From: a virus
Reading direction: 5' to 3' (one strand)
Virus record (IMG/VR): IMGVR_UViG_3300042294_003382
Coordinates: 1 to 42,156 of that record
Length of the DNA: 42,156 nucleotides
In this document: positions 1 through 42,156 of the stretch, piece after piece
How the letters are laid out: every line of letters starts with the position of its first letter
Position numbering within the stretch: position 1 is the stretch's first letter
Program-made: the position numbers and the translations under genes
Notes under the pieces: generated by a model
The model's database searches: none
Told to the model about the DNA's origin: nothing
What the model saw: the letters and a program-made list of their open reading frames with translations, nothing else

Positions 1-1
1 T

Positions 2-268
2 GAAGAAGTTTCAACTTCAGGGGCTGAAATAAGACAAAAAACAATATTAGGGTTGCAAGTAAGATTTGTGGATGCACAAAGCGGTGAAATAATTACTGGA
101 TCAGGATCTGGTGATGCGGTTACAGTGAAGAAAGCAAGCTTATTAGATGGACTCGACGATATAAAATTTAATCAATCAACAATCGGAGTATCTACCAAAA
201 AGTCATTAGAAACTGCTTCTTCAAGAGTCGTAAGTAAAATGATTAAAAAGGGGATATTTCCGAACTAA
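2..268 (+). CDS. CsgG-like curli-type secretion protein, C-terminal fragment
   Basis: The frame is open from base 2, so the gene starts upstream of the window and only about 88 C-terminal residues are seen. The stretch with VRFVDAQSGEIITGSGSG followed by FNQSTIGVSTKKSLETA resembles the C-terminal part of CsgG/HfaB-type proteins, which form outer-membrane secretion pores: a VDxxTGE strand, then a helix of small residues that ends in a conserved alanine-rich segment. The stop overlaps the next start as TAATG, so the two genes are probably co-translated. A TTG at 53 could be an internal start but is not needed. CsgG-like genes are known in some marine T4-like phages from general knowledge; the assignment here rests on a short fragment. 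Confidence 0.5.
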   Translation, partial: EEVSTSGAEIRQKTILGLQVRFVDAQSGEIITGSGSGDAVTVKKASLLDGLDDIKFNQSTIGVSTKKSLETASSRVVSKMIKKGIFPN

Positions 269-1701
269 TGAAAAAATGGATCTCTTTATTTGTATTCTTT
301 CTTTCCCTACAGGCTTCAGCTCAGTATACGTACACCTATACAGATCCCTGTACTTTAACTTCAAGGAGCGTATTCGTACCTGCTGGAGGTGGAGTAATGG
401 TAAATTACTTTGATAATCACAACACATTTACTGCTAATGATTTCTCTTCGGGAGCATTTGATGCTTGGATAACTTTAGTATCTCAACAAAATTCAAACTC
501 ACCTTGCCAATCTGTAACTACTGCTATTGTAAACAGTATAACTAATGTAACAGTAGCTAATACCTTAACTGTAGTTACAAATGTAATATCAGTGACAAAC
601 GTAGCTCAATCTGTAGCAACCATAGGAGGATCTATGGGAAGCTCTATGACAGCTACAGCCGGAAGCGTAACAAACTCCTCACAAAGTGAAGGAGGTAGTA
701 CTAACCAAAATTCAAAAGATGACCAAAAATCAAATTCAAATACATCTACAGGAACGAATACAGGAACTGCTGGAACAAGCCCAACAGGTAACCAAAATCA
801 AGGAGGCCAAACCAATCCTAACCCTTCTGGAGGAACACCTTCACAACCTTCAACAGGAACACCTCAACAAGGAGGAGAGACTACAAATCCAAATCAACCA
901 ACTTCAACAGGAAGTCCAACGTCTGAGTCATCTGTAGAAGGATCAAGTGGTAGCGGAAATAACTTAGCTAACTCTTTATCAAACTCAGTAGACGGAGGAT
1001 CAGCTGATGGGGGAAGTTCATCAGGAGGTGGAGGCACATCAGGTGGAAGTAAAAAATCAAATTCAGCTGCTAAAAGTGTAGGGAGTTTAATTGCTTCAGG
1101 AGATGTGGTAGCTATTGCTAATACAGATCAAACTCAAAACTTTAGGTTTGTAGGAAGTATAACTCACGCTAATACTAGAGGAACTAGAATTAAAGGAGTA
1201 TTATTTAATTACACTTCAGGTGTTAATAATCTTAATGTTACTTTTTATAAGTCTTGGATTAATAAATCTAAAAAATTAAATACAGTAGGTGCTCAATCCA
1301 TTATGATGGATTTTGATAAAAACTTCTTTAGCACAACTACAGTATTAGAATCATATAAAGTAAGTAATAAACTAACAGGAATGTTTGGTGTTAATTTTAC
1401 AGCAGGTAAAATGGGAGAAAGATCTTTATTAAATTTATCAGCTGTAGGTGGAGCGCATAGTAGTTTTAAAGTAAGTGATAGAGTTAGTACTAGCATACTT
1501 GTATTAGGAGTGTATTCTCCATTTACTCAGTTCTACGAAGGTAAATGGTGGGATGCTGGTGTAATAATAGTACCATTTAATTCATGGGATTTAAAAATAA
1601 CTAAAACATTTAAGTTTAATGTAAGTTTTACAGGAGTATATGAAGCAGGTAACGAATTTTTAAATTATCAAATATTAACAGGTGGTAAATTAACATTTTA
1701 A
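268..1701 (+). CDS. Secreted low-complexity protein with C-terminal beta-barrel-like domain
   Basis: 477 aa. Residues 1-19 form a clear signal peptide ending ASAQ. Residues 20-80 hold a compact domain with two cysteines (PCTLTS and NSPCQS). Residues about 110-280 are low-complexity Ser/Thr/Gly/Asn/Gln repeats typical of flexible surface linkers. Residues about 285-477 alternate polar and hydrophobic strands and end in GGKLTF with a terminal phenylalanine, the usual ending of an outer-membrane beta-barrel. It follows the CsgG-like gene with a 1-base overlap, so it may be the cargo or partner of that pore. No family was recognised with certainty. It could instead be a virion-associated adhesin, but the signal peptide argues for export by the host Sec pathway. 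Confidence 0.6.
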   Translation: MKKWISLFVFFLSLQASAQYTYTYTDPCTLTSRSVFVPAGGGVMVNYFDNHNTFTANDFSSGAFDAWITLVSQQNSNSPCQSVTTAIVNSITNVTVANTLTVVTNVISVTNVAQSVATIGGSMGSSMTATAGSVTNSSQSEGGSTNQNSKDDQKSNSNTSTGTNTGTAGTSPTGNQNQGGQTNPNPSGGTPSQPSTGTPQQGGETTNPNQPTSTGSPTSESSVEGSSGSGNNLANSLSNSVDGGSADGGSSSGGGGTSGGSKKSNSAAKSVGSLIASGDVVAIANTDQTQNFRFVGSITHANTRGTRIKGVLFNYTSGVNNLNVTFYKSWINKSKKLNTVGAQSIMMDFDKNFFSTTTVLESYKVSNKLTGMFGVNFTAGKMGERSLLNLSAVGGAHSSFKVSDRVSTSILVLGVYSPFTQFYEGKWWDAGVIIVPFNSWDLKITKTFKFNVSFTGVYEAGNEFLNYQILTGGKLTF

Positions 1702-1703
1702 TT

Positions 1704-1772
1704 ATGAAAAAATTAAATCAATTATTTGAAAGGTTTTATGATAAAGTCTCAAATTTCCTTTTTGGAAAGTAA
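1704..1772 (+). CDS. Possible 22-residue peptide
   Basis: A short frame MKKLNQLFERFYDKVSNFLFGK fills most of the gap between two exported-protein genes. It is amphipathic and basic at the start. It begins 2 bases after the previous stop, in keeping with the tight packing here, but it is too short to prove as coding. Confidence 0.25.
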   Translation: MKKLNQLFERFYDKVSNFLFGK

Positions 1773-1786
1773 AACAGTTTAATACT

Positions 1787-2248
1787 ATGAAAAAATTATT
1801 TTTATTACTAGCGTTAGTATTTTTAACATCAGCTGATACAGCTACTAAAGAATGTTACAAAGTAACAAAAGTGTCTTCACAAGTTGAAGCACCAGAAATG
1901 AAAAAAGAAAGAGTAGTCTTTGGAATCAAACAAATGACAGAAGAAATTCTATCTGAAAAATATGATATATGTGAAGATGGAACCCCAGTTGAAGTAGAAG
2001 TACTATCAGTTGAAGCGCCTTCTACAAATACATCTTTAGGTCCATTCTCTAAAACTAAAAAAATTACTATTGTAAAATTAAGATTATTAATTGGTAAAGA
2101 AGAGTACTGGGGTCAAGGAGAAGCAAATACTACAGTTCAATCAACTTTTCTAGATTTAAACGATGATAATTTACCATTTAATAAAACATCCTTCTCTGGA
2201 GCCGTCAAGAAAGCTTTAGTAGAAGCCGTAGATGAAATGAAATCTTAA
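1787..2248 (+). CDS. Exported protein of unknown function
   Basis: 153 aa with an N-terminal hydrophobic signal (MKKLFLLLALVFLTSA) and a single cysteine pair in the mature part (ECYKV, DICEDG). The C-terminal half, KLRLLIGKEEYWGQGEA then FSGAVKKALVEAVDEM, has the strand-plus-alanine-helix pattern of CsgG-like or ABC-type auxiliary periplasmic proteins, similar in layout to the fragment at the window start. It lies in the same run as the CsgG-like and barrel genes and just before the lysis cassette. I do not recognise a family; a periplasmic partner of the secretion pore is an inference from position. Confidence 0.55.
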   Translation: MKKLFLLLALVFLTSADTATKECYKVTKVSSQVEAPEMKKERVVFGIKQMTEEILSEKYDICEDGTPVEVEVLSVEAPSTNTSLGPFSKTKKITIVKLRLLIGKEEYWGQGEANTTVQSTFLDLNDDNLPFNKTSFSGAVKKALVEAVDEMKS

Positions 2249-2256
2249 TATTTATC

Positions 2257-2280
2257 AACAAATGTTATATAATTTGTTTT
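2257..2280 (+). terminator. Weak possible terminator
   Basis: AACAAAT at 2257-2263 pairs with ATTTGTT at 2272-2278 and is followed by T residues. The stem is A/T only, so it is weak. It lies between the exported-protein gene and the lysis cassette. Confidence 0.3.
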
Positions 2281-2321
2281 GAAAGTAGGTTACATAATTA
2301 ATTAACTTAAAAACATATTTT

Positions 2322-2570
2322 ATGGGATTTTTCAGTATTTTTAAAAAATCAAATGATTACAATGAAAAAGTTGTAATTGGATTCATGTCATTTATGGTAA
2401 TGGTAATCGCCATTGCAGTAGACCTTGTAACAGGTTATTATGGTAAACCATTAGAATTAAACGAGTACATCTTTGACGCATTTATGTACATCACATTAGG
2501 ATCATTCCTTCCAGATGTATTAGAAAAATTTGCAGCAATGAAGAATGGTAAAAAATCAAACGACGAATAA
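2322..2570 (+). CDS. Small membrane protein of the lysis cassette
   Basis: 82 aa. A hydrophobic helix at about residues 18-38 (VVIGFMSFMVMVIAIAVDL) and a second at about 50-65 (FDAFMYITLGSFLPDVL) flank a short loop; the tail is charged. It ends 2 bases before the endolysin start. Two-helix proteins beside an endolysin are often holins or holin antagonists. Because another gene downstream of the endolysin also looks like a holin, this one may be an antiholin or a second holin. The role is inferred from position and topology only. Confidence 0.6.
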   Translation: MGFFSIFKKSNDYNEKVVIGFMSFMVMVIAIAVDLVTGYYGKPLELNEYIFDAFMYITLGSFLPDVLEKFAAMKNGKKSNDE

Positions 2571-2572
2571 TT

Positions 2573-3184
2573 ATGAGCTTAAAAAGTTTACAAGCTAAAA
2601 TAGGAGTAACAGCAGACGGAGCATTCGGTCCTGGTACTATGAAAAAAGCAATGGAGTTTTATAAACTAACACCAGTTAGAGCAGCTCATTTCTTTGCACA
2701 AACCGCACATGAAACAGGAGGTTACAAATTGTTTTCTGAAAACTTAAACTACTCAGCACAAGGATTACAAGGTATCTTTGGAAAATATTTTCCTGGTACT
2801 TTAGAAGAATCTTATGCTAGAAATCCTGAAAAAATCGCTAACAGAGTTTACGCATCTAGAATGGGTAACGGAGACGAAAAATCAGGAGATGGTTGGAAAT
2901 TTAGAGGAAGAGGTGCTCTTCAATTAACTGGAAAAGATAATTATGCAGCATTTGCTAAATATTTACAAAAACCAGAAATTATGACTACTCCTGACTTAGT
3001 AGCTACAGAATATTCATTTGAATCAGCAATGTTCTTCTTTGATAAAAACAAATTATGGGAGATATGTGATAAAGGAATTAATGATGCAGCTATTTTAGCT
3101 CTTACGAAAAGAATTAACGGTGGTACTCATGGTTTAGCAGATAGAAACGAAAAAACTAAAAAGTATTACGAATACGTTAAATAG
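2573..3184 (+). CDS. Endolysin, glycoside hydrolase family 19
   Basis: 203 aa. Residues 1-30 (LQAKIGVTADGAFGPGTMKK) look like a short peptidoglycan-binding repeat. The rest is a GH19 chitinase/lysozyme-like domain: HFFAQTAHETGGY with the likely catalytic Glu47, SENLNYSA with Glu56, FRGRGALQLTG, and RINGGTHGLADR near the C-terminus. The length fits phage GH19 endolysins. It should cleave the sugar backbone of peptidoglycan at the end of infection. No signal peptide is present, so it needs the neighbouring membrane proteins to reach the wall. The stop codon is TAG. Confidence 0.92.
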   Translation: MSLKSLQAKIGVTADGAFGPGTMKKAMEFYKLTPVRAAHFFAQTAHETGGYKLFSENLNYSAQGLQGIFGKYFPGTLEESYARNPEKIANRVYASRMGNGDEKSGDGWKFRGRGALQLTGKDNYAAFAKYLQKPEIMTTPDLVATEYSFESAMFFFDKNKLWEICDKGINDAAILALTKRINGGTHGLADRNEKTKKYYEYVK

Positions 3185-3195
3185 TTAAATATAAG

Positions 3196-3612
3196 ATGAA
3201 AACTTCACTTTTAATTACATTATCATTGACAACAGCATGCGCATTTATAGGTTCATATTTTATGAATCTAACAGCAGATAACATCGAACAGTACCTATCA
3301 GTAGCATTTGTAGTATTTGCTGATGGGTTCTTCGGTGTGTGGGCAGGAGTTAAAAAAGAAGGATTCAAAACTTATAGAGCTTTAAAAGTATTAAGAACAT
3401 TTGGATTCTGGGTAGTAATGCTATCAGCAATCCTAACAATAGAAAAAGGATTTACGGGAACATCGTGGTTAAGTGAGACAATTATAGCTCCATTCTTGGT
3501 ATTCCAATTAATCTCTATTCTAAAAAATGCATCAATGGTAGGTGTAGTTAAAAATGAATTATTAACTCAAATCCTAGATAAGTTAGATAAACATAAGGGA
3601 GAAAGAGAATAA
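3196..3612 (+). CDS. Holin-like membrane protein
   Basis: 138 aa with three or four hydrophobic segments (about residues 5-25, 33-52, 68-85 and 90-108). The stretch VFADGFFGVWAGVKKEGFKTYRAL followed by LISILKNASMVGV resembles the phage_holin_4 (Bacteroidetes/Firmicutes toxin-secretion holin) family, which has a D-x2-G-x3-A-x4-G motif and a conserved S-I-L-x-N-A helix. It lies 11 bases after the endolysin, so the cassette is membrane protein, endolysin, holin. It should form the inner-membrane lesions that time lysis. Confidence 0.75.
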   Translation: MKTSLLITLSLTTACAFIGSYFMNLTADNIEQYLSVAFVVFADGFFGVWAGVKKEGFKTYRALKVLRTFGFWVVMLSAILTIEKGFTGTSWLSETIIAPFLVFQLISILKNASMVGVVKNELLTQILDKLDKHKGERE

Positions 3613-3635
3613 ATCAATAAAAATAGAATAATACT

Positions 3636-3659
3636 AGGTTGGATAATCCCCAACCTTTT
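3636..3659 (+). terminator. Hairpin terminator after the lysis cassette
   Basis: AGGTTGG (3636-3642) pairs with CCAACCT (3650-3656) around a 7-base loop and runs into TTTT. It ends the lysis operon. The hairpin overlaps the -33 element of the next promoter. Confidence 0.65.
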
Positions 3660-3669
3660 ATTATCTTTA
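3639..3669 (+). promoter_or_regulatory. Bacteroidetes-type promoter
   Basis: TTG at 3639-3641, 20 bases, then TATCTTTA at 3662-3669, followed by CAAAAATTTAAAGTTATG. The same downstream block occurs before the DNA polymerase gene. It should drive the queE-folE operon. Confidence 0.75.
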
Positions 3670-3684
3670 CAAAAATTTAAAGTT

Positions 3685-3696
3685 ATGAAACAATGA
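3685..3696 (+). other. Possible three-codon leader ORF
   Basis: The conserved AAAGTTATG block here opens ATG-AAA-CAA-TGA, and its TGA overlaps the ATG of the next gene at 3693. The same AAAGTT precedes the true start of the polymerase gene. It may be a mini-leader that couples translation, or the start site simply moved. Confidence 0.25.
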
Positions 3697-3923
3697 AACC
3701 AATATTTGTAATTCAAATGCCGCTAGGCACTCCTTCTGAGATTTTAGAAAAAGCATACGATCAAGTACATAGTAACGGTATGAGTGAAGATTATCACGTA
3801 CTTCTTACTATAGGTAATGATTCAACAGCAACTTTTAAATGCTTTAATTCTTCATATACTGAAGAAGAATATGCTAGATTAGAACAATTAATAAACGAAA
3901 TAAATAAAGATTATGTCTCTTAA
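3693..3923 (+). CDS. Conserved-looking protein of unknown function
   Basis: 76 aa, soluble and acidic, with predicted alternating strands and helices (MKPIFVIQMPLGTPSEILEKA, then a C-terminal helix TEEEYARLEQLINEINKDY). First gene of the operon driven from 3639. It overlaps the QueE start by 11 bases, which suggests coupled translation. No family recognised. Confidence 0.6.
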   Translation: MKPIFVIQMPLGTPSEILEKAYDQVHSNGMSEDYHVLLTIGNDSTATFKCFNSSYTEEEYARLEQLINEINKDYVS

Positions 3924-4692
3924 AAGAATTGAAGATTATAGTAAAACACTTCCAGTTGTAGAACTTTATACAGCAGTACAATCAGAAGGAAGTAGAGCGG
4001 GTTATCCTACAGTAGTAATCAGAACAACAGGTTGTACTCATAGATGTTACTTTGGTGAAGGTGGATGGTGCGATTCTTGGTACACAAGTATTCATCCTGA
4101 AAAAGGACATATTACTTTTCAAGACATTATTAATATGTACGATGCAAATCCTCACATTACAGAGATGATGTTAACAGGAGGATCACCTACAATGCATCCA
4201 GCATTAGTAAATGAACTAACACATTTTGCACATGAAAGAAAAATCTTCATTACAATCGAAACTGAAGGCTCTCATTTTCTGGAGACTGACTATCCTATTA
4301 ATTTACTTTCCATATCACCTAAGTTTAGTAACTCGGTTCCTAAAATTGGAGTACTTACACCTCAAGGAGCTGTTACGGATGAGAAAATGATTAAGCAACA
4401 TAACAAATTAAGACTTAACTACGATGCTATGTCTAAAATGATTTCATATCATTCAGACTATCATTTAAAACCAGTATGGGATGGAGAGGATCAAGGAGCA
4501 TTAGATGAAATTATGGGTTGTATTAAAGTATTAGATATACCGCAAGACAAAGTATGGTTCATGCCAGCTGGTGATTCAAGAGAGGCTTTATTTAAATCAT
4601 ATCCTAAAATGTTTGATTGGGTGAGAGATAACGGTTATAGATTAACCTGGAGACCTCACATCATTGCATTTGAAGACCAAAGAGAAGTATAA
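3913..4692 (+). CDS. queE: 7-carboxy-7-deazaguanine synthase
   Basis: 259 aa radical SAM enzyme. It should convert 6-carboxytetrahydropterin to 7-carboxy-7-deazaguanine on the path to preQ0 and queuosine. The N-terminal part has VQSEGSRAGYPTVVIRTTGC and the cluster-binding cysteines C41, C45 and C53; the usual CxxxCxxC spacing is expanded to Cx3Cx7C by a YFGEGGW insert, as in other QueE variants, and the hallmark CDS follows. MLTGGSP is the GGEP-like SAM motif, and a KPVWDG segment lies further on. It shares an operon with FolE, which makes the first pathway intermediate. QueC, QueD and a base-inserting enzyme are not in this window. Confidence 0.88.
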   Translation: MSLKRIEDYSKTLPVVELYTAVQSEGSRAGYPTVVIRTTGCTHRCYFGEGGWCDSWYTSIHPEKGHITFQDIINMYDANPHITEMMLTGGSPTMHPALVNELTHFAHERKIFITIETEGSHFLETDYPINLLSISPKFSNSVPKIGVLTPQGAVTDEKMIKQHNKLRLNYDAMSKMISYHSDYHLKPVWDGEDQGALDEIMGCIKVLDIPQDKVWFMPAGDSREALFKSYPKMFDWVRDNGYRLTWRPHIIAFEDQREV

Positions 4693-4910
4693 TGACCTTT
4701 AGAGAAGCACATATAATAGAATTTGATCTTTTCAATTCCTTATGGTTTTTATATTGTAATGAAAAAATAGGTAGTTCCACAATAGAAAAATACATAGAAG
4801 GTTTGGATATTGAATTAGAGTTCATTACATTTAACGGGTATAAATTTACAAGTAAAGATAAAAAAACAACTTATTGTTATGGAAAACAAACGACGAAAGA
4901 GTCACACTGA
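4692..4910 (+). CDS. Small protein of unknown function
   Basis: 72 aa, starts inside the QueE stop (TAATG) and overlaps the FolE start by 32 bases. Aromatic-rich N-terminus (FDLFNSLWFLYCNEK), charged C-terminus. The overlaps on both sides favour it being translated. No recognisable domain. Confidence 0.5.
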   Translation: MTFREAHIIEFDLFNSLWFLYCNEKIGSSTIEKYIEGLDIELEFITFNGYKFTSKDKKTTYCYGKQTTKESH

Positions 4911-5574
4911 TCTAGAAGTAGTACAAGTAGGATTTGCTAATGGTGTTGCACCTGGTTTCCCTTTTACCGATCAAGAAAAGGAAAAAATGATCGATGATGC
5001 TGAACAAGCATATGGTTTATTTTTAGATGCCTTAAAATGTGATTGGAGAAATGATCCAAATTCAATGGAAACTCCACGACGTGTAGCTAAAGCTTACGTT
5101 CACGATTTATGGAAAGGTAGATATACCGCAATGTCTGAAATTACTTCATTTCCAAGTGATGGTTACGATGGTATCGTAATTGAAAGAAATATACCATTAA
5201 CATCAATGTGCTCACACCACCATCAAACAATTGGAGGAGTAGTTCATATTGGTTATATTTCTGGAGAAAAGGGGCAAGTAATTGGTTTATCTAAATTAAA
5301 TAGAATTGTTGAATTATTTGGTCGTAGAGGAGCTATTCAAGAACAATTAACATCAGCTATCCATAATGCTGTAGATAAAATTACAGAAGGTAATTTAGGT
5401 GTTATTGTAACTATAGTAGGTACTCATAATTGTGTATCTTGTAGAGGTGTTAAACATCAAGGTGCTGCTATGGTTACTACAAAAGCAAGTGGTGCTTTTA
5501 GAGATGATGCCAATAATGCTCGTAAAGAGTTCTTTGATTCATTAAAAATTAATAACGGAGGTCATAATATTTAA
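4879..5574 (+). CDS. folE: GTP cyclohydrolase I
   Basis: 231 aa. Converts GTP to 7,8-dihydroneopterin triphosphate, the first step of both folate and 7-deazaguanine synthesis. Motifs: METPRRVAKAY at about 63-73, SMCSHHHQTIGG with zinc/catalytic C111, H113 and H114, GLSKLNRIVELFGRR at about 136-150, and GTHNCVSCRGVKHQGAAMVT with H183 and C185. The usual SMCEHH has become SMCSHHH. The length matches bacterial FolE. With QueE 1 kb upstream, supply of 7-deazaguanine precursors is the most likely job, though extra folate or pterin is possible. Confidence 0.93.
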   Translation: MENKRRKSHTDLEVVQVGFANGVAPGFPFTDQEKEKMIDDAEQAYGLFLDALKCDWRNDPNSMETPRRVAKAYVHDLWKGRYTAMSEITSFPSDGYDGIVIERNIPLTSMCSHHHQTIGGVVHIGYISGEKGQVIGLSKLNRIVELFGRRGAIQEQLTSAIHNAVDKITEGNLGVIVTIVGTHNCVSCRGVKHQGAAMVTTKASGAFRDDANNARKEFFDSLKINNGGHNI

Positions 5575-5575
5575 T

Positions 5576-5974
5576 ATGCTAAAAGTAGGAAATAAAATTT
5601 ACTTAAGTTGGGACGATGTGTCCCAACTAGTAGATAAATTATGTGAAAAAATTATTACTGAACAACCTAATATTGATTCAATATTTGGTTTAAAACGTGG
5701 TGGACTTATACCTGCTGTGATGGTATCACATAAGTTAGGTTTACCGTGGTCTGACGTAATGTTACCTAATACTTTAGTAGTAGATGATATTGCTGATACT
5801 GGAGTAACATTAAAAAATTGCATTGGAGGTTATACAGCAGTATTACATTATAAACCTCATACTTCATGTCATATCCCTAATTTATGGGCATCTATACATG
5901 AAGGAGATGAATGGATTATTTATCCATGGGAACGAAAAGATTCACAAACAATTCAAGATTACAAAAATTTATAA
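5576..5974 (+). CDS. Phosphoribosyltransferase
   Basis: 132 aa. The PRPP loop TLVVDDIADTGVTL at about residues 66-79 and the upstream FGLKRGGLIPAVMVSHKLG block are the signatures of type I phosphoribosyltransferases of the hypoxanthine/xanthine/guanine group. It is shorter than typical salvage enzymes (150-180 aa), with a trimmed hood region. It starts 1 base after folE in the nucleotide metabolism operon. The base used is not readable from the sequence; a purine is likely. Confidence 0.8.
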   Translation: MLKVGNKIYLSWDDVSQLVDKLCEKIITEQPNIDSIFGLKRGGLIPAVMVSHKLGLPWSDVMLPNTLVVDDIADTGVTLKNCIGGYTAVLHYKPHTSCHIPNLWASIHEGDEWIIYPWERKDSQTIQDYKNL

Positions 5975-5979
5975 TAGTT

Positions 5980-6486
5980 ATGATAACAGAACCAAGAGTA
6001 CCTTTTATTGATGAGGTAGAAGAATTTAATGCCGTAATGGGCAAACCAAACAATTATGAACCAGTTATCCCTCAAAGAAAAGAATGGGAATTTGTATACA
6101 ATTTCATCCTTGAAGAACTTGAAGAATATAGAGAAGCTTGCGAAAGAGGAGACATCGTTGAGGTTTTGGACGCTTTGTGTGATATTACTTATGTTGCCAC
6201 TGGGAACGGTACTATGTTACATGGCCTTAAGGATAAGATATGGCCAGCCTATCAAGAGGTTCAAGCGTCAAATTTATCTAAAGCTTGCAAAACAGAAGAG
6301 GAAGCAATCTCAACTGTCGCTAAAAGAAGCATCGAACAAGGTGAAGAATGCCATTACGAAAAAGTTGGAGCGTATTACATCGTTTATAGAACAAGAGACA
6401 GAAAAGTAATGAAAAATGTAAATTACTTTAGACCTAATTTAAGACAATTCTTCACTGAAGAAGATATTTACCAAAACAAAATTTAA
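5980..6486 (+). CDS. MazG-like nucleoside triphosphate pyrophosphohydrolase
   Basis: 168 aa from ATG 5980, which lies 5 bases after the previous stop; an upstream ATG at 5911 would overlap the phosphoribosyltransferase and adds unrelated sequence. EWEFVYNFILEELEEYREACERGDIVEVLDALCDITYVATGNG matches the all-alpha MazG/PRA-PH fold, with EExxE and ExxD metal-binding residues, and SNLSKACKTEEEA is the typical phage ending of that fold. It should hydrolyse (d)NTPs or related nucleotides to monophosphates and pyrophosphate. Such genes are common in T4-like marine phages. Confidence 0.82.
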   Translation: MITEPRVPFIDEVEEFNAVMGKPNNYEPVIPQRKEWEFVYNFILEELEEYREACERGDIVEVLDALCDITYVATGNGTMLHGLKDKIWPAYQEVQASNLSKACKTEEEAISTVAKRSIEQGEECHYEKVGAYYIVYRTRDRKVMKNVNYFRPNLRQFFTEEDIYQNKI

Positions 6487-6515
6487 CCAAATTATTAACA
6501 TTAAAACAAATTATT

Positions 6516-6839
6516 ATGAACGGAATTGATATTATCATCCTAATTATTGCTATTGTAGTTATAGCAGCGGTTGTAGGAGCCTTTGTTACAAGAGAACAAA
6601 AATCCTTAAAAGAAATGACTGAAAAGTACTATGTAAACGACAAACTAGAAGAATTACCAAAAGAAAAATTTCAACCTAGAAAAGTTACTGTTCAACCTGC
6701 TACACGTCAAATAAATGAAGTTGTTAAAGACGCAGTAGGTGTTACTGAACCTAAAAATAAAGTAGAAAAAAATAAAAAATCAGAATTTCCTATTGATCAA
6801 CCAAAGAAAAAAAGAAAATATTATCCAAAGAAAAAATAA
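6516..6839 (+). CDS. Membrane-anchored basic protein, unknown function
   Basis: 107 aa. Residues 4-24 are one strong hydrophobic helix (IIILIIAIVVIAAVVGAFV). The rest is polar and lysine-rich, ending in PKKKRKYYPKKK. It lies between the nucleotide operon and the first glycosyltransferase. A single anchor with a basic cytosolic tail could tether nucleic acid or proteins at the membrane, but no function is assigned. Confidence 0.6.
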   Translation: MNGIDIIILIIAIVVIAAVVGAFVTREQKSLKEMTEKYYVNDKLEELPKEKFQPRKVTVQPATRQINEVVKDAVGVTEPKNKVEKNKKSEFPIDQPKKKRKYYPKKK

Positions 6840-6857
6840 TATAATATACCGTTAGTT

Positions 6858-8135
6858 ATGTCTAAAAAAAAGGTTTCCGACGAAACTATATTTGTACAAA
6901 TTGCATCATATAGAGATCCTGAATTATTACCTACTTTAGAAAGCTGTATATCTAATGCAAAATACCCTGAAAATTTACGTTTCTGTATTGCATGGCAACA
7001 TTCTGAAGAAGATAAATGGGATACTTTAGACCAATATAAAAACGATTCTCGCTTTAATATATTGGATATAAACTACAAAGATGCAAAAGGCGTATGTTGG
7101 GCTAGAAATAAACTTCAACGACAATATAACGGAGAAAAATACACATTACAGTTAGATTCTCATCACCGATTCGATAAGAATTGGGATGAGACTCTAATTG
7201 ATATGTTAAAATATCTTCAAGATAAAGGACATAAAAAACCTTTATTAACCGCCTATTTACCTGGATACTTCCCTAATAATGATCCTGAAGGTAGAAACAT
7301 AGAAATTTGGCACACAAACTATGATAGATTTATGCCAGAAGGTCCTATATTCATTACTCCTGACTACGTGCCAAACTGGAAAGATATTAAAGAACCAATA
7401 CCAGCTAGATTATATTCAGGACATTTTGCCTTTACTTTAGGTAGTTTTGTACATGATGTACCACATGATCCTGATTTATATTTTCATGGAGAAGAAACAT
7501 CAATAGCTGCTCGTGCTTATACTCATGGTTATGATTTATTTCATCCTCATATTCCTGTTATATGGCATGAATATACTAGAGAAGGAAAACAACGTCATTG
7601 GGATGATCATCAATTTTCACCTTTAGATAAACGTTCATTTAGAAAATATCGAGCATTATTTGGTATAGATAATGAAAGCAGAGAAGATTTTGACTTTGTA
7701 GGATATGATTTAGGTACTGAACGTACTTTAGCTGAATTTGAACGTTATATAGGTGTTGATTTTAAAGGAAAACGTGTCCACATCCACACATCACAACACA
7801 AATTACTACCAGTACCATATACAACTGAAGAAGAATGGGAAGCTAATATGACTCGACGTTTTAAATATTGTATCAATGTTTATAAAGGTTCACTTACTGA
7901 AGAAGATTATGATTGTTGGGTAATAGCATTCAAGGATAAAAACGGTGTTGAAATTAATAGACAAGATGCTGATGTTGAGGAAATCAAACGAATAAAACTT
8001 GGAAGCCCAGGACAATTTTATGATATTTGGCGAGAATTTGATTGTGTAGAATATCCAACAAGTTGGTTATTATGGCCACACAGTCCATCTAAAGAATGGA
8101 ATCACGAAATAATACAAAACGAAATACCTTATTAA
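6858..8135 (+). CDS. GlcNAc-transferase family (Skp1-type, GT60-like) glycosyltransferase
   Basis: 425 aa. The N-terminus IFVQIASYRDPELLPTLESC and the following FCIAWQ match the start of the GlcNAc (PF11397-type) GT-A fold. LQLDSHHRFDKNWD at residues 98-111 carries the DxH metal site, and YSGHFAFTLGSF then FHGEETSIAARAYTHGYDLFHPH are further conserved blocks. Known members move GlcNAc from UDP-GlcNAc to hydroxyproline or serine/threonine of proteins. A close paralogue follows directly. The target here is unknown: a virion protein, host surface glycan or modified DNA base are all possible. Confidence 0.8.
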   Translation: MSKKKVSDETIFVQIASYRDPELLPTLESCISNAKYPENLRFCIAWQHSEEDKWDTLDQYKNDSRFNILDINYKDAKGVCWARNKLQRQYNGEKYTLQLDSHHRFDKNWDETLIDMLKYLQDKGHKKPLLTAYLPGYFPNNDPEGRNIEIWHTNYDRFMPEGPIFITPDYVPNWKDIKEPIPARLYSGHFAFTLGSFVHDVPHDPDLYFHGEETSIAARAYTHGYDLFHPHIPVIWHEYTREGKQRHWDDHQFSPLDKRSFRKYRALFGIDNESREDFDFVGYDLGTERTLAEFERYIGVDFKGKRVHIHTSQHKLLPVPYTTEEEWEANMTRRFKYCINVYKGSLTEEDYDCWVIAFKDKNGVEINRQDADVEEIKRIKLGSPGQFYDIWREFDCVEYPTSWLLWPHSPSKEWNHEIIQNEIPY

Positions 8136-9421
8136 TGAAAAAAGCAGAAAAACGCAAAATATTCATTCATCTACCAGCGTATAGAGAGCCTGAATTAATT
8201 CCTACAATAGAATCTGCATTAAATAATGCAAAATATCCTGAAAGATTAGTATTCGGTATATGCCGTCAATATAATGATGAGGATGGGTTTGATAATATTG
8301 ATTCATATAGAAAAGACAAGCGCTTTAAAATTATTGACATACCATATACAGAAGCTAAAGGGTTACCTTATGCCCGTTATCAAATTAATACTTTAATTAC
8401 AAATGAAGAATATATTTGTCAATTAGATTCTCACCATAGATTTGCACAAGATTGGGACGTTACATTAATTGAAATGCATGACCAATTAAAAGCTAAAGGA
8501 CATAAAAAACCTATATTAGCTGCTTATTTACCTTACTATAACCCATTTAATGATCCTACAGAGCGTACTATGGAACCTTGGCAACAAACATTTGCTTCGT
8601 TCTACCCTCATGGAACAATATTCATTAGACCAGGATTATTACATGGATGGCAAGACATGACAGAACCAGCACCGTCAAGATTCTTATCAGGACATTTCTG
8701 TTTTGCTGATAGTCATTGGGCTAAAACTATTCTTCATGATGCTGATATATACTTTAGTGGTGAAGAATTAAATTTAACTGTACGTTCATATACTCACGGT
8801 TATGATATGTTTCATCCACATAAATTAGTTATATGGCATGCTACTATGAGAGAAGAACGTGATGGTATTCTAGTATGGGATGATCAATCTAAACGAGGTG
8901 AAGATTGGTGGACTCAGCAAAATATAGCAAGAGCTAAAATTAGACAATTACTTCAAACAGAAGACAATGGATTTGATTTAACGGGATATGATTTAGGGAC
9001 TGAACGTACTCTAAAAGATTATGAAAAATATGCTGGTATTCATTTTAAGAAACGTGCAGTACAACGATATACACTAGAAAATCAATATCCACCAAACCCA
9101 TTTATTGAAGATGATCAAGAATGGGAAGATTCATTTATGTTTTCATTTTATCATTTATTACAATTTAATAAAACATCATTTAAATTAAAAGATTATGATT
9201 TTTGGGTTGTAGCATTTGATGATGAAAATGGAAATGAAATATGGAGAGAAGATTATAATGAACATCAAATTAAACAAATAATGAGTCTTCAAGGAGATTG
9301 GTATAATGAAGAAAAATTCTTCTTAACAGATAGAGTACCAACAAAATGGGTTATTTGGGCTCATAGTAAATCTCAAGAATGGGCAGAACGAATAGAAGGA
9401 CCAGTGAATTATGGAAACTAA
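8135..9421 (+). CDS. GlcNAc-transferase family glycosyltransferase, tandem paralogue
   Basis: 428 aa from ATG 8135, which overlaps the previous stop as TAATG; an ATG at 8096 exists but would overlap the upstream gene by 40 bases. Same architecture as its neighbour: IFIHLPAYREPELIPTIESAL, CQLDSHHRFAQDWD, FLSGHFCFADSHW, FSGEELNLTVRSYTHGYDMFHPH and a shared TGYDLGTERTL block. The two are clearly diverged duplicates and probably act on different acceptors or in sequence. It overlaps the next gene by 11 bases. Confidence 0.8.
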   Translation: MKKAEKRKIFIHLPAYREPELIPTIESALNNAKYPERLVFGICRQYNDEDGFDNIDSYRKDKRFKIIDIPYTEAKGLPYARYQINTLITNEEYICQLDSHHRFAQDWDVTLIEMHDQLKAKGHKKPILAAYLPYYNPFNDPTERTMEPWQQTFASFYPHGTIFIRPGLLHGWQDMTEPAPSRFLSGHFCFADSHWAKTILHDADIYFSGEELNLTVRSYTHGYDMFHPHKLVIWHATMREERDGILVWDDQSKRGEDWWTQQNIARAKIRQLLQTEDNGFDLTGYDLGTERTLKDYEKYAGIHFKKRAVQRYTLENQYPPNPFIEDDQEWEDSFMFSFYHLLQFNKTSFKLKDYDFWVVAFDDENGNEIWREDYNEHQIKQIMSLQGDWYNEEKFFLTDRVPTKWVIWAHSKSQEWAERIEGPVNYGN

Positions 9422-10328
9422 AATTGTAACATCATATTATCCATTTCATAATGGAGAACCTTACTGGGGCCAATTAAATAGAGACAGATGGTATAAATAC
9501 TCCTTAGCCACAATTTGTGGCCTAGGAGTAAATACTGTGTGTTATACTGATCCTGAAGATAAAGGATATAATCAATTAGTAGAATTAAAAGAGAAATTTA
9601 ACCTTAAAAATTTAACTATTAAAATATACAATATTGAAGATAATCCTTATCAAGATAGAGTACATACAATAAGAACAAACAAATCAGAATTATATAATAA
9701 TCCTGAAAATGTTAGATTTTACACTAGACCCACTGTTATATATTGGATGAAATATTCATTCTTAGAAATGGAATATGAATCTAACACTCAGCTGTATTGG
9801 ATTGATGCTGGTTTGTCTCATAGTGGTTTATTTCCATCTTTTGCAAACCAATACTGTGATGAACCTGAATTTGCTACGTTTTACGGAAGTGAATATATGG
9901 CTAACGAGTATAAAGTATACAATTATAATAAAGCATTTACACCAGAAACACTAAATAAAATAAATGTGTATGCTGAAGATAAAATTATTAACTTATATAG
10001 ACATTCATCTGATGATAATTTATTTGAATTTAATGAAAAATTAAACTTAAATACAAATTACGAATCTGTTTATCCCATAGCAGGGATATTTGGAGGAAAC
10101 TCAGATTTAATGCTGCAATATATTAATAAGTCTAAAGAAGTAATAGAACAAATACTTCAAGTAGATGAAATATGTACAGAGCAAGAAATAATGGCTTATA
10201 TAAATGCTAATAATAGAGAATGGTTTAAAAATTGGCATTTTGATACATTTTACCATGAAGATTGGAAAAATATATTCAAACCAGAACAAATATCATTCTC
10301 ACATTTCTTTTTAAAACCTTTAACTTAA
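9411..10328 (+). CDS. HtrL/YibB (WlaTC)-like putative glycosyltransferase
   Basis: 305 aa. IVTSYYPFHNGEPYWGQLNRDRWYKY at the start, QLYWIDAGLSHSG at about residues 126-138 and PIAGIFGGNSDLM near 224 match the layout of the HtrL/YibB family found in LPS and capsule loci, whose chemistry is poorly known but which is thought to be GT-A-like. The middle domain of the protein encoded at 11950 is a second, closer member. Function by context: sugar transfer. Confidence 0.6.
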   Translation: METKIVTSYYPFHNGEPYWGQLNRDRWYKYSLATICGLGVNTVCYTDPEDKGYNQLVELKEKFNLKNLTIKIYNIEDNPYQDRVHTIRTNKSELYNNPENVRFYTRPTVIYWMKYSFLEMEYESNTQLYWIDAGLSHSGLFPSFANQYCDEPEFATFYGSEYMANEYKVYNYNKAFTPETLNKINVYAEDKIINLYRHSSDDNLFEFNEKLNLNTNYESVYPIAGIFGGNSDLMLQYINKSKEVIEQILQVDEICTEQEIMAYINANNREWFKNWHFDTFYHEDWKNIFKPEQISFSHFFLKPLT

Positions 10329-10329
10329 T

Positions 10330-11946
10330 ATGGCAAATATAGCTTTTTACGGTTCTCACAACGCCGCTTATGTTGTGGAAGAAAATAATGAGATACTCTT
10401 AGTATTGGAATTAGAAAGATTTCTTAATTATAAAAATAGTGGTTTAGCTCAATACAAATGTCCTAAAACAGAAGATTTATTATTTTATGCTCAGTATATT
10501 CCTAAATGGATAATGGAAAAATTAAATATAACAGAATTTGAAAACTGTTATCATTTAAATACAGATGTTATTATATATGAAAAACATGATTTAGAAAAAT
10601 ACATACCTGCTAAAAATTACGTACATTGTCTACATCATGAAGGACATGCTGCTGGGTGTTTTTATCAATCTTCACATAATGAAATGTTAATCTTTTCATT
10701 TGATGGTGGAGGAAATGATGGAAAATTTAATGTGTATCACTGTGTTAGAGGTGAATCACCAAGATTATTAGAATGTGTAACAAGTCCATTATCTGATAGT
10801 CCCCATATTCATTATGATTTAGGATTTCCTTATATGATGTTAGGTCATTATCTTAAAGACATTAATTTTGAAGATTTAGGAACAGGTAATCTTGTATATC
10901 CTGGTAAAATGATGGGTTTATCTTCATACGGTAAAGTAAAGAAAAAATGGTTACCTGCTTTTATGGATTTTTATAAAAGTAATCTTAATGGTTTAGATTT
11001 TCAACAACATGTAGATGAATTAGGAGAAAAAATAGGTGTTAAGTTTGACATAAATGATAGAATAGAAGGTAAATTAGGTTGGGACATAGCAGCAACAACA
11101 CAGAGAGCTTTTGAAGATAGCTTTTTAGAAGTGGCACTACCATATATGAACCAGTATTCTGACTTACCAATTGGTATAACAGGAGGATGTGGTTTGAATA
11201 TATTATTAAATACACGTTTAGTAACTGAGTTTAAGAGAGACGTATTTGTAGCTCCTGACCCAAATGATTGTGGTATTGCTTTAGGTATACTTTTAAACCA
11301 TTTAAAGCCAGAAAAAGCATTTGATAGTACATATTCAGGTACAACATTATTAGATTTAGATAATTTATCTTATTATATACAAAACAGTAATACTAAATTT
11401 TTATCTAACTTTTTAGATCAAGATACATTAGTTAATGATTTAGCTGATGGGAAAATAGTAGGTGTAGCAAGAGGAAAATCAGAACATGGCGCTCGAGCGT
11501 TAGGTAATAGAAGTATAATTTGCAACCCTTCAATACCAGAAATGAAAGATGTTTTAAATGCTAAAGTAAAACACAGAGAATGGTATAGACCATTTGCTCC
11601 AGTAGTACGTTTAGAAGATATATCTAAGTATTTTGAATGGGAAGGTGAATCTAGATGGATGAGTTTCTGCCCTACAGTAAAACCAGAATGGAGAAAAAAA
11701 TTAGCAGCTATTACACACGTAGATAATACTGCACGAGTTCAAACCGTAACACGTGAGCAAAATGAATGGTTATATGACTTATTAACTAAATTTGAAGAAA
11801 AAACAGGTGTTGGAGTGTTATTAAACACATCATTTAATGTAGATGGAAAACCAATATTATCTACTTGTAAAGATGCTTTTACAATACTTGAAAAAACAGA
11901 AATGGATTGTTTAATTATAGAAGATTATTATTTTAAAAAATATTAA
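10330..11946 (+). CDS. Carbamoyltransferase, NodU/CmcH/TobZ family
   Basis: 538 aa. It should move a carbamoyl group from carbamoyl phosphate (via carbamoyl-AMP) to a hydroxyl. Visible motifs: HHEGHAAG at about 98-105, FSFDGGGNDG at about 123-132, MMGLSSYG near 196, GGCGLNILLN near 287, GARALGNRSII near 389, REWYRPFAPV near 417 and GVLLNTSFNVDGKPI near 497. Both the Kae1-like N-domain and the YrdC-like C-domain are complete. In this setting the acceptor is likely a sugar; carbamoylated hydroxymethyl bases in phage DNA are an alternative. Confidence 0.92.
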   Translation: MANIAFYGSHNAAYVVEENNEILLVLELERFLNYKNSGLAQYKCPKTEDLLFYAQYIPKWIMEKLNITEFENCYHLNTDVIIYEKHDLEKYIPAKNYVHCLHHEGHAAGCFYQSSHNEMLIFSFDGGGNDGKFNVYHCVRGESPRLLECVTSPLSDSPHIHYDLGFPYMMLGHYLKDINFEDLGTGNLVYPGKMMGLSSYGKVKKKWLPAFMDFYKSNLNGLDFQQHVDELGEKIGVKFDINDRIEGKLGWDIAATTQRAFEDSFLEVALPYMNQYSDLPIGITGGCGLNILLNTRLVTEFKRDVFVAPDPNDCGIALGILLNHLKPEKAFDSTYSGTTLLDLDNLSYYIQNSNTKFLSNFLDQDTLVNDLADGKIVGVARGKSEHGARALGNRSIICNPSIPEMKDVLNAKVKHREWYRPFAPVVRLEDISKYFEWEGESRWMSFCPTVKPEWRKKLAAITHVDNTARVQTVTREQNEWLYDLLTKFEEKTGVGVLLNTSFNVDGKPILSTCKDAFTILEKTEMDCLIIEDYYFKKY

Positions 11947-11949
11947 AAA

Positions 11950-14247
11950 ATGGATTTATTTGAATTAGTAGAAAAATATGGTACTGATAAAACATTAAGT
12001 GGTTATACTTACACTTACTCTGATTTATTTAAACCTATAAAAGACCAAGTAACAACAGTACTAGAAATAGGTTTAGGAACATTAAACCCAGAGATACCTA
12101 GTTCATTTGCCGGAAATGTCCGACATTTCGATTTTTACAAACCAGGAGGGTCATTACGTGTGTGGAGAGATTATTTTTCTAAAGCTCAAATATATGGTAT
12201 TGATATAGCTAAAGATTGTATGTTTAGTGAAGAAAGAATTAAAACATTCTTATTTGATTCTTCTGAAAAAGAATATTGTGATTATTATTTAGATAATTTA
12301 GAATTTGATATTATCATCGATGATGGAAATCATGATCCTAAATATCAAGTTAAAACATTAAGAAATTTATTCCCTAAATTAAAAGAAGGAGGAATCTATG
12401 TTATTGAAGATTTAGGAGGATACCCAGGCACTGAAGAGTTATTAATTGAATATCGTGAAGAATTTGAAGAATTAACTAAAGGGTATGATGTTGTAAATAA
12501 AGGAAATCATATTGTTATACAAAAGACAAAAGTAGAAATAGTGGAAACAATAGAAATTGATAATAAAGAATTAACAGTAGTTACGGGACTATGGGATATT
12601 AGTCGCGCAGGTAGAAGTTTTGACCATTATATTGAAAATTTTAATAAATTTTTAGAAATGCCTGTAAATATGTTTATTTACGTTCCTAAAGATTTAGAAC
12701 ATTTAGTTTGGAAAAAACGTAGTAGATCAAATACTCATGTTAGGGTATTTGAATTAGAAGATATTAAAAATAATTTTTATCAACAATTTTGGGATAAAAC
12801 TCAAGAAATCAGAACAAACCCAGAATGGCTTAGTCAAGCAGGATGGTTAGCCGGTTCACCACAAGCATCAAATGAATGGTACAATCCAATTGTACAATCA
12901 AAAATGTTTATGCTACATGATGCTAAATTATTAAACATATTCGATACAGATTATTTCATATGGTTAGATGCCGGTATAACAAATACAGTATATGAAAAAT
13001 ATTTTACTGAAAATAAATGTTTAGACAAATTAATCCCACATTTAAATACATTTTTATTCTTAAGCTATCCATATCAAGCTGATAGTGAAATTCATGGATT
13101 TGATTTTAAAGCTATAAACAAATATGCTCGTGAAGAAGTAAAATATGTTTGTAGAGGTGGATTGTTTGGTGGGCATAAAGATTTCTTATCACAAGCCAAT
13201 GGAACTTATTATCATTTACTTCAAGATACATTAGCATCTGGATTAATGGGAACTGAAGAATCATTATTTAGTATAATGGCTCATTTAGAACCACACGTTT
13301 ATAGAAGATATGCTTTAGAAGGAAATGGTCTTATAGTTAAATTTATTCAAGATTTAATGGAAAATAATGTAAGATTAGAAAATAACGGTGGTCGAGCTCA
13401 TGTATTACCGAAAGGAGTATACAACGCTAATACTTCTAAAACATCACTATACATGTTAACCTTTAACTTCCCAGAACAAATAGAACATACTGTTGCTACT
13501 TGGGAAGCTAATTCACCTGATTGGATGTCTAAACCTAGAAAAATTTTATTAGATAATTCAACTGATGAAACTGCTAGAATAAAAAATCAAGAATTAGCTA
13601 GAAAATATAATTTTGAATATATTCCTATGGAAGGAAATGTAGGTATAAATGGTGGTAGATTATTCGCTGCTAAACATTTCCAAGAATCAGATAGTGATTA
13701 TTATTTCTTCTTTGAAGATGATATGGGGTTATATCCAAGTACAGAACAAGGATTCTGTAGAAATGGATTTAAAAATTACATTCCTAATCTATATAAAACT
13801 ATTCATGAAATAATGGCTAAAGAAGATTTTGATTTTCTAAAACTATCATTTACTGAAGTTTATATGGATAATAATATTCAAGTATCTTGGTATAATGTAC
13901 CTCAATCTGTCAGAACATATATGTGGCCAGATTATGACCAACTTCCAATTTCAGGATTAGATCCATATGCACCTAGAACTAAATTTGATAAAATAGATGT
14001 CCACAATGAATTATCTTACATCTCAGGAGAAGTATATTATGCTAACTGGCCTATGATTGTAAATAAAAAGGGCAATCAAAAAATGTTTTTAGATACTCAG
14101 TGGGAACATCCATTTGAACAAACTTGGATGAGTTACATGTTCCAAGAAACGGTTAAAGGAAATATAAAACCAGCAGTATTATTAGCTTCACCTGTACTTC
14201 ATAATAGAATAGTTTTCTATAAACCTGAAGAAAGACGTGAGAATTAA
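11950..14247 (+). CDS. Three-domain fusion: methyltransferase, HtrL/YibB domain, glycosyltransferase-like domain
   Basis: 765 aa. Residues 1-195 form a class I SAM methyltransferase: YGTDK start, VLEIGLGT motif I, GGSLRVWRDYF, IYGIDIAK, DIIIDDGNHD, and GGIYVIEDLGG; this resembles macrocin-type sugar O-methyltransferases. Residues about 200-465 are HtrL/YibB-like: VVTGLWDISRAGRSFDHYIENF, YFIWLDAGITN, CRGGLFGGHKDFL. Residues about 485-765 look like a GT-A glycosyltransferase with RKILLDNSTDETARI, EGNVGINGGR and FFFEDDMGLY (DxD-like EDD). One protein may both transfer and methylate a sugar. No frame breaks are seen, so the fusion is real in this sequence. Confidence 0.75.
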   Translation: MDLFELVEKYGTDKTLSGYTYTYSDLFKPIKDQVTTVLEIGLGTLNPEIPSSFAGNVRHFDFYKPGGSLRVWRDYFSKAQIYGIDIAKDCMFSEERIKTFLFDSSEKEYCDYYLDNLEFDIIIDDGNHDPKYQVKTLRNLFPKLKEGGIYVIEDLGGYPGTEELLIEYREEFEELTKGYDVVNKGNHIVIQKTKVEIVETIEIDNKELTVVTGLWDISRAGRSFDHYIENFNKFLEMPVNMFIYVPKDLEHLVWKKRSRSNTHVRVFELEDIKNNFYQQFWDKTQEIRTNPEWLSQAGWLAGSPQASNEWYNPIVQSKMFMLHDAKLLNIFDTDYFIWLDAGITNTVYEKYFTENKCLDKLIPHLNTFLFLSYPYQADSEIHGFDFKAINKYAREEVKYVCRGGLFGGHKDFLSQANGTYYHLLQDTLASGLMGTEESLFSIMAHLEPHVYRRYALEGNGLIVKFIQDLMENNVRLENNGGRAHVLPKGVYNANTSKTSLYMLTFNFPEQIEHTVATWEANSPDWMSKPRKILLDNSTDETARIKNQELARKYNFEYIPMEGNVGINGGRLFAAKHFQESDSDYYFFFEDDMGLYPSTEQGFCRNGFKNYIPNLYKTIHEIMAKEDFDFLKLSFTEVYMDNNIQVSWYNVPQSVRTYMWPDYDQLPISGLDPYAPRTKFDKIDVHNELSYISGEVYYANWPMIVNKKGNQKMFLDTQWEHPFEQTWMSYMFQETVKGNIKPAVLLASPVLHNRIVFYKPEERREN

Positions 14248-14267
14248 ATAAAAGGTTATTATATTTA
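14237..14267 (+). promoter_or_regulatory. Probable promoter of the DNA polymerase gene, weak -33
   Basis: TATATTTA at 14260-14267 followed by CAAAAAATTAAAGTTATG, nearly identical to the 3662 promoter. The -33 position has GTG rather than TTG at the same 20-base spacing, so it may be weaker or need an activator. Confidence 0.5.
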
Positions 14268-14282
14268 CAAAAAATTAAAGTT

Positions 14283-16868
14283 ATGTACCAAAGTATCTAT
14301 TATAATAGAACTACTAAACAATATCATGTACGCGACGATAAAAAGGGATGGGTTACCTTCCCTTATCGTGCTACATGTTATGTACCCGATGATAGCGGTG
14401 AATATAAAACATTAGACGGACAACGTGTATCTCCTACATTACAGTATGGGTATAAAGATCCAAATGTATTTGAAAGTGATGTTGACAAATATACTAGAGT
14501 ATTAGTTGATGCTTATTATACTTCTGATGATGTTCCTTCTTATCAAAATATAGTTTATTTAGATATTGAGTGTGAAATAGCAGGAGCACTTACTCAAGAT
14601 AGTGTTCGTGATCCTCAAGGTAAAATAACTTCTATTGCATTATATGATAATACTACTCAAGAATACTATTGTTATATATTAGATGAAGCTCAAAAATTAC
14701 CATCATCAAAAACAGATAACAAACATATTATATCTTGTACATCTGAAAAAGATTTATTATCCCAATTTATCAATAAATGGGAAGAATTAGACCCAACAAT
14801 CATATCAGGTTGGAACAGCGAATTCTTCGATATACCGTACTTGTATCATAGAATCGCCAAGGTATTGGGAAAAGAAGAGGCCGTGCGTTTATCGCCGTTA
14901 AAACAAGTAGATAGCAACGAATTTTTAGGAGTTAAAACAACAACTATAGCTGGTTTAAATCATTTAGATTATATGTTACTATTTAAAAAATATGTAACAA
15001 CTCAAGAACCATCTTATGCTTTAGGGAATATAGGTACTAAATATGTTAATTTAGGAAAAATAGAATATTTAGGCTCACTTGATAAATTATTTCAAGAAGA
15101 TGTTCAAAAATTCATTGATTATAACATTCGAGATGTTGAAATTATAATTGAATTAGAAAAAAAACTTAAATTTATCGATTTAACAGTTACAGTATGTCAT
15201 TTATGTCATACTCCTTACAATCAAGTATATATGTCAACTATACTGAATGAAGGTGCTATTTTAACTTATTTAAAGCGTAAAGGTATAGTTTCACCAAATA
15301 AACCTACAACGTATAATCCTTCATTAAAAGATATTAAAGAAGAATATGCTGGTGGTTACTTAAAAGATCCAACACCTGGTTTGTATGAATGGGTTATTGA
15401 CTTAGATTTTACATCATTGTATCCTTCTATTATTCGATCTTTAAATATGGGTATTGAAACCTTAGTAGGTCGTATTGTAAATAGAGACAAATACGATAAT
15501 CAATGGTCACTAAAAGAATTAAAATTATTAAACCCAGAAATGGATCTTACTATTGAAAAAGTAAATGAAAATAAAAGCATTACTCGATCAACTGTAAAAG
15601 TAAGTAAAATAATAAAGTTTATTGAACAAGGAAATTACATAATATCAGCACCTGGTGTCATTTTTAAAAAAGATAAAGAAAGTGTAGTATGTGAAATATT
15701 AACTGACTGGTTTAATAAAAGAAGTGAATATAAAGCATTGATGAAAGATGCTTTTAAAGTTAAAAAAGATCCAATACTAGGAGATTTCTATAATAGACGC
15801 CAACATGCTTATAAAATTAAATTAAATGACGTTTATGGATGTTATGCTATTAATGGTTGGAGATATACTGATGGGCATAAATTTATCTCTAAAGCGATTA
15901 CACTTACAGGACAACGTTTGACTCAAGAATCTATTAAATATGTAAACAAATGGATGAATCAACAAATGGAAACAGAGGGAATCGATTATATTGTAACATC
16001 TGATACAGATTCTTTATTCATTCAAGTAAAAGATTTAATACAAAAAAGACATCCTGAAGTTGATTTAAGTAATAGAGAAGAAGCTGTTAAATATGTTTTA
16101 CAAATAGCAACTGAAGTGCAAAAGATAGCAAATGATAATTTAGATACATTAGTAGTTGAATTATTTAATTTACATGATAGACCTCATTACTTTGAATTAA
16201 AGCAAGAAGTTGTACTTGAACGAGGATATTTCGCAGGTAAAAGACGTTATGCTCAGTTTATTGTAAATAAAGAAGGAGTACCAGTAGAAGAACTAGATAT
16301 TAAGGGATTAGATTTGATGAAATCAAATTTTCCACCATATTTTAGAAATTTTAGTAAACAACTTCTTCAAGATATAATGTTTGGAAAACCTAAACCAGAC
16401 ATAGATAAACAGATATTAGCTTTTAGAGAAAGTATAGACACTGTAGATTGGAGATTACTATTAAAACCTACAGGTTTAAAAAACATAGGAGGATATATTG
16501 CCTCTCCTCCTAAAGCAGGTGAAATATTCTCTAAATTAGGGTTAAAATGTCCAATCAATACTAAATCCGCTATATATTATAATGATATATTACGTTTTAA
16601 AAAACTAGACAAACAATATAACACATTCCAGATAGGGGATAAAATGTTTATAGCCTATTTAAAAGATAATCCTTATAATATAGAAGTTATAGGGTTCAAT
16701 GGATATGATGATCCTCCATTTATTACAGAGTTTATAGAAAAATACTTAGACAAAACACAGTTGTTTGATTCTGTATTAAGAAATAAATTAGAAAGCTTAT
16801 ATGCTGATTTAAAATGGGGAAAACCTATATTCAATAGTAATATAAACAAATTCTTTAAATTTGGATAA
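14283..16868 (+). CDS. DNA polymerase, family B (T4 gp43-like)
   Basis: 861 aa, close to the 898 aa of T4 gp43. The exonuclease motifs are intact: YLDIECE with D94 and E96, SGWNSEFFDIPYL (Exo II) and YNIRDVEI (Exo III). Polymerase motif A is DLDFTSLYPSII at about residue 374, motif B is KIKLNDVYGCYA at about 510 and motif C is TSDTDSLF at about 572. It should be the replicative polymerase with proofreading. It heads a module with clamp and clamp-loader genes. A promoter lies directly upstream. Confidence 0.97.
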   Translation: MYQSIYYNRTTKQYHVRDDKKGWVTFPYRATCYVPDDSGEYKTLDGQRVSPTLQYGYKDPNVFESDVDKYTRVLVDAYYTSDDVPSYQNIVYLDIECEIAGALTQDSVRDPQGKITSIALYDNTTQEYYCYILDEAQKLPSSKTDNKHIISCTSEKDLLSQFINKWEELDPTIISGWNSEFFDIPYLYHRIAKVLGKEEAVRLSPLKQVDSNEFLGVKTTTIAGLNHLDYMLLFKKYVTTQEPSYALGNIGTKYVNLGKIEYLGSLDKLFQEDVQKFIDYNIRDVEIIIELEKKLKFIDLTVTVCHLCHTPYNQVYMSTILNEGAILTYLKRKGIVSPNKPTTYNPSLKDIKEEYAGGYLKDPTPGLYEWVIDLDFTSLYPSIIRSLNMGIETLVGRIVNRDKYDNQWSLKELKLLNPEMDLTIEKVNENKSITRSTVKVSKIIKFIEQGNYIISAPGVIFKKDKESVVCEILTDWFNKRSEYKALMKDAFKVKKDPILGDFYNRRQHAYKIKLNDVYGCYAINGWRYTDGHKFISKAITLTGQRLTQESIKYVNKWMNQQMETEGIDYIVTSDTDSLFIQVKDLIQKRHPEVDLSNREEAVKYVLQIATEVQKIANDNLDTLVVELFNLHDRPHYFELKQEVVLERGYFAGKRRYAQFIVNKEGVPVEELDIKGLDLMKSNFPPYFRNFSKQLLQDIMFGKPKPDIDKQILAFRESIDTVDWRLLLKPTGLKNIGGYIASPPKAGEIFSKLGLKCPINTKSAIYYNDILRFKKLDKQYNTFQIGDKMFIAYLKDNPYNIEVIGFNGYDDPPFITEFIEKYLDKTQLFDSVLRNKLESLYADLKWGKPIFNSNINKFFKFG

Positions 16869-16891
16869 TCAAAAAACAATTATTATATTTA
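16861..16891 (+). promoter_or_regulatory. Bacteroidetes-type promoter of the clamp gene
   Basis: TTG at 16861-16863 (within TTTGGATAAT), 20 bases, TATATTTA at 16884-16891. The ATG follows at 16896, so the transcript would have almost no 5' leader. The promoter overlaps the polymerase stop codon. Nearly identical to the copy at 30917. Confidence 0.8.
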
Positions 16892-16895
16892 AAAT

Positions 16896-17633
16896 ATGAT
16901 TCAAAAATTAGACTTAGTAGCAAGTATTGAAAAATATTACCTTGGAGGTATTATTGAGAGTGTTAAATGGAATATATCTGAAGGTAAATTACATACAAAT
17001 TTTGTATCTCCTTATCAAGATTTAGTAGGACATATAGAATGTAATCTTGATATAGAAGATGGAACTATAGGTATATTTAATACTAGTGCTTTATTAAAAA
17101 TGTTAAGTATATTAGAACATGATATATTAGTTAATGTAGAAAAAACTCACAAAGTTTCAACTAGATTACTTATTGAAGATTCTAACTTTTCACTTCAATA
17201 TACATTAGCGGATCCTCATATTATACCACCATCACCTTCTATTGATGAACCAGAATATGATACTGAGTTTGATATTGATGCTGAGTTTATTCTTAGATTT
17301 ACTAAAGCTAAAAATGCTTTAGGTTCTAATACTAAAGATATAGTACGAATAACTAATTTTGTCCATGAAGACGGAGTTAAACAAGCTAAATTTATATTAG
17401 GAGATCCTACATCTCATTCTAATAAAGTAGAATTTACATGTGATGCTACTTATGAAGTATTTCATAAAGAATTACTTACATTTAATTCATCTCACATAAA
17501 AGAGATATTATCAGTAAATAAAGAAAATATTCAAAGTGCTAAAGGATACATTAGCATGCAAGGATTGCTTAAACTAGAATTCATTACAGAAGTAGGAAAA
17601 GCAGTATATTATTTACCTGAATTAAAATTTTAA
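16896..17633 (+). CDS. Sliding clamp, T4 gp45-like
   Basis: 245 aa. No strong motif exists for this family, but the pattern fits gp45 (228 aa): IGIFNTSALLKMLSIL mirrors the gp45 segment with FLGILSLV, YTLADPHIIPPSPSI mirrors the ADPS-x5-P linker, FILRFTKAKNALGSNTKDIVRI mirrors the next helix and strand, and the protein ends in short strands (YYLPELKF). It should form the trimeric ring that tethers the polymerase and, in T4, also activates late transcription. Position between the polymerase and clamp-loader genes supports the call. Confidence 0.75.
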   Translation: MIQKLDLVASIEKYYLGGIIESVKWNISEGKLHTNFVSPYQDLVGHIECNLDIEDGTIGIFNTSALLKMLSILEHDILVNVEKTHKVSTRLLIEDSNFSLQYTLADPHIIPPSPSIDEPEYDTEFDIDAEFILRFTKAKNALGSNTKDIVRITNFVHEDGVKQAKFILGDPTSHSNKVEFTCDATYEVFHKELLTFNSSHIKEILSVNKENIQSAKGYISMQGLLKLEFITEVGKAVYYLPELKF

Positions 17634-17655
17634 TATATTTATAATAAACAAAAAG

Positions 17656-17669
17656 ACTTTAGGGCAATA
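17656..17669 (+). repeat. Inverted repeat, left copy, upstream of hsp20
   Basis: ACTTTAGGGCAATA, perfectly complementary to TATTGCCCTAAAGT at 18126-18139 on the other side of the hsp20 gene. Confidence 0.8.
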
Positions 17670-17720
17670 CAGTTTTTAAATTATTAACGCGATCTTAGGA
17701 CGCACAAAACGTAAATCAAA

Positions 17721-18122
17721 ATGAGTACACAATTCAACGAATGGGATATCTTATTCCATAATTTCTTCTTTCCGTCAAGCGGATTTGGATCAGCATCTAC
17801 AACTAAACAACCACACCCCTTAAACATCTATTATGACGAAACAGGCCTTCACTTTGAAGTAGCATGTACTGGTCTTACTAAAGAAGATGTTAAAGTAGAT
17901 ATCGAAGACGATATATTAAAAATCAGTTATGATAAACCTGAAGAACTTTTACATCCTGGAACAATCCACAGAAGTTTATCTAAAAAATCTTTCAATTTAG
18001 GTTACAAAATTTCAAGTAAATATGATTTAAGTAAATCTGATGGTAAACTAGAAAATGGTTTACTAACGATCTTTATTCCTATTACTGAAAAAGCTAAACC
18101 TAAAACTATCAAAATCAAATAA
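17721..18122 (+). CDS. Small heat shock protein, Hsp20/alpha-crystallin family
   Basis: 133 aa. Alpha-crystallin domain from about residue 30: NIYYDETGLHFEVACTGLTKEDVKVDIEDDILKI, then SLSKKSFNLGYKI and the hallmark GLLTIFIP; the C-terminal TIKIK supplies the I-x-I motif used for oligomer packing. It should hold unfolding proteins for refolding. It sits just before GroES/GroEL, so the phage carries a small chaperone set. A 14-base inverted repeat flanks the gene. Confidence 0.92.
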   Translation: MSTQFNEWDILFHNFFFPSSGFGSASTTKQPHPLNIYYDETGLHFEVACTGLTKEDVKVDIEDDILKISYDKPEELLHPGTIHRSLSKKSFNLGYKISSKYDLSKSDGKLENGLLTIFIPITEKAKPKTIKIK

Positions 18123-18125
18123 AAA

Positions 18126-18139
18126 TATTGCCCTAAAGT
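18126..18139 (+). repeat. Inverted repeat, right copy, downstream of hsp20
   Basis: TATTGCCCTAAAGT, complement of 17656-17669. It is followed by TAGGTTTT; a short CCTA/TAGG hairpin could act as a weak terminator, so part of the signal may be transcription-related. Confidence 0.8.
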
Positions 18140-18174
18140 TAGGTTTTCCCAAGAATATTTTATACATTACAGTT

Positions 18175-18354
18175 ATGAATCAAATAATTAAAATAAATGA
18201 CGAATTATTTTTAGTAAAACGCATTACCGGCGAACACTATGGACGATTTGCTCATTTATGGAACGAATTGTCTCCCATTAACAAAACATTTAAAAAAGAT
18301 AATCAAATGTATTTTTGTGAAATGATAGAAGACGCAAACATTATAGAAAATTAA
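18175..18354 (+). CDS. Small protein of unknown function
   Basis: 59 aa frame beginning MNQIIKINDELFLVKRITGEHYGRF and ending EDANIIEN. It starts after the same kind of AGTTATG context as other genes here and lies between hsp20 and groES with 25 bases to the next start. No family recognised; the tight fit and balanced composition favour coding. Confidence 0.55.
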   Translation: MNQIIKINDELFLVKRITGEHYGRFAHLWNELSPINKTFKKDNQMYFCEMIEDANIIEN

Positions 18355-18379
18355 TATTAATATTTAAACCAAGAAGTTT

Positions 18380-18670
18380 ATGATCAAAGCCGTTTGGGAC
18401 GCCATTATTGTAAAGGTGGACGAAAAAGCAGAAAAAATGCATGGTAAGTTTATTATCCCTGACTTATCTCAAGAAAAAGCAATTACAGGGAATGTTATTG
18501 ATGTTGGACCTGGAAGATGGAACAACGCTGGGGATGCTCTTATACCTATGTCTTTTAAAGTAGGGGATAGAGTAGTATTACCTCAAGTAGGACCTACTAA
18601 ATTAGAATGGGATGGTGTAGAATACATCGCCGTTTCTGAAGCACAAGTATTAGCATTAATTGTAGAATAA
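18380..18670 (+). CDS. groES: Co-chaperonin GroES
   Basis: 96 aa, full length. AVWDAIIVKVDEKAEK, a mobile loop with HGKFIIPD (in place of GGIVLPD), GNVIDVGPG, FKVGDRVVLPQVGPTKLEWDGVEYIAVSEAQVLAL match GroES. It should cap the GroEL ring encoded 8 bases downstream. Phage GroES copies usually adapt the cage to virion proteins. Confidence 0.95.
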   Translation: MIKAVWDAIIVKVDEKAEKMHGKFIIPDLSQEKAITGNVIDVGPGRWNNAGDALIPMSFKVGDRVVLPQVGPTKLEWDGVEYIAVSEAQVLALIVE

Positions 18671-18678
18671 AATTAAAT

Positions 18679-20310
18679 ATGAAAACAGCTTTTAATCAAG
18701 AAGTAAAAGAAAAATTAGCTAAAGGAATTAAAACAGTAGCAGATGCTGTTGGTTCTACTTTAGGTCCATATGGACGAAACGTATTGTTTATCGATGAATT
18801 TGGAGGTGTACGCAGCACAAAAGATGGTGTTACTGTAGCAAAAGAGTTAAAAGAGCTTGAAGATCCTCTTGAAAACATGGGAGCACAAACAGTAAAACAA
18901 GCATCTATTAAAACAGCAGAAAAAGCTGGAGATGGTACTACAACTTCAACTGTGATAGCTAATGAATTAATACAAAAAGCATTTAGTAGTATTACACCAA
19001 ATACAAATGTTGTATTAGTTAAAAAAGGAATTGAAGCAGCTATGACAGAAATTGTTTCAGGTTTAAAACAAATTAAACGTGAGATTAGCTCTGAAGAACA
19101 AATCAAACAAGTAGCTACTATATCAGCTAATAATGATGAAGAATTAGGAGCATTAGTAGCAGAAGCTATGAATTTAGTAGGACAAGACGGTGTAGTAACT
19201 GTTGAGGAATCTAAAACAGGTGAAACTTCATTAGAAACAGTTGAAGGTATTCAATTTGATAGAGGATACAAATCAATGTACTTTGTTACAGATAACAACA
19301 CAATGTCATCTACTTTACAAGATCCTGTAATTTTAATTTATGATGGTAGATTAGTGTCAGTTAAAGAATTACTTCCAATCCTTGAAGGTGCTTCTCAAAC
19401 AGATAGCTCATTGCTGATCATTGCCGAAGACATTGACGGTGAAGCTTTATCTACATTAATTGTAAATAAAATGAGAGGTCTATTAAAAGTAGTAGCTGTT
19501 AAAGCTCCTGACTTTGGAGATAGACGTACTGCTGTTTTAGAAGATATCGCTACTGTAACTGGAGGTACTGTTGTATCACCTGAAAAAGGAATGAAATTAG
19601 ATAGATTCAATTCAGAATGGTTTGGTAAAGCACGAGTTGCTACCGTAACTAAAGATACTACTACAATTGTAGATGGTATAGGAGCTACAGGTGATATTGA
19701 GAACAGAGTAGCTGAATTAAAAGAACAAATTGGAAAAGCAACTTCATCATTTGAAAAAGAACACTTACAAGAGCGTTTAGGTAAATTAGTAGGTGGTGTA
19801 GCTGTAATCAATATTGGTGGTGCTACTGAAACTGAAATTAAAGAGAAAAAAGACCGTATTGATGATGCTCTTCAAGCAACAAAAGCAGCTTTAGAAGAAG
19901 GTTTATTACCTGGAGGAGGAATTGCTTTATTAGAAGCTAGAGAAGGGATTACTCAAAATAAAACAGACGGAAGTGATTTTAATTTAGGAAAAAGAGTAGC
20001 ATATGCTGCTTGCGGTGCTCCATTTTTAAAAATTCTTACAAATGCTGGTATTGAAACTACAGGAGAAATTATTTTCGCTCTTCGCAAAGCTAGAGAGGAT
20101 AATCCAGAAAAAGGTCGTACATTTGGATATGATATAAAAACAGAAACTGTAACAGATATGTTTGATGCCGGGATTATAGATCCTATGAAAGTAGTTAGAA
20201 CTGCTTTATCAAACGCCGTATCAGTAGCAGGAACTATTTTACTAACTGAGTGTGCAATTTATAACGAACCTAAAAAAGACAAAGATGATCAACAACAGTT
20301 TATGGGTTGA
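18679..20310 (+). CDS. groEL: Chaperonin GroEL
   Basis: 543 aa, near the usual 548. ATP-site motifs: TLGPYGRNV (Tyr replaces the usual Lys), STKDGVTVAKE, AGDGTTTSTV with the catalytic Asp85 and IDDALQATKAALEEGLLPGGG. The hydrophobic apical and equatorial blocks look intact. The C-terminus is DDQQQFMG without the GGM repeats of bacterial GroEL. Forms an operon with groES. The 3' end overlaps the clamp-loader start by 26 bases, tying chaperone and replication genes. Almost certainly functional. Confidence 0.97.
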   Translation: MKTAFNQEVKEKLAKGIKTVADAVGSTLGPYGRNVLFIDEFGGVRSTKDGVTVAKELKELEDPLENMGAQTVKQASIKTAEKAGDGTTTSTVIANELIQKAFSSITPNTNVVLVKKGIEAAMTEIVSGLKQIKREISSEEQIKQVATISANNDEELGALVAEAMNLVGQDGVVTVEESKTGETSLETVEGIQFDRGYKSMYFVTDNNTMSSTLQDPVILIYDGRLVSVKELLPILEGASQTDSSLLIIAEDIDGEALSTLIVNKMRGLLKVVAVKAPDFGDRRTAVLEDIATVTGGTVVSPEKGMKLDRFNSEWFGKARVATVTKDTTTIVDGIGATGDIENRVAELKEQIGKATSSFEKEHLQERLGKLVGGVAVINIGGATETEIKEKKDRIDDALQATKAALEEGLLPGGGIALLEAREGITQNKTDGSDFNLGKRVAYAACGAPFLKILTNAGIETTGEIIFALRKAREDNPEKGRTFGYDIKTETVTDMFDAGIIDPMKVVRTALSNAVSVAGTILLTECAIYNEPKKDKDDQQQFMG

Positions 20311-21196
20311 GAAATATCGTAGTCAAACATTAGATACATACGTGGGGAATGAAGGCATTAAAGCCTTCATCTCCAAATGTATCACAAAAAACGATATACC
20401 TCATTTATTACTTTATGGTAAAGCCGGAACCGGTAAAACCACTTTAGCTAAATTAATTACTAAAAACATCAAATGTGATGTAATGTATATTAATGCATCT
20501 GATGAAAGAGGTATTGATACTATTAGAGATAAAATTGTAGATTTTGCCTCTGTAAATAGTTTTAATCCAATTAAGGTTATTATTCTAGATGAAGCAGATT
20601 ACATAACATCTCAAGCTCAAGCGGCTTTAAGAAATGTCATGGAAACATACTCAGCTAAAACTAGATTTATATTAACAGCAAATTATGCTGAACGTATAAT
20701 TGAGCCATTAAAAAGTAGATGTCAAGCATTTCATATTGAACCACCTGCAAAGGGAGAAGTTGCAAAACATCTAGCAGGAATTCTAGATCAAGAAAATGTA
20801 ACATATGAGTTACCAACATTAGCTAGTCTAGTAAAAGCATATTATCCTGACATTAGAAAAATAATAAATGCATCTCAACAATCTGTAGATGAAAATAATA
20901 ATTTAAATCCTAATGCTTTAATTGCTGATGTAGAAAATACATTAAATACTGTTATTCAATATTTAAAATCATCAAATAAACAAAGTTGGGCTGATATACG
21001 TCAAACTGTAGTAAACGACGATATAAACGATTTTATTCCTTTATTCACGGGACTATATGAAAGAGCATCTGAATTCAGTAACTCACCAGCAGATGTATCA
21101 ATTCACGCTGCTCAATATATGTGGCAAAATAATTCAATTGCTGATCGTGAATTGAATTTTATGGCTTTTATTTCACAACTTTTAAAAATCAAATAA
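20285..21196 (+). CDS. Clamp loader ATPase subunit, T4 gp44-like
   Basis: 303 aa from ATG 20285 (protein MINNSLWVEKYRSQTL, the standard family start); an ATG at 20252 would add only sequence read out of frame from groEL. Walker A GKAGTGKT at 45-52, Walker B LDEAD at 101-105, sensor TANYAERI and the SRC arginine finger at 144-146 place it with RFC small subunits and gp44. It loads the clamp onto primed DNA. The start lies within the groEL coding end. Confidence 0.93.
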   Translation: MINNSLWVEKYRSQTLDTYVGNEGIKAFISKCITKNDIPHLLLYGKAGTGKTTLAKLITKNIKCDVMYINASDERGIDTIRDKIVDFASVNSFNPIKVIILDEADYITSQAQAALRNVMETYSAKTRFILTANYAERIIEPLKSRCQAFHIEPPAKGEVAKHLAGILDQENVTYELPTLASLVKAYYPDIRKIINASQQSVDENNNLNPNALIADVENTLNTVIQYLKSSNKQSWADIRQTVVNDDINDFIPLFTGLYERASEFSNSPADVSIHAAQYMWQNNSIADRELNFMAFISQLLKIK

Positions 21197-21418
21197 ATGA
21201 ACCAAAAAGAATTAAACATGAATGTATCTTTACAAGATACTACACCTATTACTTGTGATGAATGTGGTCACGAGGTGTTTATAGAAGGCGTTATACTGCG
21301 TCAAGTATCAAAATTCCTAACAGGTACTGCACAAAATGCTTTAATGCCTATACCCGTATTTACTTGCGCTAAATGTGGACATGTAAATGAACATTTTATG
21401 CCTAAAGATAAAGAATAA
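21197..21418 (+). CDS. Small zinc-ribbon protein
   Basis: 73 aa with two CxxC pairs (ITCDECGHEV and FTCAKCGHVN) that should bind one zinc. It sits between the two clamp-loader genes, abutting gp44 and overlapping the gp62-like start by one base. A similar small zinc protein occurs in replication modules of some T4-like phages by general recollection; function unknown. Confidence 0.7.
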   Translation: MNQKELNMNVSLQDTTPITCDECGHEVFIEGVILRQVSKFLTGTAQNALMPIPVFTCAKCGHVNEHFMPKDKE

Positions 21419-21870
21419 TGACAGTTTGGGATTGGTTAAAACAGGTTACGTACATAAGGGAGCCTTGGGATAATTTTAGTGATGAAGACAAAGAAAGTTT
21501 TAATGTCTATATGCTTCATAAGGTTATCTCAATGCATGAACCTTACATTGAATTAGCAAATTATTTACAAAAATTCTGGTTATTAACTCCAAAACAAGTA
21601 TATGAAATATACTGTGGTTATTTACCTAAAACATCTATATATGCTAAATATATTAAATCAAATCAACCAAAACCAAATCAAGATTTAGTTACTATATTAG
21701 CTAATCATTATCAATTGTCTACAAGAGAGATAAAATCTTATCTACATATATTAGATGAAAATCAAATTAAAGATATTCTTAATAGTAGAGGAATAAATGA
21801 GGAAGAAATTCAAAAATTATTAGGTTATGAAAAAAGTACCAAAACATCTAAAACCTCTACTAGAGTATAA
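21418..21870 (+). CDS. Clamp loader small subunit, T4 gp62-like
   Basis: 150 aa, all-helical. VTILANHYQLSTREIKSYLHIL parallels the gp62 segment with LAKRYQVNTNDAINYKSIL, and the N-terminal half (YMLHKVISMHEPYIELANYLQKFWLLTPKQVYEIYCGYLPK) mirrors its cyanophage relatives. It has no ATPase motifs, as expected. It should complete the loader with the gp44-like protein. Shorter than T4 gp62 (187 aa). Assignment is by pattern and neighbourhood. Confidence 0.65.
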   Translation: MTVWDWLKQVTYIREPWDNFSDEDKESFNVYMLHKVISMHEPYIELANYLQKFWLLTPKQVYEIYCGYLPKTSIYAKYIKSNQPKPNQDLVTILANHYQLSTREIKSYLHILDENQIKDILNSRGINEEEIQKLLGYEKSTKTSKTSTRV

Positions 21871-22768
21871 AGCTGAAGAGATTAATTGGGAAACAGATAA
21901 AATTGTATCTTATTCTCAATTCTCTACCTGGAAACAATGTCCTCATAAGTGGAAACTTCAAAATGTAGATAAACTTAAAAATCCACCAAATATACACCTC
22001 ATATTTGGAACCTCAATGCATACTGCTATACAACATTATTTAAAAGTAATGTATGAACAAAGTGGGGCAGCAGCAGATAGAGAAAATATAATTCAGTTAT
22101 TTGAAGATACTCTTAGAGAGGAATATAAGAAAGGTTTTGAACAAAATAAGCAAGTTCATTTTTCAAATGCTGAAGAAATGGCTGAGTTCTTTGAAGATGG
22201 TAAAACTATATTAGAGTACTTTAAAAAGAAAAAAGGTGGATATTTTTCAACTCGTAAAACACATCTTGTAGGAATAGAATTTCCTTTATCCTATGCACCA
22301 CATGAAGATTATCCTAATGTAAAATTTAAAGGATTTATTGATCTTATATTCTATAACGAAAATACAGAAAAATTATATATTTACGATATAAAAACTTCAA
22401 CTCGTGGATGGAAAGATCAAGATAAAAAAGATGAAACTAAGACATCCCAAATTCTACTCTACAAATCATATTTCAGTAAAATATTTAATTGGGATATAGA
22501 TAAAATAGATGTTGAATTCTTTATTGTAAAACGAAAAATATGGGAAGAAAGTGATTTTCCTATCCCTCGAATTCAAGAATTTATTCCTCCATCAGGAACA
22601 AGAAAACGTTTGAATGCCACAGAAGCTTTTCGTACATTCATTGAAGATTGTTTTAATACAGAAGGTAAACCACAAGAAAAGGAATTTACAAAAATTGTAA
22701 GCCCTCTATGTAAATGGTGTCAATTTAATGATAAACCTTCTCTCTGTAATAAAATCAATTCTTTATAA
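21827..22768 (+). CDS. PD-(D/E)XK nuclease with four-cysteine cluster (AddB/Cas4-like)
   Basis: 313 aa. YSQFSTWKQCPHKWKL near residue 29 and GTSMHTAIQHYL near 61 are the RecB-family nuclease opening. FKGFIDLIFYN and LYIYDIKTSTRGW carry the catalytic Asp and D-x-K, and QILLYKSYF is the QxxxY motif. Four cysteines, C38 plus C295, C298 and C307, bracket the domain exactly as in iron-sulfur nucleases. It should resect or trim DNA ends in recombination or replication. The start overlaps the gp62-like gene by 44 bases, more than usual here, but no better start is seen. Confidence 0.85.
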   Translation: MKKVPKHLKPLLEYKAEEINWETDKIVSYSQFSTWKQCPHKWKLQNVDKLKNPPNIHLIFGTSMHTAIQHYLKVMYEQSGAAADRENIIQLFEDTLREEYKKGFEQNKQVHFSNAEEMAEFFEDGKTILEYFKKKKGGYFSTRKTHLVGIEFPLSYAPHEDYPNVKFKGFIDLIFYNENTEKLYIYDIKTSTRGWKDQDKKDETKTSQILLYKSYFSKIFNWDIDKIDVEFFIVKRKIWEESDFPIPRIQEFIPPSGTRKRLNATEAFRTFIEDCFNTEGKPQEKEFTKIVSPLCKWCQFNDKPSLCNKINSL

Positions 22769-22802
22769 ATTTACATATATTTATATCCAAATATATAACA
22801 TT

Positions 22803-23006
22803 ATGGCAAGTAAAAATGAAAAATTAACACTAACGAGTGTAAAAGTACACGAAGATCTATTTGATGAATTCAAAGTAGCAAGTATTAAAAACAAATTTAA
22901 TTTACAAAAATTAACAAACCGAGCAATGCATCTTTATTTAAATAATGATGAATTTCGCAAACAACTACATAATCACACTGAATTAGTGTTGAGTGGCAGT
23001 CTTTAA
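22803..23006 (+). CDS. Small ribbon-helix-helix-like protein
   Basis: 67 aa from ATG 22803; upstream in-frame ATG at 22728 would overlap the nuclease gene and adds low-complexity residues. LTLTSVKVHEDLFDEFKVASIKNKFNLQKLTNRAMHLYL fits a strand followed by two helices, the DNA-binding ribbon-helix-helix fold (MetJ/Arc type). TATATTTA at 22776 lies upstream but lacks a TTG at the usual distance. It could regulate the glycan genes that follow; the target is unknown. Confidence 0.6.
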   Translation: MASKNEKLTLTSVKVHEDLFDEFKVASIKNKFNLQKLTNRAMHLYLNNDEFRKQLHNHTELVLSGSL

Positions 23007-23023
23007 AAGTTTTAACAAACGTT

Positions 23024-24466
23024 ATGAAAAAACATTACATTCCGCAGGAACAACGAAAAAAAATCCTTATTCTATCTGATGATATTAGAACAACATCGGG
23101 GATTGCTACTATGACAAGAGAAATGGTTTTAGGAACATGTCACCATTTTAACTGGGTAAATTTAGGAGCAACAATCAAAAACCCAGATGAAGGTAAAAAA
23201 ATCGACTTAAGTGGAGATTCAAACAAATTTAATGGTATAACGGATGCTAGTGTTTTCCTTTATCCATCATCTGGTTATGGTACTATTGAAAGAGTAAGAG
23301 AATTACTTAAAATAGAAAAACCAGATGCAATAATGCTATTCACTGATCCTCGTTATTGGGAATGGTTATGGGTACATGAAAGAGAAATACGTTCTCAAAT
23401 TCCAATCTTATATCTTAATATTTGGGATTCATTACCTTATCCAATATATAATAGAGGATATTACGATTCATGTGACTTATTAATGGCAATTTCTAAACAA
23501 ACTGAAAATATAAACAGAGTTGTATTAGGAGAAAAAGCTAAAAATAAAGTAATTACTTATGTTCCTCATGGTATTAATGAAGATATTTTCTTTCCTATTG
23601 ATGAAAATCATGAAAAATGGAACGAATTACAACAATTTAAAAAACAGTTATTTAAAGATAAAGAATATGAGTTTACATTAATGTTTAATTCAAGAAACAT
23701 TAGACGTAAATCATTTCCGGATACATTATTAGCTTGGAAACTATTTGTAGATGGATTACCTGAAGACAAAAAGGATAAAGTAGCATTTATTGCTCATACT
23801 CAACCTGTAGATGAAAATGGTACTGATTTAAATGCTGTTATTGAAATGATTTGGGGAACAACACCACCAAACGTGTTCATTACTGGTTTGAATAGATTCG
23901 TTCCTGAACAAATGAACTTATTATATAACTGCTCTGATGCTGGTATATTAATATCTTCAAATGAAGGATGGGGATTGTCTTTAACTGAAGCAATGATGTG
24001 TGGTAAACCTATTATCGCCAATGTAACAGGAGGTATGCAAGACCAAATGAGATTTGAAGATGAAAATGGTGAATGGATCCAATTTACAGAAGAATTTGGT
24101 TCTAATCACTTTGGAAAATATAAAAAACACGGTGAATGGGCATTTCCTGTATTTCCTAGTAACATGAGTTTAATTGGTTCCGTACCAACACCTTACATAT
24201 TTGATGATAGAGCAGATTTTAGAGATGCTGCTGATCAAATTAAAGCACTTTATGATTTAGGGAAAAAAGAAAGAATAAATAAAGGAAAAGCAGCTAGAAA
24301 ATGGGTAACATCTGATGAAGCTATGATGACTTCTAAAAATATGTCTATTAATGTTATAAATTCTATTGATAAAACTTTAGAAACATTTACACCAAGACCG
24401 TCTTACGACTTTATCCAAATCGATGAATTACCAGCAAAACAAAACAAACATATAATTTCGTTATGA
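23024..24466 (+). CDS. Glycosyltransferase, GT4-like (GT-B fold)
   Basis: 480 aa. N-domain: KILILSDDIRTTSGIATMTREM. C-domain: FTLMFNSRNIRRKSFPDTLLAW and SSNEGWGLSLTEAMMCGKPIIANVTGG, the donor-binding E-x7-E region of retaining GT4 enzymes. It should transfer a sugar from a nucleotide or lipid donor. First of a long glycan block and overlaps the next GT by ATGA. Confidence 0.85.
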   Translation: MKKHYIPQEQRKKILILSDDIRTTSGIATMTREMVLGTCHHFNWVNLGATIKNPDEGKKIDLSGDSNKFNGITDASVFLYPSSGYGTIERVRELLKIEKPDAIMLFTDPRYWEWLWVHEREIRSQIPILYLNIWDSLPYPIYNRGYYDSCDLLMAISKQTENINRVVLGEKAKNKVITYVPHGINEDIFFPIDENHEKWNELQQFKKQLFKDKEYEFTLMFNSRNIRRKSFPDTLLAWKLFVDGLPEDKKDKVAFIAHTQPVDENGTDLNAVIEMIWGTTPPNVFITGLNRFVPEQMNLLYNCSDAGILISSNEGWGLSLTEAMMCGKPIIANVTGGMQDQMRFEDENGEWIQFTEEFGSNHFGKYKKHGEWAFPVFPSNMSLIGSVPTPYIFDDRADFRDAADQIKALYDLGKKERINKGKAARKWVTSDEAMMTSKNMSINVINSIDKTLETFTPRPSYDFIQIDELPAKQNKHIISL

Positions 24467-25764
24467 GTAAACCACTTTGTATAATTAGCAGCCCAGTAGA
24501 CACTTTTAGTGGATATGGAGCTAGATCACGTGATTTTATAAAATCCCTTATTAAAGCTAAAGGAGAAGAATGGGATATTAAATTATTATCCCAACGTTGG
24601 GGGCAAACACCATTTGGTGCTTTGAATCCTGATATTGAAGATGAAGCAGATTTAAAAAATCGCATTATAGGACAAGTAACCATGCAACTCCCAGCAAGAC
24701 CAGATGTTTGGATTCAAATTACAGTACCAAATGAATTTCAACCTGTTGGAAGTAAATTTAATCTTGGTGTAACAGCTGGTATAGAAACTACTATTTGTGA
24801 TCCTTCATGGATAGAGGGTTTAAATAGAATGGACTTAAATCTAGTCTCATCAGAACATTCAAAACAAGTATTTAAATCAAGTAAATTTGAACAAAAAAAT
24901 CAAGTAGGACAAGTTACTAATATTATTGAATTAAAAAAACCTATAGAAATTTTATTTGAAGGTGCAGATTTAACTAAATACTTTAAAATAACTGAAAAGA
25001 ACGATTTTAATATTTATAAAGATTTAGATTCTATTAAAGAAAATTTTGCATTTTTATTCGTAGGTCATTGGTTACAAGGTGACTTTGGTGAAGATAGAAA
25101 AAATGTGGGTTATTTAATTAAAGCATTTTTAGAAACTTTTAAATATAAAAAAGTTCAACCTGCATTGATTTTAAAAGTATCTCAAGGAGCTACATCTATA
25201 TTAGATAGAGATAGAATTCTTGGTAAAATAGAGGATATTAGAAAAACTGTAAGTGGAGGTAAAAAAGCCAATATTTACGTAATACACGGCGATTTAACCG
25301 ATGAAGAAATAAATGCCATATACAATCACCAAAAAGTAAAGGCAATGGTTAATTTAACAAAAGGTGAAGGATTTGGACGACCTTTATTAGAATTTAGTAT
25401 AGTAGGAAAACCTATTATTGCTTCTGGTTGGAGTGGTCATTTAGATTTCTTACCTTCAGAATATGCTGGTTTAATAGGAGGAACATTAAATAATGTACAT
25501 CCTAGTGCCCATGTTCAAAATACCATATTAATGGAAAGCCAATGGTTTAAACCAGATGATAATCAAGTAGGACATGCGTTTACTGAAGTATTTGATAAGT
25601 ATAAAACATATCAAGAAAAAGCAAAGCGATTAGCATTTAAAAATAAACAAGAATTTTCATTTGATAAAATGACTGAAAAACTAGGAGATTTATTAACACA
25701 ATATGTTCCTGAATTTCCTAAACATGTTGAAATTAAATTACCAAAATTAAAAAAGATAGAATAA
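24463..25764 (+). CDS. Glycosyltransferase, GT4-like
   Basis: 433 aa. IISSPVDTFSGYGARSRDFI at the start and FLFVGHWLQGDFGEDRKN, then LTKGEGFGRPLLEFSIVGKPIIASGWSGHLDFL, match the GT-B C-domain with the acid GEGFGxxxxE block. Distinct from the upstream enzyme in sequence, so not a recent duplicate. Acceptor and sugar unknown. Confidence 0.83.
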   Translation: MSKPLCIISSPVDTFSGYGARSRDFIKSLIKAKGEEWDIKLLSQRWGQTPFGALNPDIEDEADLKNRIIGQVTMQLPARPDVWIQITVPNEFQPVGSKFNLGVTAGIETTICDPSWIEGLNRMDLNLVSSEHSKQVFKSSKFEQKNQVGQVTNIIELKKPIEILFEGADLTKYFKITEKNDFNIYKDLDSIKENFAFLFVGHWLQGDFGEDRKNVGYLIKAFLETFKYKKVQPALILKVSQGATSILDRDRILGKIEDIRKTVSGGKKANIYVIHGDLTDEEINAIYNHQKVKAMVNLTKGEGFGRPLLEFSIVGKPIIASGWSGHLDFLPSEYAGLIGGTLNNVHPSAHVQNTILMESQWFKPDDNQVGHAFTEVFDKYKTYQEKAKRLAFKNKQEFSFDKMTEKLGDLLTQYVPEFPKHVEIKLPKLKKIE

Positions 25765-25765
25765 C

Positions 25766-26197
25766 ATGACTGATAATTTAGTAAAATGTCCTCATTGTGA
25801 AGCTGAAATGTGCTATGAATACCATAACCCACACTTCATCCAGTGGATGTGTTTTAACTGTGGGTATGGTAGTACATCACATATGGTTAAAGATAGTGAC
25901 TTTGTAAAATCATCTAAAGAAGTATTACCTGAATTAATTAAAGATTTAGAGTTTACTGATGAAAACGACTTTATATGGTATCCAAGTACTATTAATGTAC
26001 CTGAAAAGGGTATATTATTTCCTAATGGGAATAACAAAGATAATTGGATGTGGGCTGTAGCTCCCTTAACTCTAATTAAGAAGGAAGAGAAATCCCGTTT
26101 TCCTAAAAAACAAACTCATAAAGTAGACTTAAATAACATGCAATATTTTCCTAGAGAAGAATTTGCTAGAGCAGTTACTACATTAAACGAGTTGTAA
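25766..26197 (+). CDS. Zinc-ribbon protein of unknown function
   Basis: 143 aa. N-terminal CPHCEAEMCYEY and CFNCGYGS form a zinc ribbon at residues 8-34; the rest has aromatic-rich strands (FIWYPSTINVPEKGILFPNG). It lies 1 base after a GT and 2 before the next, so it is co-transcribed with glycan genes, but nothing in it suggests sugar chemistry. Confidence 0.65.
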   Translation: MTDNLVKCPHCEAEMCYEYHNPHFIQWMCFNCGYGSTSHMVKDSDFVKSSKEVLPELIKDLEFTDENDFIWYPSTINVPEKGILFPNGNNKDNWMWAVAPLTLIKKEEKSRFPKKQTHKVDLNNMQYFPREEFARAVTTLNEL

Positions 26198-26199
26198 AA

Positions 26200-26817
26200 A
26201 TGAAAATTAGTTATGCTATAACAGTTTGTAATGAGTTGGAGGAAATAAAACATTTAGTAAGTTTCCTCCTACTACACAAACGTAAAGAAGATGAAGTAAT
26301 TATTCTATTCGACGATAAGGGTACTAAAGAAGTTTGGGAATATTTAATTAAAGTAGAAGAAAGATTAACTCTATTACATAAAGATAAATTTAATAACGAT
26401 TTTAGTCAATGGAAAAATTTACTTACTAAACTATGTACAGGAGATTATATCTTTCAAATAGATGCTGATGAAATCCCAAATTTAACACTAATCGAACACC
26501 TCCCAGAAATACTTGAAATGAATCAAGGAGTAGATGTTTTATTAGTTCCTAGAGTAAATACTGTAGAAGGATTAACTCAAGAACATATACAAAAATGGGG
26601 ATGGGTAGTAGACAATCAAGGATGGGTGAATTACCCTGATTTTCAATGGAGAATCTATAAAAACATATCAGACATTAAATGGGTAAATAAAGTACATGAA
26701 AGATTAATAGGATATAAAACTATATCAAATCTACCACAAATGGAAGCCTGTTCTTTATATCATCCAAAGACAATCGAACGACAAGAAAAACAAAATAATT
26801 ATTACGATACGTTATGA
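26200..26817 (+). CDS. Glycosyltransferase family 2, WaaE/KdtX-like
   Basis: 205 aa. ISYAITVCNELEEIKHLVSFL is the GT2 start; GDYIFQIDADEIPNL carries the DxD metal site at about residue 89, and the later WVNKVHERLIG matches the VHE block of LPS core beta-glucosyltransferases. Shorter than most relatives (about 250 aa). Overlaps the next gene by ATGA. Confidence 0.82.
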   Translation: MKISYAITVCNELEEIKHLVSFLLLHKRKEDEVIILFDDKGTKEVWEYLIKVEERLTLLHKDKFNNDFSQWKNLLTKLCTGDYIFQIDADEIPNLTLIEHLPEILEMNQGVDVLLVPRVNTVEGLTQEHIQKWGWVVDNQGWVNYPDFQWRIYKNISDIKWVNKVHERLIGYKTISNLPQMEACSLYHPKTIERQEKQNNYYDTL

Positions 26818-27431
26818 AAGCATTAATACCTTGTGCTGGATTTGGCACTAGAATGAGAATGGCTCCTCATCAAGCTAAAGAATTAATTCCTGATGAAACT
26901 GGAGCTCCTACTATTGAATGGTCTTTAAATATATGTAAGGAAAATAATATAGATCCTATTATTATTACCCGCCCTGAAAAAGAAGAATTTAACAAATATC
27001 TAGACAAAAATAACATTACATATGTGTTTGATGATGGAAATTCAGTGGGAGAATCTTTATTAAAGACTCAACCATATTGGGATGCAACAAATATAGTAAT
27101 ACTCCCAGATACACGTTTTGATTACCCAAAAAATTACTTTTTAGATACTGATAAATGCATGAAAGCTGGAAACAATTATGTGTTTGGGTTATTTGAAGTA
27201 TCTGATTATCAAAATTGGGGTATTATATGTAATAATGTGTTCTTTGAAAAACCTAAAAATAAATTTGAAAAATACGATTATGCTTATGCTTGGGGAACTA
27301 TAGCATTTAAAAGATCAACAGGTGAAGATTTATTAAAAAGTTATAATTTAACATCTAAACCATTTGACTTAAAAAATGCAGGTTACCTATTCATTGATAA
27401 TTTTAGAGATATTAGTAGAAAATATATATAA
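26814..27431 (+). CDS. Sugar nucleotidyltransferase
   Basis: 205 aa. MKALIPCAGFGTRMRMAPHQAKELIP is the GxGTRxxP...K signature of RmlA/GalU-type enzymes that join sugar-1-phosphate to NTP. ILPDTRFDYP holds the metal-binding Asp. It is shorter than full RmlA (about 290 aa), keeping only the catalytic core. It likely makes an activated sugar for the neighbouring transferases. Confidence 0.8.
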   Translation: MKALIPCAGFGTRMRMAPHQAKELIPDETGAPTIEWSLNICKENNIDPIIITRPEKEEFNKYLDKNNITYVFDDGNSVGESLLKTQPYWDATNIVILPDTRFDYPKNYFLDTDKCMKAGNNYVFGLFEVSDYQNWGIICNNVFFEKPKNKFEKYDYAYAWGTIAFKRSTGEDLLKSYNLTSKPFDLKNAGYLFIDNFRDISRKYI

Positions 27432-27433
27432 CT

Positions 27434-28078
27434 ATGGCAAACGGAATTTATAAAATAACAGAAGACTTTGAAAAAGCTTTAGCCGATTATACCGGAGCAA
27501 AATATGTAGTTACTTTAGATAATATGAGTAATGGATTATTCTTAGCATTATATTATGAAAATTACGTAAAAAAGAGTATAACTTCTCCAACAATAAAAAT
27601 ACCTAATAGAACTTATCCTTCTGTACCGTGTGAAATTATCCACGCTGGTTTAAAGGTAGAATTCGAAATGGTAGAAGGAAAAACTATTAAAGGAGCATAT
27701 AATTTAAAAGGAAGTAATGTTTGGGATTCTGCTTTATCTTTTACATCAGATATGTACAAACCTAAAACCCATATGTGTGTTTCATTCACAGGGCCTTACA
27801 AACATTTTAAATTATCAAAAGGAGGAGCAATATTAACAGATGATTATGAAGCTTACTTATGGTTTAAAAGAGCTAGATATAGTGGAAGAAGAGAATGTTC
27901 ATATCATGATGATAATCTAGATATGCTAGGTTGGAACTTTTACATGATGCCTGAATTAGCAGCAAGAGGTTTACTATTAATGAATCAATTTTATACATTA
28001 GACGGCACTAAAAAACAAAACGCTGACCTAGAATTACCATACCCAGACTTATCTAAGTTTGAAATTTACACGCGATGA
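27434..28078 (+). CDS. DegT/DnrJ/EryC1-type aminotransferase, shortened
   Basis: 214 aa against about 370 for the family. It keeps the PLP core: VWDSALSF with Asp98 and FTGPYKHFKLSKGGAILTDD, where Lys123 sits at the position of the Schiff-base lysine, six residues before the residue preceding GG. The C-terminal domain is mostly missing. Either a compact sugar aminotransferase or a degenerate one; the conserved lysine argues for activity. Overlaps the next gene by ATGA. Confidence 0.65.
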   Translation: MANGIYKITEDFEKALADYTGAKYVVTLDNMSNGLFLALYYENYVKKSITSPTIKIPNRTYPSVPCEIIHAGLKVEFEMVEGKTIKGAYNLKGSNVWDSALSFTSDMYKPKTHMCVSFTGPYKHFKLSKGGAILTDDYEAYLWFKRARYSGRRECSYHDDNLDMLGWNFYMMPELAARGLLLMNQFYTLDGTKKQNADLELPYPDLSKFEIYTR

Positions 28079-28650
28079 AAAAAGCATTAATAGGTTATGG
28101 TGGTCATGCTCGTGAAGTAATGGCTCAAATGGGAACACAAATCCCATGTTTTGTTGATGATCAATATTTGGCAGAGGGTACATTACCTTTATCATCTTTT
28201 GACCCTACAAAATATGAAGTATTAGTAGCAGTTGGATCTTCCAAAGATAGATATGATATTATACAAAAACTTCCTAAAGAAACTAAATACTTTACTTTTA
28301 TACATCCCACAGCACTTATAGCAGGTGATGTTGAAATAGGAGAAGGCAGTTTTATAGGAGCTTATTCAATATTAACTACTAATATTAAAATAGGTAAACA
28401 TACTTTACTAAATAGAGGAAATCAAATTGGACATGACACTATAATAGGAGACTACTTCAGCGCTATGCCCGGAGCTATCGTATCTGGAAATGTAACAATA
28501 TATGATTTAGTGTATATGGGTACTAATTCATCAATAAAAGAAAAAACATCAATCCATAGTTTATCTACAATTGGTTCTAATGCTGCTGTAGTAAAACATA
28601 TTAGTGAACCAGGTACATATGTTGGTGTACCTGCTAAAAAAATAACATGA
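28075..28650 (+). CDS. NeuD/PglD-like sugar O/N-acyltransferase
   Basis: 191 aa. A Rossmann-like N-domain (KALIGYGGHAREVMAQM, YEVLVAVGSSKDR) is followed by hexapeptide repeats of a left-handed beta-helix (HPTALIAGDVEIGEGSFIGAYSIL, IGKHTLLNRGNQIGHDTIIGDYF) with the likely catalytic histidine in GNQIGHD, ending YVGVPAKKI. Such enzymes acetylate amino sugars, which fits the aminotransferase just upstream. Confidence 0.88.
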   Translation: MKKALIGYGGHAREVMAQMGTQIPCFVDDQYLAEGTLPLSSFDPTKYEVLVAVGSSKDRYDIIQKLPKETKYFTFIHPTALIAGDVEIGEGSFIGAYSILTTNIKIGKHTLLNRGNQIGHDTIIGDYFSAMPGAIVSGNVTIYDLVYMGTNSSIKEKTSIHSLSTIGSNAAVVKHISEPGTYVGVPAKKIT

Positions 28651-29324
28651 TACATATAATATATAGACACACAAGTAATGCTAGTGGTGTAGGAAAAAAT
28701 AGACCACATTGGTTTTCTTACGAAAAAAGTTTAAACAACGTATTATCAACTATTGACGGATTAGATTTTGTTAAATTTCACCTAGTATATGATGGTGAAT
28801 ATAAAGGAAACGATCCTAGAATACATTACATAGAAAACTTCCAAGGAGGGTCAGATTGGTTATCATATGTTTATGCTTGGAATTATGCAAAAACATTAAC
28901 CTTAGAAGATAATGATTTGGTTTATTTTGTAGAGAACGATTATGCTTTTATTCCTAATTGGCCCTATAAAGTACAAGAACTATTTAGTACATATGAAGGA
29001 TTAGACTATGTTACACCATATGATCATCCTGATTTTTACAATCCTAACAATTACCCAGGATTAATGGCTTATATGCTTATAACTAAAACTCATCATTGGA
29101 AGACTGTTCCCAGTTCAACAGGCAGTATTATTGTAACTAAAAGAATATTAAATGAAGATTTTGATATTCATACAACTACACCAAGTGATAGAGGCCGATT
29201 TGAGTTTTTAAGTGCTACTAGAGGTAGAAATGTATTAGCACCAATACCAAGTTTAACTACACATTGTGAAATAGAATGGTTAGCTCCTATAATTGATTGG
29301 GAAACAATTTATAAAAATTATTAA
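28647..29324 (+). CDS. Putative GT-A-type glycosyltransferase
   Basis: 225 aa. MIHIIYRHTSNASGVGKNRPHWFSYEKSL, then DLVYFVENDYAFIPNW where END occupies the DxD position. Ends with a GRFEFLSATRGRNVLAPIPSLTTHCE block seen in phage and capsule transferases. Overlaps the acyltransferase by ATGA. Confidence 0.65.
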   Translation: MIHIIYRHTSNASGVGKNRPHWFSYEKSLNNVLSTIDGLDFVKFHLVYDGEYKGNDPRIHYIENFQGGSDWLSYVYAWNYAKTLTLEDNDLVYFVENDYAFIPNWPYKVQELFSTYEGLDYVTPYDHPDFYNPNNYPGLMAYMLITKTHHWKTVPSSTGSIIVTKRILNEDFDIHTTTPSDRGRFEFLSATRGRNVLAPIPSLTTHCEIEWLAPIIDWETIYKNY

Positions 29325-29325
29325 T

Positions 29326-30054
29326 ATGAAAACATTAGTAGCAATACTTCAATACAATACATTTGAACTAACAGATAGTTTATATGAAAATTTAAAACCC
29401 TATGAAAAAGATATCTATGATTTAATAGTAGTAGATAATGGTTCTAACCCTGATAAAGTAAGTAAATATACCACTCACGCCTTAGAACAAAATGTATTTT
29501 ATGGAGGGGGTGTAAGTGTTATATTAGATTTATTTCTTGAATCACCTCAATATGATTCTGTTATAATATTGAATAATGATTTACATTTACATGGTTATGA
29601 TTATATTAAAACATTACGAGAAGAAATGTTTAAAGGTGATTTTAAACTAATTTCCCCTTGTGTATTGGAACCTCATACAGGTGAACAATCTATTTGGAAA
29701 ACTATGAGACCTTGGCATACTGGAACTACTCGAGAAGTATCTTATATTGATTATCAAGCTCCTATGTTCTCTAGAGAGTTAGCTGAAAAAATTCATCCAA
29801 TTCCTGAGCAATTAATTTACGGATGGGGTATTGATTTCCTTTCTAGTATGATATGTGAAGAAAATAATTGGAAAATGGGAGTATGCGATAAAACACCTAC
29901 AATACACCTAATCAGCCAAACTCTTAAATTAAATTCAGAATTATCTCAAGTTAGTAATCTAGCTGAAAGAAATATGTTTGAATATTTTGAAAAATCAGGA
30001 AAGTTCAGTAAATTTATGGAGATTAGAAATAAAACTCTTAATTATGAAATATAA
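29326..30054 (+). CDS. Glycosyltransferase family 2
   Basis: 242 aa from ATG 29326, 1 base after the previous stop; an in-frame start at 29293 would overlap. LVAILQYNTFELTDSLYENL, YDLIVVDNGSNPDKV and SVIILNNDLHLHGYD give the GT2 nucleotide pocket, with NND in the DxD position. Ends in a helical segment that overlaps the next gene by 11 bases. Confidence 0.75.
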   Translation: MKTLVAILQYNTFELTDSLYENLKPYEKDIYDLIVVDNGSNPDKVSKYTTHALEQNVFYGGGVSVILDLFLESPQYDSVIILNNDLHLHGYDYIKTLREEMFKGDFKLISPCVLEPHTGEQSIWKTMRPWHTGTTREVSYIDYQAPMFSRELAEKIHPIPEQLIYGWGIDFLSSMICEENNWKMGVCDKTPTIHLISQTLKLNSELSQVSNLAERNMFEYFEKSGKFSKFMEIRNKTLNYEI

Positions 30055-30913
30055 CATACTAGCAACTTTACATATAATGTGGTATGAAAGTGAAATGATT
30101 AACGAAACATTAGACTCAATACAACAAGCAATATCAAACGCAACTCAACCTATAGACTTAACAATATGCCTAAATTCTCAAACATATATTGAACAACCAG
30201 ATGAAGGATTTATTCCGGAACAAATGTTTGATGTGTTTTTAAATCACCCTGTATTAGAAAATGCTACTGTAATTAGAAAAACAGACAATGAACCTTTCTA
30301 CAATATAGGAGATTGGGCTCGAGAAGCATACAAAACAGAAGCAAAATACACAGTATGGTTAGAGAGTGATTGTTTAGTTCCTGATGATTATTTCTTCTTA
30401 TTAGAAAACATTAATATAGATCATCCACATCTTATATCTTTATCAAATAGAAAAATGTGGGATTCTACATGGGATGAAGTAGAACATCCTATTGTACAAC
30501 AAATTCCAAGAACAGGACCTCCAGAAGAACCTCAAAGAAATACACCTGAACCATTCGGAGTAGGACATTACATAAATCAAGAAGATTTAAATAAATTTAA
30601 TGAACAGTATGAACCTACTTTAATTAAATTATCTCAACCCAAAGTAGATGGGGCTTTAGCTGCTGTATCTAGTGGTTTTCCTTGCCCTTTTATAGTAGAA
30701 GGTGTTCATCTCGGAGGTCATGACTTTTATATGGAATTATTTATGAAAAAACATAATATTCCTCAATATCATATACCTACTAGATTAAAAGGACATAATT
30801 GTACACATCCTAAAAAAAGATTAGGAACTAGCACTGCTAGAGGAGGAGTAGTGTATAAAAAATATGAAAAACAATGTAATGAACTTATTCATAAATTAAT
30901 ATATAACATATAA
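30044..30913 (+). CDS. Putative GT-A-type glycosyltransferase
   Basis: 289 aa from ATG 30044; an upstream in-frame start at 29978 is inside the previous gene. NILATLHIMWYESEMINETLDSIQQA, LTICLNSQTYIEQP, and TVWLESDCLVPDDYFFL (ESD in the DxD position). The C-terminal GFPCPFIVEGVHLGGHDFYME suggests an acceptor-side His. A promoter follows the stop. Confidence 0.68.
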   Translation: MKYNILATLHIMWYESEMINETLDSIQQAISNATQPIDLTICLNSQTYIEQPDEGFIPEQMFDVFLNHPVLENATVIRKTDNEPFYNIGDWAREAYKTEAKYTVWLESDCLVPDDYFFLLENINIDHPHLISLSNRKMWDSTWDEVEHPIVQQIPRTGPPEEPQRNTPEPFGVGHYINQEDLNKFNEQYEPTLIKLSQPKVDGALAAVSSGFPCPFIVEGVHLGGHDFYMELFMKKHNIPQYHIPTRLKGHNCTHPKKRLGTSTARGGVVYKKYEKQCNELIHKLIYNI

Positions 30914-30916
30914 AAT

Positions 30917-30947
30917 TTGGATAATTAAAAAATAATCATTATATTTA
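30917..30947 (+). promoter_or_regulatory. Bacteroidetes-type promoter
   Basis: TTG at 30917-30919 in TTTGGATAAT, 20 bases, TATATTTA at 30940-30947. About 30 bases are shared almost exactly with the clamp promoter at 16861. It drives the ColD-like/GMD gene block. Confidence 0.8.
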
Positions 30948-30964
30948 AAAATAAAATAAAATAA

Positions 30965-32128
30965 ATGAAAAGAATAGAGTTAATTCAAGACACAATAGAT
31001 AATCAAGATATTGATAATTTAGTAGATTGGTTAAAAACATATCCAAGATTAACAAAGGGAGATAGGACAATTGAATTTGAAAACAAATGGAGTAATTGGT
31101 TAGGAACCAAACACTCAGTCTTCGTTAATTCAGGATCATCTGCTAATCTTTTAATGTTATATGCTCTTAGAGTATTAGAAAGAATGAAAAATGATAAAGT
31201 ATGTGTACCTTCATTATGTTGGGCAACGGATTTATCACCTGTTTTGCAATTAAACATGACACCTCTATTAATCGACTGTAATTTAGATAACCTATCAGTT
31301 GATTTGGATCATTTAGAAAAAACATTTATTGAAGAAAATCCTTCTGTTTTACTATTAGTTTCTGTTTTAGGTCTTTCTCCAGACATGAAAAAAATTGTAG
31401 AACTATGTAACAAATATGATGTAATTCTACTTGAAGATAATTGTGAGTCTCAAGGAACTAAATATAATGATGTTAAACTAGGTAACTTTGGATTAATGTC
31501 TTCATTTTCAACATACTTTGGACACACAATGTCTACTATTGAAGGTGGTATTATTTCAACAAGCGATGATGAAGTATATCATACCTTACTTCAACTTAGA
31601 AGTCATGGATGGGATAGAGATTTACCTAAAATCCAACAAACAAATCTTAGAGAAGAATGGAAAATAACAGACTTTTCTTCATTATATACATTTTATATTC
31701 CTGGTTTTAATTTAAGAAGTACTGATTTACAAGCTTATCTGGGATTACTTCAATTAGACAAAGTAGATCAAATGATTAATAATAGAGCGGAGAATTTTCA
31801 ATATTATAAATCAAAATTAGAAGGAAAAGTTTGGTTCCCTAAAACTTTTAAAAATGAGTTTACTGCAAATTTTGCACTTCCGTTTATAGCTAAAACAGCT
31901 CAAGATAGAGAAAATTTAATTAAAGAATTAACAGATAACAATATTACTTGCAGACCTTTAATTTCCGGATCTATGGGAACACAACCTTTCTATAAAAAGC
32001 TATATGGTGAGAAAATATTACCAAACTGCTCAATCATAGATGAAAGAGGTATCTATGTACCCAATCATGATAAACTAGCTAAAGAAGATATTGATAAAAT
32101 TTGTAACATTCTTTTAAAATATACATAA
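30965..32128 (+). CDS. ColD/RfbH-like PLP-dependent sugar 3-dehydratase
   Basis: 387 aa, full-length DegT/DnrJ fold. SGSSANLLMLYAL, VLLVSVLGLSPD, LLEDNCESQG and the key SSFSTYFGHTMSTIEGG. The residue at the Schiff-base lysine position is His187, counted back from the EGG, as in ColD (His188) and RfbH/E1 dehydratases, instead of Lys as in aminotransferases. It should remove the 3-hydroxyl of a 4-keto-6-deoxy sugar nucleotide. With a GDP-mannose 4,6-dehydratase two genes on, GDP-4-keto-6-deoxymannose is the likely substrate, giving a 3,6-dideoxy sugar. Confidence 0.8.
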   Translation: MKRIELIQDTIDNQDIDNLVDWLKTYPRLTKGDRTIEFENKWSNWLGTKHSVFVNSGSSANLLMLYALRVLERMKNDKVCVPSLCWATDLSPVLQLNMTPLLIDCNLDNLSVDLDHLEKTFIEENPSVLLLVSVLGLSPDMKKIVELCNKYDVILLEDNCESQGTKYNDVKLGNFGLMSSFSTYFGHTMSTIEGGIISTSDDEVYHTLLQLRSHGWDRDLPKIQQTNLREEWKITDFSSLYTFYIPGFNLRSTDLQAYLGLLQLDKVDQMINNRAENFQYYKSKLEGKVWFPKTFKNEFTANFALPFIAKTAQDRENLIKELTDNNITCRPLISGSMGTQPFYKKLYGEKILPNCSIIDERGIYVPNHDKLAKEDIDKICNILLKYT

Positions 32129-32129
32129 A

Positions 32130-33005
32130 ATGATAACATATACATTATCCACATTTAATACATTAAACTATCTAAAACTAGCAGTACACTCAGCAAGAGA
32201 AAATGGATATTATAAAGATGCCCCATTTGTAATACATGCTGAAAATTGTACTGATGGTACTGATGAATGGTTAGAAGAGAATAAAGAACGATATAATTTA
32301 GAAATTTATATTGAAAAAAACGAAACGCCTCGAGGAATAGGTGGTGGGATGAATTTCTGTGCTAGTAAAGTTAAAACTAAATATATTGGATTCTTATCTT
32401 CAGATTTCTACATGGCTAAAAATTGGGATAAAGAATTAGTAGATATATGCGAAAATAATCCACAAGATAAAATATGGTCGTTCAGCTACAGAATAGAACC
32501 AGACATATTTAATGATCCTAACAGCAGACCAGGAGTAGTAAAAGTTCCAGTTGATGCCTTTGGTGAATTTCATCATAATTTTAATGGTGAATTTTTTACA
32601 GAATGGAGTAATGAATTTGCTACTTCAAATGATATAATGTTTGATGTTCCTCAAGGAGTAAGTGGTGTTATTAAAAAAGAAGATTGGGACTATATTGGTG
32701 GAAACGATGATAGATTTGCACCAATGTATTGGGAAGATGCAGATATCTTTATTAGAATGTTAAATGAAGGATTTAAATTTAAATTAACTAGTAAATCAGT
32801 ATTATATCATTTTGCTTCTAGAACTAGTAGATTCCCAGACGATGATTTAAAACAAAGACCTGCTCATTTAGCAGCATATGAACAAAGAAGTTTACAACGC
32901 TTTATAGAAAAATACGGAAAATTACCATCACATGGACCTTTAGGACAATACCTTCCTATGCCTATCGCAGATGGTTCACCAAATAGAATAAATCAAAATA
33001 ATTAA
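32130..33005 (+). CDS. Glycosyltransferase family 2
   Basis: 291 aa. ITYTLSTFNTLNYLKLAVHSA, FVIHAENCTDGTDEWL, RGIGGGMNFCASKVKTKYIGFLSSDFYM (SSD in the DxD position) and YWEDADIFIRMLNEGFKF (ED-type catalytic base region) give a standard inverting GT-A enzyme. Located between the two sugar-nucleotide enzymes, so it may use the dideoxy sugar they make. Confidence 0.82.
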   Translation: MITYTLSTFNTLNYLKLAVHSARENGYYKDAPFVIHAENCTDGTDEWLEENKERYNLEIYIEKNETPRGIGGGMNFCASKVKTKYIGFLSSDFYMAKNWDKELVDICENNPQDKIWSFSYRIEPDIFNDPNSRPGVVKVPVDAFGEFHHNFNGEFFTEWSNEFATSNDIMFDVPQGVSGVIKKEDWDYIGGNDDRFAPMYWEDADIFIRMLNEGFKFKLTSKSVLYHFASRTSRFPDDDLKQRPAHLAAYEQRSLQRFIEKYGKLPSHGPLGQYLPMPIADGSPNRINQNN

Positions 33006-33006
33006 T

Positions 33007-33969
33007 ATGAAAACAGCATTAATAACAGGGATAAACGGAATGGATGGAAGTCATTTAGCTGACTTTCTATTAGAAAAAGGATATACAGTCTATGGATTAG
33101 AAAGACGTAGTTCTAGTGAAAACCGAACAAACATACTACATATACAAGATAAAATTAAATTTGTTAAGGGAGACTTAACAGACCAAAATTCATTACTTAG
33201 AGCTCTTAAAGAATCACAACCCGATGAAGTATACAATCTAGCCGCTCAATCATTTGTTGGAGAAAGTTGGAATACACCTGAACAAACTAGTGATGTAACA
33301 GGATTAGGAGTATTAAGAATGTTAGAAGCAATTCGTGAATATGGTTCTGATAAGATTAAATTCTATCAAGCATCATCTTCAGAAATGTTTGGACGTATGG
33401 TTGAAAATCCTGCTAGAGAAACTACTCCATTTTACCCACGTTCACCTTATGGTGTAGCTAAATTATACGGGCATTGGATAACTAAAAATTATAGAGAATC
33501 TTATAATATGTTTGCTTGTTCTGGGATATTATTTAATCATGAATCAGAACGACGTGGTTTTGAATTTGTAACTAGAAAAATAACTAATGGTGTTGCTAAA
33601 ATTCATTTAGGATTAGCAGATCATATTTCATTAGGAAACCTAGAAGCAAAACGCGATTGGGGTTATGCTCCTGATTATGTTGAAGCAATGTGGTTAATGT
33701 TGCAAAAAGATACTCCGGAGGATTATGTTATAGCAACAGGTGAAACATGGTCTATTAAAGACTTCTTAGATGAGGCGTTTTTAGCGGTAGGAATAGCAGA
33801 TTGGGAACCATATATTAAAATTGATCCTAAGTTTATGAGACCTGCTGAAGTAGATATATTAATTGGAGATTGTAATAAAGCAAAAACAGAATTGAATTGG
33901 AATCCAAAAACCAGTTTTAAAGATATGGTTCATACAATGGTTAATAACGACATAAAATTATTTCAATGA
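33007..33969 (+). CDS. gmd: GDP-mannose 4,6-dehydratase
   Basis: 320 aa short-chain dehydrogenase. TGINGMDGSHLADFLLEKGYTVYGLERRSS (GxxGxxG NADP site and the family RRSS), NLAAQSFVGESWNTP, ASSSEMFGRMVENPARETTPFYPRSPYGVAKLYGHW with the catalytic S-E and YxxxK, and GILFNHESERRGFEFVTRKI are diagnostic. Makes GDP-4-keto-6-deoxymannose, precursor of fucose, rhamnose, perosamine and colitose. Slightly shorter than the bacterial enzyme (about 370 aa). Confidence 0.95.
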   Translation: MKTALITGINGMDGSHLADFLLEKGYTVYGLERRSSSENRTNILHIQDKIKFVKGDLTDQNSLLRALKESQPDEVYNLAAQSFVGESWNTPEQTSDVTGLGVLRMLEAIREYGSDKIKFYQASSSEMFGRMVENPARETTPFYPRSPYGVAKLYGHWITKNYRESYNMFACSGILFNHESERRGFEFVTRKITNGVAKIHLGLADHISLGNLEAKRDWGYAPDYVEAMWLMLQKDTPEDYVIATGETWSIKDFLDEAFLAVGIADWEPYIKIDPKFMRPAEVDILIGDCNKAKTELNWNPKTSFKDMVHTMVNNDIKLFQ

Positions 33970-35006
33970 TATCATTAATAATCCCAGCAACTACCTCTAA
34001 TCAACATTATACAAATAATATAATTCGTAATATTAGAGATTTATATCCTAATGAAGACGAGGTTGAAATTATAGTTGAAGTAAACGATCAAGTCAATTTA
34101 GGTACTAATTACAATAATGCTGTTGCTCGTGCTAAAGGTGAAAAAATAATATTATTACATAATGATATGGTTTTACCTAAAGGTTTTATAGAAACTATGG
34201 ATAAACATATAAGTAAACGTGTAATAACGACGTATACTCGCATAGAACCTCCTATTTATATGGACACGTATCCTGGTAAAATTATTAAAGATTGTGGCTC
34301 GGATTTAGGTACATTTGATGAAAGATTATTTAGTCAACTTCAATTTGAAGAAAGTCTAATAGATGGTGGTTCGCAATTATTCTTTGGATGTATGAAAGAA
34401 GATTATATTGGTATTGATGGAGATACTTTTAAAATGTTCTGTGAAGATGATGATTTACACTTAAGATATAAATTAGCAGGATTTGAACACAAAGTAAGTT
34501 CAGCTCATGTTTATCATTTTGTAAGTAAAACATCACGTGTTGGAGATTATCAAAATATTGAAAAAAATTCAAATCGTAATTTTATACGTAAATGGGGATC
34601 ACGAACACCATCAGTAAAATATAACATTGCATATGTAGTTCATAATTGTCAATTACCTGCTTTAGAAACATTAGAGTTATTCTGTGATAGAATATATGTA
34701 ACTGAAAACTTTAATGTTGGTAGAATGTGGGATTATGTTGAATTAGAACAAGAAAACACATCATTTGATTTATCTAAACGAGTATTAACTATAAAAAATA
34801 ATGACCCACTATTGGAAAATGATATTGTAGTTGAATTCGATTTATTAAAATTCTCTCCTGAGTCTTTTAATATTTTGCAACAATTGCCTAATATAATTAA
34901 AGAAAGTGGTGAGGTTGGTACATTTGAATTAGATATATTTAATATTACTATTACTTCGTTGCTTGAATACCAAAATGACTTAATATTTATATCAAAACAA
35001 CAATAA
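33966..35006 (+). CDS. Glycosyltransferase family 2 with C-terminal extension
   Basis: 346 aa. ISLIIPATTSNQHYTNNIIRNI, VEIIVEVNDQVNLGTNYNNAVARAKGEKIILLHNDMVLP (HND in the DxD position) and FCEDDDLHLRYKLAGFEHKV. From about residue 210 an extra domain follows that lacks recognisable motifs. Overlaps the upstream dehydratase by ATGA; last gene of the glycan block. Confidence 0.78.
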   Translation: MISLIIPATTSNQHYTNNIIRNIRDLYPNEDEVEIIVEVNDQVNLGTNYNNAVARAKGEKIILLHNDMVLPKGFIETMDKHISKRVITTYTRIEPPIYMDTYPGKIIKDCGSDLGTFDERLFSQLQFEESLIDGGSQLFFGCMKEDYIGIDGDTFKMFCEDDDLHLRYKLAGFEHKVSSAHVYHFVSKTSRVGDYQNIEKNSNRNFIRKWGSRTPSVKYNIAYVVHNCQLPALETLELFCDRIYVTENFNVGRMWDYVELEQENTSFDLSKRVLTIKNNDPLLENDIVVEFDLLKFSPESFNILQQLPNIIKESGEVGTFELDIFNITITSLLEYQNDLIFISKQQ

Positions 35007-35419
35007 TGGACAATATTAGTATATTAGACGAATTAAAATTATTCTTAGAAGCAGAAGGAGAAGATGCAATTACACCTGAAGAGGCAGCTATTGAATCGGA
35101 TATGCAAAATCCAAAAACACCTAAATTAAAATTAGATGTTAATCCTAATCCAACTAAAAAAGGGATAAAAGTACAATTTATTCTTCCTAAAGGATATAGT
35201 GTATCTCAAAAAGAAGAATTAACTCAAAAATTAAAAACAAAACTTAATAATGGTTTAGAACCTCATATGTTAAGCGTAGATGTTGATTTAGATGTTCCTT
35301 ATGAAAACGTAATAGGATTTTTAATCAGACTAAGCAACATAAAAATGCTAATCAAATCAGCATTGGAAGGAGGAACTCAAGCCCCAAATACAAACGATAC
35401 ATTACCAGAAGAAGTATAA
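35006..35419 (+). CDS. Unknown protein
   Basis: 137 aa, acidic at both ends with a middle alpha/beta segment (GIKVQFILPKGYSVSQKEELTQKLKTKLNNGLEPHMLSVDVDLDVPYENVIGFLIRLSNI). Overlaps the last GT by one base (TAATG). First of a run of small unknown genes that ends the operon. No family recognised. Confidence 0.6.
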   Translation: MDNISILDELKLFLEAEGEDAITPEEAAIESDMQNPKTPKLKLDVNPNPTKKGIKVQFILPKGYSVSQKEELTQKLKTKLNNGLEPHMLSVDVDLDVPYENVIGFLIRLSNIKMLIKSALEGGTQAPNTNDTLPEEV

Positions 35420-35421
35420 AC

Positions 35422-35772
35422 ATGGCTAGAAAAAAAATTCCTAATTTAAACGTACGCTTAGGATTTGGAGCTAATTTAAATACGCTCCATAAAAATCCTC
35501 AAATACAAGAGTTAATTTATACTAACTTAGTTTTAGGAATTAAAGATGCTAATAATTCTAATAAGAACGAAGCTACTATTGTTGAATTACATTCAAGTGG
35601 TAACTATGTTCAAATCCATAGAAGTAAATGGAAAGAATCTTTAGAAAAAGCTAAAAAATATTATTCTGATTTAGAAAGATATGAAATTTGTAGTGATATA
35701 CAAAAATTAATCGAATTAATTGACAGTTATGGAACCGAACGACTACATAGAACATCTTCAAGAGCAAATTAA
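35422..35772 (+). CDS. Unknown protein
   Basis: 116 aa, basic start (MARKKIPNLNVRLGFGANLN), helical C-terminal half. 2 bases after the previous gene; overlaps the next start by 44 bases in another frame. No family recognised. Confidence 0.6.
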   Translation: MARKKIPNLNVRLGFGANLNTLHKNPQIQELIYTNLVLGIKDANNSNKNEATIVELHSSGNYVQIHRSKWKESLEKAKKYYSDLERYEICSDIQKLIELIDSYGTERLHRTSSRAN

Positions 35773-36154
35773 CCAAATAATAGGGGTTAAAAGTACTTTA
35801 AAACGCCGTAGAAAAAACCGAGAAGATATCCAACGAAATATATTTCTTAATGTTATTCCTTTATTAGAGCATGCTATTAATAGAGGAACAATATTAGAAA
35901 GTGATTTTAATATTGATGTTACTAAATATGAAGAGTTATTTTATCAAATTATAGATAGTTTAATCTATTTACATTTTGATCCTAAAGCAGCAGAAGTTAT
36001 ATTGTTTTACTTATATGAACGATTCAACCCAGATGGAACTTCAAATTCAGTATTAGATGCTAATGGAAACGAAGTTATGTTAGAGACTACAGAAGATTTA
36101 TGGAATTTAGTACAATTTATTGAAACTAATCCTAAAAAGAAAAATAATGCCTAA
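35729..36154 (+). CDS. Unknown helical protein
   Basis: 141 aa from ATG 35729 (a TTG at 35720 is possible but less likely). KSTLKRRRKNREDIQRNIFLNVIPLLEHAI suggests a basic helix then a helical core. Overlaps genes on both sides, so translation is probably coupled. No family recognised. Confidence 0.6.
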   Translation: MEPNDYIEHLQEQINQIIGVKSTLKRRRKNREDIQRNIFLNVIPLLEHAINRGTILESDFNIDVTKYEELFYQIIDSLIYLHFDPKAAEVILFYLYERFNPDGTSNSVLDANGNEVMLETTEDLWNLVQFIETNPKKKNNA

Positions 36155-36797
36155 AGCAAAACCGTTAAGTAAGGAGGATATCATCCGTGCGATGAAATAT
36201 ACTAAATCTAACCGTGCTGCCGCTCGTTATTTAGGTGTATCGTATCAACATTATAAACCTTGGGCTAAACGTTATAAAATAAATGATGGTGATATAGAAG
36301 CATTAAATCTATTTGATCTTCATAAGAATCAATCAGGAAAAGGAATACCTAAGTATCTTCCTAATAAACGAAAAGATCCTAATGTTAGAAACATAGTAGA
36401 AACAGGAACGGGTTGGGAATCATTTACACCTGAAAAGATTAAATCTAGATTAATTGCGGAAGCATTAATTAAAGATGAATGTTACTGTTGTGGGTTTCAT
36501 GAACGTAGAATAACTGATTATAAAGCACCTTTATTATTAAATTTTAAAGATGGAAATAAATGTAACTATCTTTTAGATAATTTAGAATTAACATGTTACA
36601 ATTGTTATTTCTTGTATGTAGCAGACCCCTTAACTCAAAACCAGATCAGACATATTGAAGATAATACTGAAGTTAAAGAAGTAGCACATGATTGGGATCT
36701 AACCCCAGAACAAATAGAAAACATGAAATCATTAGGTCTATGGACACAAGAAGAACCTAAAGAACCTGGTTCTGAATTTATAGCTTATAAAAATTAA
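36147..36797 (+). CDS. HTH plus HNH-like zinc-finger protein, catalytic residues missing
   Basis: 216 aa from ATG 36147. Residues 10-42 (EDIIRAMKYTKSNRAAARYL plus GVSYQHYKPWAKRY) form a helix-turn-helix of the homing-endonuclease NUMOD or Fis type. Residues 111-155 have the treble-clef layout of HNH nucleases: C112/C115, LLLNFKDGNKCNYLLDNLELTC and C150/C153. The histidine pair expected at LHHxDG is replaced by LNFKDG, so cutting activity is doubtful. It may be a DNA-binding regulator derived from a mobile endonuclease. Confidence 0.65.
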   Translation: MPKAKPLSKEDIIRAMKYTKSNRAAARYLGVSYQHYKPWAKRYKINDGDIEALNLFDLHKNQSGKGIPKYLPNKRKDPNVRNIVETGTGWESFTPEKIKSRLIAEALIKDECYCCGFHERRITDYKAPLLLNFKDGNKCNYLLDNLELTCYNCYFLYVADPLTQNQIRHIEDNTEVKEVAHDWDLTPEQIENMKSLGLWTQEEPKEPGSEFIAYKN

Positions 36798-36828
36798 ATA
36801 TTTATTAACATAAACACAAATTAAGATT

Positions 36829-37041
36829 ATGAACCAAGACAAGTATTACATCGTTAAAGTTGAATTTCAATCTATTGACGATAAAGGAAAAACAAAAAAA
36901 CAAAAATTAGATTATTTAGTAGATGCTGTATCTGTAACAGAAGCTGAAGCAAAAATAACTAAATGGTTAATTGAAAGAAACGAAAGAAATTTTGAAATTA
37001 AAGCAGCGATAACATCTCCTATTGTAGATGTAATAGAATAA
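36829..37041 (+). CDS. DUF4494-like small protein
   Basis: 70 aa. YYIVKVEFQSIDDKGKTKKQKLDYLVDAVSVTEAEAKI matches the YLVDAxSxTEAEAxI core that I associate with the Bacteroidetes DUF4494 family, here in a short form. Function of the family is unknown. Its presence supports a Bacteroidetes host. Confidence 0.5.
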   Translation: MNQDKYYIVKVEFQSIDDKGKTKKQKLDYLVDAVSVTEAEAKITKWLIERNERNFEIKAAITSPIVDVIE

Positions 37042-37042
37042 A

Positions 37043-37192
37043 ATGGAAGAAAATATTTGCCCAAACTGTAGTGCCCAACTTTCTTGTGGATGCCAAAGAC
37101 GAACAGCATCCAACGGAACAATGTGTTGTGATGGGTGTATAGCTGATTATGAAGCAAGATTAATAGCTACTCAACCTATTTCTCCAAGATAA
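37043..37192 (+). CDS. Small cysteine-rich protein
   Basis: 49 aa starting 1 base after the previous stop. Seven cysteines: CPNC, CGC and CCDGC within residues 6-32, an arrangement fit for one or two zinc ions. Likely a mini zinc finger. No family recognised. Confidence 0.6.
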   Translation: MEENICPNCSAQLSCGCQRRTASNGTMCCDGCIADYEARLIATQPISPR

Positions 37193-37193
37193 T

Positions 37194-37224
37194 TAGGATA
37201 TCTAAAAGAAAATTTACATATTTA
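37194..37224 (+). promoter_or_regulatory. Possible degenerate promoter
   Basis: TAG within TTAGGATATC, 20 bases, CATATTTA at 37217-37224. One change from consensus in each box; same spacing as the perfect copies. It would drive the 132-residue protein gene. Confidence 0.35.
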
Positions 37225-37257
37225 TTAATATATAATAAACTTAATAAAATCAATAAC

Positions 37258-37656
37258 ATGCATTTAACTAATGATCCTGGATTATGGCAACACTTCGTTA
37301 ACAGACCAGATAACATAGGACTTCCTATATTGGAAGTCAAACAAAAATACATCACTGAAGTCAATACCTTTGAATCTAATATAGCTTCTGCGGTAGGTGA
37401 TGCTGGAGCTGGAGGAGGAACAGCACCACCACAACCATCATGTACAACACAAATATCATTTGATACTAATAATGTTAGTTCATCTTTGATATCTATATCA
37501 TATATAACATGTTGTGGTAATGCGGTAACCTATAATAATTTCCCTTCTAATGATACAGTTTTATTTAGCGAGGATTGTATTGAAATTGGCACCGTTACAG
37601 GAACTAATGTTACTAATATTTCTTATGTTGGGGTTACATGTTATTGTACTCCGTAA
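37258..37656 (+). CDS. Small protein with glycine linker and cysteine-rich beta domain
   Basis: 132 aa. Residues 1-45 are mixed helical (MHLTNDPGLWQHFVNRPDNI), a linker GDAGAGGGTAPPQPS follows, and residues 62-132 are beta-rich with six or seven cysteines (SCTTQ, TCCGN, EDCIEI, VTCYCTP) and many Ser/Thr/Asn. The layout resembles a virion decoration or adhesin module on a short stalk. No signal peptide. Identity unknown. Confidence 0.55.
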   Translation: MHLTNDPGLWQHFVNRPDNIGLPILEVKQKYITEVNTFESNIASAVGDAGAGGGTAPPQPSCTTQISFDTNNVSSSLISISYITCCGNAVTYNNFPSNDTVLFSEDCIEIGTVTGTNVTNISYVGVTCYCTP

Positions 37657-37685
37657 TATTAATATAAAAAGATTTATAAAAAAAC

Positions 37686-37716
37686 TTGGTTACCTAAAAG
37701 AAGGTTCATATATTTA
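37686..37716 (+). promoter_or_regulatory. Bacteroidetes-type promoter
   Basis: TTG at 37686-37688, 20 bases, TATATTTA at 37709-37716, then CAAAAGAAGTTAAGG. It transcribes a short unit that ends at the terminator at 37949. Confidence 0.75.
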
Positions 37717-37772
37717 CAAAAGAAGTTAAGGTTCTTAATTTCTGTATATATTTATAGACATAAAATAATAAA

Positions 37773-37919
37773 ATGACAACAATTCAAAACATACATCAAT
37801 TTAGTAGCGCAACGCTGAGACCGACACAGATTTGGTCTGATTCGTTATGTGGAGATGTCATTTTAGGCTTTGCTGCATATAATAATCAAGAACCAAAACA
37901 AGGTGGTACCGAGGTATGA
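37773..37919 (+). CDS. Possible 48-residue protein
   Basis: Frame MTTIQNIHQFSSATLRPTQI to GGTEV in a stand-alone unit with its own promoter (37686) and strong terminator (37949). The transcript may instead act as a small RNA with a roughly 50-base leader. No family recognised. Confidence 0.45.
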   Translation: MTTIQNIHQFSSATLRPTQIWSDSLCGDVILGFAAYNNQEPKQGGTEV

Positions 37920-37948
37920 TATAGTTAAACAAATATACAACTTAAATC

Positions 37949-37988
37949 AAGACTCGGATCAAAATAAAAGATTCGAGTCTTTTTTTTA
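37949..37988 (+). terminator. Strong rho-independent terminator
   Basis: AAGACTCGGAT (37949-37959) pairs with ATTCGAGTCTT (37971-37981; one G-U) around an 11-base loop and runs into T residues. Separates the protein-coding block from the tRNA island. Confidence 0.9.
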
Positions 37989-37996
37989 AAATAAAT

Positions 37997-38027
37997 TTGA
38001 TTACACAAGACAGCAGTCGTAATTTTA
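37997..38027 (+). promoter_or_regulatory. Promoter of the tRNA island
   Basis: TTG at 37997-37999, 20 bases, TAATTTTA at 38020-38027 followed by CAAAAGAG. Fits the phage consensus TTG-N20-TAnnTTTA. Transcription would start shortly before the first tRNA-like element at 38046. Confidence 0.7.
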
Positions 38028-38045
38028 CAAAAGAGTTAAAAATAA

Positions 38046-38165
38046 GGGGGAGTGGTAAATGGTAAAGCGCTCAAGGCATTGAGAGATGAGGTTCGAATCC
38101 TCCAAGTAGCAGGCATGTGAAAAAATATGGTATTATTGCAGGTTCGAGTCCTGCCTGGCCCCACA
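38046..38165 (+). tRNA. Abnormal tRNA-like element with two T-arms
   Basis: GGGG at 38046-38049 can pair with CCCC at 38159-38162, followed by A-CA as in the other tRNAs. A D-arm-like hairpin with TGGT loop lies at 38051-38071. Two T-arms with TTCGAAT and TTCGAGT loops lie at 38088-38102 and 38138-38154. About 120 bases, too long for a normal tRNA. It may be a fusion of two tRNAs or a tRNA with an insertion; no anticodon assigned. Confidence 0.45.
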
Positions 38166-38199
38166 AAAGAGTTCATTGACATATTGGATAAAATTAAAA

Positions 38200-38283
38200 G
38201 GAAGGCATCCGGCTGGATCAGGAGCGACTCTTGAAAAGTCGTAGCAGGTAATACTGTTGTGGGTTCGAGTCCCACGTCTTCCT
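38200..38283 (+). tRNA. tRNA-Ser(UGA)
   Basis: Acceptor GGAAGGC/GTCTTCC, anticodon arm CGACT-CTTGAAA-AGTCG, long variable arm, T-arm GTGGG-TTCGAGT-CCCAC, discriminator T then CA. A class II serine tRNA reading UCN. Confidence 0.93.
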
Positions 38284-38289
38284 CAATAT

Positions 38290-38361
38290 TGGCTTATAGT
38301 GTAACGGTTAGCACAAAACACTTTGACTGTTTTAGTCTAGGTTCGAATCCTAGTAAGCCAA
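38290..38361 (+). tRNA. tRNA-Gln(UUG)
   Basis: Acceptor TGGCTTA/TAAGCCA, anticodon arm AAACA-CTTTGAC-TGTTT, T-arm CTAGG-TTCGAAT-CCTAG, discriminator A then CA. Confidence 0.95.
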
Positions 38362-38384
38362 CAAATAATTGTAAGTAATGAAAA

Positions 38385-38544
38385 GCCCATCCCAACACCT
38401 GATCAGTTAGTAGGACGGTTAGTAAAGAAAGCATTATCAGTAAGTAGTGGAGAAATCCATATGGAGAAAACGATGCAAGACATGAGTACAGGGAACCAGC
38501 CCGATGGCTTTGCTTACGAATATTATAGTAGTTTTGAGATGGGC
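38385..38544 (+). ncRNA. Candidate structured RNA between tRNA-Gln and tRNA-Pro
   Basis: GCCCATC (38385-38391) can close onto GATGGGC (38538-38544). Inside are TGGA-GAAA-TCCA (38448-38459, a GNRA tetraloop hairpin) and GTAAG (38440-38444) with CTTAC (38513-38517). No tRNA shape and no ORF that avoids the next tRNA. The fold is less certain than for other segments. Confidence 0.35.
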
Positions 38545-38577
38545 GAATTCTACTTTAAAAAAATAATCCCTTCACCA

Positions 38578-38653
38578 CTGGTAGTAGAGGAGTCCGGTTT
38601 ATCTCGCTGGCCTTGGACGCTAGAGCACGCAGGTTCGAATCCTGCCTACCAGA
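38578..38653 (+). tRNA. tRNA-Pro(UGG)
   Basis: Acceptor CTGGTAG/CTACCAG, anticodon arm CTGGC-CTTGGAC-GCTAG, T-arm GCAGG-TTCGAAT-CCTGC, discriminator A then CA. Confidence 0.94.
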
Positions 38654-38659
38654 CAAATT

Positions 38660-38730
38660 GCCCTCTAGGCTTTAAAGTGAAGCACGATACTTTTAATATC
38701 GGGAAGAAGGAGCATTACCTTCAGGGGGTA
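38660..38730 (+). tRNA. Elbow-less tRNA-Lys(UUU)
   Basis: Every stem is in canonical register: acceptor GCCCTCT/AGGGGGT, AG linker, D-stem GCTT/AAGC, anticodon arm CGATA-CTTTTAA-TATCG with UUU, 4-base variable region, T-stem GAAGG/CCTTC, discriminator A then CA. The T-loop is AGCATTA instead of TTCRANN and the D-loop TAAAGTG lacks GG, so the usual D-T elbow contact cannot form. It is the only lysine tRNA in the array. Confidence 0.75.
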
Positions 38731-38735
38731 CAAAA

Positions 38736-38827
38736 GCTACATACACAACCTTACAATCTCTCAGTTAAAAGCTGTTGTAAGATTAAGTAATAAGCCAATA
38801 TGCTTATTAGTTGTGATTAGGTGTAGC
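38736..38827 (+). ncRNA. Candidate structured RNA, three-way junction
   Basis: Nested helices: GCTACA/TGTAGC (38736-38741, 38822-38827), CACAAC/GTTGTG (38744-38749, 38810-38815), then hairpins CTTACAA/TTGTAAG (38750-38756, 38775-38781) and AATAAG/CTTATT (38789-38794, 38803-38808). It fills the whole gap between tRNA-Lys and tRNA-Val. Confidence 0.5.
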
Positions 38828-38831
38828 ACCA

Positions 38832-38902
38832 GCCTCGTTGGCGTAATGGTAGCGTATTTGTTTTACATGCAAATGGTGATAGTTCGATTCTATCACGAGG
38901 TA
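38832..38902 (+). tRNA. tRNA-Val(UAC)
   Basis: Acceptor GCCTCGT/ACGAGGT with G1-U72, anticodon arm TTTGT-TTTACAT-GCAAA, T-arm GATAG-TTCGATT-CTATC, discriminator A then CA. Confidence 0.92.
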
Positions 38903-38908
38903 CAAATT

Positions 38909-38989
38909 GGGTAGTAAAAGTCGTTCGGATACGACAGCCGGTCTGTAAAATCGGTCCTCAAGGGAGTGGTTCGAGTCCACTGCTGCCCA
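38909..38989 (+). tRNA. tRNA-Tyr(GUA)
   Basis: Acceptor GGGTAGT/GCTGCCC, D-stem GTCG/CGAC, anticodon arm CCGGT-CTGTAAA-ATCGG, medium variable arm, T-arm AGTGG-TTCGAGT-CCACT, discriminator A then CA. Confidence 0.93.
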
Positions 38990-38990
38990 C

Positions 38991-39130
38991 AATGATAATG
39001 GTTTTCTCTATCTCTCGGATGTCGACAATCCAAGATAGGTTCAAGAATTCTGCACCCTCTGCCGAGGCCTCGTAAAACTACGATTAAGCAGTTAAGATTG
39101 GAGCGAGATGGGTACTCCAACATTATCATT
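38991..39130 (+). ncRNA. Large cloverleaf-shaped RNA
   Basis: AATGATAATG (38991-39000) pairs perfectly with CATTATCATT (39121-39130). Inside are three arms in series: CTATCT/AGATAG (39008-39013, 39033-39038) with inner GGAT/ATCC; CTGC/GCAG (39050-39053, 39088-39091) with inner TCGTA/TACGA; and TTGGAG/CTCCAA (39098-39103, 39115-39120). It ends 3 bases before tRNA-Phe. Not a tRNA: arm sizes differ and there is no TTCRA loop. Confidence 0.6.
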
Positions 39131-39133
39131 ATT

Positions 39134-39206
39134 GGGTCTTTTGTATAGCTGGTGCGTACGCTAGTCTGAAGAACTAGAGGAACAGGTTCAATTCCTGTAG
39201 GACCCA
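39134..39206 (+). tRNA. tRNA-Phe(GAA)
   Basis: Acceptor GGGTCTT/AGGACCC, anticodon arm CTAGT-CTGAAGA-ACTAG, T-arm ACAGG-TTCAATT-CCTGT, discriminator A, then CT rather than CA. Confidence 0.94.
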
Positions 39207-39219
39207 CTGTATCAACCTT

Positions 39220-39291
39220 GGACTGGTAGCTCAGAGGCAGAGCAAACGGCTGTTAACCGTTAGGCCGGGATTTCGAAATTCCCTCAGTCCG
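39220..39291 (+). tRNA. tRNA-Asn(GUU)
   Basis: Acceptor GGACTGG/TCAGTCC, D-stem GCTC/GAGC, anticodon arm AACGG-CTGTTAA-CCGTT, T-loop TTCGAAA with one mismatched T-stem pair, discriminator G then CA. Confidence 0.93.
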
Positions 39292-39299
39292 CAAAAATT

Positions 39300-39371
39300 G
39301 CTCCTATAGTAGAATGGTTAGCACACATCTCTGATAAGGATGAAATGGAGGTTCAATTCCTTCTAGGAGTA
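39300..39371 (+). tRNA. tRNA-Ile(GAU)
   Basis: Acceptor GCTCCTA/TAGGAGT with G1-U72, anticodon arm CATCT-CTGATAA-GGATG, T-arm GGAGG-TTCAATT-CCTTC, discriminator A then CA. Confidence 0.94.
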
Positions 39372-39378
39372 CAAAAAT

Positions 39379-39498
39379 GGTTCCTAAGATGAGGGTTTGT
39401 ATTAGCGCTAAATGATACAACTCTGAACTTTAGCATAATGGTTTGCGATTCTGTTTAGCGATGGAATGGAAGAGTGGGTTCGACTCCTACAGGAATTA
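39379..39498 (+). tRNA. tRNA-like gene with a 45-base insertion
   Basis: Acceptor GGTTCCT (39379-39385) pairs with AGGAATT (39491-39497), T-arm GTGGG-TTCGACT-CCTAC, discriminator A then CA. Between the 5' acceptor strand and a D-arm (GCA/TGC, TAATGGTT loop at 39436-39443) lies a hairpin at 39392-39424 (AGGG-T-TTGTAT/ATACAACTCT) whose loop starts TAGCGCTA. The anticodon arm ATTCT/GGAAT has a 10-base loop, so no anticodon is assigned. Confidence 0.5.
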
Positions 39499-39504
39499 CA
39501 AAAT

Positions 39505-39589
39505 GGAAAGTAAACTAACAAGGTGTTAGGATGTCCTGCTAAGACAATCGCTCGGTAAAACGGGTTCGTTTCGAGTACGATGCTTTCCT
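39505..39589 (+). tRNA. tRNA-Ser(GCU)
   Basis: Acceptor GGAAAGT/GCTTTCC, D-stem CTAA/TTAG, anticodon loop CTGCTAA on TGTC/GACA, long variable arm, T-loop TTCGAGT, discriminator T then CA. Reads AGY. Confidence 0.88.
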
Positions 39590-39594
39590 CAAAC

Positions 39595-39664
39595 ACTGAC
39601 TTGATCAGGTGATCGAAAATATCTCATAAGTATTTTCAGAGTGGATCGTTACCACTAGTCGGTA
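39595..39664 (+). tRNA. Abnormal tRNA with CAU anticodon
   Basis: Acceptor ACTGACT/AGTCGGT is fully paired, T-stem AGTGG/CCACT holds loop ATCGTTA rather than TTCRANN, the anticodon stem is 8 pairs long (GAAAATAT/GTATTTTC) around CTCATAA, and the D-arm is cut to ATC-AGGT-GAT. Total length is normal (70). Methionine or AUA-reading isoleucine. Confidence 0.6.
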
Positions 39665-39670
39665 CTATAT

Positions 39671-39742
39671 GGTGTTTCTAGCTTATTGGTAAAGCGCTTG
39701 ACTGTGAATCAGGAGAACAGGGTTCGATACCCGGTAACACCC
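39671..39742 (+). tRNA. tRNA-His(GUG)
   Basis: Anticodon arm CTTGA-CTGTGAA-TCAGG, D-stem GCTT/AAGC, T-loop TTCGATA. If the acceptor is read as GTGTTTC/GTAACAC, G at 39671 is the encoded G-1 opposite C73 (39741) and the usual CA follows. Confidence 0.9.
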
Positions 39743-39747
39743 AAAAT

Positions 39748-39827
39748 GCCCCTGTGGTGAAAATGGTAAACACACCAGGCTTAAAACTTGGCGCTCAGGC
39801 TTGCTGGTTCGACTCCAGTCAGGGGTA
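39748..39827 (+). tRNA. tRNA-Leu(UAA)
   Basis: Acceptor GCCCCTG/CAGGGGT with G1-U72, anticodon arm CCAGG-CTTAAAA-CTTGG, class II variable arm, T-arm GCTGG-TTCGACT-CCAGT, discriminator A then CA. Confidence 0.94.
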
Positions 39828-39834
39828 CAAAAAA

Positions 39835-39902
39835 ATCGCTGATGTCCTCATACGTTCGACATTGAAGATGTGTAATGATATCAACATCGTAGGTTAAGCG
39901 AT
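39835..39902 (+). ncRNA. Candidate structured RNA, closed two-hairpin element
   Basis: ATCGCT (39835-39840) pairs with AGCGAT (39897-39902), enclosing ATGTC/GACAT (39842-39846, 39858-39862) and GATGT/ACATC (39867-39871, 39884-39888). Fills the gap between tRNA-Leu and tRNA-Arg; no tRNA loops. Confidence 0.45.
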
Positions 39903-39913
39903 ATCCTACAATT

Positions 39914-39985
39914 GGTCTTATAGTTTAATTGGAAAAACTTATCGCTACGAACGATAGAACAAAGGTTCGATCCCTTTTAAGACCT
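39914..39985 (+). tRNA. tRNA-Arg(ACG)
   Basis: Acceptor GGTCTTA/TAAGACC, D-stem GTTT/AAAC, anticodon arm TATCG-CTACGAA-CGATA, T-arm AAAGG-TTCGATC-CCTTT, discriminator T then CA. A34 needs host deamination to inosine to read CGN. Confidence 0.94.
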
Positions 39986-39990
39986 CAACT

Positions 39991-40062
39991 GCCCGTATAG
40001 TTTAATTGGAAGAACTAAACGCTTCTAACGTTTCAGTCCTGGTTCAAGTCCAGGTATGGGTT
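39991..40062 (+). tRNA. tRNA-Arg(UCU)
   Basis: Acceptor GCCCGTA/TATGGGT with G1-U72, anticodon arm AAACG-CTTCTAA-CGTTT, T-arm CCTGG-TTCAAGT-CCAGG, discriminator T then CA. Confidence 0.94.
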
Positions 40063-40068
40063 CAAAAT

Positions 40069-40139
40069 GCGTTCCGCAGACAAGGTGTCGGTATGGTCTC
40101 CAAAACTACTACGGCGGGGTTCGATTCCTCGGGTTCGCG
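40069..40139 (+). tRNA. tRNA-Trp(CCA), acceptor with tandem mismatch
   Basis: Anticodon loop CTCCAAA on TGGT/ACTA, T-arm CGGGG-TTCGATT-CCTCG, discriminator G as usual for Trp, then CA. Acceptor GCGTTCC/GGTTCGC pairs except two U-U mismatches at positions 4 and 5. Confidence 0.85.
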
Positions 40140-40172
40140 CAAATATATTGTTTCATTAAAAAATTAAAAATC

Positions 40173-40679
40173 ATGAGCAAGTACCAAAAAGCATTAGTAG
40201 TGGATGCAAGCTTCACAGCAAGATCAGTTATAAGCACAGAACGAGCGTTCGTGATTTTTTATAAGGGTAATGCTGAAGTAATAGCAGAACACCCAGAAAC
40301 ATTCAGTTTAATTAATCCTGAATTAACTATTTACAAACCTTCTATTATTAGAGTAGCTAAGTATGTAAAACAAAACATTCAAAAAGTACCTCTAACAAGA
40401 GAAAATGTTTATCGAAGAGATAATTATGAGTGTGTTTATTGTGGTTGTTCAAATCAAAAAATACTAACATTAGATCACGTTGTTCCTCAATCAAAAGGAG
40501 GAAAAGATAGTTGGGACAATTTAGTAACAGCTTGCAGACCATGTAACCATGAAAAAGCAGATTTAACATTAGAGGAATATGGTAAAGAAATTCCAGAACC
40601 AAAAAGACCTCACTATTTAATGTTAATGAGAACTATGACGTACATACCAAGAGAATGGGAAACATTTTTATTCTTTTAG
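40173..40679 (+). CDS. HNH endonuclease inserted in the tRNA island
   Basis: 168 aa from ATG 40173; the open frame extends into tRNA genes upstream but those codons are not protein. NYECVYCGCSN (C87, C90), ILTLDHVVPQSKGGKDSWDNLVTA (D101, H102, N116) and CRPCNHEKAD (C121, C124, H126) make a complete HNH nuclease domain with zinc sites. The N-terminal 80 residues (VVDASFTARSVISTERAFVIFYKGNAEVI) match a module common before HNH domains in Bacteroidetes and phage proteins. Location between tRNA clusters suggests a homing endonuclease. It ends TAG, and a new promoter overlaps its stop. Confidence 0.88.
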   Translation: MSKYQKALVVDASFTARSVISTERAFVIFYKGNAEVIAEHPETFSLINPELTIYKPSIIRVAKYVKQNIQKVPLTRENVYRRDNYECVYCGCSNQKILTLDHVVPQSKGGKDSWDNLVTACRPCNHEKADLTLEEYGKEIPEPKRPHYLMLMRTMTYIPREWETFLFF

Positions 40680-40710
40680 TTGGAAAACTAAAAATAAGTT
40701 CATATATTTA
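40680..40710 (+). promoter_or_regulatory. Promoter of the second tRNA cluster
   Basis: TTG at 40680-40682, 20 bases, TATATTTA at 40703-40710. The predicted start lies only a few bases before tRNA-Cys at 40721. Confidence 0.78.
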
Positions 40711-40720
40711 AGTATAAGAA

Positions 40721-40790
40721 GACCGAGTTGACCATGGAGGTCGGCAGGATTGCAAACTCTGCAGAGTAAGTTCGATTCTTACCTTGACCT
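40721..40790 (+). tRNA. tRNA-Cys(GCA), acceptor with tandem mismatch
   Basis: Anticodon loop TTGCAAA on CAGGA/CTCTG, D-stem GACC/GGTC with a 5-base loop, T-arm GTAAG-TTCGATT-CTTAC, discriminator T then CA. Acceptor GACCGAG/CTTGACC pairs except A-C and C-A at positions 2 and 3. Confidence 0.82.
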
Positions 40791-40804
40791 CATTTAAGGT
40801 TCGA

Positions 40805-40881
40805 CCCTCTACCAAATGTGTTACACCCACAAATGGACATCATGAGGGAGCTACCGATTGATAAGTGGTCGCACACGCGAC
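40805..40881 (+). ncRNA. Candidate structured RNA, two hairpins
   Basis: CCCTC/GAGGG (40805-40809, 40844-40848) encloses a 9-position hairpin CCAAATGTG/CACAAATGG (40812-40820, 40828-40836) with tandem A-A mismatches and loop TTACACC. A second hairpin GTCGC-ACAC-GCGAC sits at 40868-40881. Lies between tRNA-Cys and tRNA-Leu(UAG). Confidence 0.4.
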
Positions 40882-40885
40882 AAAT

Positions 40886-40959
40886 GCCTAGGTGGTGGAA
40901 TTGGAATACACGGCGGCCTTAGAACCCGTCTATTGAGAGTTCGAGTCTCTCCTTAGGTA
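40886..40959 (+). tRNA. tRNA-Leu(UAG) with short variable arm
   Basis: Acceptor GCCTAGG/CTTAGGT with G1-U72, anticodon loop CTTAGAA, T-arm GAGAG-TTCGAGT-CTCTC, discriminator A then CA. The variable region is only about 5 bases, unlike class II leucine tRNAs. Confidence 0.85.
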
Positions 40960-40963
40960 CAAA

Positions 40964-41030
40964 TTAGAGTTAGCTTATAGTAAAGCAGCAGGGGCTAACC
41001 TGCAGAACGGATACGAAAACCGGCTCTAAT
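40964..41030 (+). tRNA. Elbow-less tRNA-like cloverleaf
   Basis: Acceptor TTAGAGT/GCTCTAA (extendable to 9 pairs), TA linker, D-stem GCTT/AAGC with 6-base loop ATAGTA, arm GCAGG-GGCTAA-CCTGC with a 6-base loop, variable AGAA, T-arm CGG-ATACGAAAA-CCG. No GG in the D-loop, no TTCRA in the T-loop and no U33, so it may not decode. Confidence 0.5.
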
Positions 41031-41035
41031 TATCT

Positions 41036-41109
41036 GCTCCCGACGCACAAATGGTGGTGCACCGGATTTGTAACCCGGAATAGAGCCAGTTCGATCCTGG
41101 CCGGGAGCT
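41036..41109 (+). tRNA. tRNA-Thr(UGU)
   Basis: Acceptor GCTCCCG/CGGGAGC, D-stem GCAC/GTGC, anticodon loop TTTGTAA on CCGG/CCGG, T-arm GCCAG-TTCGATC-CTGGC, discriminator T then CA. Confidence 0.94.
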
Positions 41110-41113
41110 CAGC

Positions 41114-41265
41114 AGTTATCTGAACTAGCACTAGGACGATAACTACCAACGGAGGAAGCTAGTCTCACGGTTGGTCCTGTAGGTTGTGGTCACCCGTAAA
41201 TCCACATAAAAAGAACTCCTACCAGGTAAAGTAGGTGTATGGCACTTTTCAGCCTAAGCTTTACC
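41114..41265 (+). ncRNA. Candidate structured RNA, four abutting hairpins
   Basis: AGTTATC/GATAACT (41114-41120, 41138-41144), ACCAAC/GTTGGT (41145-41150, 41170-41175), CCTGTAGG/CCTACCAGG with one bulge (41176-41183, 41218-41226) enclosing TGTGG/CCACA, and GTAAAG/CTTTAC (41226-41231, 41259-41264) enclosing TAGG/CCTA. The hairpins abut with almost no spacer; the third and fourth share one base. Confidence 0.5.
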
Positions 41266-41270
41266 AAACT

Positions 41271-41342
41271 GCGACTATCGTATAATGGTCATTACTTTAG
41301 ACTTCCAATCTAAAGATGAGAGTTCGATTCTCTCTAGTCGCT
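41271..41342 (+). tRNA. tRNA-Gly(UCC)
   Basis: Acceptor GCGACTA/TAGTCGC, anticodon arm TTAGA-CTTCCAA-TCTAA, T-arm GAGAG-TTCGATT-CTCTC, discriminator T then CA. Confidence 0.95.
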
Positions 41343-41350
41343 CAAGGGTG

Positions 41351-41389
41351 TGTGGGAACCCAAGAATATGTGATGAACATATACCCACA
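41351..41389 (+). ncRNA. Inter-tRNA hairpin
   Basis: TGTGGG (41351-41356) pairs with CCCACA (41384-41389) and encloses ATATGT-GATGA-ACATAT (41366-41382). Sits between tRNA-Gly and tRNA-Glu; could be a processing signal or small RNA. Confidence 0.4.
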
Positions 41390-41393
41390 ATCT

Positions 41394-41465
41394 GCTGCGT
41401 TAGTGAAGGGGTTAACACGTATCACTTTCTATGATAAGGCACGGGTTCGAATCCCGTACGCAGTA
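41394..41465 (+). tRNA. tRNA-Glu(UUC)
   Basis: Acceptor GCTGCGT/ACGCAGT with G1-U72, anticodon arm TATCA-CTTTCTA-TGATA, T-arm ACGGG-TTCGAAT-CCCGT, discriminator A then CA. Confidence 0.94.
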
Positions 41466-41471
41466 CAATAA

Positions 41472-41543
41472 GGGGCTATAGTGAAATTGGCATCACGATA
41501 GATTTGCATTCTGTTATTCCGGGTTCGAATCCCGGTAGCTCCA
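41472..41543 (+). tRNA. tRNA-Ala(UGC)
   Basis: Acceptor GGGGCTA/TAGCTCC, anticodon arm ATAGA-TTTGCAT-TCTGT, T-arm CCGGG-TTCGAAT-CCCGG, discriminator A then CA. The G3 position pairs with U70, the usual alanine identity signal. Confidence 0.95.
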
Positions 41544-41549
41544 CAATAA

Positions 41550-41621
41550 GGTCTATTCGTTCAACGGCTAGGATACTACCCTGTCACGGTAGGGATGAGA
41601 GTTCGATTCTCTCATAGACCG
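41550..41621 (+). tRNA. tRNA-Asp(GUC)
   Basis: Acceptor GGTCTAT/ATAGACC, anticodon arm CTACC-CTGTCAC-GGTAG, T-arm GAGAG-TTCGATT-CTCTC, discriminator G, then CT. Confidence 0.95.
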
Positions 41622-41629
41622 CTAACATG

Positions 41630-41702
41630 AGCGTTGAAGCACAATTGGACGTGCAACCGGTATAAGGCCGGTGGGATATAGGTTCGAATCCTATCTCTGC
41701 TC
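41630..41702 (+). tRNA. tRNA of unclear identity, no U33
   Basis: D-stem GCAC/GTGC, T-arm ATAGG-TTCGAAT-CCTAT and arm ACCGG-TATAAGG-CCGGT are perfect, discriminator C then CA. The anticodon loop has A at position 33 where tRNAs have U. Acceptor AGCGTTG/CTCTGCT has mismatches at positions 5 and 6. By position the triplet is UAA; an AUA-reading role is another guess. Confidence 0.6.
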
Positions 41703-41712
41703 CAAATTAAAC

Positions 41713-41782
41713 TGCGTTAAAGTGTAAAGGTTGCATCCTGGTCTCATAAGCCAGGGGGGTGGTTCGAGTCCACGCTACGCTA
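41713..41782 (+). tRNA. tRNA with CAU anticodon (Met or Ile2), imperfect acceptor
   Basis: Anticodon arm CTGGT-CTCATAA-GCCAG, T-arm GTGG-TTCGAGT-CCAC, then CA at the 3' end. The acceptor pairs only through GCGT/ACGC with mismatches at the ends, so exact ends are uncertain. Unpaired ends would fit an initiator but the anticodon stem lacks the three G-C pairs. Confidence 0.75.
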
Positions 41783-41786
41783 CAAA

Positions 41787-41897
41787 GAACTAAATGGCGG
41801 TGTCAGGCACCCACTGCAGAGGGTACAAAGAAGAACCTGCTTTATACAGTGTGAAAGATGGTTAACGTGTCTTTTCGTCCTATAACACATTTAGTTT
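41787..41897 (+). ncRNA. Large cloverleaf-shaped RNA, second example
   Basis: AACTAAATG (41788-41796) pairs perfectly with CATTTAGTT (41888-41896), plus a G-U pair outside. Three arms follow: GGTG-TCAGG-CACC (41799-41811), CACTG/CAGTG (41812-41816, 41847-41851) with inner CAG/CTG, and GAAAGA/TCTTTTC (41853-41858, 41870-41876). Same overall plan as 38991-39130, with different sequence. Confidence 0.55.
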
Positions 41898-41901
41898 ATT
41901 T

Positions 41902-41975
41902 GTCCTTTTAGCTCAGTTGGTCAGAGCAGCTCGCTCATAACGAGAAGGTCACAGGTTCGAGCCCTGTATAGGACA
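41902..41975 (+). tRNA. tRNA-Met or tRNA-Ile2 (CAU)
   Basis: Acceptor GTCCTTT/ATAGGAC with one mismatch, D-arm GCTCAGTTGGTCAGAGC, anticodon loop CTCATAA on CTCG/CGAG, T-arm ACAGG-TTCGAGC-CCTGT, discriminator A then CA. The most conventional of the three CAU tRNAs. Confidence 0.92.
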
Positions 41976-42000
41976 CAAAATTTTATCCAATATTTTAACA

Positions 42001-42029
42001 AAAAGACTTGTTTACACGGGTCTTTTTTT
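42001..42029 (+). terminator. Terminator after the tRNA island
   Basis: AAAAGAC (42001-42007) pairs with GTCTTTT (42020-42026) and runs into more T. Its loop holds the -33 TTG of the next promoter, so one element ends one unit and starts another. Confidence 0.8.
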
Positions 42030-42038
42030 GTATCTTTA
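42008..42038 (+). promoter_or_regulatory. Bacteroidetes-type promoter
   Basis: TTG at 42008-42010, 20 bases, TATCTTTA at 42031-42038. Drives the gene starting at 42057. Confidence 0.72.
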
Positions 42039-42056
42039 TACATTAAATAAAAAGTT

Positions 42057-42156
42057 ATGAAAGTAAAATTATTAAAAAAAATTAGAAAGAGATATTCAAT
42101 TACTCATTATCCAAACGGAGCTTTCATGTGGGATGATTTTTATGAAGGCCCTATTA
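42057..42156 (+). CDS. Unknown protein, N-terminal part
   Basis: The first 33 residues (MKVKLLKKIRKRYSITHYPN then GAFMWDDFYEGPI) run off the window end. A basic start followed by an aromatic, acidic stretch. Preceded by terminator, promoter and the AAAGTTATG start context seen at other phage genes. No family recognised. Confidence 0.6.
   Translation, partial: MKVKLLKKIRKRYSITHYPNGAFMWDDFYEGPI

Follow-up and report, generated by a model that had tools for sequence, protein, structure and literature searches.

The window analyzed here is the whole of a 42,156-nt (42-kb) uncultivated virus record, which encodes a T4-type DNA polymerase and ends in a one-strand array of at least 21 tRNA genes. 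A 140-nt element (38991-39130, + strand) lies in this array between the tRNA-Tyr and tRNA-Phe genes of the uncultivated phage. Its 5′ end is flush with tRNA-Tyr, which ends at 38990, and its 3′ end falls 3-4 nt before tRNA-Phe, which starts at 39134. The repeats that close it, AATGATAATG (38991-39000) and CATTATCATT (39121-39130), are both present and perfectly complementary, bearing out the perfect 10-pair helix given in a preliminary description of the locus, with the qualification that the outermost pair, 38991/39130, is not conserved in the copy carried by a second contig, L005.

Table 1. Coordinates of the 140-nt RNA, its predicted helices and its flanking genes in the window.
Feature	Position	Strand	Evidence
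Upstream tRNA-Tyr	38909..38990	+	ARAGORN; abuts the RNA
Whole RNA element	38991..39130 (CM match 38992-39129)	+	covariance model (CM) R1, 158 bits, E 4e-38; window in training set
P1 5′ strand (closing helix)	38992..39000	+	pairs with 39121-39129; 8/9 pairs covary; RNAalifold, structure-free alignment
P2 5′ strand GNNUUC (base of arm 1)	39001..39006	+	pairs with 39045-39050; 4/4 modelled pairs covary
P3 5′ strand (arm 1)	39008..39013	+	pairs with 39033-39038; 6/6 pairs covary
P4 hairpin GGAU-GUCGACA-AUCC	39017..39031	+	loop 39021-39027 holds palindrome GUCGAC
P3 3′ strand	39033..39038	+	pairs with 39008-39013
P2 3′ strand GAANNC	39045..39050	+	pairs with 39001-39006
ACCC, candidate pseudoknot with GGGU 39110-39113 (P6 loop)	39054..39057	+	candidate, seen in sequence
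P5 5′ strand CUGC (arm 2)	39059..39062	+	pairs with 39088-39091; 99.6% of cells paired; 2 pairs covary
Loop-less palindrome CGAGGCCUCG, proposed dimer interface	39063..39072	+	palindromic in 80/88 distinct sequences
P5b hairpin UCGUA-AAAC-UACGA	39070..39083	+	overlaps 3′ half of palindrome; partly conserved
P5 3′ strand GCAG	39088..39091	+	pairs with 39059-39062
P6 hairpin (arm 3), 11-nt loop CGAGAYGGGUA	39098..39120	+	5/6 pairs covary; inner pairs also on structure-free alignment
P1 3′ strand	39121..39129	+	pairs with 38992-39000
Downstream tRNA-Phe	39134..39207	+	ARAGORN, Rfam

The element had been likened to a giant tRNA without tRNA loops that follows the plan of no known RNA family. TRNA loops are indeed absent, and the likeness is one of outline, there being no T-arm, anticodon arm or CCA. 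In the window and in 13 related loci no Rfam 15 family reached its gathering cut-off at the element, and for the window copy there was no match even with E values up to 10, in agreement with the second part of that claim. Folding against shuffled sequence, which had been proposed as a deciding check, was marginal. RNAfold gave −36.5 kcal/mol for the element and −29.9 ± 3.7 for shuffles (z −1.78), with 9 of 200 shuffles as good, so that the energy alone is weak evidence for structure. The best structure of the single sequence breaks arm 1 in favor of other pairing and contradicts the covariation found there, and we rejected single-sequence folding as proof of structure on both counts.

A family of structured RNAs in phage tRNA arrays

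An 18-mer of the element led to one further contig, L005, in which the copy occupies the same Tyr-Phe slot and is identical at 138/140 positions, though the adjacent tRNAs are just 88-93% identical. A 20-mer from arm 2 matched 55 viral contigs, and their alignment showed compensating changes; L118 has the 20-mer by chance, resembles coding sequence at that point and yielded no copy when the whole record was searched. A covariance model (CM) built from 16 sequences, the window among them, matched 61 loci, six of which lack the exact 20-mer and were found by another pattern. With a degenerate 26-mer over arm 3 at least 119 contigs were matched, and the fetched loci of the last two batches gave CM matches in 83/83 and 25/25 cases. 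Pattern scans and CM together bring the family to at least 142 uncultivated-phage contigs including the window, some of them longer than 200 kb and all drawn from one collection of uncultivated viruses. There is one copy per record in 21/21 positive records searched whole, and none in 28 related records searched whole. BLAST of the element against isolate phage records returned nothing meaningful, and species-genome contigs held no exact match to the 20-mer or the 26-mer. The 140-nt RNA is thus a member of a widespread RNA family that was previously unlisted, the literature being covered as open-access text.

The family comparison also supplied the evidence for structure. The fold predicted from it consists of a closing helix (P1), arm 1 (P2-P3-P4), arm 2 (P5 with an optional P5b) and arm 3 (P6). 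Among 69 distinct sequences, 33 of the 38 pairs changed on both sides while 95.4% of cells remained standard pairs, and two-sided cells numbered 464, compared with 118 after shuffling; when partners were slid out of register, pairing fell from 95.4% to 30-50%. Family sets of 37-69 distinct sequences gave 27-33 two-sided pairs out of 38 (0/500 shuffles), with the limits that alignments A4 and A6 were fitted to the model, and hence lean toward it, and that the shuffles ignore shared ancestry. RNAalifold on an unfitted, structure-free MAFFT alignment recovered three of the helices, P1 and P6 with covariation and also P5b, and the structure-free MAFFT alignment A3 contained 15 covarying pairs (0/500 shuffles). 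Because the closing helix and arms are kept through two-sided changes, the element goes beyond chance pairing and is confirmed as a real structured RNA that is not confined to the window. Its internal loops are more constrained than P1, which is the most variable part and yet stays paired.

All three arms of the preliminary description exist and are supported by covariation; what had to be revised was the pairing and length of arm 2. The helix P5 covaries as CUGC/GCAG, CAGC/GCUG, GUGC/GCAC and CGGC/GCCG, and this places the partner of GCAG at the second CUGC (39059-39062) instead of the first, whose pairing is lost in L084 and L107. Arm 2 is therefore about 33 nt long, not 42. Judged from the sequence, the ACCC upstream of P5 may form a pseudoknot with the GGGU of the P6 loop; the core positions vary too little for covariation to bear on it.

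L002, the closest relative that we found, shares the array but has a Tyr-Phe gap of only 4 nt, a natural empty site, and in other relatives the slot holds either nothing or 61-149 nt of other sequence. Among relatives chosen by the HNH gene of the array (L006-L057), no carrier was found at the loci searched, and only the window and L005 carry the RNA. Since close relatives with the same array are without it, the RNA is dispensable. Different elements occupy the slot in L025 (2626-2771) and L032 (3201-3349), where the insert is about 147 nt, and in L023 (3309-3446) and L034 (3504-3605), which have one other element in common. The DNA polymerases of two carriers are 39% identical to that of the window, and contigs of 250-318 kb gave no matching polymerase, which is weak evidence given that many records are fragments; from these differences it appears that more than one phage lineage carries the RNA. 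In three other contigs the proteins encoded near it were without a match among isolate phages.

We also examined the setting of the RNA at 118 loci. tRNA genes were present on the fetched stretch in 117 of them, the exception being a 1.65-kb piece, and 1701 tRNAs lay on the strand of the RNA and 0 on the opposite strand. The upstream tRNA was within 2 nt in 52 loci and the downstream tRNA within 9 nt in 70, with about 20 different tRNA-tRNA slots occupied. Where tRNAs flank the RNA, we infer by analogy with established tRNA processing that both of its ends are set by tRNA maturation. Copies that no tRNA abuts have P1 extended by complementary flanks, e.g. AATA..TATT. Seven loci, which fall into two sequence groups, have a Bacteroidota-type box (TAnnTTTG) that ends 4-7 nt before the RNA, consistent with a transcription start near the RNA 5′ end.

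The array as a whole is a mosaic, in which many inter-tRNA elements recur in relatives at 73-100% identity. Those at 38380-38570, 38733-38832, 39829-39913, 41110-41270, 41343-41394 and 41783-41901 do so, each with its own pattern of presence and absence. Element E6 (40792-40885), a structured element after tRNA-Cys, recurs at 84-96% identity in dozens of contigs, and in the isolate Flavobacterium phage immuto, whose annotation shows part of it as a hypothetical protein, the identity is 93%; this match and the TAnnTTTG boxes suggest that these are phages of Flavobacteriia. A second apparently new RNA family (about 72 nt, more than 50 related loci) is represented at 40963-41031, between tRNA-Leu and tRNA-Thr, by a tRNA-sized four-way junction with a D-arm-like GCTTATAGTAAAGC and no T-loop; 9 of its 20 pairs covary, and the stem of its anticodon arm is swapped wholesale with pairing preserved. 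At 39376-39503 lies a tRNA-like element of about 122 nt that has an acceptor stem and T-arm, with a large insert replacing the D and anticodon arms. Its outline is like that of T4 rnaC, and it is identical at 128/128 positions in L002 despite differing neighbor tRNAs.

Most of the window's tRNA genes (38200-41976) are followed by N-CA and not N-CCA, while CCA is found in L082-class arrays. The tRNA-Met(cat)-like gene at 39595-39665 lacks the T-loop consensus (GATCGTTACCACT), and two loosely similar copies lie on the minus strand of L005. An HNH endonuclease gene inside the array (40173-40679) has relatives in about 50 viral contigs, mostly in similar arrays. Other arrays that carry the 140-nt RNA include that of L105, with a near-threshold match to the Rfam freshwater-1 RNA at 1616-1677 (67.5 bits, cut-off 72), and the contig L148, with a match to tmRNA (RF00023) at 5724-6218 (68.5 bits) that ARAGORN did not call. 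In L081, L088, L107 and L128 the motif GTGTTGTTCCCTTGAGAAAGGAA recurs just 3′ of the RNA and is perhaps a further array RNA.

Palindromes and self-pairing

A 10-nt palindrome, the most unusual feature of the RNA, adjoins the 5′ strand of P5 without a linker; its complementary halves follow one another with no intervening loop. The covariance model had not included it. Of 88 distinct sequences, 80 keep the palindrome (75 of them at exactly 10 nt, the other 5 enlarged by a single central base) under 18 spellings, e.g. CGATGCATCG, CTGGGCCCAG, CAGTGCACTG and CAACGCGTTG, and the remaining 8 have lost just the outer pair. Allowing G-U, 57 of 69 sequences are palindromic, compared with a mean of 18.7 and a maximum of 31 when halves were re-dealt in 2000 trials; on the model-fitted alignment A4 (37 distinct sequences) 3 of the 5 pairs are two-sided and 99.5% of cells paired. 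The isolated duplex is predicted at −14.5 to −20.9 kcal/mol. A hairpin requires about three or more loop bases. Lacking a loop, the halves are unable to pair within one molecule and can pair only with a second one, which suggests that pairing between two copies of the RNA is the simple explanation of the conservation. At the level of sequence the element has what characterizes a homodimerizing RNA, in that compensatory changes preserve a self-complementary interface.

The loop of arm 1 holds GUCGAC in 63 of 69 distinct sequences. As this motif is nearly invariant, the case that it pairs lies in one replacement, GUGCAC in L178, and one replaced arm, that of the L082 class, which has another hairpin with GCGC in its loop. 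An anticodon-like reading of the 7-nt loop GUCGACA was rejected, since L116 and the L082 class change the context of the loop and still have a palindrome. Of 27 distinct variants, 19 keep P5b pairing (shuffled mean 11.5, maximum 17), and covariation of P5b could account for part of the conservation in the 3′ half of the 10-nt palindrome; the 8 variants without P5b pairing still keep the palindrome. Because P5b uses the last palindrome bases, competition between monomer and dimer is possible.

Proposed mechanism and its rivals

On balance we consider it probable, with some reserve, that the element is a self-pairing RNA acting in trans, as a homodimer or oligomer, for which we infer transcription, processing and dimerization from the sequence comparisons. 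A noncoding RNA of about 137 nt would be transcribed within the tRNA array, as one of its units. Maturation of the upstream tRNA at its 3′ end would fix where this RNA begins, and RNase P cleavage at the downstream tRNA where it stops; for copies without flanking tRNAs, the ends would come from a promoter or from the RNA's own extended P1 duplex. Once freed, it would fold into the closing helix and three arms. The 10-nt palindrome next to P5 would then pair with the same segment of a second copy, and P5, the dimer duplex and the partner's P5 could form a continuous stack of about 18 bp. In arm 1, the GUCGAC loop may kiss another GUCGAC loop, and P5b, where present, would mask half of the palindrome and set monomer against dimer.

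We suggest more tentatively, as a reading less likely than not, that an RNA with two self-complementary interfaces may form either a closed dimer or a larger particle made of RNA alone, with P5b competing against the palindrome as the switch. Least certain is the job of the dimer; the role that we favor, itself doubtful, is that it might bind a host factor with two-fold symmetry that takes part in translation or tRNA metabolism, as a decoy or scaffold during takeover. If the reading with two interfaces is true, a palindrome that is free in sequence and yet self-matching would be a private self-recognition code for each phage lineage, and the RNAs of co-infecting phages would pair poorly with one another.

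The main rivals are a cis-acting module and a mobile element. In the former the RNA would serve the polycistronic tRNA transcript as a module for processing or spacing, insulating its neighbors or presenting RNase sites and functionless after release. Its flush position between tRNAs in many contigs fits such a role, as do the closing helix being the most variable but paired part and the lengthening of that helix by complementary flanks (AATA..TATT) where no tRNA abuts. We nevertheless consider a cis-acting role unlikely: the internal loops are under more constraint than P1, close relatives manage without the RNA, the palindrome would have no cis role, and a promoter box and not a tRNA precedes some copies. 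Clearly less probable is a selfish or mobile DNA element moving from one phage tRNA array to another, with inverted P1 ends and the central palindrome serving as DNA signals. It would explain the roughly 20 slots, the presence/absence polymorphism and the lack of a fixed neighbor, but each positive record has a single copy, always on the tRNA strand, there is no long open frame on the + strand, and comparison with the L002 empty site reveals no flanking duplication by eye. The ends and palindrome change letters yet keep pairing, and such freedom of sequence speaks against a protein-binding DNA site.

That the element is a degenerate tRNA, or a truncated tmRNA reduced to a tag region without a tRNA domain, seems to us very improbable. 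The commonest variant does resemble the tag region of E. coli tmRNA (GCCGAGG..CCTCGTAAAA..ACTACG.TT.AGCAG), but the local alignment score of 32.5-35.5 is inside the shuffled range (mean 23.4, maximum 42), divergent members lose both the tag-like letters and the reading frame, and a phage contig with the RNA, L148, carries a separate tmRNA match. We rejected assignment to tmRNA (RF00023), there being no CM match at the element in the window or relatives and no tag frame kept across members, and likewise to tRNA (RF00005), since neither ARAGORN nor Rfam calls one at 38991-39130 and the P6 loop CGAGAYGGGUA is not a T-loop. Membership in GOLLD or ROOL was rejected on full Rfam 15 scans of the window and 13 related loci, which gave no match to either, and homology to T4 rnaC and rnaD on a CM search of the T4 tRNA cluster (L003), which found nothing.

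Comparison with known RNAs

The homodimer or oligomer that we favor can be set beside several known RNAs. GOLLD and ROOL, phage RNAs whose function is unknown and which often lie close to tRNA islands, form homo-oligomeric cages with kissing loops by cryo-EM (PMC12286853). The 140-nt RNA shares their setting, and an oligomer is plausible for it too, as judged from its palindromes; GOLLD and ROOL are far larger, however (GOLLD often exceeds 800 nt), and have other folds. In the dimer-initiation loops of retroviruses, RNA homodimers begin at a self-complementary loop, which can go over into an extended duplex. Those loops are part of a viral genome, whereas the 140-nt RNA is free-standing and its palindrome is free in sequence and contiguous with a stem. 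OLE RNA is much larger, has another fold and is not known from phage arrays. This structured RNA of bacteria dimerizes as RNA alone (PMC12286853).

The likeness to tmRNA is a superficial one of the commonest variant to its tag region, the 140-nt RNA having no tRNA domain, conserved tag frame or Rfam match. Similar in size are the species 1 and 2 RNAs of T4 (rnaC, 139 nt, and rnaD, 119 nt), small stable RNAs within a phage tRNA cluster. rnaC, however, ends in a T-arm (CCGGGTTCGAATCCCGG) and an acceptor-like stem. Judged by its location, the 140-nt RNA may likewise accumulate as a stable RNA cut from the transcript of a tRNA cluster. The present family, with a covariation-supported structure and well over 100 members, joins the poorly understood cargo of phage tRNA arrays, and the non-tRNA gaps in such arrays should not be dismissed as spacer. 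T4 rnaC and rnaD, GOLLD and ROOL already raise the question of what this cargo does, and a conserved segment that can pair with itself opens the question to direct test.
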